Below are positions 1 to 64,000 of a stretch of 64,000 bases of DNA, one piece after another. Both the position numbers and the translations under genes were made by a program. Source of the stretch: Limnochorda sp. L945t (lineage in GTDB: Bacteria; Bacillota; Limnochordia; Limnochordales; Geochordaceae); assembly GCF_035593305.1 (NCBI RefSeq), contig NZ_CP141615.1, positions 2,201,722 to 2,265,721 on the forward strand, read 5' to 3'. How positions within the stretch are numbered: position 1 is the stretch's first letter; every line of letters begins with the position of its first letter. The notes beneath the pieces were generated by a model. It saw nothing but the letters and a program-made list of their open reading frames with translations, did no database searches and was not told the origin of the DNA.

Positions 1-1321
1 CCGCCGCCGTGGCCATGACCACGCCCAGCGCCCCTTTGGCGCCTTGCTCGAGCGCTGCCACGAAATCGCGCCAGCTCATCCGGGTCGAGGGATGCACCAT
101 CGAGGCGCCGATGGCGAGGACGATCCCGTAGAAGGCCGCCTTCATGGGGGTGCTGCCCTCGAGCAACAGCCAGATGATGCCGACGAGCGGCAGGAAGAGA
201 TGTCCTCGGCTTGCGAGCACGCTCCAGAATCCGGGAAGGTCTTTGCGCGGCAGGCCGCGCAAGCCGAGGCGCTTGGCCTCGTAGTGCACCGCGATGAAGA
301 TGCCGGTGAAGTAAAGGAGCGCCGGCACCGCGGCCGACTTGGCCACCTCGATGTACGGGATCCCGGTGAACTCGGCCATGAGGAACGCGGCCGCTCCCAT
401 GACGGGCGGCATGATCTGGCCCCCGGTGGAGGCCGCCGCTTCCACCGCTGCGGCGAACTCCGGCCGGTAGCCCAGGCGCTTCATCATGGGGATGGTAAAG
501 CTGCCCGACCCCACCGTGTTGGCGACGGAGCTGCCCGAGATGGTTCCCTCCAGGGCGCTGGTGATCACCGCCACCTTGGCCGGCCCTCCGGAGGCCCATC
601 CCGCGACCGCGTTGGCGAGATCGATGAAAAACCGGCCGATCCCGGTCTTCTCGAGGAAAGCCCCGAAGAGGATGAACAGGAAGATGAACGTCGACGACAC
701 CCCGAGCGGAATCCCGAAGATCCCCTCCGTCGTGAAGTACAGGTGGCTCGCCACCTGGGTGAGCGAGAACCCCCGGTGGGCGAAGAAGCCCGGCAGGTGG
801 CGACCGGCCAGGGCGTAGGCGATGAACCCCATCCCGATGATCACGATGGGCCAGCCCACCACCCGGCGGGTCGCCTCCAGCACGAGCACGAGCGCCGCCA
901 GCGCCACCACGATGTCGACCCGGGTCGGCATGGCCGCGCGCAGCACGATCTCCTGGTAAAAGACGACCAGATAGAGCGACGAGGCCGCCGCCGCCAGCGC
1001 GAGCGCCACGTCCCACCAGACGAGCCGCGTGCGGTCACCGCTGCGGCGAGCCGGGTAGAGGAGGTAGACCAGGGCCATCCCGAAGGCGAGGTGAACGGCC
1101 CGCTGGATCCGTGCGTCGAAGACTCCAAAGGCGGCCGTGTAGAGCTGGAACACCGAGAACGCAATGGCTAGCAGCGCCACGGCCGCCCCGACCGGCCCCC
1201 GCAGCCTCCGGTAGGCAGACTCCCGGTCGTATCGCGCCAGTACCTCGTCGATGTCGATGCGTTCTTCTGCGGCGTCGCTGCCTGAGCCCGCCGCGGTCGC
1301 GCCGCCTCTAAGTTCCGCCAT
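1..1321 (-). CDS. TRAP transporter fused permease (4TM/12TM), truncated by the window edge
   Basis: This is the fused membrane component of a TAXI-type TRAP transporter, which imports a carboxylate-like solute using an ion gradient. About 440 residues are visible and the C-terminus lies beyond base 1. The protein opens with a short acidic cytoplasmic segment (EERIDIDEVLARYDRES), followed by repeated hydrophobic helices. These include a DctM-like stretch with VSSTFIFLFILFGAFLEKTG, typical of the family. The start is ATG at 1321, preceded by GGGAGGAGC, and it overlaps the DUF1850 gene by 14 bp. Together with the DUF1850 and solute-binding genes it forms the usual TAXI operon. The substrate cannot be read from sequence. 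Confidence 0.9.
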   Translation of the reverse strand, partial: MAELRGGATAAGSGSDAAEERIDIDEVLARYDRESAYRRLRGPVGAAVALLAIAFSVFQLYTAAFGVFDARIQRAVHLAFGMALVYLLYPARRSGDRTRLVWWDVALALAAAASSLYLVVFYQEIVLRAAMPTRVDIVVALAALVLVLEATRRVVGWPIVIIGMGFIAYALAGRHLPGFFAHRGFSLTQVASHLYFTTEGIFGIPLGVSSTFIFLFILFGAFLEKTGIGRFFIDLANAVAGWASGGPAKVAVITSALEGTISGSSVANTVGSGSFTIPMMKRLGYRPEFAAAVEAAASTGGQIMPPVMGAAAFLMAEFTGIPYIEVAKSAAVPALLYFTGIFIAVHYEAKRLGLRGLPRKDLPGFWSVLASRGHLFLPLVGIIWLLLEGSTPMKAAFYGIVLAIGASMVHPSTRMSWRDFVAALEQGAKGALGVVMATAA

Positions 1322-1901
1322 GCTCCTCCCCTACCCCCACGATCTCCAGCTCCAGGGCCGCGCCCGGCCCTGCCAGCCGGCTCAAGGGATACGCCTGCCC
1401 GTTCACCCACAGCTGGTGTTCCGTCCAGGGCCACGTCCGCACGACGAGGTGCGGGATCACCCGGTGCAGGCCGTCCAGCACCAGGATCGCCTGTCCGTCC
1501 CGCCACTCCAACCGGCCCTCGGGCGGGAGCCCGGCCCCGAGCGAGGAATACTCGGTGCGGTAGAGCACGATCCCGTCGTCCCACCGGAAATACTCCCGCA
1601 CCCGGGTCTTCTCCACCGAGTGGCGATACTCGATCGAAAACGCCGCATCCGGATGGTCCGGTGACAGCCGCAGCAGCAAGGCGCCCGACGCGGCGTCCCG
1701 GACCTCCACCCAAACCGCCTCGCCCGCCGGAACTTCGCCGGCGACACCGCCCGGTGCTGCCAGCACGACCGACGCGGCCAGCGCGATCGCGAGCCCTCCG
1801 GCCCGGGCCGCCCCGGCGAGCATCTGAGCGCATCGCGGCACGGCGGGCCGGCACCCCCCACGGAGCGCCCGCCCGCCGGCCGCCCGGGCCTCGGCCGTCA
1901 C
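1308..1901 (-). CDS. DUF1850 secreted/membrane-associated protein of a TAXI TRAP operon
   Basis: This is a DUF1850 protein of about 197 residues. It has a hydrophobic export segment (LAIALAASVVLAAPGG) followed by the family core, with IEYRHSVEKTRVREYF and a C-terminal part around TEHQLWVNGQAYPLSRL. DUF1850 genes are known to sit between the TAXI binding protein and the fused permease, and this one does. Its role is unknown, perhaps accessory to transport outside the membrane. A GTG start at 1901 is used. An ATG at 1823 would give a tidier signal peptide but has no clear SD. Its end overlaps the permease start by 14 bp. Confidence 0.85.
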   Translation of the reverse strand: MTAEARAAGGRALRGGCRPAVPRCAQMLAGAARAGGLAIALAASVVLAAPGGVAGEVPAGEAVWVEVRDAASGALLLRLSPDHPDAAFSIEYRHSVEKTRVREYFRWDDGIVLYRTEYSSLGAGLPPEGRLEWRDGQAILVLDGLHRVIPHLVVRTWPWTEHQLWVNGQAYPLSRLAGPGAALELEIVGVGEEHGGT

Positions 1902-1935
1902 CCGTCGAAGCCCTGCCGTCGACGCTGCCCTCCCG

Positions 1936-2889
1936 TCAGCCTCCGGCCTGCTGGTAGAAACGGGCCGCGCCCGGATGGAGGTCCAGCGACATGCCGTCCC
2001 GGGCCCCCTCCAGGCTGACGTCCTTGCCGCGCACGTGGGCCTGGCCGAGGCGCGGTAGGTTGTCGAACAGCGCCCTGGTCAGGCGGAACACGAGGTCGTC
2101 GGGCAGGTCCGCCCGCGTCACCAGCATCGCCTTGACCGCCACGGTCGCAACGTCCTGGTCGATCCCCCGGTACGTACCCCCCGGCACGGTCACGGCCGTG
2201 TAGAACGGGTACCGCTGCCGGAGCTTGCGGGCCAGGTCGGAGGGGACGGCCACGATGGTGACTTCCTTCTGGACGGCGATGTCCTGGATGGCGGCGGTGG
2301 GGATCCCCGCCGTCACGAACGCGGCGTCCACGTGCCCATCCCTCAGGTTGCTGGCCGCCTCGGCGAAGGAGAGGTAGCTCACGGAAACGTCCTTGTACGT
2401 GAGCCCCGCAGCTTCGAGGATCTGGCGGGCGTTGGCCTCGGTACCGCTGCCGATGTCGCCTACCGCGACCCGCTTCCCCTTGAGGTCGGCCACGGACCGG
2501 ATGTTGGCCTGCTTGAGTGCCACGATCTGGATGACCTCGGGATAGAGGGTGGCGACGCCCTTCAGCGTCGCGACCTTGCGCCCCTGGAACATCTCGGTGC
2601 CGTTGGCCGCATAGTAGGCGATGTCGTTTTGGATGAACGCCAGCTCGGCCTGGCCCTGGGCCAGCAAGTTGACGTTGGCCACGGAGGCTCCGGTTGCCTG
2701 TACGGACGCGTTGACCCCGGGCACGTGCTGGTTGAAGATCTCCGCCAGGGCGCCGCCCAGCGGATAGTACACGCCGGCGGTGCCCCCGGCGGCAATCGTT
2801 ACGAACTCTGCCGCCGACGCCCCTACCGGTAGCGCAGCCACCAGCGCGGCCGCCACGAAGGCCAGGCGCGTCCCGGCCATGCTTCTCAC
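1936..2889 (-). CDS. TAXI family TRAP transporter solute-binding protein
   Basis: This is the extracytoplasmic solute receptor of the TRAP system. After a signal peptide (TRLAFVAAALVAALPVGASA) comes the TAXI fold signature: FVTIAAGGTAGVYYPLGGAL near the mature N-terminus, then VQATGASVANVNLLAQGQAELAFIQ and VAVGDIGSGTEANARQILE. The mature length of about 290 residues fits the family. A GTG at 2889 is chosen as start because GGAGGT lies 10 nt upstream, whereas the ATG three codons later is 19 nt from that box. It is the first gene of a three-gene operon with DUF1850 and the fused permease. Bound ligands in the family include glutamate-like and other carboxylates; the ligand here is unknown. Confidence 0.93.
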   Translation of the reverse strand: MRSMAGTRLAFVAAALVAALPVGASAAEFVTIAAGGTAGVYYPLGGALAEIFNQHVPGVNASVQATGASVANVNLLAQGQAELAFIQNDIAYYAANGTEMFQGRKVATLKGVATLYPEVIQIVALKQANIRSVADLKGKRVAVGDIGSGTEANARQILEAAGLTYKDVSVSYLSFAEAASNLRDGHVDAAFVTAGIPTAAIQDIAVQKEVTIVAVPSDLARKLRQRYPFYTAVTVPGGTYRGIDQDVATVAVKAMLVTRADLPDDLVFRLTRALFDNLPRLGQAHVRGKDVSLEGARDGMSLDLHPGAARFYQQAGG

Positions 2890-2956
2890 GGCTCGACCGA
2901 CCTCCCTCGATGCAAGGTTGAAATGGCGACGGTTGCCCTCACGGATCCGGATACCG

Positions 2957-2968
2957 GTTGCTAGCAAC
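2957..2968. promoter_or_regulatory. 12-bp perfect palindrome between divergent TAXI and kor operons
   Basis: GTTGCTAGCAAC reads the same on both strands. It lies in the 243-bp gap between the leftward TAXI gene and the rightward kor genes, so it is placed to bind a dimeric regulator of either unit. No convincing -35/-10 pair was found near it. A chance palindrome is possible. Confidence 0.3.
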
Positions 2969-3032
2969 GACCCACGAGAAAAGCAAGCCGCGCGCGGACG
3001 GGTGGGAGCATTCGACGAAAATCCGTCTCATT

Positions 3033-3059
3033 CCTTTGAAGGGAGGCCCCCTCCAAAGG
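3033..3059 (+). promoter_or_regulatory. Stem-loop in the kor leader
   Basis: The arms CCTTT..GGGAGG and CCCTCC.AAAGG pair with a small bulge, giving a hairpin about 75 nt before the korA start. It could be a leader structure or the end of an upstream transcript. No U-tract follows it. Confidence 0.3.
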
Positions 3060-3132
3060 GAGCGCGCCGGGAGAGGACGGACCCGCGGGCGGCGAATGAT
3101 CCCGGGGACGGAGAAAGGAGGCCGGATTCCCC

Positions 3133-4251
3133 ATGCGCCGGGCCTTCATCACGGGTGCCCAGGCCATCGTCCAGGGAGCCCTCGACGCCGGGTGCGACTT
3201 TTTCGCCGGTTACCCCATCACCCCTGCCTCCCCCATCCTGGCCGGTATGGTGCGGGCCTTGCCCGGGCGGGGAGGCGTCGCCATCCAGGCCGAGGACGAG
3301 ATCGCCTCCATCGGGATGTGCATCGGCGCTGCCATGGCCGGACGACGCGCCATGACGGCCACGAGCGGCCCGGGGATCAGCCTCTACAGTGAAAACGTCG
3401 GGCTCGCCATCATGGCCGAGGTGCCGCTCGTGATCGTGGACGTCCAGCGCCTGGGGCCGGCGACGGGCGGGGCGACGACGGTCGCGCAGGGCGACTTGCA
3501 GTTCGTCCGGTGGGGCACGTCGGGGGGCTACCCCATCGTCGCGTTCAGCCCATCCGATGCCGCGGAGTGTTACCATTTGACCATGAAGGCGTTCGCATGG
3601 GCCGAGCGGCTTCGGGCGCCCGTCTTCCTGCTGGCCGACAAAGAGGTGGTCATGACCGCCGACACCGTCGATCCGGATCGCCTCGTGCCTTACCCGGTCG
3701 AGGGGCGACGCCTGGCCGATCCCGGCAAGCCGTACCGGCCGTACGCCGTGGAGGCGCCCGAGGACGTCCCCGCCTTTGCGCCTATCGGGGGGCCGATCGT
3801 GACCCGCGTCAACACCTCTACCCATGACGAGGCGGGGTACCTCACCAAGCAGCCCGCCAAGGTCGACCGGCTCAACCGGCACCTGAGCGCCAAGATCGAG
3901 GCGGCGGCTCGCGAGATCGAGGACGTGGTGCTCGACCTTCTGCCTGGGGCCACGACGCTCATCGTCAGTTACGGGGTGAGCGCCCGTTCCGCCAGGGACG
4001 CCGTGCTGGAGCTCCGGCGGGCAGGCCGGGCCGTCTCGCTGGCGGTGCTGCGTTCGGTGTGGCCGCTGCCCGCCAGGGCGCTTTCCCGGGCGCTCGAGGG
4101 CGTGCGGCGGGTCGTGGTGGCAGAGCTCAATTTGGGGCAGCTCCGCCTCGAGGTGGAGCGCCTCGCGGCCGGAGGCCGGGAGGTGAGCGGCGTGCACCGG
4201 GTCGACGGGGAGCTGATCACGCCGGAGGAGATCGCCCGCGCGGTGGCGTGA
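3133..4251 (+). CDS. 2-oxoacid:ferredoxin oxidoreductase, alpha subunit (KorA-like)
   Basis: This is the alpha subunit of a thiamine-diphosphate (TPP) enzyme that oxidatively decarboxylates a 2-oxoacid (2-oxoglutarate type most likely) with CoA and reduces ferredoxin. The pyrimidine-binding domain starts at residue 1 (GAQAIVQGALDAGCDFFAGY, then PITPASPI) and contains AEDEIASIGMCIGAAMAG and TSGPGISLYSENVG. A second alpha/beta domain occupies roughly residues 240-372. No gamma domain is fused to this subunit, unlike many bacterial KorA proteins. An SD (AGGAGG) precedes the ATG. The beta-gamma fusion gene follows 23 bp downstream. The exact 2-oxoacid cannot be fixed from sequence. Confidence 0.88.
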   Translation: MRRAFITGAQAIVQGALDAGCDFFAGYPITPASPILAGMVRALPGRGGVAIQAEDEIASIGMCIGAAMAGRRAMTATSGPGISLYSENVGLAIMAEVPLVIVDVQRLGPATGGATTVAQGDLQFVRWGTSGGYPIVAFSPSDAAECYHLTMKAFAWAERLRAPVFLLADKEVVMTADTVDPDRLVPYPVEGRRLADPGKPYRPYAVEAPEDVPAFAPIGGPIVTRVNTSTHDEAGYLTKQPAKVDRLNRHLSAKIEAAAREIEDVVLDLLPGATTLIVSYGVSARSARDAVLELRRAGRAVSLAVLRSVWPLPARALSRALEGVRRVVVAELNLGQLRLEVERLAAGGREVSGVHRVDGELITPEEIARAVA

Positions 4252-4274
4252 GCGAGCAGGGAGGCAGGGAAAGC

Positions 4275-5669
4275 ATGGCCACGAGAATCGGCAGCGACGA
4301 GCAGATGCAGGCGCCCGCCGCCACGATGCTCGATCCCTCCCGGTTGCCTTACCCCTTCTGCCCGGGATGCGGTCACGGGCACATCCTCGACGCCCTGGAC
4401 CGGGCGCTCGTGCGCCTCGGTAGGCCGGCCCACGAGGTCGCCATCGTCACCGATATCGGGTGCGTGGGCCTGTCCGACCAGTACTTCGTGACCCACGCCT
4501 TTCACGGGCTGCACGGGCGGGCCGTCACCTACGCGACGGGCATCAAGCTGGCGCGGCCCGAGCTGACCGTCGTCGTGCTGATCGGGGACGGCGGCTGCGG
4601 CATCGGCGGCCACCACCTCATCAGCGCCGCCCGGCGCAACGTCGGCGTCACGGTGCTGGTCTTCGACAACTTCAACTTCGGGATGACGGGCGGGCAGCAC
4701 TCCGTGCTCACCCCTTCCGGCAGCATCACGGCCACGACGCCCGCCGGCAACCTCGAGGCCCCGATGGACGTGGCGGCGACCGCAGCGGTCAACGGCGCAT
4801 CCTTCGTCGCCCGCACCACCGCGTTCGACCCCGGGCTCGACGCCCTCATTTACGAGGCCCTGTCGACGGACGGGTTCGCCCTGCTGGACATCTGGGAGCT
4901 GTGCACGGCGTACTTCGTGCCCAACAACCGGTTCAGCCGCAAGGCCATGGAAGCCATGCTCGCCTCGAGCGGCATGGCCTCCGGCGTGCTGGTGCACAGG
5001 CAGCGCCCGGAGCTTGCCAGGACCCTGGCCTCGGCCTCGCAGGGCGCCCCGGCCTCCCGGGTCGCACCGGCTGCAGGCGGCCGGGCAGGGGGCATCGAGC
5101 CCCGCTTCCAGAGCAGGCTCGAGCGGCGGCGCTCCCTCACCCTGGCGGGGGCGGCCGGCGAGAAGGTGCGGTCGGCGGCGACGGTGCTGGCCAGGGCGGC
5201 GGTGCTGTCCGGGCTGTACGCCACGCAGCGGGACGACTACCCGGTGACCGTCATGACCGGCCACTCGATCTCCGAACTCGTGGTCAGCCCGGAGCCTATC
5301 GGCTACACCGGCGTCCCGGCTCCGGACATCCTGGTGGTCACGGCCCCGGAGGGAGCCGGCGTCACCGCTTCGCTGCCATCCCGGATGGGGCCCGGCACAC
5401 GCATCTACGTCGAGCACAGCCTGGCAGGGCGTATCGGCGCCACCCGGGCGAGCGTCGAGCCTTTCTACGCCGATCGCCTCGGCAAGCGGGCGGCGGCACT
5501 GGCAGTGCTCGCGGCGGTGGCCGAGCGGGAAGGGCTGGTCAGCGCCGAAGCGCTGCGGGCATCCGTCGACATGGAAAGCCGCGAGACGGTCGCGCAGGAG
5601 ATGCGGCAGGCGCTCGAGGAGCGGCAGACCGTCTGGGAGCCGGCCGCTCCTTCCCGCAAGGTCACGTGA
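4275..5669 (+). CDS. 2-oxoacid:ferredoxin oxidoreductase, beta-gamma fusion (KorB-KorC)
   Basis: This 464-residue protein joins two subunits that are usually separate. Residues 20-235 are the TPP-binding beta subunit, with CPGCGHG (C29, C32), C63 and C210 as likely [4Fe-4S] ligands. The TPP/Mg motif runs from GDG at 105-107 to DNFNFGMTGGQ at 131-141. After an Ala/Gly-rich linker (about 250-285), residues 288-450 form a gamma-type Rossmann domain (AATVLARAAVLSGLYATQ..DYPVTVMTGHSISELVVS). ATG 4275 is chosen because it opens the beta domain just after the korA stop. Its last 8 bp overlap a convergent unknown gene. No ferredoxin gene is adjacent. Confidence 0.87.
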   Translation: MATRIGSDEQMQAPAATMLDPSRLPYPFCPGCGHGHILDALDRALVRLGRPAHEVAIVTDIGCVGLSDQYFVTHAFHGLHGRAVTYATGIKLARPELTVVVLIGDGGCGIGGHHLISAARRNVGVTVLVFDNFNFGMTGGQHSVLTPSGSITATTPAGNLEAPMDVAATAAVNGASFVARTTAFDPGLDALIYEALSTDGFALLDIWELCTAYFVPNNRFSRKAMEAMLASSGMASGVLVHRQRPELARTLASASQGAPASRVAPAAGGRAGGIEPRFQSRLERRRSLTLAGAAGEKVRSAATVLARAAVLSGLYATQRDDYPVTVMTGHSISELVVSPEPIGYTGVPAPDILVVTAPEGAGVTASLPSRMGPGTRIYVEHSLAGRIGATRASVEPFYADRLGKRAAALAVLAAVAEREGLVSAEALRASVDMESRETVAQEMRQALEERQTVWEPAAPSRKVT

Positions 5670-6201
5670 CCGGCCTCGTCCCGCCGGCACGGGAGACCCT
5701 GGCGTGGTGCCCGTTACGGGAGCCGGGGGCACCGGTCTTGTGATCCATGCCCGGGATGGGCACCGCCTCCAGTGCGATGAGCACGGCCCTGCCCCAGTTG
5801 GTGAGATCCACGTGGCGGACCTCCCACCTGGTCTCGGCACGCCGGCGGTTGCGGCAGTAGACCTGCACGAGCCCTGCCCGGCAAAGCGCCATCAACGCTT
5901 CGTGGAGCGTGGCCAGGTCACGGCGCGCCCTCTGGTGATCCCGTTCGATCAGCCGGTAAGGCCGCCCCTCGACCAGGGTTCTGGCGAGCTTGCGGGCCGT
6001 TTCCCAAACGTCCCGGGAAAGGGCGTCCGCCAGCTCTTCCAGGGTGGCCTTGCACAGGCCCCGGATCTGCTGGCCCACCGGGACCGGGCAGACCGAAACC
6101 AGGCCCTCGTCCCGTGCGACCAGGTGCTGGCGGCGGACCAGGTAGGGGCCCTCTCGCACCCAGGGGAGCCATACCTTGTCGGGTACCTCGTGGTGTTTCA
6201 T
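5662..6201 (-). CDS. Hypothetical protein, charged, Cys-containing
   Basis: I do not recognise this protein of about 179 residues. From ATG 6201 it begins MKHHEVPDKVWLPWVREG and is rich in Arg, with predicted helices (CKATLEELADALSRDVWETA and RRDLATLHEALMALCRAGLV) that look like a winged-helix or other small DNA-binding fold. Four scattered cysteines are present. The tail (about 150-179) is low-complexity and overlaps the convergent korB-korC end by 8 bp, so the natural stop may be poorly conserved. It is divergent from the 6347 gene. A transcription-factor-like role is only a guess. Confidence 0.5.
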   Translation of the reverse strand: MKHHEVPDKVWLPWVREGPYLVRRQHLVARDEGLVSVCPVPVGQQIRGLCKATLEELADALSRDVWETARKLARTLVEGRPYRLIERDHQRARRDLATLHEALMALCRAGLVQVYCRNRRRAETRWEVRHVDLTNWGRAVLIALEAVPIPGMDHKTGAPGSRNGHHARVSRAGGTRPVT

Positions 6202-6288
6202 CGATCCGGCCGTGGCGTAAGGCCTCCGTTTTCGGGTACGGCGGCCCGGGCGGGGCGCCGCGCCCGGGGTATGGTAAATTCGCATCGG

Positions 6289-6294
6289 TATTAT
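6289..6294 (-). promoter_or_regulatory. Candidate -10 box (TATAAT on the minus strand) in a divergent gap
   Basis: Read leftward, this hexamer is TATAAT in an AT-rich patch between two divergent unknown genes; read rightward it is ATTATA/TATTAT. No good -35 element is visible at 17 bp for either direction, so the assignment is weak. Confidence 0.3.
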
Positions 6295-6346
6295 AGGGGC
6301 ATGTTCGCCATCCCATCCCGCCGTCCTGGAGGGAGCGCGCGAGAAG

Positions 6347-6796
6347 GTGGACGACATGGTGAGTACCGTGGTCCTGGTGGCCGACGAGCTGGTCGACCGG
6401 CAACCGCGCGACCAGCTGGCGCGGAGTCTCGCCCGCGTCGCGTACGAGTCAGCGAAGCACCGGCGGGTCTGGGTGGTGGGGCCTCCCGGCCTGGTACCGG
6501 CGTCGCCGCCGGAGGGCGGTGCGTGGGAGCATGCGGAGAGCCTGTCGGACCTCCCGCCTCTTGCGGCCGGAAGAGGCAGCACAGTGCTGGTCGTGGGCGG
6601 CCGCCCGGAGCGCTCCATCCGGTGGGCCAACCGGCACCGCCTGAAGAGCGTGCTCGTCGTGCCCGAACCGGGGGAGGATCAGCAGCCCGGCAGCCTCGAC
6701 GAGGCCCCCGACTTCGTCCTGGAGTCGGTCGAGGACGTCCTCGGTCTCATCCGGCGCATCGAGCGGGAAGAGGGCGACTTCGAGGGCACGGAGTAG
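6347..6796 (+). CDS. Hypothetical small protein, possibly a degenerate HAD-like fold
   Basis: This is a 149-residue soluble protein that I cannot place with certainty. It has alternating beta strands and helices: VVLVADEL near the start, RRVWVVGPPGL, GSTVLVVGG, then ANRHRLKSVLVVPEPG and PDFVLESVEDVLGLIRRIE at the end. That last part resembles the C-terminus of HAD-family phosphatases (a PDxVIxSLxEL-like ending), but the catalytic DxD and GD motifs are missing. The GTG at 6347 has GGAGGG 12 nt upstream; ATG 6356 is an alternative. It appears to be transcribed alone. Confidence 0.6.
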   Translation: MDDMVSTVVLVADELVDRQPRDQLARSLARVAYESAKHRRVWVVGPPGLVPASPPEGGAWEHAESLSDLPPLAAGRGSTVLVVGGRPERSIRWANRHRLKSVLVVPEPGEDQQPGSLDEAPDFVLESVEDVLGLIRRIEREEGDFEGTE

Positions 6797-6831
6797 GGAG
6801 CAACGATCGGGTTCGTGCGACGAAGCCCGAA

Positions 6832-6861
6832 GGAGATCGATGGAGATCGAGGGAGATTTCG
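6832..6861. repeat. 10-bp tandem repeat, three copies
   Basis: GGAGATCGAT and GGAGATCGAG are followed by a degenerate third copy, GGAGATTTCG, in direct tandem. The array lies in the gap downstream of the 6347 gene and about 65 bp upstream of the promoter of the small-peptide unit. It could be a binding array or a slippage product. Confidence 0.5.
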
Positions 6862-6926
6862 CGGGGTTTCATCCTTCGTGCCAGTTACCTCCAGATGCCG
6901 CGCGGCGGGGGGTGGCGCGCGGCGCA

Positions 6927-6954
6927 TTGACCCGCCTGCGACCCGTGCTAGAGT
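6927..6954 (+). promoter_or_regulatory. Promoter of the small-peptide transcription unit
   Basis: The -35 box TTGACC (6927-6932) and -10 box TAGAGT (6949-6954) are separated by 16 bp, a fair sigma-A-type match in very GC-rich surroundings. The predicted transcript would start near 6961 and include a leader of about 125 nt before the 18-codon reading frame at 7087. Confidence 0.5.
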
Positions 6955-7052
6955 GATGGCAGAAATCGGGAGTGGTCATCCCGATGGGGGCCGCGTGGTC
7001 AGGAGCCCGAGGCGGCTTGCGACCGCCCGGCGTGTGGGCCTTGCTCCTGCAC

Positions 7053-7079
7053 GTCCCCTCCGGTGGAGAGGAGGTGGAC
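7053..7079 (+). promoter_or_regulatory. SD-sequestering hairpin upstream of the 18-codon ORF
   Basis: The arm 7053-7061 (GTCCCCTCC) pairs with 7070-7079 (GGAGG-T-GGAC) through nine base pairs with one bulged T and an eight-base loop. The right arm contains almost the whole SD (AGGAGGT, 7069-7075), 11 nt before ATG 7087. When folded, the ribosome site would be masked, so translation could be conditional on temperature, a ligand, a small RNA or transcript processing. The pairing is read directly from the sequence; the regulatory role is inference. Confidence 0.5.
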
Positions 7080-7086
7080 TCGTTCC

Positions 7087-7143
7087 ATGGAGAAGAAGCC
7101 CGCGAAGGAGACCAAGAAGCCGGCTCCGAAGAAGGAAAAGTGA
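7087..7143 (+). CDS. 18-residue lysine-rich peptide
   Basis: The peptide is MEKKPAKETKKPAPKKEK followed by TGA. It has eight lysines, three prolines and three glutamates, so it should be disordered and strongly basic, with no membrane segment. It has its own promoter (6927-6954), a strong SD (AGGAGGT, spacing 11) and a hairpin downstream (7196-7227), which together support a real gene despite its size. The composition suggests a nucleic-acid or ribosome-binding tail-like peptide, but the function is unknown. An overlapping 62-codon frame (6972-7160) has no SD and is less likely. The alternative is that the transcript acts as an RNA and the frame is incidental. Confidence 0.5.
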   Translation: MEKKPAKETKKPAPKKEK

Positions 7144-7195
7144 GCAGTCGTCCCTGGTAAGCGCAAGCATGCGACCAGTTCGCTGGCGTCAGGAA

Positions 7196-7227
7196 GGAAG
7201 CGCCCGAGCTCGAGCCCGGGCGCTTCC
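7196..7227. terminator. Hairpin terminator, possibly bidirectional
   Basis: GGAAGCGCCCG (7196-7206) pairs perfectly with CGGGCGCTTCC (7217-7227) over 11 bp with a 10-nt loop. It lies between the rightward peptide gene and the leftward Spy-like gene that ends at 7274. No good T-run follows on either strand, so its efficiency is uncertain. Confidence 0.6.
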
Positions 7228-7273
7228 TCGTTGCAGTCACCGGCATCGGCCGGCCGGCTCCGGTGGTGCCGGT

Positions 7274-7822
7274 TTACCAGCCCCAGCCCGGGCCCATCAT
7301 GCGGCCCATGCCGCCGCCACGGTAGCCGCGGCCCAGGCCGCCGCCGCACGGCCCCATGCCCAAACCGCCGCCGTAGGGCCCGAAGGTCGTGATCTTCGCC
7401 TTCTGCTCATCGGTCAAGACCGCCCGGATCGCCAGCTGAGTCTGCAGCCGCTGCTCCGCCAGCTTTTGCTGCAGCTGCCCGATCTCCTGCAGCAAGGACT
7501 TGGCCTTCGCCTGGTCCGGCTGCGCCTGCCGCAGCACCAGCGCCAGTTCCTGGCGCTTGGCCAGCAGTTGCTGCTGGATGGGCGCCGCCTCCTGATACGC
7601 CTTGGTCTGGATCTCCTGGATCTGGCTGATTTGCTGATCCGTCAGACCCAGCGCCTGCCACACCGGAGGCACGCTGCCCGCTGCGCCCCACGCTCCCGGC
7701 CCTGCCGCCCGGCCACGAGGAGGAGCCGCGAGGCCGACGGCGGCCACCGACACCACCAGGCCCAGCGCCGCCACGGCCACGATCCATGGCGTTACCCGCT
7801 TGCCCCGCATCCAGTCGCGCAC
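7274..7822 (-). CDS. Spy/CpxP-like periplasmic LTXXQ protein
   Basis: This is an exported, mostly helical protein of the Spy/CpxP/zinc-resistance-associated family, whose members act as envelope chaperones or metal sensors. It has an N-terminal signal or anchor (VTPWIVAVAALGLVVSVAAVGLA), then two LTxxQ-like motifs (LGLTDQQISQIQ and VLTDEQKAKI) flanking long Gln-rich amphipathic helices. The C-terminus is Gly/Met/Arg-rich (GGGLGMGPCGGGLGRGYRGG), which could bind metal. GTG 7822 is used, with AAAAGGGG upstream. It is monocistronic. Envelope or metal stress is the likely context, but no partner two-component system is nearby. Confidence 0.75.
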   Translation of the reverse strand: MRDWMRGKRVTPWIVAVAALGLVVSVAAVGLAAPPRGRAAGPGAWGAAGSVPPVWQALGLTDQQISQIQEIQTKAYQEAAPIQQQLLAKRQELALVLRQAQPDQAKAKSLLQEIGQLQQKLAEQRLQTQLAIRAVLTDEQKAKITTFGPYGGGLGMGPCGGGLGRGYRGGGMGRMMGPGWGW

Positions 7823-7981
7823 AGTCCATCGCCCCTTTTCTTGCCCTTTCGTCTGGGAGGGCGCCGTCCGGAGCCCGGCGCTCTGCCGACCCCCCGCGCC
7901 TCTCTCCGGGGCTTACTGTGCCATGACGCTCTGGTCCGCGTATGAAGGGATTGTGGAGATCCGAAGAAGCCCGGCCCCGGC

Positions 7982-9292
7982 TCATCCCGCCGCTCCCGGC
8001 AGCCCGTCCCACTCCGTGTCGGCCAGCAGGCGCACCCGCACCTCGGCCCCGGCCGGCAGCCGCTCCACCTCGACCGGGATGGCGACCAGCACCCGGGCTT
8101 CAGCCGGGGAGCGGACCGACGACGACGATTGGCGGGCCAGGGGTTCCACCACCAACCGGCCCCCCGAGAGCCACGCCCGGGCGCGCAACCACCTCAACCG
8201 CCCGGGGGTCATCTCGAGGGGCGTCGCGAGCGTACCCGTGAGCTCCGGAGGGTGCCAGGGATGTCCCAGCCACACCCTGACCAGTGGCCGCATGAAGAGC
8301 TCCGCGGCGACCATGGCGCCCCCGGGCGTGCCCGGCAGGCCAAAGACGGGGCGCCCGTCCCAGACCCCGAAAGCCACGGGCCGGCCCGGACGAATGGCGA
8401 CCCGGTGGAAGCGCCACTGCACCCCCAGAGCCGCCAGGGTGGCGTGCACCAGGTCCCGCAGGCCGACGCTCATGCCGCCCGTGATGGCCAGGGCGTCCGC
8501 CCGCTCCATGGCGGCCAGGACTGTATCGCGCAGCGCCCCCTCGTCGTCACGCGCCACGCCCGCCAGCCGCACGCTCGCCCCCCAGGCCCGAAGCTGTGCA
8601 CCCAGGGCGTAGGCGTTGCTGTTGCGCACCTGGCCGGGACCAAGGCGCGGGGCCGAGGCCTCCACCACTTCGTCGCCCGTTGCTACCACGGCAAAGACCG
8701 GGCGCCTGCGCACGCGGACCCTCACCCGCCCCAGCGCTGCGAGGAGCCCCACGGCTCCCGCCGTCAACATGCGGCCTTCCCGGAGGGCGACCTCCCCGGC
8801 CCTGATGTCCCCGCCTGCCGCGAACGTGTTGGCGCCCGTCCCGACGGGCCGCATCACCGCAATGGCCCCGCCGGGCTGCGGGGCGGTCACCTCCTGCGGC
8901 ACCACCGCGTCGGCCCCCGGCGGGAGAGGCACACCCGTCATCACCCGGACGCACTCCAGGGGGCCCACCCGCGCCGACGCCTGCGAACCGGCGGTCACCG
9001 TCTGGAGCACCCGCACGACGACCGGGCTCTTCTCAGAGGCCTGCTCCACGTCCCGGGCACGGACCGCGTACCCGTCCATCGTGGCGCGGCTGGCCAGGGG
9101 CACGTCCTCCTCCGCGACCACATCCTCGGCGAGCACTCGCCCGGCCGCCTCCTCCAACGAGACCTCCTCCGCCCCCACAGGCCCCAGCTCCCTGGCCGCG
9201 GCGAGCACGCGGGAAAGGGCCTGTTCGTATGAGAGCAGCCCCTCCAGGCCGACCTCGGGCGTGCCCCCGCTCGTGGCCGAGTCGTGCGTCAC
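7982..9292 (-). CDS. moeA: Molybdopterin molybdotransferase MoeA
   Basis: MoeA inserts molybdate into adenylylated molybdopterin in the last step of molybdenum cofactor synthesis. The 436-residue product has the expected order: an N-terminal MoeA domain with LSYEQALSRVL and VPLASRATMDGYAVRARDV, a central MoCF-binding domain with VFAVVATGDEVV, GQVRNSNAYALGAQLRAWGA and ALAITGGMSVG, and a C-terminal beta domain. GTG 9292 is chosen because it overlaps the cutA stop in a GTGA junction and places the conserved N-terminus correctly. No molybdoenzyme lies in the window. It is the last gene of the mutase-cutA-moeA run. Confidence 0.93.
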   Translation of the reverse strand: MTHDSATSGGTPEVGLEGLLSYEQALSRVLAAARELGPVGAEEVSLEEAAGRVLAEDVVAEEDVPLASRATMDGYAVRARDVEQASEKSPVVVRVLQTVTAGSQASARVGPLECVRVMTGVPLPPGADAVVPQEVTAPQPGGAIAVMRPVGTGANTFAAGGDIRAGEVALREGRMLTAGAVGLLAALGRVRVRVRRRPVFAVVATGDEVVEASAPRLGPGQVRNSNAYALGAQLRAWGASVRLAGVARDDEGALRDTVLAAMERADALAITGGMSVGLRDLVHATLAALGVQWRFHRVAIRPGRPVAFGVWDGRPVFGLPGTPGGAMVAAELFMRPLVRVWLGHPWHPPELTGTLATPLEMTPGRLRWLRARAWLSGGRLVVEPLARQSSSSVRSPAEARVLVAIPVEVERLPAGAEVRVRLLADTEWDGLPGAAG

Positions 9293-9633
9293 TTCCCCGT
9301 CCCCTCCCCCCGGGGCCGGATTTCCTCTTGCATCCAGCGCCAGTACGGCTCGTGCAGCCGTTCGATGGGAATGGCGGAGATGGCGGGCACGGAGTAGGAA
9401 TGCATCTCCCGTACTGCTCGTTCCAGCGGCTCGAGGGCCTCCGCCACCGTCTTCACCAGCACCAGGGCCTCGCCCGCCTCCTCCAACCGGCCTTCCCACC
9501 AGTAGACCGAATGGACGGCCGGCACCACGCTGGCGCACGCCGCCAGCCTGCGTTCGACCAGGGAGCGGGCGATACGACGCGCCTCTTCTTCGCCGCCCGC
9601 GGTGATGTACACGAGGTAAGCTCGCCCGGTCAT
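9289..9633 (-). CDS. cutA: Divalent cation tolerance protein CutA
   Basis: This is a trimeric PII-like CutA1 protein linked to copper and divalent-metal tolerance. The 114 residues contain AYLVYITAGGEEEARRIARS, the conserved LAACASVVPAVHSVYWWEG segment, LVLVKT and the C-terminal YSVPAISAIPIER..YWRWM. ATG 9633 gives the standard length. It is coupled to moeA by a 4-bp overlap and follows the B12-binding mutase subunit after 22 bp, so it probably shares a transcript with both. Confidence 0.93.
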   Translation of the reverse strand: MTGRAYLVYITAGGEEEARRIARSLVERRLAACASVVPAVHSVYWWEGRLEEAGEALVLVKTVAEALEPLERAVREMHSYSVPAISAIPIERLHEPYWRWMQEEIRPRGEGTGK

Positions 9634-9655
9634 GGGGACCTGCCCGTCCCTTCTC

Positions 9656-10084
9656 TCACACCGGCGCTCGGGAGCGAGCGACGCTGCGCACGTAGCGGAC
9701 GATTTCGCCCAGGTCCGACCCGGGCGGGAAGACCCGGCGCACGCCCAAACCCACCAGGTGCTCCGCGTCCTCCGAGGGGATCGTGCCGCCCACCACCACC
9801 GGCACGTCCCCGGCGCCGAGCGCGCGCAGCTTCTCCAGCACCTGCGGGATGAGCGCATTGTGTGCCCCTGACAGGATGCTGATCGCCACCACGTCGACGT
9901 CTTCGTCCACCGCCGTGCGTGCCAGCTCCTCAGGGGTCCGGAACAACCCCGAGTAGATCACCTCCATCCCCGCATCCCGGAGCGCGCGGGCGATCACCTT
10001 GATGCCCCGATCATGCCCGTCCAATCCGACCTTGGCCGCCAGGACGCGGATCGGAAGGGCCTTCGGGCCGGCCGCATCGCTCAT
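9656..10084 (-). CDS. B12-binding small subunit of an acyl-CoA mutase
   Basis: This 142-residue cobalamin-binding subunit carries the base-off/His-on motif in [18 protein letters not shown] (DxHxxG), then [12 protein letters not shown] (SxL) and VVVGGTIP (GG). It supplies adenosylcobalamin to the large subunit encoded just upstream. The ATGA junction with the large-subunit gene (4-bp overlap) indicates translational coupling. A separate small subunit of this size is seen in isobutyryl-CoA mutase (IcmB) and in archaeal methylmalonyl-CoA mutases, not in the usual fused bacterial enzyme. Confidence 0.93.
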
Positions 10085-11715
10085 ACGACCGCCTCCTCCA
10101 CGTAGCTCCCCCAGACGCTCTTGAGAGTCTCCGTCATCTCCCCGAGGGTCGCGTACGCCTTGACCGCCTCGAGGATGGCCGGCATGGTGTTGTCGTCCCG
10201 CTGAGCCGCATCTCGCAGGGCGTCCAGCGCGAGCCGCACCCTGCGGTCGTCCCGGCGGGCCTTCACCTGCTGCAGCTTCTCCACCTGCCGCGTCTCGAGC
10301 TCGGGGTCGATGCGCAGGATGGGTACGCCCCGGTCCTCCTCCGGCGGGATGGTGTAGCGGTTGACGCCGACCACCACGCGGCGCCCCTCGGCCACTTCCC
10401 GCTGGAAGCGATACGCCGCCTCGGCAATCTCCCGCTGGGGATAACCGCGGCGGATCGCCTCGATCATGCCGCCCATCTCGAAGATGCGGTCGATGTACTC
10501 CGTGGCCCGCCGCTCCATCTCGGAGGTCAGGGCCTCCACGAAGTAGGAGCCCCCGAGGGGATCGACCACGTTGGCCACGCCGCTTTCCTCGGCGATGACC
10601 TGCTGGGTGCGGAGCGCAACGCGCGCCGCCTGCTCCGTCGGCAACGCCAGCGCCTCGTCCAGGCTGTTGGTGTGCAGGGACTGGGTGCCCCCGAGCACCG
10701 CGGCCAGGGCCTGCAGCGTCACCCTCACCACGTTGACCTCGGGCTGCTGGGCGGTCAGCGAACAACCGGCCGTTTGGGTATGGAAGCGAAGCATCCACGA
10801 CCGGGGGTTGCGGGCATGGTACCGCTCTTTCATGAAGTGCGCCCACATCCGCCGGGCTGCCCGGAACTTGGCGATCTCCTCGAAGAAGTCGTTGTGGCTG
10901 TTGAAGAAGAAGGAAAGCCTCGGGGCGAACGCATCGACGTCCAGACCGCGCTCGAGGCACGCCTCCACGTAGGTCAGGCCGTCCGCCAGGGTGAAAGCGA
11001 GTTCCTGGACCGCCGTAGCACCCGCCTCGCGGATGTGGTACCCGCTGATGGAGACGGTGTTCCACCGGGGCATGTACCGGGTGGCGAACTCGATGGTGTC
11101 CACCACCAGCTTCAGCGACGGCTCCGGCGGGAAGATGAACTCCTTCTGGGCGATGTATTCCTTCAGGATGTCGTTTTGAACGGTACCGCCGATGCGGGAG
11201 AGGGGTACCCCCTGCTTCTCCGCTACGGCGACGTACATCGCCATCAGGATGGCCGCCGGCCCGTTGACGGTCATGGAGGTGGTCACCTGGTCGAGGGGAA
11301 TGCCCTCGAATATGCGCTCCATGTCCGCCAGGGTGTCGACCGCCACCCCCTCGCGCCCGACCTCGCCCCTGGCCCTCGGGTGGTCCGAGTCGTAACCCAG
11401 CAGGGTCGGCAGGTCGAAGGCCACCGAAAGCCCCGTCTGCCCGTTTTCCAGGAGGTAGTGGAAGCGGCGGTTGGTCTCCTCGGCCGTGCCGTACCCGGCG
11501 AACTGGCGCATGGTCCACCGGCGGCCCCGGTACATGTCCGCGTGAATCCCCCGGGTGAACGGGTACTGGCCGGGGTCGCCCAGGTCCCGGGAGTAGTCCA
11601 GGTCCTCCACGTCGTGCGGCGTGTACACCTGCTTCAACGGGATCCAGGAGAGCGTGGCGAAGCCGCCGGCGCGCTCTTGCTGGTCCTCCCGATGCTCGGA
11701 AGCGTCGGCCCTCAT
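10081..11715 (-). CDS. Acyl-CoA mutase large subunit, isobutyryl-CoA mutase-like
   Basis: This is the catalytic subunit (544 residues) of a B12-dependent carbon-skeleton mutase. The TIM-barrel core is clear: [49 protein letters not shown] with catalytic His227, and [16 protein letters not shown]. Two substrate-recognition positions read F72 (RQFAG) and Q190 (IAQKEF). As I recall the family, methylmalonyl-CoA mutase has Tyr and Arg there to hold the carboxylate, while isobutyryl-CoA mutase has Phe and Gln. The two-gene layout also matches IcmA/IcmB. Automatic annotation would probably say methylmalonyl-CoA mutase. ATG 11715 is preceded by GAGAGGAGC. Confidence 0.88.
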
Positions 11716-11914
11716 GCTCCTCTCAACTCCCCTCCCTGCGGTGGAAGCGCCCGCCAGCCGGCGCGCCTGCCCCTGCTCACAGGGGTACGCCCAGGAGGGC
11801 GCCGCCCCCTCCAGGTGGTGATACGTCCCATCGCGATTTAAGGTATACCGGTTTCGCAGGAAGGGGCCAGAGCCCGTCCGTGGTAGACTGCCTGGGTGAG
11901 GAGGTGCAGGAGCC

Positions 11915-12568
11915 CTGCCACGTCCCGTCTTCATCGGCATCGCCGGCGGCACCGGTTCGGGCAAGACCACCGTGGCGCGCGCCATCCTGGCCCGGGTGCC
12001 CAGGGCGCAGGCCGTGCTCCTCGAGCAGGACGCCTACTACAAGGATCAGAGCCATCTCCCCCTGGACGAGCGGCGGCGCGTCAACTACGACCATCCTGCA
12101 GCCTTCGACACGGACCTGCTGGTGGCTCACCTGGACGAGCTGGCGGCAGGCCGGCCCATCGAGAAGCCCCTCTACGACTTCACCACGTATACCCGGACGG
12201 GAGCCACCGTCCGGGTCGCACCGGCGGATATCGTCATCGTCGAAGGGATCCTGGTGCTGGAGGATGCCCGGGTGCGGGAGCGGCTCGACATCAAGCTCTT
12301 CGTCGACACCGACGCCGACGTCCGGGTCTTGCGCCGCTTGCTGCGGGACATCCGGGAGAGAGGCCGCACCCTCGAGTCGGTGGTGAGCCAGTACCTGGAA
12401 ACGGTGAGACCCATGCACCTGCAATTCGTCGAGCCCACCCGCCGGTACGCCGACCTCATCATTCCCGAGGGCGGGCTCAATGAGGTGGCCATCGACGTCC
12501 TGGTCAGCAAGGTGCAGGCGGTCCTGGCCCAGCGGAGGCAACACAACGTATCCACGGTGGGTTCTTGA
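11915..12568 (+). CDS. udk: Uridine kinase with a probable CTG start
   Basis: Udk phosphorylates uridine and cytidine to the monophosphates in nucleoside salvage. The P-loop [12 protein letters not shown] sits at residues 8-19, followed by [22 protein letters not shown] and [11 protein letters not shown], all typical. There is no ATG, GTG or TTG in frame before the P-loop: the frame runs back to a TGA through only GGA GGT GCA GGA GCC. The codon CTG at 11915 has a perfect AGGAGGT nine bases upstream and gives a start seven residues before the P-loop, as in homologues. A GTG inside the P-loop (11972) would destroy the enzyme. The product is about 217 residues. Confidence 0.88.
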
Positions 12569-12594
12569 CTAGGCGAGACCGGCCTGGCTATCCT
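12565..12594 (+). promoter_or_regulatory. Promoter upstream of the superoxide dismutase gene
   Basis: TTGACT (12565-12570) and TATCCT (12589-12594) are spaced by 18 bp, and the -35 box overlaps the udk stop codon. It would start a leader of about 50 nt before the TTG start of the dismutase. Confidence 0.5.
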
Positions 12595-12649
12595 ATCCTG
12601 TGCTTCGTAACGTCAACCATAGTCAAATCTTCGGGAGGAGCGGATAGCT

Positions 12650-13252
12650 TTGGCCGATCAAGTGGTCGCCAGGACCTTTGCGTCCATCCGCCAGCTGGAC
12701 GGCATCTCCGAGCGGACGATGACGGAGCATTACAAGCTCTACCAGGGCTACGTCAACAAGTACAACGAGCTCATGAAGCGGATCGCGGAGCTGACCGACG
12801 ACGACTACAAGGCTGCCAACCAGACGTACAGCCTCATCCGTGCGCTCAAGGTGGATCTCACCTTCGCCATCGGCGGCATGAAGAACCACGAGCTGTACTT
12901 CGACATCCTGGGCGGCACCGGCGGCAGGCCGGGCGGCGCGCTCTTGCAGCAGATCGAGAAGGACTTCGGCAGCTACGAGCGCTGGGCCGCCGACCTGAAG
13001 GCGACGGGGCTCGCCGCGCGGGGCTGGGTCTGGCTGGCGTGGGATCACGATCGCAAGTACCTGTTCAACTACATCGGCGACGCGCAAAACACCTTCCCCG
13101 TGTGGAACGCCACGCCGATCCTCGGTCTGGACACGTACGAGCACGCCTACTACATCGACTACGGCACCAACCGTGGTGCCTACATCGACGCCTACTTCCG
13201 CAACCTGGACTGGTCCAAGGTGGAGAGCCGCTTCAACGCCCTGCCCCGCTGA
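12650..13252 (+). CDS. Fe/Mn-family superoxide dismutase
   Basis: This enzyme converts superoxide to H2O2 and O2. The 200-residue protein retains the four metal ligands: His in RTMTEHYKLYQGYV, His in MKNHELYF, and Asp plus His in LGLDTYEHAYYIDY. It also keeps the gateway-type Tyr in GYV. The usual HHxxHH stretch after the first ligand is reduced to HYKLYQ, one residue shorter, so second-sphere residues differ from the E. coli enzymes. The start is TTG 12650 with GGGAGGAG upstream. It has its own promoter and a terminator hairpin just after it. Metal preference cannot be decided from sequence. Confidence 0.87.
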   Translation: MADQVVARTFASIRQLDGISERTMTEHYKLYQGYVNKYNELMKRIAELTDDDYKAANQTYSLIRALKVDLTFAIGGMKNHELYFDILGGTGGRPGGALLQQIEKDFGSYERWAADLKATGLAARGWVWLAWDHDRKYLFNYIGDAQNTFPVWNATPILGLDTYEHAYYIDYGTNRGAYIDAYFRNLDWSKVESRFNALPR

Positions 13253-13281
13253 GGCGAGTGCAGGACAGGGATCCGCAGCGT

Positions 13282-13320
13282 GAAAAGGGCTGCCCGGACA
13301 ACAAGCCGGCAGCTCTTTTC
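13282..13320 (+). terminator. Rho-independent terminator after the dismutase gene
   Basis: GAAAAGGGCTGCC pairs with GGCAGCTCTTTTC (one G-U pair) around a 13-nt loop, starting 29 bp after the stop codon and ending in a short T-rich arm. Confidence 0.7.
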
Positions 13321-13617
13321 GCGTCGTCCCCTGGGGTTGCACGTCTCGTCTCGTACGGGCGTGCAAGCGCGGTTTTGTAACCGCTTTCTACCTCGTATAC
13401 TCTTCGCCAAGAAGCCACGGTGGCGGGGCGGGGCACCATCTTTCCGGATTTCACCAGTTTCTGTCTGGAAGGAGACTGGGAGCGCCACGTGGAAGGCCCT
13501 CCCGCTCCCGGTACCGCCCGGCGAATCGGCCGCACTCTGGCAGGGCATACTGGTGCCCTGGCACGGTTTTGCCACGAGGGTCCTGGGCTGTTGGTCCTTG
13601 GGGAGGGCGTTCGAGAC
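13321..13617. other. Intergenic stretch with a weak promoter
   Basis: This stretch lies between the dismutase terminator and the LysM/M23 gene. A good -10 box, TATACT, sits at 13396-13401 with only poor -35 matches upstream, and would drive the next gene. The frame of that gene is open through most of the stretch (GTG codons at 13420 and 13489), so a longer N-terminus is possible. I see no other gene. Confidence 0.4.
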
Positions 13618-14778
13618 GTGGGTACATATGGCCAGGCGGCCGGCCGGCCGCTGGATCGGGAGACGACCCGCCGCCGTCTTGGGGGTTCCATGGGATGGAT
13701 GGGTCTGGCGGCGATGCTCGCAGGGCTTGCGGTGGGAGTCTTGCTGGGCGGTCGCGCCACGGGGCCCCTGGCCGCTCGGGCCGCAACGCCGGCCGTGCTC
13801 TCCCTCAAGCCTCAGCAGTACCCTCCGTGGCTGCGCACGCTCGCCCATAGCCCACCGGCCGCCGGCCGGCAAGGCACAGCCGTGCTGGCTTTGCAGCGGC
13901 TCCTGTTCAGCCTGGGCTACGACCTGAGCCTCGATGGGATCTTCGGGAGCGGGACGCGCCAGGCGCTGGCGCGCTTTCAACGCCAGCATGGCCTGCCTGC
14001 CACGGGCCGAGCCGATCGGGCCACCGTTTCACGGCTCGTCCAGGTCACCTGGTGGTATCCGGTCAAGTACGGTGACACGTTGAGCGGCATCGCTTCGCTG
14101 TACGGCACCGACGTCCGTACGCTCCAGGCCCTCAACGGGCTGTCCGGGGCGGCGATCCGGGCCGGGATGCGGCTGCTGGTGCCCCGTGCCGGCATCGGCG
14201 GCACCGTGAGCGAGTGGGGACGCTACGTGGTACAGCGCGGGGACACCCTCTGGGAGGTGGCGCGCCGATTTCAGGTTTCCCCGTCCGACCTGCAGCGCGC
14301 CAACGGCCTGCTGGACGCGCGGAGCCTGAGGCCGGGCCAGCACCTGTGGCTGCCGGCCGATCGCCGGCCGGCCGACGAGGGCAGCCAGTATCTCCTCTGG
14401 CCCGTGCAGGGGCCGGTGACCTCGAGCTTCGGCTGGCGGAGTTCCCCGTTCGGCAGCGGCGAGAGGGAGTTCCACGAGGGGGTCGACATCGCGGTCCCCG
14501 TGGGCACGCCGGTGCGGGCCGCTGCGTCCGGCGTGGTCATCCAGGCCGGGTGGATGGGCGGCTTCGGGTACGGTGTGGTCATCGACCACGGCGGCGGGCT
14601 TCAGACCCTGTACGGGCACAACCGCCGGCTGGCCGTCCGGGTCGGACAGAAGGTGCGGCGGGGCCAGGTCATCTCCTGGTCCGGCTCGACCGGGCGTTCG
14701 ACGGGGCCCCATCTCGACTTCCGGATCAAGAAGGACGGGAGGACCATCGATCCCCTCACCATGCTCCCGCCCCGCTGA
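13618..14778 (+). CDS. Membrane-anchored PG-binding/LysM/M23 peptidase-like protein
   Basis: This is a cell-wall protein with, in order: a hydrophobic anchor (MGWMGLAAMLAGLAVGVLLG), a peptidoglycan-binding_1 domain (LQRLLFSLGYDLSLDGIFG.GTRQALARFQ), two LysM repeats (VKYGDTLSGIASLYGTDVRT and VQRGDTLWEVARRFQVSPSD) and a C-terminal M23 domain (HEGVDIAVPVGTPVRAA, LYGHN, GPHLDFRI). M23 endopeptidases cut peptide cross-bridges using a zinc held by HxxxD and the second His of HxH. Here that last His is Asp (HLD), so activity is uncertain. GTG 13618 is chosen for its GGGGAGGG box; ATG 13690 or earlier GTGs are alternatives. Confidence 0.85.
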   Translation: MGTYGQAAGRPLDRETTRRRLGGSMGWMGLAAMLAGLAVGVLLGGRATGPLAARAATPAVLSLKPQQYPPWLRTLAHSPPAAGRQGTAVLALQRLLFSLGYDLSLDGIFGSGTRQALARFQRQHGLPATGRADRATVSRLVQVTWWYPVKYGDTLSGIASLYGTDVRTLQALNGLSGAAIRAGMRLLVPRAGIGGTVSEWGRYVVQRGDTLWEVARRFQVSPSDLQRANGLLDARSLRPGQHLWLPADRRPADEGSQYLLWPVQGPVTSSFGWRSSPFGSGEREFHEGVDIAVPVGTPVRAAASGVVIQAGWMGGFGYGVVIDHGGGLQTLYGHNRRLAVRVGQKVRRGQVISWSGSTGRSTGPHLDFRIKKDGRTIDPLTMLPPR

Positions 14779-14823
14779 GAGGGCTCGCACCGTGACGGTT
14801 CACATAGTTGCTCTCGTTCATAA

Positions 14824-14853
14824 TTGACATGGCTAAGTAACCTCGCGTATACT
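14824..14853 (+). promoter_or_regulatory. Strong sigma-A-type promoter of the iron permease gene
   Basis: TTGACA (14824-14829) and TATACT (14848-14853) are separated by 18 bp, close to consensus. The start codon of the FTR1 gene lies about 60 nt beyond the expected transcription start. No clear Fur or DtxR box could be recognised around it. Confidence 0.75.
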
Positions 14854-14923
14854 GGCGGCGGCAAACCCATGGGGCGCCCGTAAGGCGCTGGCTGCCCGGG
14901 TGCCCGCGAGAGGGGTCCAGCTT

Positions 14924-15760
14924 GTGGGAGCCGCAGCCCTGATCATGCTCCGCGAGGGTCTCGAGGCTTCGCTCATCGTCGCCATCCTCCTCGGATACCT
15001 GCACAAAGTGGGTGAGCCCCGCTCGTCCCGCTACGTGTGGCTCGGCGTGGCAGGCGCCGTGGCGGTGAGCCTGGCGCTGGCCCAGTTGTTCTCCCGGTTC
15101 GCCGGCGGCTTCGAAGGGCGGGCAGAGCAGCTCTTCGAAGGAGCGGTGATGCTGCTCGCCACCGGCGTGCTGACGTCCATGATCCTCTGGATGCAGGGGC
15201 AGGCACGCCACCTGCGGGGGCGCCTCGAGGCGCGCGTCGACCGGGCGCTCTCCAGCGGGCAGCTGTTGGGTCTGGCATCGCTCGCCTTCGTGGCCGTTAC
15301 CCGCGAGGGCGTGGAGAGCGTGCTGTTCCTGGGCGCCGTCTTCTTCCTCCAGCCGGATCCGACCGCGATGGCCGGTGCACTGGTGGGTCTCGCGGCGGCG
15401 GTGGCCATTGCGTACGCGATGGTGCGGGCCTCCTTGCGGCTCAATCTGCAGAAGTTCTTCTTCTTCACCGGCGCCCTCCTGGTCGCGCTCGGCGCCGGGC
15501 TGCTGGCAGGCGGCGTGCACGAGCTGCAGGAGGCCGCGATCCTGCCGGTCTTCGTCGAGCATGTGTGGGACATGAGCGCCGTGTTGCCGGAGCAGAGCGT
15601 ACCCGGCCAGTTGCTCAAGGCGCTGTTCGGCTACAACGCGGATCCGTCGCTGCTCGAGGTGCTCGGCTGGCTTGCTTACGTGGGTACGGTGGGCGCCCGC
15701 TACTTCGGGGCCACCCGGGTGCGGCCAGCCGTCTCCCCGGCTCCTCCTGCGGCCGCCTGA
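14924..15760 (+). CDS. FTR1/EfeU-family high-affinity iron permease
   Basis: This is a polytopic membrane protein of the oxidase-dependent iron transporter family. It carries two REGLE-type iron motifs, REGLE at residues 10-14 (MLREGLEASLIVAILLGYL) and REGVE at 127-131 (VAVTREGVESVLFLGAVFF), each in a transmembrane helix; about seven helices are visible. GTG 14924 is chosen because GAGAGGGG lies 8 nt upstream and the N-terminus then matches the family exactly. No EfeO or EfeB partner is adjacent, so it may work alone. The last 61 bp overlap the convergent aminotransferase gene. Confidence 0.9.
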   Translation: MGAAALIMLREGLEASLIVAILLGYLHKVGEPRSSRYVWLGVAGAVAVSLALAQLFSRFAGGFEGRAEQLFEGAVMLLATGVLTSMILWMQGQARHLRGRLEARVDRALSSGQLLGLASLAFVAVTREGVESVLFLGAVFFLQPDPTAMAGALVGLAAAVAIAYAMVRASLRLNLQKFFFFTGALLVALGAGLLAGGVHELQEAAILPVFVEHVWDMSAVLPEQSVPGQLLKALFGYNADPSLLEVLGWLAYVGTVGARYFGATRVRPAVSPAPPAAA

Positions 15761-16923
15761 GCGCCTTGGAGGAAGGCGTGGATCCGGTCGATGGCCTCCT
15801 CGATGGCGGCCACCGGCGCCGCATACGAAAAACGCAGATGGCCTTCCGCCCTCGGCCCGAAGTCGATGCCGGGAGTGAGCGCCACGCCGGCGTGGTCGAG
15901 GAGCTGGATCGCGAAGCGTCGAGAGTCGGTCGCCACCGAGCGCACGTCGGCCAGGACGTAGAAGGCGCCTTCCGGCCTCCCCGCCACGCGCCACCCCAGG
16001 CGCTCCAGCCCGGCGAGCAGGGTCCTGCGCCTCCTGCGGAGCTCCTCCGCCATGGCCCGGGTGTGGCCCTCGCCCTGCTCCAAGGCTACGATCCCGGCCT
16101 CCTGGGCCGCAGCCGGGGCGCACACCATCAGGTTCTGCTGGAGCTTCATCAGGGGCCGCACCAGCTCCTCCGGCACCACGCACCAGCCGAGCCGCCATCC
16201 GGTCATGGCGAACCGCTTTGAAAACCCGTCGACCACGATAGCGTCGGGATCGAACCGGAGCGCGGTGGGTTCGACCGGTCGATCCGAGAGGCCGTGGTAG
16301 ATCTCGTCCGAGATGAGCCACAGGCCTCTTTCGGCTGCCCAAGCCGTGAGCTGCCGGACTTCGTCCGGGTGGTACACGACCCCGGTAGGGTTGGCGGGCG
16401 AGTTGACGATGAGCGCTTTCGTGCGGTTCGTCACGGCTCGCTCCAGGGCCTCCACGCTCAGCCGGTAACCGAACGCCTCGCCCGCGTCCACCTGCACGGG
16501 TACGCCGCCCGCCGCCCGGACGTAATTGGGATAGCACGAATAACCGGGGTCGGGCACCAGCACCTCGTCGCCCGGGTCGAGGATGGCCAGCGCCAGCATC
16601 GTCAGCAGGGGTGAGCTACCGGATCCCACCACGATTCGCTCCGGGGAGACCTCCACGCCGTGGAGCGTGAAGTACCGGCGGGCGATGGCCTCCCGCAGGC
16701 GAGGGATCCCGAGAGCCTCGGTGTAGTGGGTCCGGCCCTCGGCCAGCGCCCGGCGCCCTGCCTCGACGACGTCGGGAGGGCTCGGGAAGTCGGGGTCCCC
16801 GACCTCGAGATGGATGATCGAGCGGCCCTGCTCTTCGAGGCGGCGAGCCCGGGCCAGGATGTCCATGGCCAGGAAGGGCGGGATCTCCTCGGCTCGACGG
16901 GACGGTCCGAAACCTCGACGCAT
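15700..16923 (-). CDS. Class I/II pyridoxal-phosphate aminotransferase
   Basis: This is an aspartate-aminotransferase-fold enzyme transferring an amino group between an amino acid and a 2-oxoacid. Recognisable elements are EVGDPDFPSPPDVVEAG, THYTEALGIPRLREAIA, VGSGSSPLLTMLAL, NSPANPTGVVYHPDE, SDEIYHGL and the PLP lysine in VDGFSKRFAMTGWRLGW. The protein of about 407 residues is full length. ATG 16923 is used. Substrate cannot be assigned; the family includes aspartate, alanine and aromatic aminotransferases. Its 3' end runs 61 bp into the FTR1 gene on the other strand. Confidence 0.9.
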   Translation of the reverse strand: MRRGFGPSRRAEEIPPFLAMDILARARRLEEQGRSIIHLEVGDPDFPSPPDVVEAGRRALAEGRTHYTEALGIPRLREAIARRYFTLHGVEVSPERIVVGSGSSPLLTMLALAILDPGDEVLVPDPGYSCYPNYVRAAGGVPVQVDAGEAFGYRLSVEALERAVTNRTKALIVNSPANPTGVVYHPDEVRQLTAWAAERGLWLISDEIYHGLSDRPVEPTALRFDPDAIVVDGFSKRFAMTGWRLGWCVVPEELVRPLMKLQQNLMVCAPAAAQEAGIVALEQGEGHTRAMAEELRRRRRTLLAGLERLGWRVAGRPEGAFYVLADVRSVATDSRRFAIQLLDHAGVALTPGIDFGPRAEGHLRFSYAAPVAAIEEAIDRIHAFLQGAQAAAGGAGETAGRTRVAPK

Positions 16924-16972
16924 GACGGTCGCGCTCCCCCTCGCCCTTGCCGGATTGCCGGCGGGCATTCTC

Positions 16973-18109
16973 CTACGTGCCGCACGACTCCTGCATCGTG
17001 GAGGCGGGCACCAGGGGGCGTACCTGGTCAGGGGCCGGCAACTTGCGGTGAAACGCCCGGAAGACCGGCACGAGCCGCCTCACCCAGGGATCCTCCGCCT
17101 TCAGCCGACCGAGGAGCGACCGCAGGTGGGACGCCTTGGGGTCGGTCAGGTAGAGCGCCGGCAGGCCGCTGACCACCAGCCGGTGCCAGGCCGCCATGCC
17201 CGGGGCGCCGGAGAAGACCACCGAGCGCCGAAAGACGGCCGCCAGGCGCTGCTCGAGGCGGAGCGGTCCGGGGTAACAGGCGGCAAAGTTGAGCTCGCGC
17301 GCCAGCGCGTCCTCGTGGAGGTCGATCGCGTAGTCCAGCAAGATGTGCAGAGCTGCCACGTGGGGAAAGTAGGCGGCCCGGATGCGGTACAACAGATGCC
17401 CGTCCGCCCGGCGCGCCCCCGCTGCTACCAGCGCAAAGATGCCAAGGGTCGACCCGGCCGCGGCCGCCACCTCCCACCAGGCATAGTCTCGTACGGCAAG
17501 CCTCGCGGCCCAGTGGGTCATCGACGCCCGCCGGCGGCCGGCCGGGCCGTGCTTGCGTGACTGCATCTGAGCGTACAGGCGGGCAAGCTGCCGGGCCCTG
17601 GCGAGCGCCTCGCGCATCGGCGCCCGGCCGGGCCCGGACCCTGCCAGCGCGCCGAGTGCGCGGCGGCATTCGCGCACCAGTTCGTGCAGGTAACCGCCAT
17701 CCCCGGGGTCCGGCAGGGGCAGCGGCGGTCCACCGCCCGGCAGGTACAAAGCGACGACCATGGCCTGGTGCAGGCGGCGGCGGCGCCGCCCGTCGAGAGG
17801 GCGGCTGCGGTCGCACAGGCTGTCCAGGTAGTCGCTGATCGTCTGGTACGCCACGACGAACCGGACCATCGTACCCGTCGCCACGGCCGGGACGGCGGCA
17901 CCGAAAGTGGCCGCCCCCAGGCTGTGGAACGCCTTGTGGTCGATGCTGCCCAGGGCCTGGCGACGCAGTTCGGGGTCGGGGATGCACTGGGCCCGTACCC
18001 GCCACCGGGCGAGGGCCCGGCTTCCCAGGAAGGCGGCGCAGGCCATGCAGGCGAGCCAGGCGCCGTCCTCCAGCTCTCCCCATATCCGGCGGTGAGCGGA
18101 ACGGCTCAT
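16973..18109 (-). CDS. DUF2600 terpene synthase (YtpB / tetraprenyl-beta-curcumene synthase family)
   Basis: This 378-residue protein matches the DUF2600 family. B. subtilis YtpB of this family cyclises long all-trans prenyl diphosphates to tetraprenyl-beta-curcumene without sequence similarity to classical terpene cyclases. Diagnostic parts are SIDHKAFHSLGAATFG, VVAYQTISDYLDSLCDRS (residues 86-102, Asp-rich Mg-binding type) and the second acidic motif in LHILLDYAIDLHED. An Arg/Pro-rich insert separates the halves. No squalene-hopene-type cyclase or prenyltransferase is near, so the product is unknown. ATG 18109 is used; its SD is weak. Confidence 0.85.
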   Translation of the reverse strand: MSRSAHRRIWGELEDGAWLACMACAAFLGSRALARWRVRAQCIPDPELRRQALGSIDHKAFHSLGAATFGAAVPAVATGTMVRFVVAYQTISDYLDSLCDRSRPLDGRRRRRLHQAMVVALYLPGGGPPLPLPDPGDGGYLHELVRECRRALGALAGSGPGRAPMREALARARQLARLYAQMQSRKHGPAGRRRASMTHWAARLAVRDYAWWEVAAAAGSTLGIFALVAAGARRADGHLLYRIRAAYFPHVAALHILLDYAIDLHEDALARELNFAACYPGPLRLEQRLAAVFRRSVVFSGAPGMAAWHRLVVSGLPALYLTDPKASHLRSLLGRLKAEDPWVRRLVPVFRAFHRKLPAPDQVRPLVPASTMQESCGT

Positions 18110-18222
18110 CCGGCACCATCCGAGAAGGATTTCGAAGGCGCGGTCTTAATTTATGCTGTCCAAAAGCCTCGATCCCGACCCTGCCGAGGCGACTGGCCGG
18201 AGCATCGAAGGGGGTTGGATGC

Positions 18223-19206
18223 ATGATGCGTGGCCGTGGCTTTTTCCTCGCATGGTGGATCGCCGCGCTCGGTATCGTCGCGTGGGCGCCGATGGGGAGC
18301 GCCTCGACCGGCAAGACGTACCACATCGGCATCGTGCAGATCGTGGAGCATCCGTCGCTGGACGCCGCCCGGAAGGGTTTCGTCGACGCGCTGGCGGCCC
18401 ATGGCCTGCGGGAGGGCCAGAACGTACGGTACGACATCCGAAACGCCCAGGGCGACCTGTCGACCGCCCGCCTCATCGCCCAGCAGTTGGTGGCCAGCAA
18501 CGTCGATCTCATCCTGGCCATCGCCACCCCCACCGCCCAGGCGGCTGCTCAGGCGACTTCCACCATCCCGATCCTCATCACCGCGGTGACGGACCCGGTC
18601 GCCGCCCGCCTGGTCAAGAGCCTCGAGCGCCCAGGCACCAACGTCACGGGTACCTCCGACATGACGCCCGTATCGGCCCAACTGCAGCTGCTCAAGCGCC
18701 TGCTCCCCTCGGCCCGCAAGGTCGGGGTCGTCTACAACGCGGGGGAGGTCAACTCCCAGGTGCAGCTCGAGTTGACGCAGCAAGCGGCCAAGACCCTGGG
18801 CCTGGAGGTGCTCACCGCCAGCGCGTCCAGCAGCACCGACGTCCTGACCGCGGCGCAGTCGCTGGCGAGCCGGGTCGACGCGTTCTACGTCTTCACGGAC
18901 AACACCGTCGTGAGCGCCCTCGAGTCGGTCATCAAGGTGGCCGAACAGGTTCGCAAGCCCCTCATCGTGGGTGAGGGAGACAGCGTTCGCAGGGGTGGCC
19001 TGGCCACCGTGGGCATCGACTACTACCGGCTGGGCCAGCAGACGGGCGAGATGGCGCTTCGGGTGCTCAACGGGGCTTCTCCCGCGGAGATGCCCATCGA
19101 GTTCCAGAAGGACGCGCGTCTCGTGGTCAACCTGGCAGCCGCCAGCCGGATGGGCGTCACCATCCCCGACGCCATCCTCCGTGAGGCCGCGGAGGTCGTC
19201 CGTTGA
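18223..19206 (+). CDS. ABC transporter substrate-binding protein (TrpX-like, ABC_sub_bind)
   Basis: This is the exported binding protein of a small ABC importer. A signal peptide (GFFLAWWIAALGIVAWAPMG) is followed by the family pattern YHIGIVQIVEHPSLDAARKG, VDLILAIATPTAQAAAQ, ILITAVTDPVAARLVKSLE and NVTGTSDMTPVSAQLQLLK. Relatives bind tryptophan or other aromatic solutes, and many have unknown ligands. ATG 18223 follows GGGGGTT. Its stop overlaps the permease start (TTGA junction), so the three transporter genes are one operon. Confidence 0.9.
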   Translation: MMRGRGFFLAWWIAALGIVAWAPMGSASTGKTYHIGIVQIVEHPSLDAARKGFVDALAAHGLREGQNVRYDIRNAQGDLSTARLIAQQLVASNVDLILAIATPTAQAAAQATSTIPILITAVTDPVAARLVKSLERPGTNVTGTSDMTPVSAQLQLLKRLLPSARKVGVVYNAGEVNSQVQLELTQQAAKTLGLEVLTASASSSTDVLTAAQSLASRVDAFYVFTDNTVVSALESVIKVAEQVRKPLIVGEGDSVRRGGLATVGIDYYRLGQQTGEMALRVLNGASPAEMPIEFQKDARLVVNLAAASRMGVTIPDAILREAAEVVR

Positions 19207-20174
19207 GCTGGGACGTGGTCCGCACCGTCCTCGAGCAGGGGCTCCTGTTCGGGATCATGGTGCTGGGGGTCTACCTTTCGTTCCGGGTGCTCAACGTGCC
19301 GGACCTGACGGTGGACGGCAGCTTCCCGCTGGGCGGAGCGGTGGCGGCCACCCTCATCGGGGCCGGCCACCACCCGCTGGTGGGCTCCGTCGCGGCCCTG
19401 GGAGCCGGCGGGCTGGCAGGAGCGTGTACCGGCGTGCTGCACGCCCGTTTGAAGGTGCCGGCCTTGCTGGCAGGCATCCTCACGATGACAGGGCTCTACT
19501 CCGTCAACCTCCGGGTCATGGGGCGCCCCAATGTCGCCCTCCTGCGCATGCCCACCCTGATTGAGGGCGTGCAGGAGCTGGGGATCGGGCCGCGATGGGC
19601 GGCGCTCGCGCTCTTCGTGGTGGCGTCGCTCGTGCTGGCAGGCGGGCTGTACTGGTTTTTGCGCACCGAAGTGGGTCTGGCGCTGCGCGCTACGGGTGAC
19701 AACGAAGGGATGGCGTCGAGCAGCGGGATCGAGACGGGCTGGACCAAGACCCTCGGCCTCGCCGTCTCCAACGCGCTCGTCTCCTTCTCCGGGGCGCTCG
19801 CCGCCCAGTACCAGGGCTTCGCGGACGTCAACATGGGGGTCGGCACCATCGTGGCCGGCCTCGCTTCCGTCATCGTGGGAGAGGTGCTCCTCCGCCCGCG
19901 AAGGCTGTGGGCCGCTCTCTCGTCGGCCCTGGTCGGTAGCGTGGGATACCGGGCGGCCATTGCCGTGGCGCTCGCCATGGGGCTGGCCCCCGGCGATCTC
20001 AAGCTGATCACGGCGCTTTTGGTCATGGCCGCCCTTGCCCTGCCCTCGGTGGCGGGAGAGCCGGGCCGGCACCCGCGCCGGGGGGTCGTACAGCGGCTGG
20101 CCCAGGCGCTGCCGCGCGCAGGAGCGGCCGGCCGGCCGCAGCCAGGGGTCATGGCCGGCCAGGAGCGGAGGTAA
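19203..20174 (+). CDS. ABC transporter permease (TrpY-like)
   Basis: This is the membrane subunit of the importer, related to the LivH/BPD_transp_2 fold. About eight helices are visible, starting with LEQGLLFGIMVLGVYLSFRV, then NVPDLTVDGSFPLGGAVAA, which is typical of the TrpY/YtrF-type group, and later GDNEGMASSSGIETGWTKTLG in the coupling loop. It begins at TTG 19203, overlapping the previous stop by 4 bp. The basic C-terminal tail (about 290-323) is long and low-complexity. Confidence 0.9.
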   Translation: MSWDVVRTVLEQGLLFGIMVLGVYLSFRVLNVPDLTVDGSFPLGGAVAATLIGAGHHPLVGSVAALGAGGLAGACTGVLHARLKVPALLAGILTMTGLYSVNLRVMGRPNVALLRMPTLIEGVQELGIGPRWAALALFVVASLVLAGGLYWFLRTEVGLALRATGDNEGMASSSGIETGWTKTLGLAVSNALVSFSGALAAQYQGFADVNMGVGTIVAGLASVIVGEVLLRPRRLWAALSSALVGSVGYRAAIAVALAMGLAPGDLKLITALLVMAALALPSVAGEPGRHPRRGVVQRLAQALPRAGAAGRPQPGVMAGQERR

Positions 20175-20178
20175 GGCG

Positions 20179-20979
20179 ATGCCCTCCTCGATGCTGGTCG
20201 TCGACCGGGTGGTCAAACGCTTCGTCCATAGCGGCCAGGGCGCGGCGTTGGACGGCGTCTCGCTCGAGCTGGCGGCCGGCGAGTTCGCCACCGTGGTCGG
20301 GAGCAACGGGGCCGGGAAGACCACGCTCCTGCACGTGATCGCCGGCGGCCTCTTGCCGGACGAGGGCCGGGTCGTCGTGGACGGGCACGAGGTGACCGCC
20401 TGGCCGCAGCACCGGCGTGCGGGCTGGATCGGCATGGTATTCCAGGATCCGGCGGCGGGCACCGCAGGATCCCTGACGGTAGAAGAAAACATGGTCCTGG
20501 CGCTCACGGCCGGCAGGCGCCGAACGCTTGCGCCGGCGGTGCGCCCTGCCCGCCGGGAGTGGGTCGTGGAGAGCCTGCGCCGGCTGGGGATGGGCCTCGA
20601 GCAGCGGCTCCACGTGGCGGTGCGCCATCTTTCCGGGGGCCAGCGCCAGGCGCTTGCCCTTCTGATGGCGGCGGCGCGACAGCCCAGGGTGCTGCTCCTG
20701 GACGAGCATACGGCGTCCCTCGATCCGCAGGCGGCCGAGGCCGTGCTCGAGCTCACTCGCCAGCTCGTCCGGGATCTGGGCCTCACGACGTTGATGGTGA
20801 CCCACAACCTCAAACACGCCTTGACCATGGGAGACCGGACGGTCATCATGCACCGCGGCCGGGTGGTGCTGGACCTGCGAGGCGAAAGGCGCCGGCGGAT
20901 GGACGTGGGAGATCTCGCCGAAGCCTTCCGCCACGCATGCCACGAGGTGCTCGCGGATGACCAGATGATCCTGGCCTGA
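20179..20979 (+). CDS. ABC transporter ATP-binding protein (TrpZ-like)
   Basis: This is the ATPase subunit (266 residues) powering the importer encoded upstream. Walker A is GSNGAGKTT, the Q-loop is VFQDP, the signature is LSGGQRQ, Walker B is VLLLDE followed by HTASLDP, and the switch is VTHN. The residue after Walker B gives DEHTASLDP, which is characteristic of this TrpXYZ/YtrE-like subgroup. ATG 20179 lies 4 bp after the permease stop. Confidence 0.92.
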   Translation: MPSSMLVVDRVVKRFVHSGQGAALDGVSLELAAGEFATVVGSNGAGKTTLLHVIAGGLLPDEGRVVVDGHEVTAWPQHRRAGWIGMVFQDPAAGTAGSLTVEENMVLALTAGRRRTLAPAVRPARREWVVESLRRLGMGLEQRLHVAVRHLSGGQRQALALLMAAARQPRVLLLDEHTASLDPQAAEAVLELTRQLVRDLGLTTLMVTHNLKHALTMGDRTVIMHRGRVVLDLRGERRRRMDVGDLAEAFRHACHEVLADDQMILA

Positions 20980-21048
20980 GCGGAAAGCCGGCGGGCAGAC
21001 CTCCTCGCTGCCGCCTGCCGGCGCCAGGTGTTTCGAAAGGGGAGTCTC

Positions 21049-21774
21049 ATGGCAACGGCTCCGCTGGGGTTTTGGCTGGACTCCTCCCACCTGCGCCACC
21101 AACTCCGCAACGAGCTGGCCCTGGCCCGTGCCGCGACCCAGGCCGCTTTGGGCGCCTGCTCCAGCCCGCTCGTCACGACGTACTTGCGCCGTGCGCTCGA
21201 CGCCATCGATCGAGTCTCGATCCTCATGGAAGAGGCAGAGCTGCCGCAAGGAGGTGGCGCTCCATCCTCGTCCGAGCGGCTGCGCCGGGAGGAAACCCGG
21301 CTCTTCGACCTCGCCGAGCTGGTGTCCCAGACCCTGGACAGGCTGGCCCCCCGGTTCAAGCATGCAGGGGTGGCGGCCGCCCTTTCTGCCCGGGCGGGGG
21401 GCTGCGCCTGGGTGGTGCGCGGCCATCCCGAGCTTCTCGAGGCGGCTCTCACCAATGTCCTGGTCAACGCCATGGAAGCCACCCCCACAGGGGGCACGAT
21501 CCGGGTCGAGATCGAGGACGGGCCGGTCGGATCGGTGAGCGTGAGGGTCGTCGACTCGGGGCCCGGCATCGCCCCGGAAGTGATGTCGCGGCTCCTGCGC
21601 GAACCGGTGACCACCAAGGCCGGGCCCAACCGGGGCGTGGGGTTGCTCATGACCCGCCGGATCGTGGAGGAGCTCCACGGAGGCCGCCTGGTCATGTGGT
21701 CAGAACACGGGCGCGGAGCCACGTTGATCCTGCAACTGCCGCTCGCGAGCTCCACGTTGGAGGAGACGAGGTGA
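21049..21774 (+). CDS. Soluble histidine kinase lacking a sensor domain
   Basis: This cytoplasmic kinase-like protein of about 241 residues has no membrane or PAS segment. A two-helix dimerisation region opens the protein, with SSHLRHQLRNELALARAATQ (candidate phospho-His 14 or 17) and YLRRALDAIDRVSILMEEAE. The ATP-binding domain follows: N-box LTNVLVNAMEA, G1 VDSGPGIAPE, G2 GVGLLMTRRIVEELHGG. No response regulator is adjacent. It may sense through partner proteins or be an unusual anti-sigma or Spo0B-like phosphotransfer element. ATG 21049 has GGGGAG just upstream. Confidence 0.75.
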   Translation: MATAPLGFWLDSSHLRHQLRNELALARAATQAALGACSSPLVTTYLRRALDAIDRVSILMEEAELPQGGGAPSSSERLRREETRLFDLAELVSQTLDRLAPRFKHAGVAAALSARAGGCAWVVRGHPELLEAALTNVLVNAMEATPTGGTIRVEIEDGPVGSVSVRVVDSGPGIAPEVMSRLLREPVTTKAGPNRGVGLLMTRRIVEELHGGRLVMWSEHGRGATLILQLPLASSTLEETR

Positions 21775-21781
21775 TGGTGCC

Positions 21782-22069
21782 GTGCTGCACGCGGTCGCGC
21801 TGCTGTGGATCGTCGATGCCGAGGCCAACGCCCGGCTGCGCCCGGCTCATCTGGAATACGTCGGCCGGCTGTACCGGGAAGGGAAGGTGGCGCTGGCCGG
21901 GCCTTTCGCCGACGGCCGGGGGGGCATGGTGATCTACCGGGTCGCCTCCATGGACGAAGCCCACCGGCTCGTCCTGGACGATCCGGTCGTGCAGGGAGGC
22001 GCGCGGCGCTTCACGCTGCTCGAGTGGAAGCCCCTCGACCTCGGCGCTCCGGGTGGGACGTCCCGCTGA
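21782..22069 (+). CDS. YciI family protein
   Basis: This 95-residue protein of the YCII-related fold (ferredoxin-like dimer) is of unknown function. The family pattern is present: ALLWIVDAEANARLRPAHLEY with the conserved His, REGKVALAGPFADGRGG and the C-terminal FTLLEWKPL. GTG 21782 follows GAGGTG at 8 nt. It lies 7 bp after the histidine kinase gene and overlaps the likely start of the EamA gene, so all three are probably co-transcribed. Confidence 0.8.
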   Translation: MLHAVALLWIVDAEANARLRPAHLEYVGRLYREGKVALAGPFADGRGGMVIYRVASMDEAHRLVLDDPVVQGGARRFTLLEWKPLDLGAPGGTSR

Positions 22070-23097
22070 GCGCTCGGCACCCGGATGGCTCCCGGGCAGG
22101 CACGGCCCTGGTGCTGAGTTCGGCCGTCGCGTTCGGGGCCATGCCGTCGCTCGCCCGCATCGCCTACGACCATGGCACCGGCGCGTACGCCCTGCTGGCC
22201 ATCCGGTTCTCGATGGCCTTTGCCGTGCTCACAGGGGTGGCTGCGCTCGCCGGGCGCTGGCCGCGGCAGGCCTTGAGGCCGGCTCCGCTCCTGTTGGGGG
22301 CGGTGGGCTACGCGGGCACGGCCATTGGCCTTTTCCGCGCGCTTCAGTTCGTGCCGGCTTCGGTCGCGTCGGTGCTCTTCTACACCTACCCCGCGCTCGT
22401 CGGCGTGGTCGACGCTCTGGTCCGGCGCCGCTCACCCGGGGCGGCTCAGGTGCTGTCGCTGGCCGGGGCCGTCGCGGGCTCGGCGCTGGTCGCCGGGGTG
22501 CAGCCGGCGCCGCTGGACGGCCGGGGAGTCCTCCTGGCCCTGGGCGCGGCCTGTTGCTATGCCGGGTACATCCTGGCGGGCGAGCGGACGACCGCCGGCA
22601 CCGACGCGTGGCAGCTGGCCGTGGGGGTGACGGCGGGGGCCGCCATGACCACCGCCGCAATGGCGTGGGCGGACGGCCCGGGCCTCTCGGGCATCGAGGG
22701 CCCGGGATGGGCGGCCGGAGCAGCCCTCGCCCTCCTCTCCACGGCGTACGCCATCCCGGCCTTCCTGGCCGGCCTGGCCCGGGTGGGCCCGTCCACCGCC
22801 GCGGTGCTGTCGGCAGGTGAACCTTTGACCGCCCTGCTGCTGGCGGTGCTGTTCCTCGGAGAGCGACTCACCGCTCCGCAGGTCGCCGGCGCCGTCCTGG
22901 TCGTGGCCGCCATGGTCGTCGCATCGACCCGTCCTCCGGGGCCGTCACGGGCTCAACCTCCGGGCAGCGCCGTGAAAGGCGGCAGGCCGTCCTGGAGCCG
23001 GCGCACCGCTTCTTGGAGGCCCTCGACGGCGCCCCGGACCGTGTCGACGCCCGGCGTGCCCCAAGCTCCCCGGCCCTGCGGCAGCCCCAGGACGTAG
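22066..23097 (+). CDS. EamA/DMT-family transporter with an antisense-overlapping tail
   Basis: This is a ten-helix drug/metabolite exporter with two EamA repeats: VLSSAVAFGAMPSLARIAYD..LLAIRFSMAFAVLT and GVLLALGAACCYAGYILAGE, closing with LSAGEPLTALLLAVLFLGER. The start is unclear. CTG 22066 overlaps the YciI stop as CTGA and gives a full first helix; GTG 22111 would shorten it. After the last helix (VVAAMVVASTRP) the frame continues 145 bp into the convergent DUF402 gene, adding a Ser/Arg/Pro-rich tail that is unlikely to be functional. The exported substrate is unknown. Confidence 0.82.
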   Translation: MSARHPDGSRAGTALVLSSAVAFGAMPSLARIAYDHGTGAYALLAIRFSMAFAVLTGVAALAGRWPRQALRPAPLLLGAVGYAGTAIGLFRALQFVPASVASVLFYTYPALVGVVDALVRRRSPGAAQVLSLAGAVAGSALVAGVQPAPLDGRGVLLALGAACCYAGYILAGERTTAGTDAWQLAVGVTAGAAMTTAAMAWADGPGLSGIEGPGWAAGAALALLSTAYAIPAFLAGLARVGPSTAAVLSAGEPLTALLLAVLFLGERLTAPQVAGAVLVVAAMVVASTRPPGPSRAQPPGSAVKGGRPSWSRRTASWRPSTAPRTVSTPGVPQAPRPCGSPRT

Positions 23098-23453
23098 CCG
23101 ACGAACTCGTCGCCATCGAGCACCAGGAGCCGCCCGTTGGGGTAGACGAACAGGTCGAGCACCGCGTCGCGGTAGCGAAAGCCCTCCCCGGTCTCCTCCA
23201 CGCCGTCCGTGAGGTCGACGTACCAGCCCCGCAGTCTCCCCTGCCCGTCCATCAGGCGCAAATAGACCGCGCGAGCGCCCGGCCGGTAATACTCGAGCGC
23301 CGGGTCACCCGGTTCCATCGTCACGAAAGGCGTCACCCAGCGCCCGCCTGCCCACCGGGTCCGCAGGACGGTCAAGGCGCCCTCCCGGCCGATGAGCTCG
23401 GCGTCGTAGCGAATGCGCTCCGTCCCATCGGCGCGGAGCTTGACGACGAGCAC
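22953..23453 (-). CDS. DUF402 domain protein
   Basis: This 166-residue DUF402 protein belongs to the FomD/nucleoside-phosphatase-like fold. Conserved parts are ALEYYRPGARAVYLRLMDG, GRLRGWYVDLTDGVEETGEG and RYRDAVLDLFVYPNGRLLVLDGDEF, where the clustered Asp residues bind divalent metal in relatives. Family members hydrolyse nucleoside di- or triphosphates or CMP adducts; the substrate here is unknown. GTG 23453 is preceded by GGGGAGGAGG at 7 nt. Its 3' end overlaps the convergent EamA frame. Confidence 0.85.
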   Translation of the reverse strand: MLVVKLRADGTERIRYDAELIGREGALTVLRTRWAGGRWVTPFVTMEPGDPALEYYRPGARAVYLRLMDGQGRLRGWYVDLTDGVEETGEGFRYRDAVLDLFVYPNGRLLVLDGDEFVGYVLGLPQGRGAWGTPGVDTVRGAVEGLQEAVRRLQDGLPPFTALPGG

Positions 23454-23598
23454 CTGGCGTCCTCCTCCCCGCGGTCCGGCCGCAGCAAGTCAGCCGCAGC
23501 GAGTCAGAAGAGGTAATCGGGCCGGTTGGCGAACATCTGAGGTGACGAGACCGGGCGTGTTCCGCCGAAGCTCCCGGTAGAACGGAGGCACGGGCCCG

Positions 23599-24246
23599 AT
23601 GCGTGTCAGAGACAAGATGACCCCCAATCCCATTACCGTCGAACCCTCCACCCCCGTCTCCCAGGCGCTGCGCCTGATGGAAGGCCGCAAGATCCGGCGC
23701 CTTCCCGTCGTCCAGGCCGGGCGGCTGGTGGGCATCGTCACGCTGCTCGATCTCATGAGGGTATCGGCCTCCCCCGCCACCACCCTCAGTATCTACGAAC
23801 TGCGCTACCTGCTGGACAAGCTGACGGTGCAGGAGGCGATGAGCCGGCGCCTCATCACGGTCGGCCCCGACGAGCCCATCGAGCAGGCGGCGCTCCTGAT
23901 GCGCCAGCACAAGATCGGCGGGCTGCCGGTCGTGGAGGGCGACCATCTCGTGGGCATCATCACCGAGACGGACATCTTCGACGCGTTCGTCGAGCTCCTG
24001 GGGATGCGCAGGCCGGGAGTCCGCCTCGAGATCGACTGCACGGACCGCCCCGGGGAGCTCTCCCGCATCGCGACCATCATCGCCAAGCGGGGCCTCAACA
24101 TCCACTCCGTGGTCACGACCCCCGCGCCGCCCGGCCAGGCACACCTGGTCTTCCGCGTGGAAGGCAACGACATGGCGCAGCTGGTCGACGAGCTCGAGCA
24201 CGCCGGCTGCCGCGTCGCATGGGAGGCGCCATCCACCGCTGCGTGA
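23599..24246 (+). CDS. CBS-CBS-ACT protein (AcuB-like)
   Basis: This is a 215-residue regulatory protein with two CBS domains followed by an ACT domain. CBS1 holds MTPNPITVEPSTPVSQALRL and LPVVQAGRLVGIVTLLDL; CBS2 holds MSRRLITVGPDEPIEQAALL and VVEGDHLVGIITETDIFDA. The ACT part is VRLEIDCTDRPGELSRIATI. CBS pairs bind adenine nucleotides and ACT domains bind amino acids, so it probably senses energy or amino-acid status. B. subtilis AcuB is the nearest named relative. The ATG lies 145 bp from the divergent DUF402 gene. Confidence 0.88.
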   Translation: MRVRDKMTPNPITVEPSTPVSQALRLMEGRKIRRLPVVQAGRLVGIVTLLDLMRVSASPATTLSIYELRYLLDKLTVQEAMSRRLITVGPDEPIEQAALLMRQHKIGGLPVVEGDHLVGIITETDIFDAFVELLGMRRPGVRLEIDCTDRPGELSRIATIIAKRGLNIHSVVTTPAPPGQAHLVFRVEGNDMAQLVDELEHAGCRVAWEAPSTAA

Positions 24247-27200
24247 TCTCACCCAGGCGGGGACCGGCGACCCGCTCGACTCCTTCGATCCGGCGGTGGC
24301 GGCCTACTTCCGGGAGCGTTTCGGCGCGCCGACGCTTGCCCAGCGCATGGCGTGGCCCGCCATCCGATCCGGCCGGGATACGCTCGTGGCAGCGCCGACG
24401 GGCTCGGGCAAGACGCTGGCCGCATTCCTGGTGAGCCTCGACGACCTGATCCGGCGTCCCGTCCCCTCGAATCCCGCTCTGCACACGCTGTACGTCTCGC
24501 CCTTGCGTGCCCTGAGCCACGACATTCACCGGAGCCTCGAACTCCCCTTGCGCGACCTGCAGCGCCTTTTCGTACAAACGGCCCGGCGGCCCTTTCCTCC
24601 CATCGACGTGGGGGTTCGCACGTCGGATACGCCGCCTGCGCGGCGGCGGGCCATGGCCACGAAGCCTCCCCACATTCTCGTCACCACCCCGGAATCGCTG
24701 TTGCTCATGATGCTGGCGCCCCGCATGCGCCCGGCTCTTGCCAGCGTGCGGAGGGTCATCGTCGACGAACTGCACGCCCTCCTGCCCACCAAGCGCGGGG
24801 CGCTTCTGGCGCTGTGTTTGGAGCTGCTCGACGAGCTGGCCGGCCGCCGGGTGCAGCGCATCGGCCTGTCGGCCACCATCCGGCCCCTCGAGGAGGCCGC
24901 TCGCTTCCTCACCGGCACCCGGCAGCCTGGCGCCGAAGTGGTCGACGCCGGCGCCCGCCGCACCATGGACCTGCAGGTGATCTTGCCCGCCGCCGCGTTC
25001 CCCTCCGCCCCGGAGGGCACCATCTGGCCCAGCATCGCCCGCCGCCTGGTGGATCTCATCGAAAGCCATCGTTCCACCCTGGTCTTCGTCAACAACCGGC
25101 GCCAGGCCGAGCGCCTCACCCACCTGGTCAACGAACTGGCGGGGCGGCGCCTGGCGCTGACCCATCACGGGAGCATGGCCCGGGCCAGCCGTCTCTACGT
25201 CGAACAGGCGCTCAAGGCAGGCGAGCTGAAGGCCGTCATCGCCACCGCCACGCTGGAACTGGGGATCGATGTGGGCTTCATCGATCTCGTGGTGCACGTC
25301 GAGTCGCCTCCGGAGGTCGCCCAGGGGCTGCAGCGGGTCGGGCGGTCCGGGCACGCGGTCCACGCGTCGGCCAAAGGACGCATCCTGCCCAAGCATCCTT
25401 CGGACCTGCTGGAGGCGGCCGCCTGCGCCCGGGCCATTGCCCGCTTCGACATCGAGCCGCTGGCGCCGGTGCGGCAGCCGGCGGACGTGCTGGCCCAGTT
25501 CGTCGCCGGGGCAGCCACCATCCGGCCCTGGCGCGAGCCCGAGCTGCTGGCCCTCGTGCGGCGCACCGCGTCTTTCTCGGGCATTTCCGAGGAAATGTGG
25601 CACGAGGTGCTGGGCCTGCTGGCCGGCGAGACGCCCGGCCGGCCCGACGTGCCCGTCCGGCCGAGGATCGCCTGGGACCGCCGGGACGGAGCGATCCGGG
25701 GAATCGATGCGACCCGGACCGTGTTGTACGCCAACGCGGGCACCATCCCGGATCGGGGCACGTATCCCGTCTACCTTTCCGGCACGGACGTGCGGCTGGG
25801 CGAGCTCGACGAGGAGTTCGTCTACGAGACGCGCAGGGGTGACGTCTTCTGGTTGGGGATGGGCGCCTGGCGCGTGGAGGCCATCCGCCCGGACCGCGTC
25901 CTGGTCAGCCGTGCCTCCGGCGTCGTGGCCAAAGTGCCGTTTTGGAGGGGCGAGGGCCTCAGCCGCTCCTCCCACCTGGGCCGCCACGTCGCCACGCTGC
26001 TCGAAGAGCTCGAGCCGCTGCTCGCCGCGGGCCAGGAGGCGGCCGGCCGGGCCCGCATCCGGCAGGAGTGCCACGCTGACGACGATGCCGCCGGCGCCCT
26101 GGTCGACTACCTGACGCGCCAGCTCAGGGCGTGCGGCACCCTGCCCGGGCCGCACCGGGTCGTGGTCGAGAGCTTTCCCGACGAGCTGGGAGACCGGCGC
26201 CTCGCCATCCACTCGCCCCTGGGGCGCCGGCTCAACCAGGCCTGGGCCCTGGCGCAAATCGCCTGGGCTCGCCGTCACCTCGGGCTGGAGCTCGACACCG
26301 CGGTGGCCGACGACGGGATACTGCTGAGATTGCCCGGCGAGTACCTCCTGGAGGATGCCTCCCCCCTGGTAGCGCTCGAGGGAGAGGACCCGGAGAGCCT
26401 GATCGACGCCGAGCTTCCGGGTACCCACCTCGTCGCCCAGCTGTTCCGGGAGGCCGCAGGCCGCGCGCTGCTCATCACCCGCCCCCACCGGCGCAGGCGG
26501 TTGCCCCTGTGGCAACAGCGACTGCGCGCCGCCGACCTGATGCTGCTGCAGTCCGCCCATGGGCAGCGGCCGGGTGTGCTCGTGCGGGAGGCCCTCCGGG
26601 AAGCCCGCCAGGACGTCCTGGACGTGACCGCCATGGCCGCGCTGGTACGGGCGATACGAACGGGCGAGGTCGAGGTGCGGACGGTCACGTTGCCTGCCCC
26701 CTCGCCCTTTGCCGCATCGCTCCTCTTCCAGTTCACCGCCACCTTCCTCTACGAGCCCGACGCCCCCAAGGCGGAGCGGCAGGCGGCGGTCTTGATGGGG
26801 ACGGCGCCGCAGGCGCTGCAGGAGGCCGCCGCAGACGGTAGCCTACCGCGTTTGCTCCACCCGGACGCCATCCGGGAAGTCTCCCGGCGGCGGGCCTTTC
26901 CCCCCTGGCTGCGGCAACGCCCCCCTCGCTCCATCCAGGAAATGGACGAGTGGCTGCGGCACGCAGGGGACGTGTCCGACGACGAATTGGCCGCCATGCT
27001 GGGCCACGAGCAACGGCCCACGGCTCGCGAGTGGCTCGAGAGGCTGGCCGAACAGGGCCGGGTCACGCACGAGGGGGGCCTGTGGATCCACGAAGGGATC
27101 CTTCCCCTCCTGCAAGCGGCACGCCGGGAGGAAGGGCCCGAGGCCCAGGACGCGGCCCGGATGCTGCTCGAGCGCAAAGCGCTGGCCGGCGGCCCGTTGG

Positions 27201-28840
27201 ATGCCGAAGCGGCGGCCCGGCGCTACGGGCTGAGCCTCCCGCTGGTGGAGCGGGCGCTCATGGAGCTGGTCGCTTCCGGCGACCTGGTGCACGGGGTGCT
27301 GGAGGAGGGCGGCCCCGCTCGCTTCGTCGCCACGCCGGCCCTGGTCGAGATGCGCCGGCTGACGCTCATCCAGGCCCGCCAGCTCAGCGAGCCGATCTCC
27401 CTGGCCGCCTTCTTGCGCTTCCTTGCGGCCCGGCACAGGCTCGTGCCGAGCGAAGGCCAGCCGCCTGCTCTTTTCCCGTCCGGCACGGCGCTCGCCCCTG
27501 ACGCGGCCGCCGAGGCGGCGCGCCGCTTGATGGGGTGGTCCGCGCCGTACCGCGACTGGCTGAGGGTGCTGTTGCCGGTACGCCTGGGGCCCAGGGCCTC
27601 TCAGCTCCTGGCCGCAGCGGTGGCGGCCGGGCGCCTCGGCTGGCTGCGCGTGCCTGCATCGCCCCGCGCAGGCGCCGGCGGCGAGCCCGCGCCCCGAGGC
27701 GCCGGCCCTTCGCTCTGGACCGTCTTTCCCCGAGCCGAGCTGCCCCTGGTGGCCGCGCTGTTCGAGACGGACTCCCGGGCGGAAGCGCTCGACCCCGGGG
27801 ATCGGCCGCTCCTCGAAGCCCTCGGCGCCGGCGGGAGCTGGTTTCCCTGGGAGCTCGCCGGCCGCCTCGGGCTGCCCGAGCCGGCGATACGGGATGGCCT
27901 GACCCGCCTCGTCCGCCAGGGGCTCGCCTCGGCCGAGGCCATGGCGCTGGTCGAACGGCTGGGTGCGGAAGGGTTACCGGGGCCGCAGCTCCCAAAGTCG
28001 CGGCCTGGCCCGCTGGGACCTGCCGGATACCGGGCCCTGGGGCGCCGGATGCGAGAGGCGGCTCGCGAAAGAGCCCGCCTCGCGGCCCTCCGGTCGCGGC
28101 AAGCCGCCGTGAGCATGGCCGGCGACCTCGACACCACCCGGTTCTACGGGGTCCTCCCTCTTCCGGATGGGCCATCGCCCGCCTCCGCGTGGGCCAGGGC
28201 GCTGGTGGAGCGTTACGGGGTCGTCGCCCGGGAGCTCCACCGGCAGGAGGGGGTGCCGCTGCCCTGGGCACACGTCGCCCAGGCCCTGGAGCAACAGGAG
28301 GCGCGCGGCGGCGTCGTGCGGGGGTACTTCGTGGAAGGGCTCAGCGGAGAGCAGTTCGCCCCGAAGGAGCTCGTCGATGTCCTGAGAGAGTGGCACGAGC
28401 CCCGCTCTGAGACCATGTGGGCCGCTTCGTTGCGCGATCCGGTGCTGCTCCCCCTCCACTTCGCCGCGCCGCCGGCGTGGTGGCCGCCAGGGCCCAGAGC
28501 AGAGGGCGCCTGGTGCGTACTGGCGGACGGGATGCCGGTGCTGCTGGTTCAAGTAGCTTCGGGGTCGCTCTGGTTTGCACCCGGGGCGAGCCCCCAAACC
28601 CTCGTCCGGGCTGCCCGCCTCTTCCTGGAGCGCCTCACCGCCACCGGCCAGGGGCGGCGCCTGGTGGTCCGCTCCATCCAGGGCCGCCCCGTGGGCGAGG
28701 CCCGCAAGAGCGGTGAGGCCGCGTGGCTGAAAGACGCCGGCTTCATCGAAGGGCCCCGCACGCTGGAGCACTGGCTCGACCCGTTCTCGGGCGGCCGGCC
28801 TACGGAATGGCACGGAACCAGCACGCAGTGCGGACCGTAG
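24239..28840 (+). CDS. lhr: Lhr-family large superfamily 2 DNA helicase
   Basis: This is an ATP-dependent 3'-5' DNA helicase linked to DNA repair, about 1530 residues, the size of full-length bacterial Lhr (helicase core plus long C-terminal extension). Walker A APTGSGKT, DELH box (RRVIVDELHALLPTKRG), SAT-like motif (GLSATIRPLEEAA) and motif VI QRVGRSGH are all present, then the winged-helix and Lhr-core domains. The first standard start is GTG 24296, which has no SD and cuts the conserved FDPAVAAYF segment. CTG 24239 has GGGAGG 12 nt upstream and restores it, overlapping the previous stop by 8 bp. Confidence 0.92.
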   Translation: MRDLTQAGTGDPLDSFDPAVAAYFRERFGAPTLAQRMAWPAIRSGRDTLVAAPTGSGKTLAAFLVSLDDLIRRPVPSNPALHTLYVSPLRALSHDIHRSLELPLRDLQRLFVQTARRPFPPIDVGVRTSDTPPARRRAMATKPPHILVTTPESLLLMMLAPRMRPALASVRRVIVDELHALLPTKRGALLALCLELLDELAGRRVQRIGLSATIRPLEEAARFLTGTRQPGAEVVDAGARRTMDLQVILPAAAFPSAPEGTIWPSIARRLVDLIESHRSTLVFVNNRRQAERLTHLVNELAGRRLALTHHGSMARASRLYVEQALKAGELKAVIATATLELGIDVGFIDLVVHVESPPEVAQGLQRVGRSGHAVHASAKGRILPKHPSDLLEAAACARAIARFDIEPLAPVRQPADVLAQFVAGAATIRPWREPELLALVRRTASFSGISEEMWHEVLGLLAGETPGRPDVPVRPRIAWDRRDGAIRGIDATRTVLYANAGTIPDRGTYPVYLSGTDVRLGELDEEFVYETRRGDVFWLGMGAWRVEAIRPDRVLVSRASGVVAKVPFWRGEGLSRSSHLGRHVATLLEELEPLLAAGQEAAGRARIRQECHADDDAAGALVDYLTRQLRACGTLPGPHRVVVESFPDELGDRRLAIHSPLGRRLNQAWALAQIAWARRHLGLELDTAVADDGILLRLPGEYLLEDASPLVALEGEDPESLIDAELPGTHLVAQLFREAAGRALLITRPHRRRRLPLWQQRLRAADLMLLQSAHGQRPGVLVREALREARQDVLDVTAMAALVRAIRTGEVEVRTVTLPAPSPFAASLLFQFTATFLYEPDAPKAERQAAVLMGTAPQALQEAAADGSLPRLLHPDAIREVSRRRAFPPWLRQRPPRSIQEMDEWLRHAGDVSDDELAAMLGHEQRPTAREWLERLAEQGRVTHEGGLWIHEGILPLLQAARREEGPEAQDAARMLLERKALAGGPLDAEAAARRYGLSLPLVERALMELVASGDLVHGVLEEGGPARFVATPALVEMRRLTLIQARQLSEPISLAAFLRFLAARHRLVPSEGQPPALFPSGTALAPDAAAEAARRLMGWSAPYRDWLRVLLPVRLGPRASQLLAAAVAAGRLGWLRVPASPRAGAGGEPAPRGAGPSLWTVFPRAELPLVAALFETDSRAEALDPGDRPLLEALGAGGSWFPWELAGRLGLPEPAIRDGLTRLVRQGLASAEAMALVERLGAEGLPGPQLPKSRPGPLGPAGYRALGRRMREAARERARLAALRSRQAAVSMAGDLDTTRFYGVLPLPDGPSPASAWARALVERYGVVARELHRQEGVPLPWAHVAQALEQQEARGGVVRGYFVEGLSGEQFAPKELVDVLREWHEPRSETMWAASLRDPVLLPLHFAAPPAWWPPGPRAEGAWCVLADGMPVLLVQVASGSLWFAPGASPQTLVRAARLFLERLTATGQGRRLVVRSIQGRPVGEARKSGEAAWLKDAGFIEGPRTLEHWLDPFSGGRPTEWHGTSTQCGP

Positions 28841-28950
28841 CACCCCGTCCGCCGTTCGGCGTAGCTCTGCCCGCCATTGACTGGAGTTTTCTGTGTGACA
28901 AGTCTCCCTACTCCTTTCCCCTGGGGACCGTACCGCCCGCTTGATACAGT

Positions 28951-28962
28951 CGCCCTAGGGCG
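28951..28962. promoter_or_regulatory. Palindrome within a larger inverted repeat before the bd-like oxidase
   Basis: CGCCCTAGGGCG is a perfect 12-bp palindrome. It lies inside a wider inverted repeat (CCGTaCCGCCC near 28928 with GGGCGGaCGG near 28957). It could end the lhr transcript or be an operator for the oxidase genes, which begin 51 bp later. No canonical promoter was seen at the right spacing. Confidence 0.35.
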
Positions 28963-29013
28963 GACGGTTCTCCTTACTATTACGTTCCTATTACGGTTGG
29001 GAGGGGTGACCTG

Positions 29014-30375
29014 GTGAACTATCCCATCTGGGACGTACCGCGGCTCGGGGGACCGCTGCTCATCGCCATCGTGTCCATTCTCCACGTCTACGTGGCGATG
29101 TTCGCGGTGGGCGGGTCATGGTACCTGGTCGCCGCCGAGCGATGGGCGCGGCGTACCCAAAACGCCGACCTCCTCGCGTACGTCAAGAACCACTCCCGTT
29201 TCTTCCTGTTGTTGACCGTCGTGTTCGGGGCGCTGACAGGGGTCGGCATCTGGTTCACCATCGGGCTCATCAACCCGCAGACCACTTCCGTGCTCATCCG
29301 CACGTTCGTCTGGGGATGGGCGATGGAGTGGGTCTTCTTCATTCTCGAGATCGCGTCCATCCTGCTCTACGTCGCCTCCTGGGACCGGGCCGATGGCCGC
29401 ACGCACCTGCTCTACGGGTACAGCTACGTGGTGGGCTCCACCATGTCGCTGGTCATCATCAACGGCATCCTGAGCTTCATGTTGACGCCCGGCCGGTGGC
29501 TCGAGACGGGCAACTTCTGGGACGGGTTCTTCAATCCCACGTACCTTCCGTCGCTCGTCGGCCGCATCGCGGCCGCCGCCGCGCTGGCCGGGCTGTGGGG
29601 CCTGTTCACCGGGGTGAAGATCGGGTCCCGGGAGCTACGGGAGCAGGTCGTGCGCTTCGCCTCGTGGTGGCTCGTACCGCCCATGGTCGTGCTCCCGCTT
29701 TCCGCGGTCTGGTATGTCGCGGTGGTACCGTCCGGGCCGAGGTCGCTGGTGATGGGGGGCGCCGCGGCCGTCTCCATCATGTTCATGTTGAGCCTGGCCC
29801 TCTCGGTGGTCATCTTCGCCGTGGGAGCTCTGGGGCCGCTGCGCCGGCCGGCCCTCGCCTCGTCCGCCCTGGCGTGGACGCTACTGGCCGCAGGCCTCAT
29901 CACCACGGGCGGCACCGAGTGGGTGCGGGAGGGCATCCGCAAGCCCTACACGATCTACGGCTACCTTTACTCCAACGGCGTCTTCGCCTGGCAGGAGCGC
30001 CAACTGGCCGAAGCCGGCGTGCTGTCCCAGGCGCGCTTTGCCCGTCCGGATCTGGCCCGGGTCGCGACCGCCGGGATGGCCGATCCCGCTCAGCAGATCG
30101 CCGTCGGAGCGGAGATCTTCCGGTTGCAGTGCTCCAGCTGTCACGTCCTCGACGGCTACAACGACGTCAAGCCGCTGGTGAAGGGGTGGAGCGAGCAGTA
30201 CATCGACTTCCAGCTCAGCCATCTCGACATGCTCAAAGGGTACATGCCGCCGTTCTTCGGCACGACCGAGGAACGCCAGGCGCTGGCACGCTGGCTTGCG
30301 ACGCTCAACCCGGCAACCGAGGCGACCCAGGCCGAGGCGCCCAGGCGTCCTCTGCCGGGCGAGCCGGTCCTGTGA
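29014..30375 (+). CDS. Cytochrome bd-like oxidase subunit I with C-terminal cytochrome c domain
   Basis: This 453-residue protein has about nine membrane helices of the CydA superfamily followed by a class I cytochrome c domain. His24 (SILHVYVAMFAVGG) matches the conserved N-terminal haem ligand of CydA. In place of GRQPW of quinol oxidases the sequence reads EGIRKPYTIYGYL, so the normal quinol loop is absent or altered. CSSCH at 373-377 binds haem c, and Met411 (YMPPF) is the likely axial ligand. Electrons therefore may enter through haem c. GTG 29014 follows GGGAGGGG at 9 nt. The partner subunit is 26 bp downstream. Confidence 0.8.
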   Translation: MNYPIWDVPRLGGPLLIAIVSILHVYVAMFAVGGSWYLVAAERWARRTQNADLLAYVKNHSRFFLLLTVVFGALTGVGIWFTIGLINPQTTSVLIRTFVWGWAMEWVFFILEIASILLYVASWDRADGRTHLLYGYSYVVGSTMSLVIINGILSFMLTPGRWLETGNFWDGFFNPTYLPSLVGRIAAAAALAGLWGLFTGVKIGSRELREQVVRFASWWLVPPMVVLPLSAVWYVAVVPSGPRSLVMGGAAAVSIMFMLSLALSVVIFAVGALGPLRRPALASSALAWTLLAAGLITTGGTEWVREGIRKPYTIYGYLYSNGVFAWQERQLAEAGVLSQARFARPDLARVATAGMADPAQQIAVGAEIFRLQCSSCHVLDGYNDVKPLVKGWSEQYIDFQLSHLDMLKGYMPPFFGTTEERQALARWLATLNPATEATQAEAPRRPLPGEPVL

Positions 30376-30401
30376 TGGAAACGGGAGAGGAGGTTGGGTC
30401 G

Positions 30402-31496
30402 ATGCCTTTGATTCCGGCTCCTGATCCTATCGGGATCCCGGCGCCGCCGGCTCTGCTGCAGTTCTTGCTGGTCTTCACGTACATCCTCCACAGCCTCTTC
30501 GTGGGCGTCGTCGTGGGAGGGAGCGCCCTGGCCCTGGCGGGAGTCTCGGGCAGCCTGAGGGAGACCGGCGTGGGGCGGGTGCTGGGCGGCCACCTCGCGC
30601 AGGCCCTGCCGGTCGCCATGGCGTTCGCCATCACGATCGGGGTGGCGCCGCTGTTGTTCGTGCAGCTGTTGTTCGGCCAGTTCTTCTACACCGGGTCGGT
30701 CTTCATGGGCTGGGCGTGGTTCAGCGTCATTCCCGTGCTCATCGTGGGCTACTACGGGCTGTATGCCTGGGCGCTCGGCCAGCGGGACGGCGTGAACCGC
30801 ACGGCCGGCCTGGTCGTCGCCCTGGCGGCGTTTGCGTGGGTGGCCTTCGTGATGGTCAACAACATGAGCCTCTACGCCCATCCCGAGCGCTTTCCGGCCC
30901 TGTTCAACCTGAGCGGCACGGCTCTCAACACGGGAGAACCCACGCTGTTGCCTCGCTACCTGCACGCGCTGCTCAACTTCCTCGTCATCGGTGCGAGCTA
31001 CGCGCTGGCGGCCGGCCACGTGCTCACCGGCACCAACGCGCAGGCCGGGCAAACCCTGCGCCGAATGGGGCTGCGATGGCTGATCGGGTCCGCGGTGCTC
31101 CAGATCCCGGTCTCCTTGTGGTACTACGTGGCCTTGCCCGTCACGCTACGCCACGGCACCCTGCAAGACCTGGGCGCCGCGGTGGCCCTCCTGTCCGGCG
31201 CCGTCATGCTGGTGGCGTGGCTGGCGGCGGAGCGGGCCCGGTCCCGGGGCCTGCTCGCCGTGGTGGCGTCGCTGTTCACCGTGACCATGGCGGTCGGGTT
31301 GGCCATCGCCCGCCATGGGGTCCGCATGGCCTCGCTCCAGCCGGCCATCTCCCCGGAGGCGTGGAAGCTGGCGCCACAGTGGCCGCAGTTCATCCTGTTC
31401 GCGCTGCTGCTGGTTGCCGGGCTCGTCTTCGTCGGGTACCTGCTGTGGCGGTACCCGTGGCGGAGCGGGCTCGACGACACGCGGGGGCTTGCCTGA
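30402..31496 (+). CDS. Cytochrome bd-like oxidase subunit II (CydA-like paralogue)
   Basis: This is a 364-residue polytopic membrane protein with about nine helices. Its N-terminus, FTYILHSLFVGVVVGGSALA, mirrors that of subunit I (SILHVYVAMFAVGGSW), including a His at residue 30 and the VGG motif. It thus looks like a CydA paralogue rather than a CydB. Pairs of this sort (CydA plus CydA') have been described for some non-canonical bd-family oxidases. ATG 30402 is chosen over 30375 because AGGAGGT stands 7 nt before it. It ends at a strong hairpin. Confidence 0.75.
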   Translation: MPLIPAPDPIGIPAPPALLQFLLVFTYILHSLFVGVVVGGSALALAGVSGSLRETGVGRVLGGHLAQALPVAMAFAITIGVAPLLFVQLLFGQFFYTGSVFMGWAWFSVIPVLIVGYYGLYAWALGQRDGVNRTAGLVVALAAFAWVAFVMVNNMSLYAHPERFPALFNLSGTALNTGEPTLLPRYLHALLNFLVIGASYALAAGHVLTGTNAQAGQTLRRMGLRWLIGSAVLQIPVSLWYYVALPVTLRHGTLQDLGAAVALLSGAVMLVAWLAAERARSRGLLAVVASLFTVTMAVGLAIARHGVRMASLQPAISPEAWKLAPQWPQFILFALLLVAGLVFVGYLLWRYPWRSGLDDTRGLA

Positions 31497-31507
31497 GGCA
31501 TGCAAGA

Positions 31508-31543
31508 GGCCGGAGCCCGGGACTCTCGTCGCGGGCTCCGGCC
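31508..31543. terminator. Shared hairpin terminator between convergent genes
   Basis: GGCCGGAGCCCG (31508-31519) pairs perfectly over 12 bp with CGGGCTCCGGCC (31532-31543). It begins 11 bp after the oxidase stop and ends 5 bp before the stop of the leftward SDR gene, so it can serve both. There is no strong T-tract. Confidence 0.7.
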
Positions 31544-31548
31544 TGCGC

Positions 31549-32343
31549 TCAAAGGAGGCTTCGTACGAGGCCTCCGTCGATGGTCCAGGCCGCGCCGGTG
31601 ACGTAGCTCGCTGCGTCGGACGCCAGGAAGACGATCACCCGGGCAAGCTCCTCCGGGTCGCCGTAACGGCGCAGGGGAATGGTGGCCGTCGACCGCTTGA
31701 CCACCTCGTCGTAGGAGATGCCCTCCTTCTGGGCCCGGATGGTGTCCAGCTCCCGCAATCGCTCCGTGGCAAAGCGCCCCTGCACGATGACGTTGACCCG
31801 GATCCCCTCCGGCCCGAGCTCGTCGGCCAGCGTCTTGGAGAGGCCGGCCAGGGCGGCCCGCATGGTGTTGCTGAGCGCGAGCCCGCGCACCGGCTCCTTG
31901 AGGCTGTACGACGTGAGGGTCATGATGCTGCCGCCGTGGCCGCTCTTGCGCATCAGCGGGACGATGCCCCGCACCATGCGGATCACGCTCATCACCAGCA
32001 GGTCGAAGGCCGTCTGCCAGTCGCCGTCGTGCATGTCGAAGAATCCGCCGGCCCGCGGCCCGCCGGCGTTGTTGACCAGGACGTCGACCTTGCCGAAGGC
32101 GCGGTCGATCTCGCCGACGAACCGGTCCACGTCCGCGGCCCGGCTCACGTCGGCCGGCACCGCGACGACCCTGGCTCCGGTCTCTTCCCGGATGGCCCGG
32201 GCCGCCCGTTCGATGGCGTCGGCCCGCCGTGAACAGACGGCGAGCGACGCCCCCTCCTTCGCCAGGGCGCGCGCAGCCGCATAGCCCAGCCCCTCGGAGG
32301 CAGCTGCCACCACTGCGACCTTACCCGCAAGACCCAGCTCCAA
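31549..32343 (-). CDS. Atypical short-chain dehydrogenase/reductase
   Basis: This 264-residue Rossmann-fold SDR belongs to a subgroup resembling beta-ketoacyl reductase. The cofactor motif reads VVAAASEGLG (first Gly of TGxxxGxG replaced), followed by LVNNAGGPRAG (NNAG). The catalytic YxxxK is replaced by SNTMR in GLALSNTMRAALAGLSKTLA, while a Ser lies upstream in TLTSYS. Such sequences form a known SDR-like subgroup lacking the normal tetrad. TTG 32343 is chosen because AGGAGG is 9 nt upstream. It may be a reductase with altered chemistry or a non-catalytic protein. Confidence 0.85.
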   Translation of the reverse strand: MELGLAGKVAVVAAASEGLGYAAARALAKEGASLAVCSRRADAIERAARAIREETGARVVAVPADVSRAADVDRFVGEIDRAFGKVDVLVNNAGGPRAGGFFDMHDGDWQTAFDLLVMSVIRMVRGIVPLMRKSGHGGSIMTLTSYSLKEPVRGLALSNTMRAALAGLSKTLADELGPEGIRVNVIVQGRFATERLRELDTIRAQKEGISYDEVVKRSTATIPLRRYGDPEELARVIVFLASDAASYVTGAAWTIDGGLVRSLL

Positions 32344-32445
32344 GCCCGATCGCCTCCTCGGCCCATCCAATTCGAGCCACGCATCCCGTTCCCTTGAAAG
32401 CCGCCCGGGGGCTCGTCACAATGTGGCGGAAGAGGAGGCACGAAA

Positions 32446-32916
32446 GTGGCAGTCAACGTGCGACCCGGAGACCCGATGCCGGAGGTGGCCGGCCTCACCC
32501 AGGCAGGCACCCGGATTTCCACGAAGGATTTCCTCGGCAAGTGGCTGGTGCTCTACTTCTACCCGAAGGACAAGACGTCGGGGTGCACCCGCGAGGCGCA
32601 GGCGTTCAACGCGGCGCTCGACGCGCTGCGGCAGCGCCAGGCGGAGGTGGTGGGCGTCAGCGTGGACAGCCCCCGTTCTCACCAGAGCTTCGCCGACGCC
32701 TACGGCTTGCGCTTCCCGCTCATCTCGGACGCGGACAAGTCCATCACGTCCGGCCTCGGGCTCCTCAACGAGAAAGGCACGAGCGCCCGGCGCACCACGT
32801 TTCTGGTGGACCCGCAGGGCCGTGTCCACCGGATCTTCGAGAACGTCAAGGTCGACGGCCACGTCGACGAGGTCCTCCGCGCGCTCGACGAGGCGCGGGC
32901 CGCAGCCCGCCGCTGA
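32446..32916 (+). CDS. Peroxiredoxin, Bcp/PrxQ type
   Basis: This is a thiol peroxidase of 156 residues reducing H2O2 and organic hydroperoxides. The active-site segment is YFYPKDKTSGCTREAQAF, with the peroxidatic Cys in the SGCT position (normally PGCT); no second Cys follows, so it is a 1-Cys variant or uses an external thiol. Other family landmarks are VVGVSVDSPRSHQSFAD and TTFLVDPQGRV. GTG 32446 follows GAGGAGG at 7 nt. It is divergent from the SDR gene. Confidence 0.9.
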   Translation: MAVNVRPGDPMPEVAGLTQAGTRISTKDFLGKWLVLYFYPKDKTSGCTREAQAFNAALDALRQRQAEVVGVSVDSPRSHQSFADAYGLRFPLISDADKSITSGLGLLNEKGTSARRTTFLVDPQGRVHRIFENVKVDGHVDEVLRALDEARAAARR

Positions 32917-33010
32917 GCGGCCCTCGCACGACCTCCCGGCAGGAGGGAATCGACCGCCCGGCCGCCAACACCGATCCCCAACGGCCCGACGGCAAGGAGG
33001 CGTCGACTCG

Positions 33011-33634
33011 ATGCGCGCATGGTGGCGGCCGGTTTCGCGAGGGGCCGGCGTGAGGACGGGGCCCGTCGTCCGCGGCGCGCCGCTCGCAGGGTGGCTGGCG
33101 ACAGCCCTGGTGCTGGCCGGAGCGCGGCCTGCGGCGGCGCTGTTGCCCCCTCAACCTCAGTTGCAGTGGCGCGCCGGCTTCCTGTGGGGTCTCAACGAGC
33201 AGGTGCACGGCCTCGACTGGGGCGCGGGTGTCAAGCTTCCTCTGCAGCCGAGCGAGCTCGGCATCGCGACCCTCGGAGCGAGCATCCAGGGTGCCCTCAC
33301 GAGCGGCCCGGCGGAGTGGGACTTCCGGCTCTCGGCCCTCATAGAGTCATACCGGACCGGCCGCCCGAGCTTCGGCGTCTATTACACGCTGAGGCGTTTC
33401 CCCTTCCTGGACGGCACGCTCGCGGGCATCGGCTTGCGGTATGGCTCGCTGGCGGCGGCTTATTACCCGGCCATGTGGAACCGGGAGGTACCGGCGCTGG
33501 CCCCCGATCGCGCCGTATGGGTCGTGGAGCCGGGGTGGTTTTCGGGGCTCTACCTGCAGTTCCGCTACGCCGCCCTGAGCGACGGCGGGCCCTCCTCCCT
33601 GCGGCTCGCCGCCGGCCTCGAAGAGAACTGGTAG
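33011..33634 (+). CDS. Exported protein, possible outer-membrane beta-barrel
   Basis: I do not recognise this 207-residue protein. A twin-arginine-poor but basic N-terminus and hydrophobic stretch (LAGWLATALVLAGARPAAA) indicate export. The mature part is rich in short amphipathic strands with Tyr, Phe and Trp at alternating positions (QWRAGFLWGLNEQVHGLDWG, SFGVYYTLRRFPFLDGT, GLYLQFRYAALS) and ends in ..LAAGLEENW. A terminal aromatic residue on a strand is the hallmark of outer-membrane barrels. ATG 33011 has AGGAGG at 10 nt. If correct, the organism is diderm. Confidence 0.6.
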   Translation: MRAWWRPVSRGAGVRTGPVVRGAPLAGWLATALVLAGARPAAALLPPQPQLQWRAGFLWGLNEQVHGLDWGAGVKLPLQPSELGIATLGASIQGALTSGPAEWDFRLSALIESYRTGRPSFGVYYTLRRFPFLDGTLAGIGLRYGSLAAAYYPAMWNREVPALAPDRAVWVVEPGWFSGLYLQFRYAALSDGGPSSLRLAAGLEENW

Positions 33635-33661
33635 GCGGCCGGCCGGAGCCGGCGGCCCGGC

Positions 33662-35512
33662 TCAGGCCCGGGCACGGCCCCGGCCCGACCGGGAGCCCGC
33701 GGCTGAGAAGCTCAAGCTCACGGCCTCGCCGTCGGCGGAGAGCTCCTGGCCGGCCGCGAGCAGGGACATGGCCCGATCCCCCGTATAGATGGCGTAGCGG
33801 TACCCCTGCTCCGTCAAGAAGAGCTGGCGCTTGGCGGCGAAGCGCTGCTCGCTCGTGTCCTGAGTGATGACCGAGTAAAACCGGGCCACGTTGTCGCCGG
33901 CCTTCGGCCTCAGGATGCGGCCCAGGCGCTGGGCCTCTTCCTGGCGCGACCCGAAGGTCCCGGAGATCTGGATGGCCACGCTGGCGTCCGGCAGATCCAC
34001 GGCGAAGTTGGCGACCTTGGAGACCACCAGGGTCTTGAGCCGGCCGGCCTTGAAGTCGCCGTAGAGGGACTCGCGCTCGGCGTTGGGCGTCCGGCCCGTG
34101 ATGATGGGCGCCTCCAACAGCCGCGCCACCTCTTCGAGCTGGGAGAGGTACTGCCCGATGACCAGCACCTGCTGGTCGCGGTGATGCTCCACCAGGGCCT
34201 TCACCAGAGGGAGCTTCGCGGGGTTTTCCGAGGCGATGCGAAACTTCTCCCGGTCCTCCGCCACCGCGTAGCTCAGGCGCAGCGACTCGTCCAGCGGCAC
34301 CCGTATCTCGAAACACTCGGCCGTGGCGATCCACTGGCTCTTCTCCAGGTCGCGCCACGGCACGTCGTAGCGCTTGGGTCCGATGAGGCTGAAGACGTCG
34401 GCCTCCCGGCCGTCCTCCCGTACCAGGGTGGCCGTGAGGCCGAGCCGCCGCCGCGCCTGGATCTCCGACGTGATGCGAAACACGTCGGCCGGCAGCAGGT
34501 GCACCTCGTCGTAGATCACCAGGCCCCAATCGCGGCTGTTGAACAGAGCGAAGTGGGGGTAGTCGGTGTCTTCAGGCCCCCTGTGGGTCAGGATCTGATA
34601 AGTGGCAATCGTGACGGGCCGGATCTCCTTGGCCTCCCCGGTGTACTCCCCGATCTGGTCCTCCTCCAAGGTCGTCTTGTCGAGGAGCTCCGCCTTCCAC
34701 TGCCGCACGGCCGTCACGTTGGTGGAGAGGATCAGGGTCTGAGTAGAGGCCTTCTCCATGACGCCGAGACCGACGATGGTCTTGCCCGCGCCGCACGGAA
34801 GGACGATCACCCCGTTGCCCCCGCGCTCGCTGCCCTCCATCCAAAAGGCACGCACCGCCTCCTGCTGGTAGTCCCTCAGGCCGAACGGCCGGCCGGCGCG
34901 CGTGGTGGCCCGCAGGCGGATGGGGAGGGGCGCGCCCTCCACGTATCCCGCCAGGTCCTCCACCGGGTAGCCGATGTGCACCAGGACCTGCTTGACGTGG
35001 CCGCGCCAGCGCGCATCCACCGCCAGGCGCGTCGCGTCGAGCCGCTCGACGAGATAGGGCCGAAGGCGCGGGTGGTGGGCGATCTCCTCGAGGATGGAAC
35101 GATCGGCGCTCTCCAGGATCAGGTAGTCGACCTCGCGCCCGCTGCCGCGCCCGGCTCCCCTCCTACCCCGTACGCCTGCTCTCCCGGCCCGCACCCCGGA
35201 GGGCGCCACCAGTTTGACGAGCCCGTACCGGCGCATCGTATCCTGAATGCTCTGCTGGACGCCGAAGGGCACGTCGAACTTGCTGAACTCCTCCAGCGTC
35301 TCCAGCACGTCCTGCGCCGTGAGCCCGGCCGATGCGCCGTTCCACAACGAGAGCGGCGTGATCCGGTAGGTGTGGACGTGCTCCGGGCTTTTCACCAGCT
35401 CCGCGAAGCGGGCGAGCTCGTTGCGAGCAGCCTCGTAGCGCGGGTTGTCGACCTCCAGGAGCAGCTCGTGGTTGCTTTGAACGATGAGGGGGTTTTCAGG
35501 CCTGTACGCCAA
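33662..35512 (-). CDS. Bacterial XPB (ERCC3-like) DNA repair helicase
   Basis: This is a superfamily 2 3'-5' helicase related to eukaryotic XPB, acting in DNA damage repair. Landmarks are PLIVQSNHELLLEV at the start, VHTYRITPLSLWNGASAG, GVIVLPCGAGKT (Walker A), IYDEVHLL (DEVH), LTATLVREDGREADVF (RED motif) and SGTFGSRQEEAQRLGRILRP (motif VI). Length (about 616 residues) and order match Mycobacterium Ercc3. TTG 35512 is preferred because GAGGGG is 8 nt upstream; GTG 35521 has no proper spacing. It overlaps the gene upstream, as expected for a coupled pair. Confidence 0.93.
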   Translation of the reverse strand: MAYRPENPLIVQSNHELLLEVDNPRYEAARNELARFAELVKSPEHVHTYRITPLSLWNGASAGLTAQDVLETLEEFSKFDVPFGVQQSIQDTMRRYGLVKLVAPSGVRAGRAGVRGRRGAGRGSGREVDYLILESADRSILEEIAHHPRLRPYLVERLDATRLAVDARWRGHVKQVLVHIGYPVEDLAGYVEGAPLPIRLRATTRAGRPFGLRDYQQEAVRAFWMEGSERGGNGVIVLPCGAGKTIVGLGVMEKASTQTLILSTNVTAVRQWKAELLDKTTLEEDQIGEYTGEAKEIRPVTIATYQILTHRGPEDTDYPHFALFNSRDWGLVIYDEVHLLPADVFRITSEIQARRRLGLTATLVREDGREADVFSLIGPKRYDVPWRDLEKSQWIATAECFEIRVPLDESLRLSYAVAEDREKFRIASENPAKLPLVKALVEHHRDQQVLVIGQYLSQLEEVARLLEAPIITGRTPNAERESLYGDFKAGRLKTLVVSKVANFAVDLPDASVAIQISGTFGSRQEEAQRLGRILRPKAGDNVARFYSVITQDTSEQRFAAKRQLFLTEQGYRYAIYTGDRAMSLLAAGQELSADGEAVSLSFSAAGSRSGRGRARA

Positions 35513-37619
35513 GGTCGTCACCCCTCGACGAAGGCCATCGCCCCACCGTCACCGGCGAACCCCTCCCGCCGGCCGCCGAGGGCACCCCGCCTTCCCGATC
35601 CGCCGGAGCCGCAAGCCCGGGCTCGTTGCCGGGCGGCACGTACAGGAGATCCCGCCGGCCCCGGACGAGCGAAGGAGCAGGCCGCCGGTCGATCAACTGC
35701 CCGGCCTCGCGGGCCGAAAGGCGCGCGGCGTTTTCGAGCGCCGCTCCGACCTCCGCGGCCTTCTCCGCCGGGTACGGCACCCGGGTCCCCCGAACCCAGC
35801 GCCTGACCGGGTACCCGCTTGCCTCCGCCGCCTTGATCAGCATCGGCAGGTGGCGCCGCTCGATCCAAAGGGTATCCGGGGTGATGGCCTCCGCCACCAC
35901 TCCCATCTTGCGTGCCTGGTCGAGCACCGCCGCTTGCACGACGGCGTCGTCCGATCGCACCAGGATCCCATCCATCAGCTGCACCCGCCCGAGCGGCTTG
36001 AGGGCCTCCACCAGGGCGTAGCGCACGTTTTGGGGCAGCTCGTGGCGCGAAGACACCTCGAGCAGCGCCAGCACCTCCGCCGGCGTCCAACGCCCTGACC
36101 GCACGCCCGCCGCGCACCGCTCGACGTCCAGCCGGAGCTGGACCATACGGTCGGCCCGTACCACCTGGGACAGCTCGATGAGGCGAGAAAGCCGGTCCGG
36201 GCGCATGTGGCGCGGGGCGAGCAGCTCGAAGTTGGGCTCGACGAAAGCGTGCGGCTCGTCCTGAGGCAGGAGCCGTCCGAGCGCCTCCGCCAGGTCCTCG
36301 CCGGGCCGGTCCTCTTCTTCTGCCACCTGCCGCTCGCCGGCCTCCCGGGCTCCGGCCGCGTCGGCCTGCAGGTGACCGTTGCCCGCCGCCCCGTCGGGCG
36401 CAGGGGGTGCAGTGCCCGCCGGCGGCGTTGCCCGGCCATCCGCCTCGTCCCCGGCCCATGCCCGCTCGGCCTGGTCGTCGCCCTCGTCGTGCAGGGTAGC
36501 TGCCCGCAGCAATACCTTGGGATGGCTGAGGCCCTCCCAGAGTGCCCGCCCGATCCCGGTCAGGGCGAACGCCACGTTGGCGAGGGGCGGGAGGCCCTTG
36601 CGCTGGCTGGGAGCGGGCTTGATCGAGACGTTACCCGCCTGATCCGAAGGTGGCGGCTCCTCGCTCCACCTCACTTTCCACATGAAGACGGCGCCCAGCC
36701 ACGCCAGGCGCTGCAGGGTCCTCACCAGAGAGACCAGCCGGTAGGCCGGGTACGGCTCATCCTCGAAGTAGCTCACCGCCTCGGCGAAGCCCTTGATCCA
36801 GACTCCCCTGCCGGGCGCCGCCAGCCAGCGGGCTGCGTCCAGCACCAGCAGCGAGTCGACCTCGCTTCCGGCGAGCTGCCCCGCCCAGGCCGCCAGCAAA
36901 CGCGCAAGGCGCGGCCCCGGCGGCGCCTCCAGCCAGGCGGAGGCGAGCGGCCCCTCCTGCAATCGCTCTCCCTCTCCTGGAGAGACTTGAACGAGCCCCG
37001 CCCGGCGCGCGATCTCTACCAGGAAACCCGTCCGGGGCGGATAGCTCGTCACGGGGCCTGCATCCTGCACGGGCTGCTCCTTGACCGAAAGGTACTCGGC
37101 CAGCCGCCCCTGCGCCTTGCGCGTGAGCACCCCGGAAGGCGCGAGCTCCGCCTGCTCCGACCGGACGAACGCGATCAGGGCCGCCACGTCGTACAGGAAC
37201 GCCCCTGCGCTCTCGGCTCCCACCTCGTCGAACCTCTCGGTCGTGAAGGGGCTGTCCACGACGAACGTGATGGGTGGCTGCCGCGAATGAAGCGAGCGGG
37301 CCCCGATGGGCCACAGGACGGCACGCGCCTCGTCGGGGAGCATGTACAGGTCGTAACGGCGCTCCCGGATCAGCACGGCCAGCCCGGACCGGCGAGCCTC
37401 CCACAGCGCGAGCAGTGCATCCTGGCGCCGCCCGACCAGGGTGGCGACACGAGCAGTGGCCTGCTCGGCCCCGAGCCCGGCCAGCTCCGGCGCAGGCAAG
37501 CTCGCGCGTGAGAAAAGGAGGGTCAACAGCGCGGTGCGCCCCGCGGGCGACAGCGCGTGGTACGCATCCGAGTCGAGGTCAGCCGGCGAGAGACCCCCGG
37601 TCAACTGCCGGTACTCCAT
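35496..37619 (-). CDS. Helicase-associated protein, XPB partner (Helicase_C_3-like)
   Basis: This is a large protein of about 707 residues whose C-terminal region carries the helicase-associated/XPB-Ssl2 N-domain type pattern: EPHAFVEPNFELLAPRHMRP, LSRLIELSQVVRADRMVQLR and ELPQNVRYALVEALKPLGRVQL. The N-terminal half is helical with winged-helix-like stretches (SAYHALSPAGRTALLTLL-like, RRSGLAVLIRERRYDLYML). A Pro/Ala/Glu-rich linker lies at about 430-490. It has no Walker motifs. The same gene order, this family next to XPB, occurs in mycobacteria (Rv0862c-Rv0861c as I recall). ATG 37619 is used. Confidence 0.82.
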   Translation of the reverse strand: MEYRQLTGGLSPADLDSDAYHALSPAGRTALLTLLFSRASLPAPELAGLGAEQATARVATLVGRRQDALLALWEARRSGLAVLIRERRYDLYMLPDEARAVLWPIGARSLHSRQPPITFVVDSPFTTERFDEVGAESAGAFLYDVAALIAFVRSEQAELAPSGVLTRKAQGRLAEYLSVKEQPVQDAGPVTSYPPRTGFLVEIARRAGLVQVSPGEGERLQEGPLASAWLEAPPGPRLARLLAAWAGQLAGSEVDSLLVLDAARWLAAPGRGVWIKGFAEAVSYFEDEPYPAYRLVSLVRTLQRLAWLGAVFMWKVRWSEEPPPSDQAGNVSIKPAPSQRKGLPPLANVAFALTGIGRALWEGLSHPKVLLRAATLHDEGDDQAERAWAGDEADGRATPPAGTAPPAPDGAAGNGHLQADAAGAREAGERQVAEEEDRPGEDLAEALGRLLPQDEPHAFVEPNFELLAPRHMRPDRLSRLIELSQVVRADRMVQLRLDVERCAAGVRSGRWTPAEVLALLEVSSRHELPQNVRYALVEALKPLGRVQLMDGILVRSDDAVVQAAVLDQARKMGVVAEAITPDTLWIERRHLPMLIKAAEASGYPVRRWVRGTRVPYPAEKAAEVGAALENAARLSAREAGQLIDRRPAPSLVRGRRDLLYVPPGNEPGLAAPADREGGVPSAAGGRGSPVTVGRWPSSRGDDLGVQA

Positions 37620-37711
37620 GAGCGCCTCCCACTTTACCAGGATCGTCAGCCACCTATTCAGAATATCACAAAACGCCCCCGGGGCGACAAGAGGGAGGTC
37701 GGCGTCCAACG

Positions 37712-38653
37712 ATGACGAAAACCGAGCGGGTCCGTCGCGCACTGGCGGGAGAGGCGGTGGACCGGCCGCCCTTTTCCATATGGTTCCACTTCGGGACCCA
37801 ACATCTTCCCCCTTCGAAGACCGCGGCCATCCACCTCGATTTCTTCCGAGCTTACGACCTCGACTGGCTCAAAGTGATGAGCGATTACCGCTACCCCATG
37901 CCGGACGGGATGGAAGAGGTTGCGTCCCTTGCCGACCTGCGCCGTTTCCGTCGATTTGAAATGGATAGCGAGCCGTTTTCGCTCCAGCTCCAGGTGCTGA
38001 GACAAATCGGAGCCGCCCTCGGAAACGAGGCTCCGTTCGTCGAAACGGTCTTCAGCCCCTTCGGGGTGGCGAGACGCACGCTACGGGGCCACATGGACCG
38101 TCTCCGGCGGGAGTACCCGGATGCATTCAAAACGTTCCTGGAGTCGGTGACGGAGACCCTCCGGCACTACGTCCGAGCCGTGGCCCAAACCGGTGCCGCG
38201 GGGGTCTTCTTCTCCGTCAACGGGGCAGGCCAGGGAGAGATGAAGGAAAGGGATTTCGAGGAATGGGTGCTCCCCTACGACCTGGCCGTGCTGGCGACGG
38301 TCAACGAGCTTGCCAGGGAAGGCCGGTTCTATTTCAACGTCATCCACATCCACGGTGAAAGGCTGCGCTGGCGTCTCATCATGGATCAATATCCGGGACA
38401 GGTTTTCAACTGGTCGGTCCACCACTCCCCTCCGTCCTTCGCCCAGGCGCGACTTTTCACCCCGCGGCCCCTCATGGGCGGGATCGACGAGGTGGGTCTG
38501 TCGAGCAAGACCCCCTCGGAGGTGCGCCACCAGGTGCGCACCGCCATCGAGCAGGCGGGCGCGGCAGGGCTTTTCATCGCTCCCGGCTGCGCCGTCCCCA
38601 CCGACGTGCCGGCGGACCTGATCCGGGCGGCGGCCCAGGCGTGCCGCGCCTGA
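37712..38653 (+). CDS. Uroporphyrinogen decarboxylase-family (URO-D-like) protein
   Basis: This 313-residue TIM-barrel protein of the URO-D superfamily includes HemE and corrinoid-linked methyltransferases (MtaA/MtbA type). It begins MTKTERVRRALAGEAVDRPP, the standard opening, and shows GNEAPFVETVFSPFGVA, GAAGVFFSVNGAGQGEM, FYFNVIHIHGE and a C-terminal GLFIAPGCAVPTDVPADLIRA. The His and Cys near HIHGE and APGC would fit a zinc-dependent methyltransferase better than a decarboxylase. No corrinoid protein is adjacent. ATG 37712 follows GGGAGGT at 12 nt. Local GC looks slightly lower than the neighbours. Confidence 0.8.
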   Translation: MTKTERVRRALAGEAVDRPPFSIWFHFGTQHLPPSKTAAIHLDFFRAYDLDWLKVMSDYRYPMPDGMEEVASLADLRRFRRFEMDSEPFSLQLQVLRQIGAALGNEAPFVETVFSPFGVARRTLRGHMDRLRREYPDAFKTFLESVTETLRHYVRAVAQTGAAGVFFSVNGAGQGEMKERDFEEWVLPYDLAVLATVNELAREGRFYFNVIHIHGERLRWRLIMDQYPGQVFNWSVHHSPPSFAQARLFTPRPLMGGIDEVGLSSKTPSEVRHQVRTAIEQAGAAGLFIAPGCAVPTDVPADLIRAAAQACRA

Positions 38654-38662
38654 GCGGGGCCA

Positions 38663-39844
38663 TCACCGTCCCCACGGGCTGCCGTTGCGATACACGTAGA
38701 CGTCTTGAAGGGCGGCCACGTCCAGGTCGAACGTGCCCGTCTCGTCCTTGCGCGCGGCGACCAGGCGCCGGAGTGTTTGCACCGGCGCCTCCATCGCCCA
38801 CAGCGCCGTGCCGTCGTCGAGCTGCACCAGCACCCTGTCGCCGTCCGGGACGGGCACCCTCACCGAAAGGAGCATGCCCAGCACGCTCATGGCCATTACC
38901 GTCGGGAACTGGGGCGCCCGGGTGCCGTTGTACACGATCCCGTAGCCTGGCACGTACGTGCCCCCGGCCTGGGGCTCCTCGGCAAAGAGCTCTTCAGTGA
39001 CACGGTCCAGGGCCGCCTGGATGTCCTGCCATCCGGGCACCTCCCGCTGGCGCGACCGCCCATTGCGGTAAAACTCGTAGTGCCGTTCGGTCCAGGCCAG
39101 AGCGGACGACAGGTCCACCGTCTTGCCCTCGACGAGCTCCAGCAGGGCCCCCCGGGGATACCGGCGCAGCAGGTGCTCGCCCGGCGTCACCGCCTCGCTC
39201 ACCAGCACGGAGCTTGCGTCGAGGTACGGAAACGGCGCCATGATCTCCTTGGCGATCATCACGTCCGAAAACATCTCGAACGCCCGATCCTGGGGCGTCC
39301 GCAGCTCCGGCCGGGTGTAGCGTACCACCAGCCCGAGCCTCGGCACGAACCAGACCAGCGGCGAAAACGCGCCCTCCCGGTACAGACGCAACGTGATCTC
39401 GTCCAGCATCTCCCGGAAGGCGACGGGATCCACGGGCAGCCGCACATCCTGCTGCAGCGTCTGCGAGCTCGACGCCACAAGAGAGATCGTCTGGGTCACG
39501 TATCCGGCCCGGGAAACGATGAGGTGCACGGGTCCCGATCCGGTGCCCTCGAGCTCGAAGCGTCCCTGCTCGTCCGTCGTGGTCGAGAGCTTGCGCCGCG
39601 CCTCCTGCACTTGGGCCCCCGCTACGCCGGCACCGTAGGGATTGGTGACCGTCCCCTGGACGCGCCAGGTGACCGCGCCCGCTGCGTCCGGCGGGGCCGC
39701 ATCCTGGGCTTGCGCCTGCGGCGCTCCCACCAGGGCCCCCAGGGCCGCCATCGCCAGTGCGGCCGCAAGCCACGACCACGAGACCCCGCCCGCTGCTCTC
39801 CGCCTGCCCGCCCTCGCCCCTGGATGACCGGTCAATGGCCCCAT
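38663..39844 (-). CDS. Exported protein with carboxypeptidase regulatory-like domain
   Basis: This 393-residue secreted protein is of unknown role. A signal peptide (SWSWLAAALAMAALGALVG) precedes a CarboxypepD_reg/Ig-like domain at about 60-135 (VQGTVTNPYGAGVAGAQVQE, TTDEQGRFELEGTGSGPVHL, SRAGYVTQTISL). The rest, about 250 residues, has no family I can name; it contains LVWFVPRLGLVVRYTRPELR and VRVPVPDGDRVLVQLDDG. It is followed 14 bp upstream by another exported protein gene on the same strand, so the two likely form an operon and may act together at the envelope. Confidence 0.65.
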   Translation of the reverse strand: MGPLTGHPGARAGRRRAAGGVSWSWLAAALAMAALGALVGAPQAQAQDAAPPDAAGAVTWRVQGTVTNPYGAGVAGAQVQEARRKLSTTTDEQGRFELEGTGSGPVHLIVSRAGYVTQTISLVASSSQTLQQDVRLPVDPVAFREMLDEITLRLYREGAFSPLVWFVPRLGLVVRYTRPELRTPQDRAFEMFSDVMIAKEIMAPFPYLDASSVLVSEAVTPGEHLLRRYPRGALLELVEGKTVDLSSALAWTERHYEFYRNGRSRQREVPGWQDIQAALDRVTEELFAEEPQAGGTYVPGYGIVYNGTRAPQFPTVMAMSVLGMLLSVRVPVPDGDRVLVQLDDGTALWAMEAPVQTLRRLVAARKDETGTFDLDVAALQDVYVYRNGSPWGR

Positions 39845-39858
39845 CCTTTCGCGTTCAG

Positions 39859-40968
39859 TCAGCTACCCCCGTCCAGGCCGTCGATCTGCCAGGGCCCCTT
39901 GAGCTCCGGGCCTGCTGCGCCGGGTAGCACCAGGAGCTCCGACTCCTCCTGCCGCATGTAGCGCAGCCGGATCCGGTAGATCCTCCCGGAACGGTCGCTG
40001 AACAGGATGGACGCCGCCTCCCTGCCGACGCTCCCGCCCAAGAACAGGTAAGGCCCTGACTCCATCAGCAGGTACGGGCGCGTGGACTGGAGATACGAAC
40101 GCAGCTGCGTCTCGCTCTGCACGCCCATGACGCGGCGCCACTCGGCCGTGGTGAGCGAGAAGGCGTATCGCATGTCCCCCCGCCCCACGGCGGCCACGAA
40201 CGCCTCTGCCACGCCGAACGGCGTCAGCTCCGGAGCCCGCGGCTGCGCCTCGAAGGCGGACCGGGCCCGATCCCACCGGTACACCGTGACGGTGACGGCT
40301 CTGGCCGGCCTTCCCAACGGGTCGAGGGTGGCCGACTCAGGCACGCGCAAGACCGAGGTCTGTTCCGTGCCGAAGTCGAAGGTCCCGGCCTGGATGCGAG
40401 CGTACCCCTGGGCGTCGGTGTCGACCGTGATGATATCCGCCTGGACGGAGAGCACGGGTGGACCGCCCGACGCGCCGGTGCGCCCCGGTACCACCACGTA
40501 CAGCGCCGCCATGCGCTTGCCCGCTCCCGACGGAGCCCCGATGGCGAACGCCGAAGGCTCACCCGGGCCAAGGGGGATCAGGGCCAGCGTGTAGGCCGGG
40601 TACCCCGTGTCCACGACGGGCGTGAGATCCGTGAAGAGGTCGCGCTCCCCCTTCGGATCCCGGCTCATCACGGCGAACGCATGACGCTGCACCGGCTGGT
40701 CCGGCTCCTTGGGTGTTCCCGACACCCAGACCAGGCGCGCCGAACCGTCCGGGCTGTGGACCTCCTCGACCCGCAGCGAGCCGGGCGGCACCTTCCAGAT
40801 CCACGCCTGCCGTCGCGCCAGCAGCGTGACGATGCCCTGGGTGGAGAGATCGGCCTGATCGCGCCCGCCACCGAGCGCAGCGCGGCTCTCCTGCGCAGCC
40901 GACGCAAGGAGCGCGCACGCGACGGCCAGCAGCACGCCCAAGCTCCCAGGCCTCCATACCGACGGCAC
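39859..40968 (-). CDS. Exported hypothetical protein
   Basis: This 369-residue protein has an N-terminal signal peptide (LGVLLAVACALLASAAQESRA) and a soluble body. I recognise no family. It has a central beta-rich region (SVQADIITVDTDAQGYARIQ) and a C-terminal stretch, TPFGVAEAFVAAVGRGDMRY, that resembles the start of a DUF4878/NTF2-like fold, then IYRIRLRYMRQEESELLVL. It is transcribed with the carboxypeptidase-regulatory-domain gene. A lipoprotein Cys is not evident. Confidence 0.6.
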   Translation of the reverse strand: MPSVWRPGSLGVLLAVACALLASAAQESRAALGGGRDQADLSTQGIVTLLARRQAWIWKVPPGSLRVEEVHSPDGSARLVWVSGTPKEPDQPVQRHAFAVMSRDPKGERDLFTDLTPVVDTGYPAYTLALIPLGPGEPSAFAIGAPSGAGKRMAALYVVVPGRTGASGGPPVLSVQADIITVDTDAQGYARIQAGTFDFGTEQTSVLRVPESATLDPLGRPARAVTVTVYRWDRARSAFEAQPRAPELTPFGVAEAFVAAVGRGDMRYAFSLTTAEWRRVMGVQSETQLRSYLQSTRPYLLMESGPYLFLGGSVGREAASILFSDRSGRIYRIRLRYMRQEESELLVLPGAAGPELKGPWQIDGLDGGS

Positions 40969-41033
40969 GGTGGTTGGTCGTCCCCCTCCACTGCTGGCAT
41001 CGGCGCCGCAACGGAGGAGGATTTAGGAGCCGG

Positions 41034-41068
41034 GGGCCTCTTCCCCTGCCCGGAGAAGAGGCCCCCGC
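41034..41068. terminator. Strong hairpin between exported-protein operon and DUF2892 gene
   Basis: GGGGGCCTCTTC (41034-41045) pairs perfectly over 12 bp with GAAGAGGCCCCC (41057-41068). It lies in a 243-bp gap downstream of the leftward DUF2892 gene and 66 bp upstream of the leftward 40968 gene, so it may terminate the first. No T-tract follows. Confidence 0.55.
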
Positions 41069-41211
41069 GACGCAATGGATCTCCAATAAGCGAGAGAGGT
41101 GCCCACCCCGTTCCCACTGTCCACGCCTGCGTGCCGTCCGCTCGGGACAACGGGAGCCATGGTGCAGGCCAGTGGTTCGTGCCGCCGAGTGCCCGAGGCC
41201 GGGCACCGCTC

Positions 41212-41433
41212 TCACGCCTTCCTGGCGGAATCCGAGGACCTGGCGCCGGTGGTGCTGATGCCGCACGCTCCGTAAAGGGGGCAATACCCCGCGCCACCCG
41301 TGGCCACCAGCACGATGGCCAGCACCAGCGCCACCCAGCGGATCGGCTCGGCTACCAGGAGCGCCACCAGCAGTAGCGCCGCTCCCAGCGCCAGGCGGAT
41401 CCAGCGGTCGACTCGCCCCACATTGGACTGCAT
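41212..41433 (-). CDS. DUF2892 small membrane protein
   Basis: This 73-residue protein matches the DUF2892/YgaP-type membrane domain. It opens QSNVGRVDRWIRLALGAALL, has two helices (LLLVALLVAEPIRWVALVLA, AIVLVATGGAGYCPLYGACG) and keeps the GYCPLYGACGIST motif with two cysteines. These proteins often accompany rhodanese or sulfur-handling genes, but none is near here. ATG 41433 follows GAGGGG. Confidence 0.85.
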   Translation of the reverse strand: MQSNVGRVDRWIRLALGAALLLVALLVAEPIRWVALVLAIVLVATGGAGYCPLYGACGISTTGARSSDSARKA

Positions 41434-41604
41434 GGCCCCTCACCCTCCCCTGCCGCAGCCGCCTTCTCGGCGTTGTCGACGTCACACGGGCTATATACCC
41501 TACCCGGTACGCTATCCATCTACGTTCATACGATAGCATACCCCTCCCTTCACGGCAACCGGAAAGTGGCTCACCAGGAATTCGGCGGGCGGCGGCGTAT
41601 TGTT

Positions 41605-41622
41605 GCCTCACCCTGGTGAGGC
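41605..41622. promoter_or_regulatory. Operator-like palindrome upstream of the Liv-type ABC operon
   Basis: GCCTCACC and GGTGAGGC flank a CT spacer. The site lies 44 bp before the start of the binding-protein gene. A related CTCACCAGG half-site occurs at 41570-41578, and another (CTCACCAGGG) at 42797 just after that gene. A repressor or activator site for the transporter is plausible; no regulator gene is adjacent. Confidence 0.45.
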
Positions 41623-41665
41623 CGGGCCTCGAGTCTATACGGGATGGGGGGCACGTAGGCTATCC

Positions 41666-42787
41666 ATGAAGCGTAGCGTCTTGGTTTCTCTCGTCGGGCT
41701 TTTCGTGCTGGCAGGCGCGGTCACAGCGTCGGCTGCGGCGCCCATCAAGATCGGTCTCAACCTGGAGATGACGGGCGGAGTCGCGGCGTACGGCCAGCAA
41801 GGTTTCGAGGGCATCCAGACTTTGCAGAAGATGATGAAGCTCGAAGTCCTGGGTCGCCCGGTGGAGTTCGTCCTGGTCGACAACAAGTCGGACCGTGTCG
41901 AAAGCGCCAACGCCGCCCAGCGCCTGATCCAGCGTGACCACGTGGCGGCCATCATCGGCCCGATGATCTCGGGCTCGATGCTCGCGGCTGGCCCCGTCGC
42001 GGAGCAGGCGAAGGTACCCATCATCGGCCCCTCCACGACCAACCCTCTCACCACGCAGGGCCGGCAGTTCGTCTTCCGGGCATGCTTCATCGACCCCTTC
42101 CAGGGACAAATCGCCGCACGTTTCGCCTACCAGCAGCTGGGTGTCCGGAGAGCTGCACTGCTGGTGGACGTCGCCCAGGACTATGCAGTGGGCCTGGGTA
42201 ACTTCTTCGCCCGGGAGTTCACCAAGCTCGGCGGCCAGGTGGTGGCCACGCAGTACATGAAGACCGGAGATCAGGACGTCAGCGCCCAGATGACCGCGAT
42301 CAAGGCGGCCAACCCCGACATCCTCTACATGCCCAACTATTACGCCGAGATCGCCATCGCGGCCGTGCAGGCGCGGCAGCTCGGGCTCGACGTACCGATC
42401 CTCGCCGGTGACGGCGCAGACGCCCCCGAACTCATCCAGATCGGCGGCAAGGCGGTCGAGGGCCTCATGCACACCGGTTTCTACCACGTCAAGGCGTTCA
42501 GCAACCCGCTGGCACGCCAGTACGTGGAGACGTACCGCAAGCTGTACAACAAAGAGCCCAACGCCTTCGGCGCCCTGGCGGCCGACTCCGTGCTCATCAT
42601 CCTCGACGCCATCAAGCGGGCCGGTTCGACCAGCCCCGAGGCCATCGCCAAGGCCATGGCTCAGACCAAGGACCTCGAGGTGACCACGGGCACGGTCACG
42701 ATCGAGGACGGTAACGCCATCAAGCCCGTCGTGATCCGTAAGCTGGTCAACGGGCAGTGGGAGTACCTGGCGACGGTCAATCCGTAG
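41666..42787 (+). CDS. Branched-chain amino-acid-type ABC substrate-binding protein
   Basis: This is the receptor of a Liv/Urt-type importer. A signal peptide (SVLVSLVGLFVLAGAVTASA) is followed by PIKIGLNLEMTGGVAAYGQQ, VLVDNKSDRVESANAAQRLI, VAAIIGPMISGSMLAAGPVA, KVPIIGPSTTNPL and ILAGDGADAPELIQIGG, all typical of the Peripla_BP_6 family. The product is about 373 residues. ATG 41666 is used; its SD is weak. It leads a five-gene operon and is separated from the permease genes by a hairpin, a common arrangement giving more receptor than channel. The ligand could be a branched-chain amino acid or another small amide. Confidence 0.92.
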   Translation: MKRSVLVSLVGLFVLAGAVTASAAAPIKIGLNLEMTGGVAAYGQQGFEGIQTLQKMMKLEVLGRPVEFVLVDNKSDRVESANAAQRLIQRDHVAAIIGPMISGSMLAAGPVAEQAKVPIIGPSTTNPLTTQGRQFVFRACFIDPFQGQIAARFAYQQLGVRRAALLVDVAQDYAVGLGNFFAREFTKLGGQVVATQYMKTGDQDVSAQMTAIKAANPDILYMPNYYAEIAIAAVQARQLGLDVPILAGDGADAPELIQIGGKAVEGLMHTGFYHVKAFSNPLARQYVETYRKLYNKEPNAFGALAADSVLIILDAIKRAGSTSPEAIAKAMAQTKDLEVTTGTVTIEDGNAIKPVVIRKLVNGQWEYLATVNP

Positions 42788-42807
42788 TCCCTTTCGCTCA
42801 CCAGGGT

Positions 42808-42843
42808 GGGCGGAGCAGGCACCCGGCCCGGGCCGCTCCGCCC
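42808..42843 (+). promoter_or_regulatory. Intercistronic hairpin between receptor and permease genes
   Basis: GGGCGGAGC (42808-42816) pairs with GCTCCGCCC (42835-42843) just after the binding-protein stop. It probably stabilises the upstream message or causes partial termination. Confidence 0.55.
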
Positions 42844-42871
42844 GGCCACTCTACGGAAAGCGTGCACGCCC

Positions 42872-43765
42872 GTGAACGTAGACGTCTTGGTGCAGCAATT
42901 GCTCAACGGGATCAGTCTGGGCGGGTTGTACAGCTTGCTGGCCGTGGGCTACACGATGGTCTACGGCATCTTGCGCCTCATCAACTTCGCGCACGGCGAT
43001 ATCTTCATGGTCGGGGCCTACGTGGCCTTCTTCCTCGTCGGGATCTACCACCTGCCCTGGTGGATAGCGGCCCCCGGAGCAGCGCTGGCGACGGCTCTTC
43101 TGGGCGTCACCATCGACCGCGCCGCGTACCGTCCCCTGCGTAACGAGCCGCGCATCTCGGTGCTCATCACGGCCGTGGGCGTCTCCTTCCTCATCGAAAA
43201 CCTGGGCCTCGTGATCGTCGGGGGCCGCCCCAAGGGCATGCCGGTGCCCGACCTGATGGGGCGGGCCTACAGCCTGGGCAGCTTCCGGGTGGCGGGAGTG
43301 AGCCTTTGGGTGCCGGCGCTGACCCTGTTACTCGTGGGCGGGCTGTTGGTGCTCGTCTACCGCACCCGGATGGGCATGGCCATGCGAGCCCTCTCCCGCG
43401 ACATCGAGGCGACGCGCCTGATGGGCGTCGACGTGGATCGGGTCATCTCGTACACCTTCGCGGTGGGGTCCATCCTGGCCGCGGCCGGGGGTATCATGTG
43501 GTCGTTCAAATTCCCCCAGGTCAACCCGCTCATGGGGATCTACCCGGGGTGGAAGGCCTTCACCGCCGCGGTGGTGGGCGGCATCGGCAACATCGTGGGC
43601 GCCATGATAGGCGGGTTCATCATCGGCATCGTCGAGATCATGACGGTCGGTTTGATGCCGCAGCTGTCCGGCTACCGCGACGCGTTCGTCTTCGCCATTT
43701 TGATCTTCTTCCTCCTGGTGCGCCCCAGCGGCCTGCTGGGCGAGCCGCTGAAGGAGAAAGTGTAG
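42872..43765 (+). CDS. livH: Branched-chain amino-acid-type ABC permease LivH
   Basis: This is an inner-membrane permease of the importer, about 297 residues and eight helices. It opens with VLVQQLLNGISLGGLYSLLA and VGYTMVYGILRLINFAHGDIF, the LivH signature, and has the coupling segment RALSRDIEATRLMGVDVDRV. GTG 42872 gives the family N-terminus. LivM starts 3 bp after its stop. Confidence 0.93.
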   Translation: MNVDVLVQQLLNGISLGGLYSLLAVGYTMVYGILRLINFAHGDIFMVGAYVAFFLVGIYHLPWWIAAPGAALATALLGVTIDRAAYRPLRNEPRISVLITAVGVSFLIENLGLVIVGGRPKGMPVPDLMGRAYSLGSFRVAGVSLWVPALTLLLVGGLLVLVYRTRMGMAMRALSRDIEATRLMGVDVDRVISYTFAVGSILAAAGGIMWSFKFPQVNPLMGIYPGWKAFTAAVVGGIGNIVGAMIGGFIIGIVEIMTVGLMPQLSGYRDAFVFAILIFFLLVRPSGLLGEPLKEKV

Positions 43766-43768
43766 ACG

Positions 43769-44959
43769 ATGGTTACGCCTGCGCTCACCCAGAAGGTGGC
43801 CGCCCGATCGCTGGCACCCGGGACGCGGCGGATCCTGACCATCGGCTCCCTGTTGCTCCTGGCCCTCATCGTCGCGTACATGGAGCAGCCTTCGTTCAGC
43901 TCCTATTACCGGCGGATCGTCAACGTGGCGTTCATCTACGTCGTGGCCGCGGTCAGCTATAACCTGATCAACGGCATCGCCGGCCAGTTCTCCCTGGGCC
44001 CCAACGGTTTCATGGCCATCGGCGGGTTCACCACCACGTTGCTCATGCTGCCGGTGGCGAGGAAGGCCCAGGTCTTCTTCCTCGAGCCCCTGATCTGGCC
44101 GTTCAACAGCTTCTCCGTCCCCGAGGTGCTCCATGGGTTCTTCGCCCGCCTCATTCCCCACGCCGCCCTGGCCGCCTTCCTCGCGAGCAACCTCGGCTTC
44201 TTGATCTCTCTTGTCGGTGCCGGGCTGGTCGCGGCCTTGGGCGGGCTCATCGTGGGAGCGCCGTCGCTGAGGCTCCGGGGCGATTACCTGGCCATCGCGA
44301 CCTTCGGCTTCGGGGAGATCATCTTCGTGCTGGCCAACAACCTCATTCCCGTCACCAACGGAGCCCTTGGGATCCGGGACATCCCCGAGTACGCCAATCT
44401 CTGGTGGACGGCCGGCGCCGCCGTGATGACCGTCTGGGTCATCCAAAACCTGGTCAACTCCAGCTACGGGCGTGCTCTCAAGGCGATCCGGGAGGACGAG
44501 GTCGCGGCGGAGGCCATGGGGGTGCACGTCTTCACCCACAAGCTCCTGGCCTTCGTCGTGCATGCCTTTTTCGCCGGGGTCGCCGGCGGGCTGCTGGCCG
44601 CGCTCTTGACCACCATCTCCCCCTCCTTGTTCACCTTCTTCATGACCTTCCAGCTGCTCATCATCATCGTGCTCGGCGGGCTGGGAAGCACCACCGGAGC
44701 GGCCGTGACCGCGGTCGTCTACGCCATCCTGCAGGAGGTCCTGCGGGTCGTCGAGGCGCCGATGAGCATCGGGCCGCTCTACATCCCGGGGGTACCGGGG
44801 ATGCGCATGGTCGTCTTCTCGGGCCTGCTGATCGTGCTCATGCTGTTCTACCGCCGGGGGTTGTTCGGGCGGGCCGAGCTGACGTGGGAGGGCCTGCAGG
44901 CCGTGGCGCTCGGCCTGGGTCGCCGTTTCGGGGCTTCGCCCCGGGAGAGGGGACGTTGA
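43769..44959 (+). CDS. livM: Branched-chain amino-acid-type ABC permease LivM
   Basis: This is the second permease, 396 residues. Signature parts are AVSYNLINGIAGQFSLGPNG, LRLRGDYLAIATFGFGEIIF, ALKAIREDEVAAEAMGVHVF and VLGGLGSTTGAAVTAVVYAI. An insertion of about 45 residues near 90-135 (PLIWPFNSFSVPEVLHGFFA) makes it longer than the E. coli-type core. It pairs with LivH to form the channel. ATG 43769 lies just after the livH stop. Confidence 0.92.
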   Translation: MVTPALTQKVAARSLAPGTRRILTIGSLLLLALIVAYMEQPSFSSYYRRIVNVAFIYVVAAVSYNLINGIAGQFSLGPNGFMAIGGFTTTLLMLPVARKAQVFFLEPLIWPFNSFSVPEVLHGFFARLIPHAALAAFLASNLGFLISLVGAGLVAALGGLIVGAPSLRLRGDYLAIATFGFGEIIFVLANNLIPVTNGALGIRDIPEYANLWWTAGAAVMTVWVIQNLVNSSYGRALKAIREDEVAAEAMGVHVFTHKLLAFVVHAFFAGVAGGLLAALLTTISPSLFTFFMTFQLLIIIVLGGLGSTTGAAVTAVVYAILQEVLRVVEAPMSIGPLYIPGVPGMRMVVFSGLLIVLMLFYRRGLFGRAELTWEGLQAVALGLGRRFGASPRERGR

Positions 44960-44960
44960 C

Positions 44961-45739
44961 TTGTCCGCATCCCAACAGGCGTTGCTCCACCTGGAGGACG
45001 TTTCCATCCGCTTCGGGGGCCTGGTAGCGGTCCAGGGGCTGACCCTCTCCGTCCAGGAGGGCGCCATCGCCGGCCTCATCGGGCCCAACGGCGCCGGCAA
45101 GACGACGGTCTTCAACATGATTACCGGCCAGTACGTGCCGACCTCCGGGGCCATCTATTTCGGCGGCCAGGCGATCCACGGCTGGCCGCCGCATCGCGTC
45201 GCCGCCCTGGGTATCGCCCGCACCTTCCAAAACATCCGCCTCTTCCGGGATCTCAGCGTCCTCGAAAACGTGCTGGTCGGGCTCCACCTGCGGCGCAAGA
45301 CCGGCGTCGCAGCGACGCTCTTCGGCACCCTCTCTCGGCGCCGGGAAGAGTCGGCGATGCACGAGGAGGCCCTCGCGCTCCTCGAAAGCGTGGGCCTGCT
45401 GGGGTACCTGCACGAGCGGGCCGGGGCGCTGCCGTACGGCCAGCAACGCCGCCTCGAGATCGCCCGGGCTCTGGCGACCCGCCCGCGCCTTTTGCTGCTC
45501 GACGAGCCCGCCGCCGGCATGAACCCGGAGGAGATGCGGCAGCTGACGGAGTTCGTCCGGCAAGTGCGCGAGCGTCATCGCCTGACGATCCTGCTCATCG
45601 AACACCACATGCAGATGGTGATGGAGATCTGCGAGCAGATCACCGTGCTCGACTACGGGGTCGCGATCGCCGAGGGCCCGCCCCAGCGCATCCAGCAGGA
45701 CCCCCGGGTCATCGCCGCCTATCTGGGTGAGGAGCCGGC

Positions 45740-45743
<4 letters not shown>
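44961..45743 (+). CDS. livG: Branched-chain amino-acid-type ABC ATPase LivG
   Basis: This is an ATPase subunit of 260 residues. Walker A is GPNGAGKTT, the family segment ALGIARTFQNIRLFRDLSVL (Q-loop TFQNIRLF) follows, the signature region is ALPYGQQRRLEIARALATRP, Walker B is LLLLDEPAAGMNP, and the switch is IEHHMQMVM. The start is TTG 44961, one base after the livM stop, with AGAGGGG at 8 nt. Confidence 0.93.
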
Positions 45744-46468
<725 letters not shown>

Positions 46469-46545
46469 CAGGGGCCCCTTCTTGCAGGAGTCCAGGGTCG
46501 CCCACCGAACATCGCCCCCACGAGCGACGGGGGGACGATGCCGCC

Positions 46546-46905
46546 GTGCAGTGGGATCAGGCCCAGGAAGAGCCAACGGGTCGCGCCGAGCTTCCTACCG
46601 TGGTGCTCCGAGGCATGGGCTGGCGCATGGTGGCCATGTACCTCACCAAGCTGGGGGGCGAGGTCATGACGCCTGACCCCTTGGGCTCGGCCCAGAGCCT
46701 CGGGAGCGGCTCGGGGACGTTGTCGGAGCGCCCGGTGCTGGCGGAAGTGTCCGGCAAGGGCTGGAAGGCCCGGCTCCACGAAGAGGTCGAGTTCACGGGT
46801 GCGCTGCGATCCAACCGTGTCGAGGTGCGGCTCTTCGGCGAGCCCGACGCCGTCGAGCACGTGCTGACCGGGCTGCGCCGGATGGCCCTCATGGAAGAGG
46901 CATGA
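46546..46905 (+). CDS. Hypothetical alpha/beta protein downstream of the Liv operon
   Basis: I do not recognise this 119-residue protein. It has no membrane segment. The middle reads VVLRGMGWRMVAMYLTKLGG and the C-terminal half is strand-rich, ending VEVRLFGEPDAVEHVLTGLR, which resembles a small ferredoxin-like or acylphosphatase-type fold. GTG 46546 is the probable start; a GGGGGGA box lies 12 nt upstream. It may be the last gene of the transporter transcript or separate. Confidence 0.55.
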   Translation: MQWDQAQEEPTGRAELPTVVLRGMGWRMVAMYLTKLGGEVMTPDPLGSAQSLGSGSGTLSERPVLAEVSGKGWKARLHEEVEFTGALRSNRVEVRLFGEPDAVEHVLTGLRRMALMEEA

Positions 46906-46974
46906 GGGGCCGTTCGGCGGCGGCCCCCGCCGCACGGGGCCGGCCCGCCGCGCCGTGGATCCCGAGGTGTGGCG

Positions 46975-47199
46975 TCAGCCCGCCTGCTCGTCACCGGCCA
47001 CGGCCGTCGCCCGAGGGCCGGCGGCACACTCGGATTCTTCCACGCTGACCATCAGCTCGCAGACCCGGTCGTCCAGAGAGGCGACCTCCCGCTGGTACGC
47101 GTCCAGCTGCCGCTTGATGACGTCGAGCTCACGCAGCAGCCAGATGTTGGACAAGAGCAGCACGCCCAGCCCGGCCGCAAACAGGAGTTGGATCCACAT
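46975..47199 (-). CDS. Small single-helix membrane protein with coiled coil
   Basis: This 74-residue protein has one transmembrane helix at the start (MWIQLLFAAGLGVLLLSNIW) followed by a heptad-like coiled coil (LRELDVIKRQLDAYQREVAS LDDRV, shown in two parts) and a short acidic tail. No known family is recognisable. ATG 47199 is chosen because GGGAGG lies 10 nt upstream. The layout recalls FtsL/FtsB-like or phage-shock-like small proteins, but nothing specific supports that. It lies between folD and a convergent unknown gene. Confidence 0.6.
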   Translation of the reverse strand: MWIQLLFAAGLGVLLLSNIWLLRELDVIKRQLDAYQREVASLDDRVCELMVSVEESECAAGPRATAVAGDEQAG

Positions 47200-47283
47200 C
47201 CATCCCGTGCCTCCCGTCTCCCCGCGGTCTTGCCCGGGAGGCAACCTTATGTAGCGCCGGCCGCCCTATGCCTGCGAAGTCGT

Positions 47284-48165
47284 TCAAAACGCGTCGTGCG
47301 CCGGCACGCCCAACAGCCCCTCGGCTGCCCGCAGGGTATTGGCCATCAGCATGGCGACCGTCATCGGCCCCACGCCCCCAGGCACCGGCGTCACGTAGCC
47401 AGCGACGCCCAGGGCCGCCTCGAAGTCGACGTCGCCCGTCAGCTTGCCGTCGGCCGTCCGGTTGATCCCCACGTCGATGACCACGGCTCCGGGCTTGATC
47501 CAGTCCCCCTGGATCATCCGGGCCTTGCCCACGGCCGCCACCAGCACGTCCGCCTCGCGGCAGACCGCGGGGAGGTCCCGGGTGCGGGAGTGGCAGATGG
47601 TGACGGTCGCATGCCGGCTCAGCAGGAGCAGGGCCGTCGGCTTGCCGACGATGTTGCTGCGCCCCACGACCACGGCCCTCCGCCCCACCAGGTCGGTGCC
47701 CGTGGAGTCGATGAGCGCCAGGATGCCGGCCGGCGTGCACGGGACGAGCGAGGGGCGGCCCTCCAGCAGCCGCCCCATGTTGGCCGGGTGAAACCCGTCG
47801 ACGTCCTTGCGGGGGTCGATGCGCTCCAGGAAGCCCGACGCCTCCAGGTGGGGCGGGAGCGGCAGCTGCAGGAGGATGCCGTGGACCTCCGGGTCGTCGT
47901 TGAGACGGTCGATGCGATCGGCGAGTTCGCCCGCGGGGGTGTCGGCGGGCAGGTGGTGCACCCAGGACCGCATCCCCAGTTCCTCGCAGGCCTTGCGCTT
48001 GTTTCGGACGTAAACGACCGAGGCCGGGTCGTCCCCCACGAGGAGCACCGCCAGGCCCGGGACCGTGCCGTAGCGCTCCTTCATCGCCGCCAGCCGCCGG
48101 GCGACCCGCTGGCGCACTTCGGAGGCGAGCCGCTTGCCGTCGATGATCTGCGCCGCGCTTGCCAT
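47284..48165 (-). CDS. folD: Methylenetetrahydrofolate dehydrogenase/cyclohydrolase FolD
   Basis: This bifunctional enzyme interconverts 5,10-methylene-, methenyl- and 10-formyl-tetrahydrofolate. The 293-residue product has [20 protein letters not shown] (with catalytic-region Lys following), [47 protein letters not shown] and [19 protein letters not shown], all canonical. ATG 48165 gives the standard N-terminus ([13 protein letters not shown]). It follows glpX on the same strand at 133 bp. Confidence 0.95.
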
Positions 48166-48298
48166 GACGCCACCCTCTCCTCCGACCGCCCCAAACCCAC
48201 CCTGGAAGGCGGCCACGGGCGCGGTTCGAGGGCCGGCGACCCCACTCCTTTCGCCTTGCCACCGGGCTGTGACCTTCGTCGCGGGCCGCACCGGCTCC

Positions 48299-49315
48299 TC
48301 ACGAGGCCGCTTCCGCCTCCGCGGCCGCGATCTCCTGGTTGCGCCGCCGGCTGCGCAACGTCTTGTGCTCCAGGTGGTGGATGGTTTCGATCAGCCGGAC
48401 GGTCTTGGTATGGCCCCGCATCAAGATGGAGTGGGTGCGGGCCGTCCGGTGCGAGTAACGCACGCCGCGCAGCAGATCCCCGTCGGTCACTCCCGTGGCG
48501 GCGAAGATCACCCGATCGGTCGCGATGAGGTCGTCCTGGGTGTAGACCTTCTTGGTGTCAGTGAAGCCCGCCCGGATGGCCTTCTCCTCGTCCTCGGGCG
48601 TCGGGAACCACAGGCGGCACTGGAGCTCGCCCCCCAGGCACTTGAGCGCCGCTGCCGTGAGGACGCCTTCCGGCGCGCCGCCGATGCCGAGCAGCATGTC
48701 GACGCCCGTCCCCTCGAGGGCCGTCGCGATCCCGGCGGCCACGTCGCCGTCGGAGATGAGCTTGATCCGGGCTCCTACCTCCCGGACCTCCTGGATGAGC
48801 CGGGCGTGGCGCGGCCGGTCCAGGATGACCACGGTGAGCTCGTTGACCCGCCGCCCCAACACGGCCGCCACGACCCTCAGGTTTTCCCTCACGGTCGCGT
48901 GGATGTCGATGTGGCCGGCCGCCTGGGGGCCAACGGCGATCTTCTCCATGTAGAAGGCAGGCAGGCCCAGGATGGTGCCGCGCTCGGCGGCCACCAGCAC
49001 CGACATGGCGTTGGGCAGCCCGTTGGCCACGAGGCGGGTCCCCTCCAGGGGATCCACGGCGATGTCGACCTCGGGGCCGTCGCCCGTCCCGACCTTCTCC
49101 CCCACGTAGAGCATGGGGGCCTTGTCTTTCTCTCCCTCGCCGATGATCACGGTCCCCTGGACCCGCACCAGGTCCAGCATGCCCCGCATCCCGTCCACGG
49201 CCGCATCGTCGGCGGCCTCCTTGTCCCCCTTGCCCATCCAGGGAGCCGCTCGAAGCGCGGCCGTCTCCGTCACCCGGAGGAAATCCAGCATGACCTCGCG
49301 CTCGCGATCTTGCAT
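48299..49315 (-). CDS. glpX: Class II fructose-1,6-bisphosphatase GlpX
   Basis: This enzyme hydrolyses fructose 1,6-bisphosphate to fructose 6-phosphate in gluconeogenesis. The protein (338 residues) shows [58 protein letters not shown] and [20 protein letters not shown], the lithium-sensitive phosphatase motifs with the metal-binding Asp and Glu residues. ATG 49315 is chosen because GGAGGT stands just upstream. A basic/Glu-Ala-rich tail ends it. Confidence 0.94.
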
Positions 49316-49497
49316 CCAGGACCTCCACCCTCCCCGGCCGCGCACCGGCCGCCCGCCGGCGCCGCGCCCGGCCGGTGTAATCGCTTAAGCAGCAGCGTAT
49401 TCGCTTTCCAGGCTCGGCACCCTTTGCGAATGCTAACCAGCAAGCCGAAGAGGGGGAAAGCGGGCGGTGCTGTGGGGCCACGCAGGACCAGCAAAAG

Positions 49498-49572
<75 letters not shown>

Positions 49573-49590
49573 ACCGTTGCTGCGAGGGTG

Positions 49591-49619
49591 ATTATACCCT
49601 CCCGGAAGCCCTGAAGCAA
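49591..49619 (-). promoter_or_regulatory. Promoter of tRNA-Arg
   Basis: On the minus strand TTGCTT (49619-49614) and TATAAT (49596-49591) are spaced by 17 bp, ending 18 bp before the tRNA 5' end. Confidence 0.75.
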
Positions 49620-49676
49620 CCGCGCCCGGCAGGCGTCGCGGCCGGTTCCCGGCCGGTGGGAGTCCCCGTGCGCGCT

Positions 49677-50384
49677 TCACCCACCGGGGGGCTCCCGTTC
49701 CTGGACGAACAGCTGGCCCTCGGAGTCCAGCGAGGCGTACAGGACCTCCTTGGGGTCGTGGATGCCCCGTTGCTCGAGGCTCTTCTTGAGCCACGTGATG
49801 TCGAGCCCCGCCGCCGCCAGCGCCCGGTAGTCGATGCGGCCGTCGTTGATGAGCGGGATGGGCAGCCCCTCGTACGACGTGGAGATCCCCAGGTCGGACG
49901 GGCGTACCGGCCGCTTTTGCGATTTGGGGATGACGCTGAGCTGGCCGTTGGTCTCGAGGATGGCCACCTCCACGTCGCTGATGTTGGGCAGGTTTTTCTG
50001 GCGCAGCTGCTCCATGAGGTCGTCGACGCCGTAGCGCAGCCGGCGCAGTTCCTGCTCGACGATGCGGCCGTCCTTCACGACGATGCTGGGGGTGCCGGCG
50101 ATGATGTTGCGGGCGGTGGTGCTCTTCAGGGACGCCCACGACATCAGCAGCTGCGTGACGAGCAGCGTGAAGATGGGAACGGCACCCTCCACCACCGACA
50201 CGTTGGAGTTTTCGATGGGCAGCGCTGCCAGCTCTGCCAGCATGATGGTGAGCACGAGATCCCACGGAGAAAGCGTCCCGATCTCCCGCTTCCCCATGAC
50301 CCGGACGACGACCAGCAACAAGATGTAGAAGAAGAAGGTCTTGGCCGCCAGCGACAGAGGATGCAGCCAGGCGTGCTGTGGCAA
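49677..50384 (-). CDS. DUF421 membrane protein (YetF/YcaP family)
   Basis: This 235-residue protein has three N-terminal helices (TFFFYILLLVVVRVMGKREI, DLVLTIMLAELAALPI, FTLLVTQLLMSW) and a cytoplasmic DUF421 domain with TPSIVVKDGRIVEQELRRLR and DDLMEQLRQKNLPNISDVEV. The RVMGKREIG and SVIPKSQKRPV segments are diagnostic. Homologues are linked to spore germination or stress but their function is unknown. TTG 50384 is chosen because AGGTGAT lies about 6-8 nt upstream. It is divergent from the metal ATPase gene. Confidence 0.87.
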   Translation of the reverse strand: MPQHAWLHPLSLAAKTFFFYILLLVVVRVMGKREIGTLSPWDLVLTIMLAELAALPIENSNVSVVEGAVPIFTLLVTQLLMSWASLKSTTARNIIAGTPSIVVKDGRIVEQELRRLRYGVDDLMEQLRQKNLPNISDVEVAILETNGQLSVIPKSQKRPVRPSDLGISTSYEGLPIPLINDGRIDYRALAAAGLDITWLKKSLEQRGIHDPKEVLYASLDSEGQLFVQEREPPGG

Positions 50385-50485
50385 GCCCGCATCACCTACG
50401 ACGTGGGACGGATGGGACCTCTGGTATTGTGCCGCGGCGCCTCGGCACGTCATGCGCCGGGCGGAGCGCGCATAGACATCGGCGC

Positions 50486-50515
50486 TTGACTGTGCGCGTC
50501 GCCCGGCGATATATA
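50486..50515 (+). promoter_or_regulatory. Promoter of the P1B-type ATPase gene
   Basis: TTGACT (50486-50491) and TATATA (50510-50515, running on into TATAAT) are spaced by 18 bp. The operator described next begins at the base after the -10 box. Confidence 0.75.
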
Positions 50516-50540
50516 ATCCGTACGGATAGCTACTATCCGT
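50516..50540. promoter_or_regulatory. Metal-ATPase operator made of three ATCCGT half-sites
   Basis: ATCCGTACGGAT (50516-50527) is a perfect palindrome, and its right half is shared with a second inverted repeat, CGGATAG-CTA-CTATCCG (50523-50539). The three half-sites sit over the expected transcription start, so a bound dimer or pair of dimers would block initiation. A metal-sensing repressor (ArsR, Fur-like or CsoR type) is the likely reader; none is encoded nearby. Confidence 0.7.
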
Positions 50541-50613
50541 TGAGAACCTCTCGCAACAATAAACCTGGTTAAGGGTTCAGGGCGCACGCGCTCTGCCCCA
50601 GAAAGGAGCCTCC

Positions 50614-52665
50614 ATGGCTGCCGCTGCTCAGCTCGGGTCGACCGTCACCTCCGACCGCACCCTGGCTCGCTTCCGGCCGCTGGCCGTTCCTCTGGTGACC
50701 GGCCTGCTGGTGGTCGCCGGCTGGTGGCTCGAGTCTCGCCACGCCGCCGTCGCGGCTCTCACGAGCAGCCCGGGTCCGCTGCTGCTGCGTCCTGGATGGG
50801 CGGCGCTCGTAGTCTACGCGCTCGCCTACCTGGTCGGAGGATACGAGTCGGCCCGGACAGGATGGCATGCCTTGCGCCGCGGCCGGATCGACATCGACTT
50901 CCTCATGGTCGCCGCGGCGCTGGGCGCGGCCGCCATCGGCCAGGCGCTCGACGGCGCCATCCTGATCTTCATCTTCGCCCTGAGCAACGCGCTCGAGGAG
51001 TACGCGACCGGCCGGACCCGCAAGGCCATCGAGGCGCTGGTGCGGTTGCGGCCCACCCGGGCCCGTAGGGTCACGAGCCTCGACGACGCTGCCGAAACAG
51101 AGCTCATCACCGCGGATCAGTTGCGCCCGGGGGAGTTCGTGCTGGTCTTGCCCGGCGAACAGGTGCCGGCCGACGGCGTCGTCGTGCGGGGCATTTCGGC
51201 CGTCGACACGTCCGCCATCACGGGAGAGAGCATTCCCCAGCAACGGCAACCCGGCGACCAGCTCTTCGCCGGCAGCGTCAACCGGGAAGGCGCCCTGTGG
51301 CTGCGGGTGGAGCGGCCCGCGCAAGAGAGCACCCTGGCGCGCATCATCCAGCTCGTGGAACAGGCCCAGCAGCGCAAGGCTCCCACCCAGCTCTTCATCG
51401 AGCGCTTCGAACAGGTCTACTCTGCCCTGGTCGTGGCCGGGACCGTCGCGCTCATCGCGGCGGGCCTGACGGTGCTGGGCTGGGGCGTTTCCCAGACCAT
51501 CTACCGGGCCATGACCGTCATGGTGGTCGCCTCGCCGTGCGCCGTCGTGCTCTCGACCATGCCCGTCATGCTGTCGGCCATCGCCAGCGGTGCCCGCAAC
51601 GGCGTCCTGTTCAAGGGGGCTCTCGACCTGGAGCAGCTGGCGGGGGTGCGGGTCGTCGCGTTCGACAAGACGGGCACGCTGACGCTCGGCCTGCCACAGC
51701 TCGTCGCCATCCATGCCCGCCCGCCCTTCACCGAGGAGCAACTGCTGGCAGCCGCCGCAGCCGCAGAGTCCGGTAGCGAACACCCCATCGCAGGCGCCAT
51801 CCTGGAAGAGGCGCGGCGCAGGGGCCTGTCCCTGCCCAGCCCTGAACACAGCCGCACCCATCCGGGGCGGGGCGTCGAGGCGGTCGTGAGCGGCGACCGG
51901 ATTCTGGTCGGCAGCCCGGCCTGGTTTCACGAGATGGGGCAGCCTCTCGACGGAGAACTGGCGGATGCCCTGGCTCGCCTCGAATCGGCCGGTCACACCG
52001 CCATGGTGCTCAGCATCAACGGCTCCGGGCCGGCCGGGATCCTGGCGGTGGCCGACCGGGCTCGCCCCCACGCTCGAGAGGCTGTACAGGCGCTGCAGAG
52101 GCTCGGGCTGCGAGTGGTCATGCTGACCGGCGACAACGAGCGGGTGGCTCAGGCCATGGGCAGGGAGCTCGGCGTGGACGAGGTGTACGCGGGGCTGCTG
52201 CCCGAGGACAAGATGCGGATCCTTCAAGAGTTGGAGCGGCGCTACGGCCCCGTGGCCATGGTCGGCGACGGCATCAACGACGCGCCGGCGCTGGTGTCGG
52301 CCGCCGTCGGCATCGCCATGGGCCGGGCCGGCACGGACGTCGCCCTGGAGACGGCCGACGTGGTGCTCATGTCCGACGAGCTCGTCCGCCTCGAGGGCGC
52401 CGTCGCGCTCGGGCGGCGCGCCGAGCGGGTGGTGCGGCAGAACCTGGCGTTTGCCTTCGGCGTCATCGCCGTCCTGCTGGTGAGCGCCACGACGGGACAC
52501 CTCAGCCTCACGCAAGGGGTCGTGGGACACGAGACGAGCACCGTGCTGGTCGCTCTCAACGGGCTGCGCCTGCTGGGCTTCCGGTGGCCGCGGCTTCAGG
52601 GGGCGAGCGCCGAGGCGGAAGCGGCCGCCGGCATCGACCGGGTGGCCGAGGCGGGGCCTGCTTGA
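50614..52665 (+). CDS. P1B-type heavy-metal-transporting ATPase (SPC type, P1B-4-like)
   Basis: This is a 683-residue metal efflux pump. Core motifs are TGES (203-206), SPC in helix region 307-309, DKTGT with phosphorylated Asp351, SEHP, TGDN and GDGINDAPAL. There is no N-terminal CxxC metal domain. Near the end it reads GHETSTVLVALNGLRLL (His639) where P1B-2/P1B-4 pumps have HEGGT/HEGST, so the ion is probably Fe, Co, Zn or Cd, not Cu. SPC without flanking CPx also argues against copper. ATG 50614 follows AAAGGAG. It has a dedicated promoter and operator, and tRNA genes follow it. Confidence 0.9.
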   Translation: MAAAAQLGSTVTSDRTLARFRPLAVPLVTGLLVVAGWWLESRHAAVAALTSSPGPLLLRPGWAALVVYALAYLVGGYESARTGWHALRRGRIDIDFLMVAAALGAAAIGQALDGAILIFIFALSNALEEYATGRTRKAIEALVRLRPTRARRVTSLDDAAETELITADQLRPGEFVLVLPGEQVPADGVVVRGISAVDTSAITGESIPQQRQPGDQLFAGSVNREGALWLRVERPAQESTLARIIQLVEQAQQRKAPTQLFIERFEQVYSALVVAGTVALIAAGLTVLGWGVSQTIYRAMTVMVVASPCAVVLSTMPVMLSAIASGARNGVLFKGALDLEQLAGVRVVAFDKTGTLTLGLPQLVAIHARPPFTEEQLLAAAAAAESGSEHPIAGAILEEARRRGLSLPSPEHSRTHPGRGVEAVVSGDRILVGSPAWFHEMGQPLDGELADALARLESAGHTAMVLSINGSGPAGILAVADRARPHAREAVQALQRLGLRVVMLTGDNERVAQAMGRELGVDEVYAGLLPEDKMRILQELERRYGPVAMVGDGINDAPALVSAAVGIAMGRAGTDVALETADVVLMSDELVRLEGAVALGRRAERVVRQNLAFAFGVIAVLLVSATTGHLSLTQGVVGHETSTVLVALNGLRLLGFRWPRLQGASAEAEAAAGIDRVAEAGPA

Positions 52666-52690
52666 TCGGGCAGGGGCGGTCGGATATACT
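52662..52690 (+). promoter_or_regulatory. Promoter of the tRNA-Gly/tRNA-Thr pair
   Basis: TTGATC (52662-52667) and TATACT (52685-52690) are spaced by 17 bp. The -35 box overlaps the ATPase stop codon, and the tRNA-Gly begins 13 bp after the -10 box. Confidence 0.7.
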
Positions 52691-52702
52691 CAGAGGCAGC
52701 GA

Positions 52703-52777
52703 GCGGATGTAGCGCAGTGGTAGCGCATCGGCTTCCCAAGCCGACGGTCGCGGGTTCGAATCCCGTCATCCGCTCCA
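52703..52777 (+). tRNA. tRNA-Gly (anticodon CCC), CCA encoded
   Basis: Acceptor GCGGATG/CATCCGC, D-arm GCGCAGTGGTAGCGC, anticodon stem TCGGC/GCCGA with loop TTCCCAA (anticodon CCC), T-arm GCGGG-TTCGAAT-CCCGT, discriminator T as usual for Gly, and an encoded CCA. Confidence 0.95.
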
Positions 52778-52814
52778 CTTTCGCGAAAGGGCCCGTAAGG
52801 CCCGCCGCACTCGA

Positions 52815-52890
52815 GCTGGCGTAGCTCAGACGGCAGAGCGGCGCACTCGTAATGCGCAGGTCGGCGGTTCGATTCCGCCCGCCAGCTCCA
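52815..52890 (+). tRNA. tRNA-Thr (anticodon CGT), CCA encoded
   Basis: Acceptor GCTGGCG/CGCCAGC, D-arm GCTCAGACGGCAGAGC, anticodon stem GCGCA/TGCGC with loop CTCGTAA (anticodon CGT), T-arm GGCGG-TTCGATT-CCGCC, discriminator T and encoded CCA. It is co-transcribed with tRNA-Gly, 37 bp downstream. Confidence 0.95.
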
Positions 52891-52966
52891 CCGTGATGAC
52901 GTCCCCAGCATGGTCCGGCTTCGGCGCGTCCTCTGGCGGGCCACCCGGCATGGGTGGCCCACCCCC

Positions 52967-55474
52967 TCACCGGCTCCGAGTGGCCGCACCCTCCGCCTCC
53001 CGCCACAGGGCACAGACGGCTTGCCCCAGGGCAAGCCCCCCATCGCCCGGCGGTACCTCGCGGTGGGTCAGCACTTCGACGCCGGCGGCCTCGAGCCGCC
53101 GGGCCACTGCCTGCACCAGGTACGGATTGTGAAACACGCCGCCGCTCAGGGCCACCACCCGCACGCCCTCTCGGAGGCAGGCCCGCTGCGCGGCCTGTAC
53201 CATTGCATCTTCCACCGTCCGGTGCCAGCGAGCGGCAACGACGGCAGCGCCGGCGCCGCTCAGCCGGTCTCTGGCCGCCGCCACCACGGCCGGCAACAGG
53301 TCGATTTCCGGCGGGCGCACGCGATACGGATAGGGGGCGCCGCCGCTGCCTCGATCCCGAGCCGCGTAGCCGTCGCCGCCGGCTCTGCCGGGCTCTTGAG
53401 CCTCCAGCTCCTCCCGGGCCAGTTCGGAAAACACCAGAGCAGGCTCGCCTTCGTAGGTCGCCTCCAGGCAAGTGCCCGTCGCGGCCGCCACCGCGTCGAA
53501 AAGCCGCCCGGCTCCGCAGCTCCGGGGGGAGTTGACGCCCGAGGTCAGCACCCGCACAGCGAGCTCCAGGTCCCGCCGCATCTGGGGGAAAAGCGCTCGA
53601 GCCAGCGACAGTCCCTGTTGGACCCCCAGCTCCTCGCACAGGCAGGAAAGGGTGAGCAGCCAGGGCCGCCGGATGGCCCGCTCACCACCCGGCAGGCGGA
53701 TGTAGCGCAGGTGCATCAGCCTCCGGCAACTGGCCAGACCGCCCAGGAGGATCTCCCCACCCCAGAGCGTGCCGTCGGTCCCGTAGCCCGTCCCGTCCAG
53801 GACGATCCCCACGGCAGGGCCGGTGCGGCCGTTTTCGGCCAACGCCGCGACCAGGTGCGCGTGATGATGCTGGATGCCGTGCACCCGCCCGACCAGGGAC
53901 GCCCCCAGCCGCCTCGACCGGTAACCCGGGTGCAGGTCGACGCCCGCCACCTCCGGCCACACGTCGAGCAACCGGCTCATGGACTCGACATTATGCCGCC
54001 AGACCGCTTCGGCCTCCACCGTCTCCAACTCGCCCGTGTGGGGGCCCATGAACGCCTGGCCCCCTTTGATGAGGCAGCAGGCGTTTTTCATGTCGCCTCC
54101 GGCTCCCAGCACCACCGGATGGGCGGCAGGCTCTCCCTGCCAGCGACGTGGCACGGGCACCGGGATGGGCGCAGGCACGAACCCCCTGGACCTCCGCAAG
54201 AACTGCGCCGCCCCTCCCACCACCTGCACCACCGAGTCGTCGGCGCGGTTCGCGATCTCCCGGTCGTGTAACACGAAGGCGTCGGCAATGTCGCCGAGTT
54301 CCGCCAGGGCCGACTCGTTGTCCTTGACGATCGGCAGCGACGACCGGTTGCCGCTCGTCATGACCAGGACCTCGCGCTCGGGCACCGCCTGGAACAGCAG
54401 CACGTGAAGGGGGGTGTACGGCAACATCACGCCCAGGGTGTTCAGCCCCGGTGCCAGCGCCTCGGGAAGAGGTGCGTCCGGACGGCGCCGCAACAACACG
54501 ATGGGCGCCGCCGAGCTGCACAGCAACCGGGCCTCGGCCTCGTTCACCTCGCAGAGACGGCGTACCGTCGCCAGGTCTTTCGCCATGACCGCGAAGGGCT
54601 TACGCGGCCGGTGCTTGCGCCGTCGCAGCCGCTGCACCGCCTCGGCGTCGAGCGCGTCGCAGGCCAGGTGGAACCCCCCGAGTCCCTTGACCGCCACGGT
54701 CTGCCCCGCCAGGATGGCCTGGCGGAACGCGGCCATCCAGTCGTGCTCACGGCCGTCCGCTGCTCGCCCGGGTGGACGGCCCTGCGCCGGCCCCACCCAC
54801 CACACGTGCGGCCCGCACTCCGGGCAGGCCGTGGGCTGGGCATGGAAGCGCCGGTCGGCCGGGTCGTGGTATTCCCGGCTGCAGGCGGCACACATGGCGA
54901 ATGCCGCCATGGTCGTGCGCTCGCGGTCGTAGGGCAACCCCCTGACGATGGTGAAACGGGGGCCGCAGTTGGTGCAGTTGATGAACGGGTACGAAAACCG
55001 CCGGTCCGACGGGTCGAGGAGCTCCCGGCGGCAGTCCGGGCAGATGGCCACGTCGGGCGGCACCAGGACCGCCCCGGCCCGGCCCCGGGCACTGGGGGCG
55101 ATTTCGAAGCGGTCGTAACCGGCAGGGGGCAGCACGCGCGACCGGATGTCGCGAATACGGGCAAGAGGCGGAGGGTCTTGCCGCAGCTGCTCCTGGAAGG
55201 CTTCCACCGCCTCAGGCAGGCCTTCGACGTCGATCAACACGCCGCCGGGGGTGTTGGAAACCTTCCCGGTCAGACCCAGGCGCACGGCGGTGCGGTAGAC
55301 GAACGGGCGAAAGCCCACGCCCTGTACCATGCCCTCCACCCGGAGGCGGACGCGCACCCACCCGGGCCGGCCGGGCGCGTGGTGGGCCGGCCCACCAGAC
55401 CGGGCCCGCTCGTCGAGCCCTGCCCGCGGCGTGTCAACAGATCCTGGGGAGCTGCTCGCCTTCGAGGAGCTCAA
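52967..55474 (-). CDS. hypF: [NiFe]-hydrogenase maturation carbamoyltransferase HypF
   Basis: HypF uses carbamoyl phosphate to carbamoylate the HypE C-terminal Cys, the first step in making the CN ligands of the active-site iron. Domains in order: acylphosphatase (GMVQGVGFRPFVYRTAVRLG, about 48-130), two zinc-finger units (CPDC, CTNC, CAAC, CPEC at about 145-220), a YrdC-like domain (AVKGLGGFHLACDA) and a Kae1-like domain (HGIQHHHAHLVAALAE, ALSGGVFHNPYLV). Full length is 835 residues. TTG 55474 has AGGAGG 11 nt upstream and overlaps hypE by 41 bp; GTG 55357 is a possible shorter start. Confidence 0.94.
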   Translation of the reverse strand: MSSSKASSSPGSVDTPRAGLDERARSGGPAHHAPGRPGWVRVRLRVEGMVQGVGFRPFVYRTAVRLGLTGKVSNTPGGVLIDVEGLPEAVEAFQEQLRQDPPPLARIRDIRSRVLPPAGYDRFEIAPSARGRAGAVLVPPDVAICPDCRRELLDPSDRRFSYPFINCTNCGPRFTIVRGLPYDRERTTMAAFAMCAACSREYHDPADRRFHAQPTACPECGPHVWWVGPAQGRPPGRAADGREHDWMAAFRQAILAGQTVAVKGLGGFHLACDALDAEAVQRLRRRKHRPRKPFAVMAKDLATVRRLCEVNEAEARLLCSSAAPIVLLRRRPDAPLPEALAPGLNTLGVMLPYTPLHVLLFQAVPEREVLVMTSGNRSSLPIVKDNESALAELGDIADAFVLHDREIANRADDSVVQVVGGAAQFLRRSRGFVPAPIPVPVPRRWQGEPAAHPVVLGAGGDMKNACCLIKGGQAFMGPHTGELETVEAEAVWRHNVESMSRLLDVWPEVAGVDLHPGYRSRRLGASLVGRVHGIQHHHAHLVAALAENGRTGPAVGIVLDGTGYGTDGTLWGGEILLGGLASCRRLMHLRYIRLPGGERAIRRPWLLTLSCLCEELGVQQGLSLARALFPQMRRDLELAVRVLTSGVNSPRSCGAGRLFDAVAAATGTCLEATYEGEPALVFSELAREELEAQEPGRAGGDGYAARDRGSGGAPYPYRVRPPEIDLLPAVVAAARDRLSGAGAAVVAARWHRTVEDAMVQAAQRACLREGVRVVALSGGVFHNPYLVQAVARRLEAAGVEVLTHREVPPGDGGLALGQAVCALWREAEGAATRSR

Positions 55475-56459
55475 GGCGCCGGCTGCCTCCTGCGACGGTC
55501 CGCATCAACACCTCGCCGGGTGGGCCCTCGGCCACCGTACCGATGAGCATCGCCTGCTGCCCGTCGGGGTAGGTCCGGAGAAGCTCGACGGCCGCCTCGG
55601 CCACGTCCGCCGCCACGACGGCCACCATGCGGCCTTCACAGGCGGCATACAGGGGATCGATCCCGAGCACCTCACACAGCCCCCGCACGGGTTCCCGGAC
55701 GGCAATGGCGGCCTCGTCCACCCGGAAGGCCTTGCCCGAGGCCGTCGCCAACTCCACCAGCACGGTGGCAAGCCCTCCTCGGGTGGCGTCCCGCATGCAC
55801 CGCACCGCTCCGGGAAACGCGGCCAGCAGCGCCTGCACCAGCCCTGCCAGCGGTGCCGTGTCGCTGACCAGCCCCTCCACCTCGAAGTCCAGGCCGGCGC
55901 GCCTCGCCATCACGGCCGCCCCGTGGTCGCCCACCGGCCCGCTCACCAGCAGCCGGTCGCCCGGGCGGATGCGGGCCGGGCCCAGCTCCACGCCCGGCGG
56001 TACCCAGCCGACCCCGGTGGTGTTGATGAACAGCCCGTCCCCCTTGCCCCGCTCGACCACCTTGGTGTCGCCGGCGATGATGCTCACGCCCGCCCTGGCG
56101 GCCGCCTCGGACATGGACTGCACCACCCGCCGCAAGTCCTCGGTCGACAGCCCCTCCTCGATGATGAATCCGGCCGTCAGGTACGCAGGCACGGCACCGC
56201 CCACGGCCAGGTCGTTGACCGTCCCGTACACCGCCAGCCTTCCGATGTCGCCGCCCGGGAAAAAGAGAGGCGACACGACGAACGAGTCGGTGGTGACGGC
56301 CAGGCGCACCCCGTCCAACGGCACCACCGCCTGGTCGCCGGCCTGCTCCAGGTACGGGTTGCGGAACGCGGGCAAGAACAGGTCCCGGAACAGGTCCCCC
56401 GTCAGCTTCCCTCCGCTCCCGTGGGCCACCAAGATGTACCCGGGGTCACGACCGTGCAA
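55434..56459 (-). CDS. hypE: Hydrogenase maturation protein HypE
   Basis: HypE (341 residues) dehydrates its carbamoylated C-terminal Cys to a thiocyanate, donating cyanide to the HypC-HypD complex. It shows the PurM-like fold: VAHGSGGKLTGDLFRDLFLP, VTTDSFVVSPLFFPGGDIG, YGTVNDLAVGGAVP, ATRGGLATVLVELA, and the essential C-terminus PRIC. TTG 56459 is chosen because GGAGGT is 8 nt upstream. It overlaps hypD by 14 bp and hypF by 41 bp, which implies coupled translation. Confidence 0.95.
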   Translation of the reverse strand: MHGRDPGYILVAHGSGGKLTGDLFRDLFLPAFRNPYLEQAGDQAVVPLDGVRLAVTTDSFVVSPLFFPGGDIGRLAVYGTVNDLAVGGAVPAYLTAGFIIEEGLSTEDLRRVVQSMSEAAARAGVSIIAGDTKVVERGKGDGLFINTTGVGWVPPGVELGPARIRPGDRLLVSGPVGDHGAAVMARRAGLDFEVEGLVSDTAPLAGLVQALLAAFPGAVRCMRDATRGGLATVLVELATASGKAFRVDEAAIAVREPVRGLCEVLGIDPLYAACEGRMVAVVAADVAEAAVELLRTYPDGQQAMLIGTVAEGPPGEVLMRTVAGGSRRLELLEGEQLPRIC

Positions 56460-57588
56460 TCTCGCCCACCTCCGCCGCCGGCTGTGCGGCCGTGCTGCGC
56501 CCGTAACGGTAGTAGGCCGCGCAGGCCCCTTCCGCCGACACCATGCAGGCCCCCATGGGGTACGACGGCGTGCACGCCGTGCCGAACAGGGGGCAGTCCG
56601 GCGGGGTCGCCACCCCCCGCAGCACCTCACCGCAGCGGCAGCCCCTGGGGTCGGGCAGGGCCGGCGGCAGCAGCCCCGCAAACACTCGCAGGGCATCCAT
56701 GTCGGCGTATGGGGGCCGCAGGGCAAGCCCGCTGGCCGGGATGACCCCCAACCCCCGCCACTCCTGGTCTCGGGGTTCGAAGACTTCCTCCATGACCTCC
56801 AGCGCGAGCCGGTTGCCCTCGGGGCGTACCGCCCTCCGGTACTGCACCGCCACCTCGGGCCTGCCCGACCGGATCTGGCGGAGGATCTGGAAAACGGAGT
56901 GGAGGATGTCGAGGGGTTCAAACCCGGAGATGACCACCGGGCGGCGGTACTGCTCGGCCACGAAGCGGTACGGCTCCGTACCGATGATGACGCTCACGTG
57001 CCCGGGCCCGATGAAGGCATCCACCCTCACGTCGGGAGCCTCGAGGATGGCCCGCAGCGCCGGCGCGATGGTGACCTGGTTGCACAGGAGCAGGAAGTTG
57101 TGCAAATGCTCGGCTCTGGCCCGCCGCACCGCCGAAGCCGTCCCCGGCACCGTCGTCTCGAAGCCGATGGCGAACCACACCACCGTGCGGTCCGGGTGGC
57201 GCCGGGCGATTTCCAGCGCGTCGAGCGCCGAGTAGACCATCCGCACGTCGGCGCCCAGGGCTCGGGCCTGCGCCAGGGAACGGGTGCGTCCCGGCACCCG
57301 CATCATGTCGCCGAAGGTACACAGGATGATCCCCGGCTGCTCGGCCAGCCGCACCGCCATCTCCACGACCGCCCGGGGCGTCACGCAAACCGGGCAGCCG
57401 GGGCCATGGATCATGCGAACCGAGGGCGGCAGCAGGTCGTACAGCCCGAACTTGAAGATCGCGTGAGTGTGCCCGCCGCACACCTCCATGATCCGCACGG
57501 GCCGCCCGATGGCTTCGGCCTCACGGGCAAGAGTCCGGGATAGATCCCGGGCCAGGGAGCTTTCGCGGAATTCGTCGGCGAACTTCAC
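56446..57588 (-). CDS. hypD: Hydrogenase maturation protein HypD
   Basis: HypD (380 residues) is the iron-sulfur scaffold on which the Fe(CN)2CO unit is assembled with HypC. Conserved elements are MEVCGGHTHAI (catalytic Cys), IHGPGCPVCVTP, FGDMMRVPG, GFETTVPGTA, GPGHVSVIIG and the C-terminal cluster Cys residues (CRCGEVL, CPLFGTACTP, MGACMVSAEGACAAYY). GTG 57588 overlaps the hypC stop as GTGA. Confidence 0.95.
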   Translation of the reverse strand: MKFADEFRESSLARDLSRTLAREAEAIGRPVRIMEVCGGHTHAIFKFGLYDLLPPSVRMIHGPGCPVCVTPRAVVEMAVRLAEQPGIILCTFGDMMRVPGRTRSLAQARALGADVRMVYSALDALEIARRHPDRTVVWFAIGFETTVPGTASAVRRARAEHLHNFLLLCNQVTIAPALRAILEAPDVRVDAFIGPGHVSVIIGTEPYRFVAEQYRRPVVISGFEPLDILHSVFQILRQIRSGRPEVAVQYRRAVRPEGNRLALEVMEEVFEPRDQEWRGLGVIPASGLALRPPYADMDALRVFAGLLPPALPDPRGCRCGEVLRGVATPPDCPLFGTACTPSYPMGACMVSAEGACAAYYRYGRSTAAQPAAEVGEIARS

Positions 57589-57890
57589 GGCCCCGAAGCC
57601 CCCTTCGCCGCCGCCGGCCCTGCGGGCCGAGGAAGTCCGGGCGGGGGCTCTTCCTCGGCGGGCGGAAGGTCCGCAAGCTCGGCCACCTGCCGCAAGAGCT
57701 CCAGGGTTTCCCGAGCCTCCTGCTCGTCCAGGCGGGCAATGGCGAACCCCACGTGCACCGCCACCCACTCGCCTTCCCGGACCTCGTCGAGCAGTTCCAC
57801 GGAAACCTGCCGGCGTACGCCGCTCAGGTCGACCGTCGCCATCTTGTTGGGGTGAAGTCGCTCAATCCGCGCCGGCACGGCCAGGCACAC
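57585..57890 (-). CDS. hypC: Hydrogenase maturation chaperone HypC
   Basis: HypC (101 residues) carries the iron centre with HypD and delivers it to the large subunit. It begins (M)CLAVPARIE with the essential Cys2, followed by VSVELLDEVREGEWVAVHVG and the DEQEARETLELL helix. The tail is Pro/Ala-rich. GTG 57890 has a perfect AGGAGGT 8 nt upstream although it lies 29 bp inside hypB. Confidence 0.94.
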   Translation of the reverse strand: MCLAVPARIERLHPNKMATVDLSGVRRQVSVELLDEVREGEWVAVHVGFAIARLDEQEARETLELLRQVAELADLPPAEEEPPPGLPRPAGPAAAKGASGP

Positions 57891-58575
57891 CGGCCGCCAC
57901 CTCCTCGGTCGCCGCCCGCTTGGCTTCGACCTGTTGAAGGATCCAGTGCGTCCACTCGTCGATCCCCGCGCCGGTACGGCACGAGGTGAAAAAGACCCGC
58001 AGGCCGGGCTGAATGCCCCTCGCGTGGCCGACGGCCCGGTCGACGTCGAAGTCGCTGGCGCCCAGCAGGTCCATCTTGGTGACGACCATGACTCCCGAGC
58101 GCCGGAAGATGGTGGGGTACTTGAGGGGCTTGTCGTCCCCCTCGGTGGTACTGAGCAGCACGGCACTGACGTCCTGCCCCAGGTCGTAGGAGGCCGGGCA
58201 GACCAGGTTGCCCACGTTTTCGAGGAAGAGGAGCTCCAGGTCCGGGCGGTCCACAGCCTCCAGGTGGGCCGTCACCATGGCAGCGTCCAGGTGGCAGACG
58301 CCGCCCGTCACGATCTGGCGCACGGGGAATCCGAAGCGGCTCAGCCGCTCGGCGTCGCGTTCGGTGGCCAGGTCGCCCACGAGCACGCCGGCCTTCACCC
58401 GGCCCGACAGGCGCTCGAGGGTGCGCTCCAACAGCGTCGTCTTGCCGGCCCCGGGCGAACTCACCAGATTGAGGCAAAACACGCCCCTCCGCTGCCACCT
58501 ACTCCGCAGGGCGGCCGCCAGTTCGTCGTTGCGCGACAGTACCCGGCTGCGCACCGGCTCCGTCGGCTGCGTCAT
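57862..58575 (-). CDS. hypB: Hydrogenase nickel-insertion GTPase HypB
   Basis: HypB (237 residues) is a SIMIBI GTPase that, with HypA, inserts nickel. The P-loop is VSSPGAGKTT, the metal site at the dimer interface is TGGVCHLDAAM, and NVGNLVCPASYDLG and TKMDLL (NKxD-type) follow. The N-terminus lacks a His-rich nickel-storage stretch and a CxxCGC motif. ATG 58575 has GGAGGT 8 nt upstream inside hypA, giving a 77-bp overlap with that gene. Confidence 0.95.
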   Translation of the reverse strand: MTQPTEPVRSRVLSRNDELAAALRSRWQRRGVFCLNLVSSPGAGKTTLLERTLERLSGRVKAGVLVGDLATERDAERLSRFGFPVRQIVTGGVCHLDAAMVTAHLEAVDRPDLELLFLENVGNLVCPASYDLGQDVSAVLLSTTEGDDKPLKYPTIFRRSGVMVVTKMDLLGASDFDVDRAVGHARGIQPGLRVFFTSCRTGAGIDEWTHWILQQVEAKRAATEEVAAGVPGRAGAD

Positions 58576-58921
58576 CGCGTTCCACCTCCAGGCTCACCAC
58601 GTCCAGCTCTTTGCCGGCCACCACGCGCGTCCGCAGAGAGCCGCAGCGGCCGCATGCCACCGAATGGGGCCGGGGATCCGTCTCGACCCCGCATTGCGGG
58701 CAAAAGACCCGCAGCTCGATCCAGCAGAGCTCCAGCCGGGCATTCTGGCAACGCGACCACCCGGCGCGGGCAGCTTCCCAGGCGAAGGCCAGCGCGTCGG
58801 GATCGACGCCGGAAAGCTCTCCCACCGATACCTGCACCCTGACCACCCGGGCGGCGCCGGCTCGCACCGCCGATTCGTCGGCAATCCGGGCGATCTCCAG
58901 GGCGATGGAGAGCTCATGCAC
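58499..58921 (-). CDS. hypA: Hydrogenase nickel metallochaperone HypA, extended tail
   Basis: HypA hands nickel to the large subunit. It starts MHELSIALEI, with nickel ligands at the N-terminal Met-His-Glu, and has the zinc site CPQC..CGRC at about 74-94 with SLEVE at the end of the normal fold. The frame then continues about 26 residues (RDDAADGAGAQPGTVAQRRT) into hypB, making 140 residues instead of about 115. The tail is unlikely to be structured. It lies 9 bp after the protease gene. Confidence 0.94.
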   Translation of the reverse strand: MHELSIALEIARIADESAVRAGAARVVRVQVSVGELSGVDPDALAFAWEAARAGWSRCQNARLELCWIELRVFCPQCGVETDPRPHSVACGRCGSLRTRVVAGKELDVVSLEVERDDAADGAGAQPGTVAQRRTGGRPAE

Positions 58922-58930
58922 GGCCGGGCG

Positions 58931-59479
58931 TCACCGCCCCTCCTCCCGACCCGCACCGCCGCGCCGTTCGACGGGCACCCCCCAGCGCCTCAGCCAGGCT
59001 GCCGCGGCGTCCACCACGGCGGGCAGGGCCCGCCGGACGGGATCGCTGAGCCCCACTCCCGGGTCCAGCCGGCCTGCCACGACGCCCACCAGCCGCAGCC
59101 GCCGCGGCAGCCGCCGGCGCCAGGCCGCCAGGGCCAGCACCTCTCGGACGTCCACCTGGTGCTCGGAGAGCTTGAGGCCCGAGCCGCCGATGAGCTCTGC
59201 CGCTTCGAGCTCCGCCACCGTGCCCGGCTCCGCCTGGCCCACCATCGCATCCACGATGACCAGCGCCGGTGCGTCTTCGATGATCCCCAGCAGCGCGATG
59301 CCCTGGGTGCCCCCGTCGACCACGTCAAGGCCCGGCGGGCGGCGGTAGCGGGTTTCGAAGAGCCTGAGCGCCTCGATGCCGGCGCCGTCATCGCCGTACA
59401 GCGGGTTGCCCAGGCCCAGCAGGATGGCCCTGGAGCCGGGCCCGTCCTCGCATCCCTTTTCGTGGGCCGGCGTCCTCAC
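58931..59479 (-). CDS. Hydrogenase maturation endopeptidase (HyaD/HycI family)
   Basis: This protease of about 182 residues removes the C-terminal peptide of the large subunit after nickel insertion. The family core is AILLGLGNPLYGDDGAGIEA, LDVVDGGTQGIALLGIIEDA (the DGGT motif, normally DGGTLG) and LVIVDAMVG, with a His in KLSEHQVD as the third likely nickel ligand. Glu and Asp ligands are conserved. GTG 59479 is the first usable start after the cytochrome gene; AGGTG is 11 nt upstream. The N-terminal 20 residues are uncertain. Confidence 0.9.
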   Translation of the reverse strand: MRTPAHEKGCEDGPGSRAILLGLGNPLYGDDGAGIEALRLFETRYRRPPGLDVVDGGTQGIALLGIIEDAPALVIVDAMVGQAEPGTVAELEAAELIGGSGLKLSEHQVDVREVLALAAWRRRLPRRLRLVGVVAGRLDPGVGLSDPVRRALPAVVDAAAAWLRRWGVPVERRGGAGREEGR

Positions 59480-59499
59480 TGCCGGCCCGGCACCTGCCC

Positions 59500-60267
59500 T
59501 CACCGCCGCCCGCCTGCCATCGTGACGGTAGCGACCTCGTGGCGCCGGCTTCGCTGTTCGCTTTCGTTTGCCAGCCGGCACAGGTAGTAGCCGCTGAACA
59601 TGGAGCTGATGAGCCCCTGCCGCGCCAGTGCGTCCACCCGGATCACCTGGTACAGGTGAGCGATGACGAAGATGGGGAAGAACCAGGCCACCACGTGGTG
59701 CCACAGCCGCAGAGGCCGGGTGGCCCCCACCAGCCCCACCAGCCATCCCGACAGGTGGCCCCACGTCCCGTCGGGGTGGGCCTCGGCGTACAGGGCGAAA
59801 CCCGTCAGCAGCATGAACATGGAGGCCGTGAACAACAGCCCGTGGGCCATGCGGGCGAGATGGTTGTCATTGGGTAACGGCTGAGACTCGTGGGGCGAGG
59901 CCAGCGCCAGCTCCCGGGCCTCCTTGAGCGCGGACTTCCACGCGCGGCGGCTCCAGAACGCGAAGATGTTGCGCGCCTGGGCGTTGCCCACGAAAAACCA
60001 GTAAATGCGGAAAAGCCAGTTGGCCAAGAAGACGTACGCCGCCGTGAAGTGGACGTACCGCACCCACCCGAACGTGAAGGTCCGATAGGGTTCGCCGCCT
60101 CCCAGCGGCATCGCCCGCCCGATGAGAAGCCCGGTGACGAACAGCGTCGCGATGCAGGCCGCATTGATCCAGTGGAACAGCCGCACCGGCAGCTCCCACA
60201 CGTAGGTGTTTCCCACCGCCGCCACCGGCGTTTGCGTCGAGGCTCGTTGCGTCACTGCCGCTGCCAT
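59500..60267 (-). CDS. [NiFe]-hydrogenase b-type cytochrome subunit
   Basis: This is the membrane anchor (255 residues) that passes electrons from the hydrogenase to the quinone pool. It has four to five helices with haem-binding His residues: LPVRLFHWINAACIATLFVT, YVHFTAAYVFLANWLFRIYW, HLARMAHGLLFTASMFMLLT and LWHHVVAWFFPIFVIAHLYQ. ATG 60267 has AGGAGGGG upstream. It lies 15 bp after the large-subunit gene. Confidence 0.93.
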   Translation of the reverse strand: MAAAVTQRASTQTPVAAVGNTYVWELPVRLFHWINAACIATLFVTGLLIGRAMPLGGGEPYRTFTFGWVRYVHFTAAYVFLANWLFRIYWFFVGNAQARNIFAFWSRRAWKSALKEARELALASPHESQPLPNDNHLARMAHGLLFTASMFMLLTGFALYAEAHPDGTWGHLSGWLVGLVGATRPLRLWHHVVAWFFPIFVIAHLYQVIRVDALARQGLISSMFSGYYLCRLANESEQRSRRHEVATVTMAGGRR

Positions 60268-60282
60268 GGTGCCGCTCCCCTC

Positions 60283-62007
60283 CTAAAAGGCCCGCACCCG
60301 CACGTGCGTGCTGCCCGCGGGATCCACCACGTGCACGGAGCAGGCCAGGCACGGGTCGAACGAGTGGATGGTTCGCAGGATCTCCAGGGGCTGGTCTGAG
60401 ACCCGCACGGGGTTGTCGAGCATGGCGGCCTCGAACGCGCCGCGCCGGCCGGCGGCGTCCCTGGGCGAACCGTTCCAGGTGGTGGGCACCACGGCCTGGT
60501 AGTGAGCGATCTTGCCGTTCTCGATGCGGATCCAGTGGCCGAGCGCGCCGCGCGGAGCTTCGGTCGTTCCCACGCCCTCCGCCCGGGCCGGCCAGCTCGA
60601 CGGGTCCCAGCGCTCATGGTTGACGGTGATGAGGTCGCCTGCCTTGATGTTGGCCACCAGTTGCCGGTAAAACCCGCCCAGCCACCCGGCGACCAGCTTC
60701 GTTTCCAGAGCCCTCGCCAGGGTGCGGCCCAGGGTGGAGAAGAGCGCCTCTCTCGGCAGCTTCAGCCGGGCCAGTGCGTCGTCCACCACCGCCCGCACGT
60801 CCTCTCGGCCGCTGGCGTAGGCTACCATCAGGCGCGCCAGCGGCCCCACCTCCATGGGGACGTCCCGCCAGCGCGGCGACTTGATCCAGCTGTACTTGCC
60901 GGAGGTATCGAGCTGGCGGTATGGGGGCCTCGGGCCGGTGTGGTGGAACTGCGTCTGCCCCTCGAAGGGGTGCAGCGCCTTGTCGTCGCCGTCGTCATAG
61001 CGGTACCAGGAGTGGGTCACGTACTCCCGCACCTGCTCCGGGTCTTTGGGGTCGACTTCGTGCACCTCGTCGAGGTTGCGGTCGAGCACGGCGCCGCGGG
61101 GCAAGAGATAGCTCTCCGGCTCCCGGATGTCGGTCCGGGGGAGGTCCCCATACGCCAGGTAGTTGCCGAGCCCACCGCCCCATCGCTCGTCCTTGTAGAA
61201 ACCGGCGATGGCCAGCACGTCGGGTACGTAGAGCTGGTCGACCACCTCCTGTGCTTGCTGGATGAGCGAACCCACCATCGCGAGACGCTCGGCGTTGACG
61301 GCGGAGGGGTCGTTCGGGTCCAGCGACACCGGGACTCCGCCCACCAGGTAATTGGGGTGCGGGTTCTTGCCGCCGAATACGGCGTGGATCTTGACGATCT
61401 CCTTCTGCCACTCCAAAGCCTCCAGGTAGTGCGCGACCGCCATCAAATTCGCCTCGGGCGGCAGGCGGTACCCCGGATGGCCCCAGTAGCCGTTGGTGAA
61501 CGGCCCGAGTTGCCCGCCCGCCGCAAAATCGGCCAGGCGCTTTTGAACGTCCCGGAAGTACCCCATCGACGAACGAGGCCACGACGAAATGCTCTGGGCA
61601 AGCCGGCTGGCGGCGGCGGGGTCGGCTTTGAGCGCGCTCAGCACGTCCACCCAGTCCATGGCGTGCAGGTGGTAGAAGTGCACCACGTGGTCGTGGATCA
61701 TCAGCGCCGCCGCCATGATGTTGCGGACGAGGTTGGCGTTGGGCGGCACCCGGATGTCGAGCGCGTCCTCCACCGCCCGTATCGACGTGAGCGCGTGGAC
61801 CGTGGTGCAGACGCCGCAGATGCGCTGGGCCAGCGCCCAGGCGTCTCGCGGGTCCCGGCCGGGCAGGATCAGTTCCAGGCCCCGCACCATGGTGCCCGAG
61901 CTGTAAGCGTCCACCACTCGCCCGGTCTCCACCACGGCCTCGATGCGCAGGTGTCCTTCGATGCGCGTGACAGGGTCGACGACGATGCGCTCGGCCACAG
62001 GCTTCAC
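60283..62007 (-). CDS. [NiFe]-hydrogenase large subunit, group 1
   Basis: This is the catalytic subunit (574 residues). Ni-Fe ligands are RICGVC (C64, C67) and DPCLACSVH (C553, C556). Cleavage after His559 would remove the last 15 residues (VVDPAGSTHVRVRAF), the usual maturation step. Other features are DPVTRIEGHLRIE at the N-terminus and SGTMVRGLELILPGRDPRDA. The combination with an exported small subunit and cytochrome b makes it a membrane-bound uptake hydrogenase facing outward. GTG 62007 overlaps the small-subunit stop as GTGA. Confidence 0.96.
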   Translation of the reverse strand: MKPVAERIVVDPVTRIEGHLRIEAVVETGRVVDAYSSGTMVRGLELILPGRDPRDAWALAQRICGVCTTVHALTSIRAVEDALDIRVPPNANLVRNIMAAALMIHDHVVHFYHLHAMDWVDVLSALKADPAAASRLAQSISSWPRSSMGYFRDVQKRLADFAAGGQLGPFTNGYWGHPGYRLPPEANLMAVAHYLEALEWQKEIVKIHAVFGGKNPHPNYLVGGVPVSLDPNDPSAVNAERLAMVGSLIQQAQEVVDQLYVPDVLAIAGFYKDERWGGGLGNYLAYGDLPRTDIREPESYLLPRGAVLDRNLDEVHEVDPKDPEQVREYVTHSWYRYDDGDDKALHPFEGQTQFHHTGPRPPYRQLDTSGKYSWIKSPRWRDVPMEVGPLARLMVAYASGREDVRAVVDDALARLKLPREALFSTLGRTLARALETKLVAGWLGGFYRQLVANIKAGDLITVNHERWDPSSWPARAEGVGTTEAPRGALGHWIRIENGKIAHYQAVVPTTWNGSPRDAAGRRGAFEAAMLDNPVRVSDQPLEILRTIHSFDPCLACSVHVVDPAGSTHVRVRAF

Positions 62008-63116
62008 CCCTCCTTGCCCTCATCGCGGGCTCCGCCGGCACCACCCGGCTGCGGCCTGCCGCCGCGAGCCTCGACCAGGCTTCGGACCGCGGTGGCCCCG
62101 GCGTGGGCCACGGCCGCGGCCGCCGCCACGCCCACGGCCACGGTGCCCACCGTGTCCGGGTTACGGCCCACGGCGCCGGCAGGGGCCCCGACCGTCTGCA
62201 CGTAAAACGGCGCCTGGTCCCAGAACCCCCGCTCCGCGCAGCCGAGACACGGGTGGCCCGACTGGATGGGGTAGCTGACCCCGCCGTTCCAGCGGACGAG
62301 CGCGCACGCGTTGTACGTGGACGGACCCCGGCAGCCCAACTTGTACAGGCACCAGCCGTGCCGGTATCCGTAGTCGTCGAACGACTCGGCGAACAGCCCG
62401 GCGTCGAAGTAGGCACGCCGCACGCACGTGTCGTGCACGCGCTTGCCGTAGAAGGCCTTGGGACGCCCGAGAACGTCGAGCTCAGGCGGCCTCTCGAACG
62501 TGATGAGGTGCACCAGGAGGGCCGCCATCACCTCGCCGATAGGCGGACAGCCCGGCACCTGGATGACCGTCTTGCCGGGAAGCAGCTTCGCGATCCCCGA
62601 CGCACCGGTGGGGTTGGGGCGGGAGGACTGGACGCATCCCCAGGAGGCGCAGTTGCCGTACGCGATAACGGCCATGGCCGTTTCGGCCTCTTCCCGCAGG
62701 ATGTCGAGGGCCGACCGTCCTCCGATGGTGCAGTACGCCTCGTCACGGGTGGGGATGCTTCCCTCGACGGCAAGCACGTAGCGACCCGCATATTTCTCCA
62801 GGGTCTGGCGCGCCGCCCCTTCGGCCTGGTGCCCGGCCGCCGCCATCAAGACCTCGTGGTAGTCCAGCGAGATCAGGTCCAGGATGATGTCGGCGACCAG
62901 AGGATGGGAGGCGCGGATGAGCGATTCGCTGCAGCACGTGCATTCCTGAAAGCTTCTCCAGATGACGGGAACACGCGGCTTGGCTTGGAGCGCCTGGGCC
63001 ACCTGAGCACTGGCCTGAGCCGGCAGGCCCAGGGTTGCCGCCATCGCGGTGCAAAACCTGAAGAAGTCCCGCCGCGACATCCCTCTGGCCATCAAGGCGT
63101 CATAGACAGATTCCAC
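62004..63116 (-). CDS. [NiFe]-hydrogenase small subunit with six-Cys proximal cluster (O2-tolerant type)
   Basis: This is the iron-sulfur subunit (370 residues). A Tat signal (SRRDFFRF at 14-21, cleavage near ASA) directs export of the folded heterodimer, and a C-terminal helix (DTVGTVAVGVAAAAAVAHAG) anchors it. The proximal-cluster ligands read ECTCC (C59, C61, C62), NCASWGC (C156, C161) and PGC (C190). Standard enzymes have only four of these, while the two extra Cys are the mark of O2-tolerant group 1d enzymes such as E. coli Hyd-1. Medial and distal ligands are also present (CLYKLGCRGPSTYNAC, GHPCLGC). GTG 63116 has AGGAGGG at 7 nt. Confidence 0.95.
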   Translation of the reverse strand: MESVYDALMARGMSRRDFFRFCTAMAATLGLPAQASAQVAQALQAKPRVPVIWRSFQECTCCSESLIRASHPLVADIILDLISLDYHEVLMAAAGHQAEGAARQTLEKYAGRYVLAVEGSIPTRDEAYCTIGGRSALDILREEAETAMAVIAYGNCASWGCVQSSRPNPTGASGIAKLLPGKTVIQVPGCPPIGEVMAALLVHLITFERPPELDVLGRPKAFYGKRVHDTCVRRAYFDAGLFAESFDDYGYRHGWCLYKLGCRGPSTYNACALVRWNGGVSYPIQSGHPCLGCAERGFWDQAPFYVQTVGAPAGAVGRNPDTVGTVAVGVAAAAAVAHAGATAVRSLVEARGGRPQPGGAGGARDEGKEG

Positions 63117-63141
63117 CCGCGCTCCCTCCTCGACAGGTTCT

Positions 63142-63157
63142 CACGGTGTGCACCGTG
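63142..63157. promoter_or_regulatory. Palindrome in the hydrogenase operon leader
   Basis: CACGGTG and CACCGTG flank a TG spacer, 25 bp upstream of the small-subunit start. It could be an operator or a leader hairpin close to the SD. No confident -35/-10 pair was found in the 201-bp gap; an AT-rich patch lies at about 63195-63215. Confidence 0.4.
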
Positions 63158-63317
63158 GCTACACCTCCCCTGAATCCCGACCGATCACGCGAACGAATAT
63201 GATATCGGTTACCCAGCTTCGACAGACCTTCCTCCCCTCCTGCAGGCTGGGGCACGGGTCTGTGCAAAATGGCGATCGGCGCAACGGGGACCGGGTTCGA
63301 GGCGCCTCGTGGCCGGC

Positions 63318-64000
63318 TCAGCAGTGCGCAGGCAGGCCGCAATCCTCGAGCGCTGAAGCGTTTTGCAGGACCTCCCGGGCCGGGCCGTCGAGCCGGATGC
63401 GCCCGTCGAACAGCACGAGCGCCCGGTGGGCCACTTTGGATACCCACGCGAGGTCGTGCGTGGCCATCAGCAAGGCGTCCCATTCGATCATCGACAGCGC
63501 ATCGGCTAGCCGGCATCGCCATCCCGGGTCGAGCCCCCCCGTGGGCTCGTCCAGCGCCAGGATGGAGGGATCGAGGGCCAGCACCGTAGCCAGCGCGGCG
63601 AGGCGCTTTTGTCCCCCGGAAAGGCGATGGCCCGAATGGGCCGCGTGCGATGTCAGGCGGAACCGTTCCAGAAGCGCCCGAGCCGCTTCCAGCGCCTCTT
63701 CTCGTGCAACCCCGTAATTGCACGGGCCGAACGCCACGTCCTCCAGCAGGGTGGGCATGAAGAGCTGATCATCCGGGTTTTGAAACACCAGCCCGACCCG
63801 GCGGCGGATGGCCTTCAAGTGGGGTTCGCGGACAGGCGTCTCGTAAACGAGCACCTCCCCCGACTCGGGCCGCTGCAGCCCGATGAGAAGGTGCAACAGG
63901 GTGGACTTGCCCACCCCATTGGCTCCGAGGAGGGCGACGCGCTCGCCCCGCCGCACGGAGAAGGAGACGCCCCGCAGCACCGGTTCGCCACCCGGATAGC
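63318..64000 (-). CDS. ECF-type (CbiO/NikO-like) ABC ATPase, start beyond the window
   Basis: This is an energy-coupling-factor transporter ATPase, probably importing nickel or cobalt. About 227 residues are visible. Walker A is GANGVGKSTLL, then VGLVFQNPDDQLFMPTLLED, which is diagnostic of the ECF A-component, signature RLSGGQKRLAALA, Walker B ILALDEPTGGLDP and ATHDLAWV. The reading frame continues to the edge (YPGGEPVLRGVSF), so the N-terminus is missing. A nickel role is inferred from its place 200 bp downstream of the hydrogenase promoter region and the nickel need of that enzyme. Confidence 0.88.
   Translation of the reverse strand, partial: YPGGEPVLRGVSFSVRRGERVALLGANGVGKSTLLHLLIGLQRPESGEVLVYETPVREPHLKAIRRRVGLVFQNPDDQLFMPTLLEDVAFGPCNYGVAREEALEAARALLERFRLTSHAAHSGHRLSGGQKRLAALATVLALDPSILALDEPTGGLDPGWRCRLADALSMIEWDALLMATHDLAWVSKVAHRALVLFDGRIRLDGPAREVLQNASALEDCGLPAHC

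Follow-up and report, generated by a model that had tools for sequence, protein, structure and literature searches.

A conserved 18-codon frame in Limnochordales that probably encodes a basic micropeptide

The 64-kb stretch of DNA analysed here (the window) contains what we regard, with moderate confidence, as a single-protein gene with its own promoter, whose 18-19-residue basic product would be disordered and would bind a polyanion. As judged by comparison with known genes, it would be of a kind already known, the bacterial small-protein gene, with a sequence family so far found only in Limnochordales, an order whose class has few cultivated representatives. An earlier note on this DNA had expected such a unit to escape gene callers, and the frame is indeed below their usual length limits and would be invisible to those with a 90-nt minimum. 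It is sequence comparison alone that makes the case for translation of a very small stand-alone gene. The compact transcription unit which that note had outlined, consisting of a promoter, a leader of about 125 nt, a Shine-Dalgarno (SD) sequence covered by a hairpin, an 18-codon frame and a perfect 11-bp hairpin, was recovered in full, including the 11-nt distance between AGGAGGT and the ATG (Table 1).

Table 1. Features of the micropeptide unit in the window (positions are those of the window)
Feature	Positions	Strand	Basis and details
Decamer array, four 10-bp direct repeats GACGAAGCCC GAAGGAGATC GATGGAGATC GAGGGAGATT	6819-6858	+	Lag-10 scan; shuffling
Promoter TTGACC-16-TAGAGT	6927-6954	+	TTGACC 6927-6932, 16-nt spacer, TAGAGT 6949-6954; only sigma-70-like site in 5000-9000; conserved in G001 and G002
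Leader, structured, not conserved between genera	6961-7068	+	Start site inferred 7 nt past the -10
Hairpin GUCCCCUCC...GGAGGUGGAC pairing the SD, present in the window species only	7053-7079	+	Arms 7053-7061/7070-7079; folding, comparison with relatives
SD AGGAGGT	7069-7075	+	Read in the sequence; GGGGAGG(A/G)GGTG kept in relatives
Probable micropeptide gene, 18-codon frame MEKKPAKETKKPAPKKEK + stop	7087-7143	+	ATG at 7087, TGA at 7141-7143; conserved in G041/Bu05, G001, G002 and G004
GC-rich 11-bp hairpin, probable terminator	7196-7227		Arms 7196-7206/7217-7227; GC-rich hairpin 3' of the frame also in G001, G002 and G004

Five Limnochordales genomes, from three genera and two families, each carry a single copy of the frame with its strong SD: the window genome (3.31 Mb), G041, which is of the same species, G001 (3.0 Mb) and G002, which are of the same family, and G004 (3.8 Mb), which is of another family; the window genome, G001 and G004 are each a single contig. 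The earlier note had proposed looking for its Lys/Pro-rich frame in related genomes, and there it is conserved. Searched for at the nucleotide level, the complete unit matched two same-family genomes within the frame alone and one other-family genome in the SD together with the frame, with 90-96% identity over the ~50 nt of the frame. Between genera, DNA identity is limited to the SD, the frame and the promoter block, the leader and the 3' region being not alignable. All five genomes have an ATG or GTG start codon, preceded in each copy by a strong SD (GAGAGGAGGTG in the window species) at 8-12 nt, a range of distances that is a little long. Four versions of the peptide were obtained, MEKKPAKETKKPAPKKEK, (V)EKKPAKETKKPAPEKKTK, (V)EKKPAKETKKPAPEKKAK and (V)AEKKPAKQTGKKPGSGK, all with a net charge of +5, in keeping with the description in the earlier note of a short basic peptide of no known family. 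Four substitutions set the three same-family versions apart within codons 2-14, each of them synonymous and at the third position (P ~0.002 under random placement, from few sequences and few substitutions). The G004 copy differs by an in-frame insertion of one Gly codon and by a shorter C-terminus, also in frame. Together, synonymous changes, in-frame indels and constant charge form the pattern of a translated frame, and the frame appears to be under purifying selection, as far as a small number of changes can indicate. Because it is conserved, the frame is far beyond chance. Low-complexity, Lys-rich peptides align easily, but conservation of the SD and promoter and the single-copy matches argue against coincidence.

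The promoter supports the same reading. Between positions 5000 and 9000, one sigma-70-like site was found against 0.2 expected from shuffling, and its counterparts in the relatives are CATTGCGG..GTGCTAGAGTGGTG in G001 and CATTGCGG..GGTACAGTGGTG in G002. The -10 and the bases that follow it are kept in the family (GTGCTAGAGTGATGGCAGAAATCGGGA / GTGCTAGAGTGGTGCCAGAAATCGAGA / ATGGTACAGTGGTGCCAGCAAACGGGA). Among 13 genomes searched with up to 3 mismatches, the block TAGAGTGRTGSCAGAAATCG (window 6949-6968) occurs once per genome, at the locus of the unit, in three same-family genomes and is absent from the ten others. Conservation of so unit-specific a block supports real transcription; it also reaches further than promoter function would require, a hint that the block holds a specific operator or that the 5' end is functional. 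In G001, a terminator-like hairpin lies within ~8 nt of the stop codon, so that the transcript could encode little more. A strict scan found no U tract after the 3' hairpin of the window.

Searches for further members yielded no homologue outside Limnochordales in GTDB 220 contigs, viral contigs, 73 genomes of the class and 398 genomes of the phylum. The pattern EKKPAK with an SD was found at 57 places in the GTDB 220 contigs, the sole true match being Limnochordaceae Bu05; the viral contigs held no true match, and the 398 phylum genomes nothing beyond the genomes already known to carry it. Weak f13 matches from a profile search of the 73 class genomes were judged spurious; those examined have in common a PAKxTKKPAP stretch within unrelated open frames of ~66-100 aa and lack the remainder of the peptide. 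Profile libraries accept proteins of at least 20 residues, so that a peptide of 18 is below their range.

We weighed several other readings of the same stretch. The purine-rich sequence could be a functional RNA, either a small RNA or a protein-binding site in which the peptide is incidental, or a dual-function RNA. The short transcript is strongly structured (z -2.05) and the high nucleotide identity within the frame would suit an RNA as well, but the confinement of family changes in codons 2-14 to synonymous third positions and the whole-codon indel of G004 speak against it, as does the retention of SD, start and stop codons in a transcript that is otherwise not conserved, structure included; we consider this reading rather unlikely. 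Far less credible is a longer protein that starts upstream of 7087 and has the frame as its C-terminal end. The frame does remain open upstream for 36-155 codons across the genomes, yet such openness is common in GC-rich DNA, these extensions have no common sequence, the one in G001 crosses the promoter, and conservation begins at the start codon, right after the SD. This reading was rejected on conservation. Equally improbable is an attenuator leader peptide controlling a downstream gene, which the succession of a short frame and a terminator-like hairpin would suggest; KKP and PAP motifs, such as those present in the micropeptide, can slow ribosomes. In the window, G001 and G002, however, the next gene downstream is convergent, on the opposite strand, so there is nothing to attenuate, and no alternative antiterminator pairing is common to the genomes. 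The gene order in same-family genomes thus contradicts an attenuator.

The earlier note had also proposed conditional translation, in which the hairpin at 7053-7079 hides the SD until heat, a ligand or a small RNA opens it. The hairpin folds as drawn there, and in the predicted window transcript the SD is paired with a probability near 1, a value matched by 2 of 100 shuffled leaders and thus moderately unusual. Over 51 nt around the hairpin, however, folding brings no more stability than in shuffled sequence (z -0.39; 61/200 as good). Nor does the occlusion stand out in this GC-rich DNA: of 43 window frames with a strong SD, which were chosen mechanically and are not verified genes, six are as occluded as the SD of the unit and 16 have an opening energy of at least 13.9, against 13.7 for the unit and a mean of 13.3. 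Predicted masking of an SD in GC-rich DNA is therefore weak evidence for a switch. The leader, ~126 nt in the window and varying from ~65 to 160 nt, has no conserved sequence past its first bases and is not alignable between genera. The CCUCC arm or an equivalent hairpin is absent from the relatives of other genera (G001, G002 and G004), where predicted SD accessibility is 0.40, 0.13 and 0.50, respectively. The SD is thus partly occluded in G002, through a different fold, and 40-50% free in G001 and G004, in both of which the start codon is predicted to be paired instead; the SD of G004 is more open than in nearly all shuffles of its leader. Opening energies of the ribosome-binding site do not stand out in G001 and reach no more than the borderline in G002 and G004 (fractions 0.59, 0.05 and 0.06). 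The compensatory changes that the earlier note had suggested looking for did not turn up, the hairpin being invariant between the two window-species genomes and missing from the relatives. That note had also named, as counting against its unit, relatives that keep the promoter and lose both hairpin and frame: promoter and frame are kept, and it is the hairpin that is lost.

A heat-operated switch fares no better. G041, of the window species, appears to be the MAG Limnochordaceae bacterium Bu05. That MAG belongs to Carboxydochorda subterranea, a species that grows at 37-60 °C with an optimum of 55 °C (PMC11456536). The predicted probability of the SD being unpaired stays at 0.004-0.026 from 30 to 65 °C, and pairing weakens only near 80 °C; pairing that lasts to 65 °C does not fit a thermometer when the host probably grows at 37-60 °C. 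SD-sequestering RNA thermometers such as fourU and ROSE likewise pair the SD in a hairpin, but the pairing arm here, in the window species, is CCUCC rather than UUUU, and the hairpin has no predicted melting in the growth range, is not conserved and has no Rfam match. At gathering scores, Rfam recovered only tRNAs in the 64-kb window, with no thermometer or riboswitch; at permissive thresholds there were chance matches in the unit, with no thermometer among the weak ones. As the hairpin is confined to the window species, a translational switch is possible but without comparative support. We regard conditional translation as distinctly unlikely and the SD-masking hairpin as probably incidental.

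Returning to a translated micropeptide, the mechanism we propose is as follows. A dedicated sigma-70-type promoter would give a short transcript, on which the strong SD would direct initiation of the 18-19-codon frame at ATG or GTG and whose end would be set by the GC-rich hairpin; the gene is apparently monocistronic. Expression level would be set mainly at transcription, perhaps via the upstream array of 10-bp repeats. The product would be a soluble, disordered Lys/Pro/Ala polycation (+5) and, to judge from its composition and conserved charge, would bind electrostatically to a polyanion, with RNA, ribosomes or DNA as the most likely target, much like a basic tail or a basic ribosomal protein of very small size. 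The conserved charge raises a direct question, that of the cellular binding partner of an 18-residue polycation. We put forward more tentatively, as a possibility we would not yet expect to hold in its entirety, that the unit represents a new family of micropeptides exclusive to Limnochordales, controlled by its own promoter and a 10-bp tandem-repeat control element, whose 18-19-residue polycation serves as a free-standing basic tail on ribosomes or the nucleoid.

Known systems offer partial parallels. As in bacterial small-protein (sORF) genes of fewer than 50 codons, there is an own promoter, an SD, a terminator-like hairpin and a short frame, whose length is below annotation cut-offs, but the sequence family matches no described one in these searches. 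Many characterised small proteins are a membrane helix, whereas the micropeptide is a hydrophilic polycation. Very small size and a strongly basic character are also found in ribosomal protein bTHX of Thermus (~26 aa) and in other basic ribosomal proteins of this kind; bTHX, however, is rich in Arg and Gly and has aromatic residues, whereas the micropeptide is Lys/Pro/Ala-rich and lacks them, and no sequence likeness between the two is known. The KKPAK/KPAPKK-type composition is that of the Lys/Pro/Ala-rich tails of histone H1-like proteins and of HU C-termini, but in this case the entire protein is tail-like and has its own gene.

The decamer array lies 68 nt 5' of the -35 and directly 3' of the upstream gene. 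It is the top lag-10 repeat of the window (24/30, the next scoring 18) and was equalled in 0 of 2000 shuffles for the window, 0 of 2000 for G001 and 1 of 2000 for G002, at the same place in the family; at the G004 locus, it is not significant (527/2000). From genus to genus, the sequence of the repeat diverges (AGATC, AGATT, GAGCNC). The 10-bp spacing of the direct repeats recalls the binding sites of OmpR/PhoB-type regulators, and the array is possibly a regulatory element, a response-regulator site, serving the micropeptide gene or the upstream gene. The motif AGATC-N5-AGATC did not turn up elsewhere in the genome, so no regulon can be drawn.

In the family, the unit sits between a gene for a 149-aa protein and a convergent Spy/CpxP-like gene, and in G004 it follows an M16-peptidase-like gene (a name given by the look of its sequence rather than by a profile search). 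These different neighbours indicate that the unit is autonomous and travels as one. The 149-aa protein (6347-6796, + strand) has no Pfam or NCBIfam match and, within the order, was found only in the four same-family genomes, at 38-98% identity. The convergent gene (7274-7822, - strand) encodes a Spy/CpxP/ZraP-like periplasmic protein (Metal_resist, LTXXQ) with a Gly/Met/Arg-rich C-terminus, and may share the 3' hairpin as its terminator. Within the 3' hairpin, the window has an A.C mismatch at 7207/7216; in Bu05 an A-U pair takes its place and extends the stem to a perfect palindrome.
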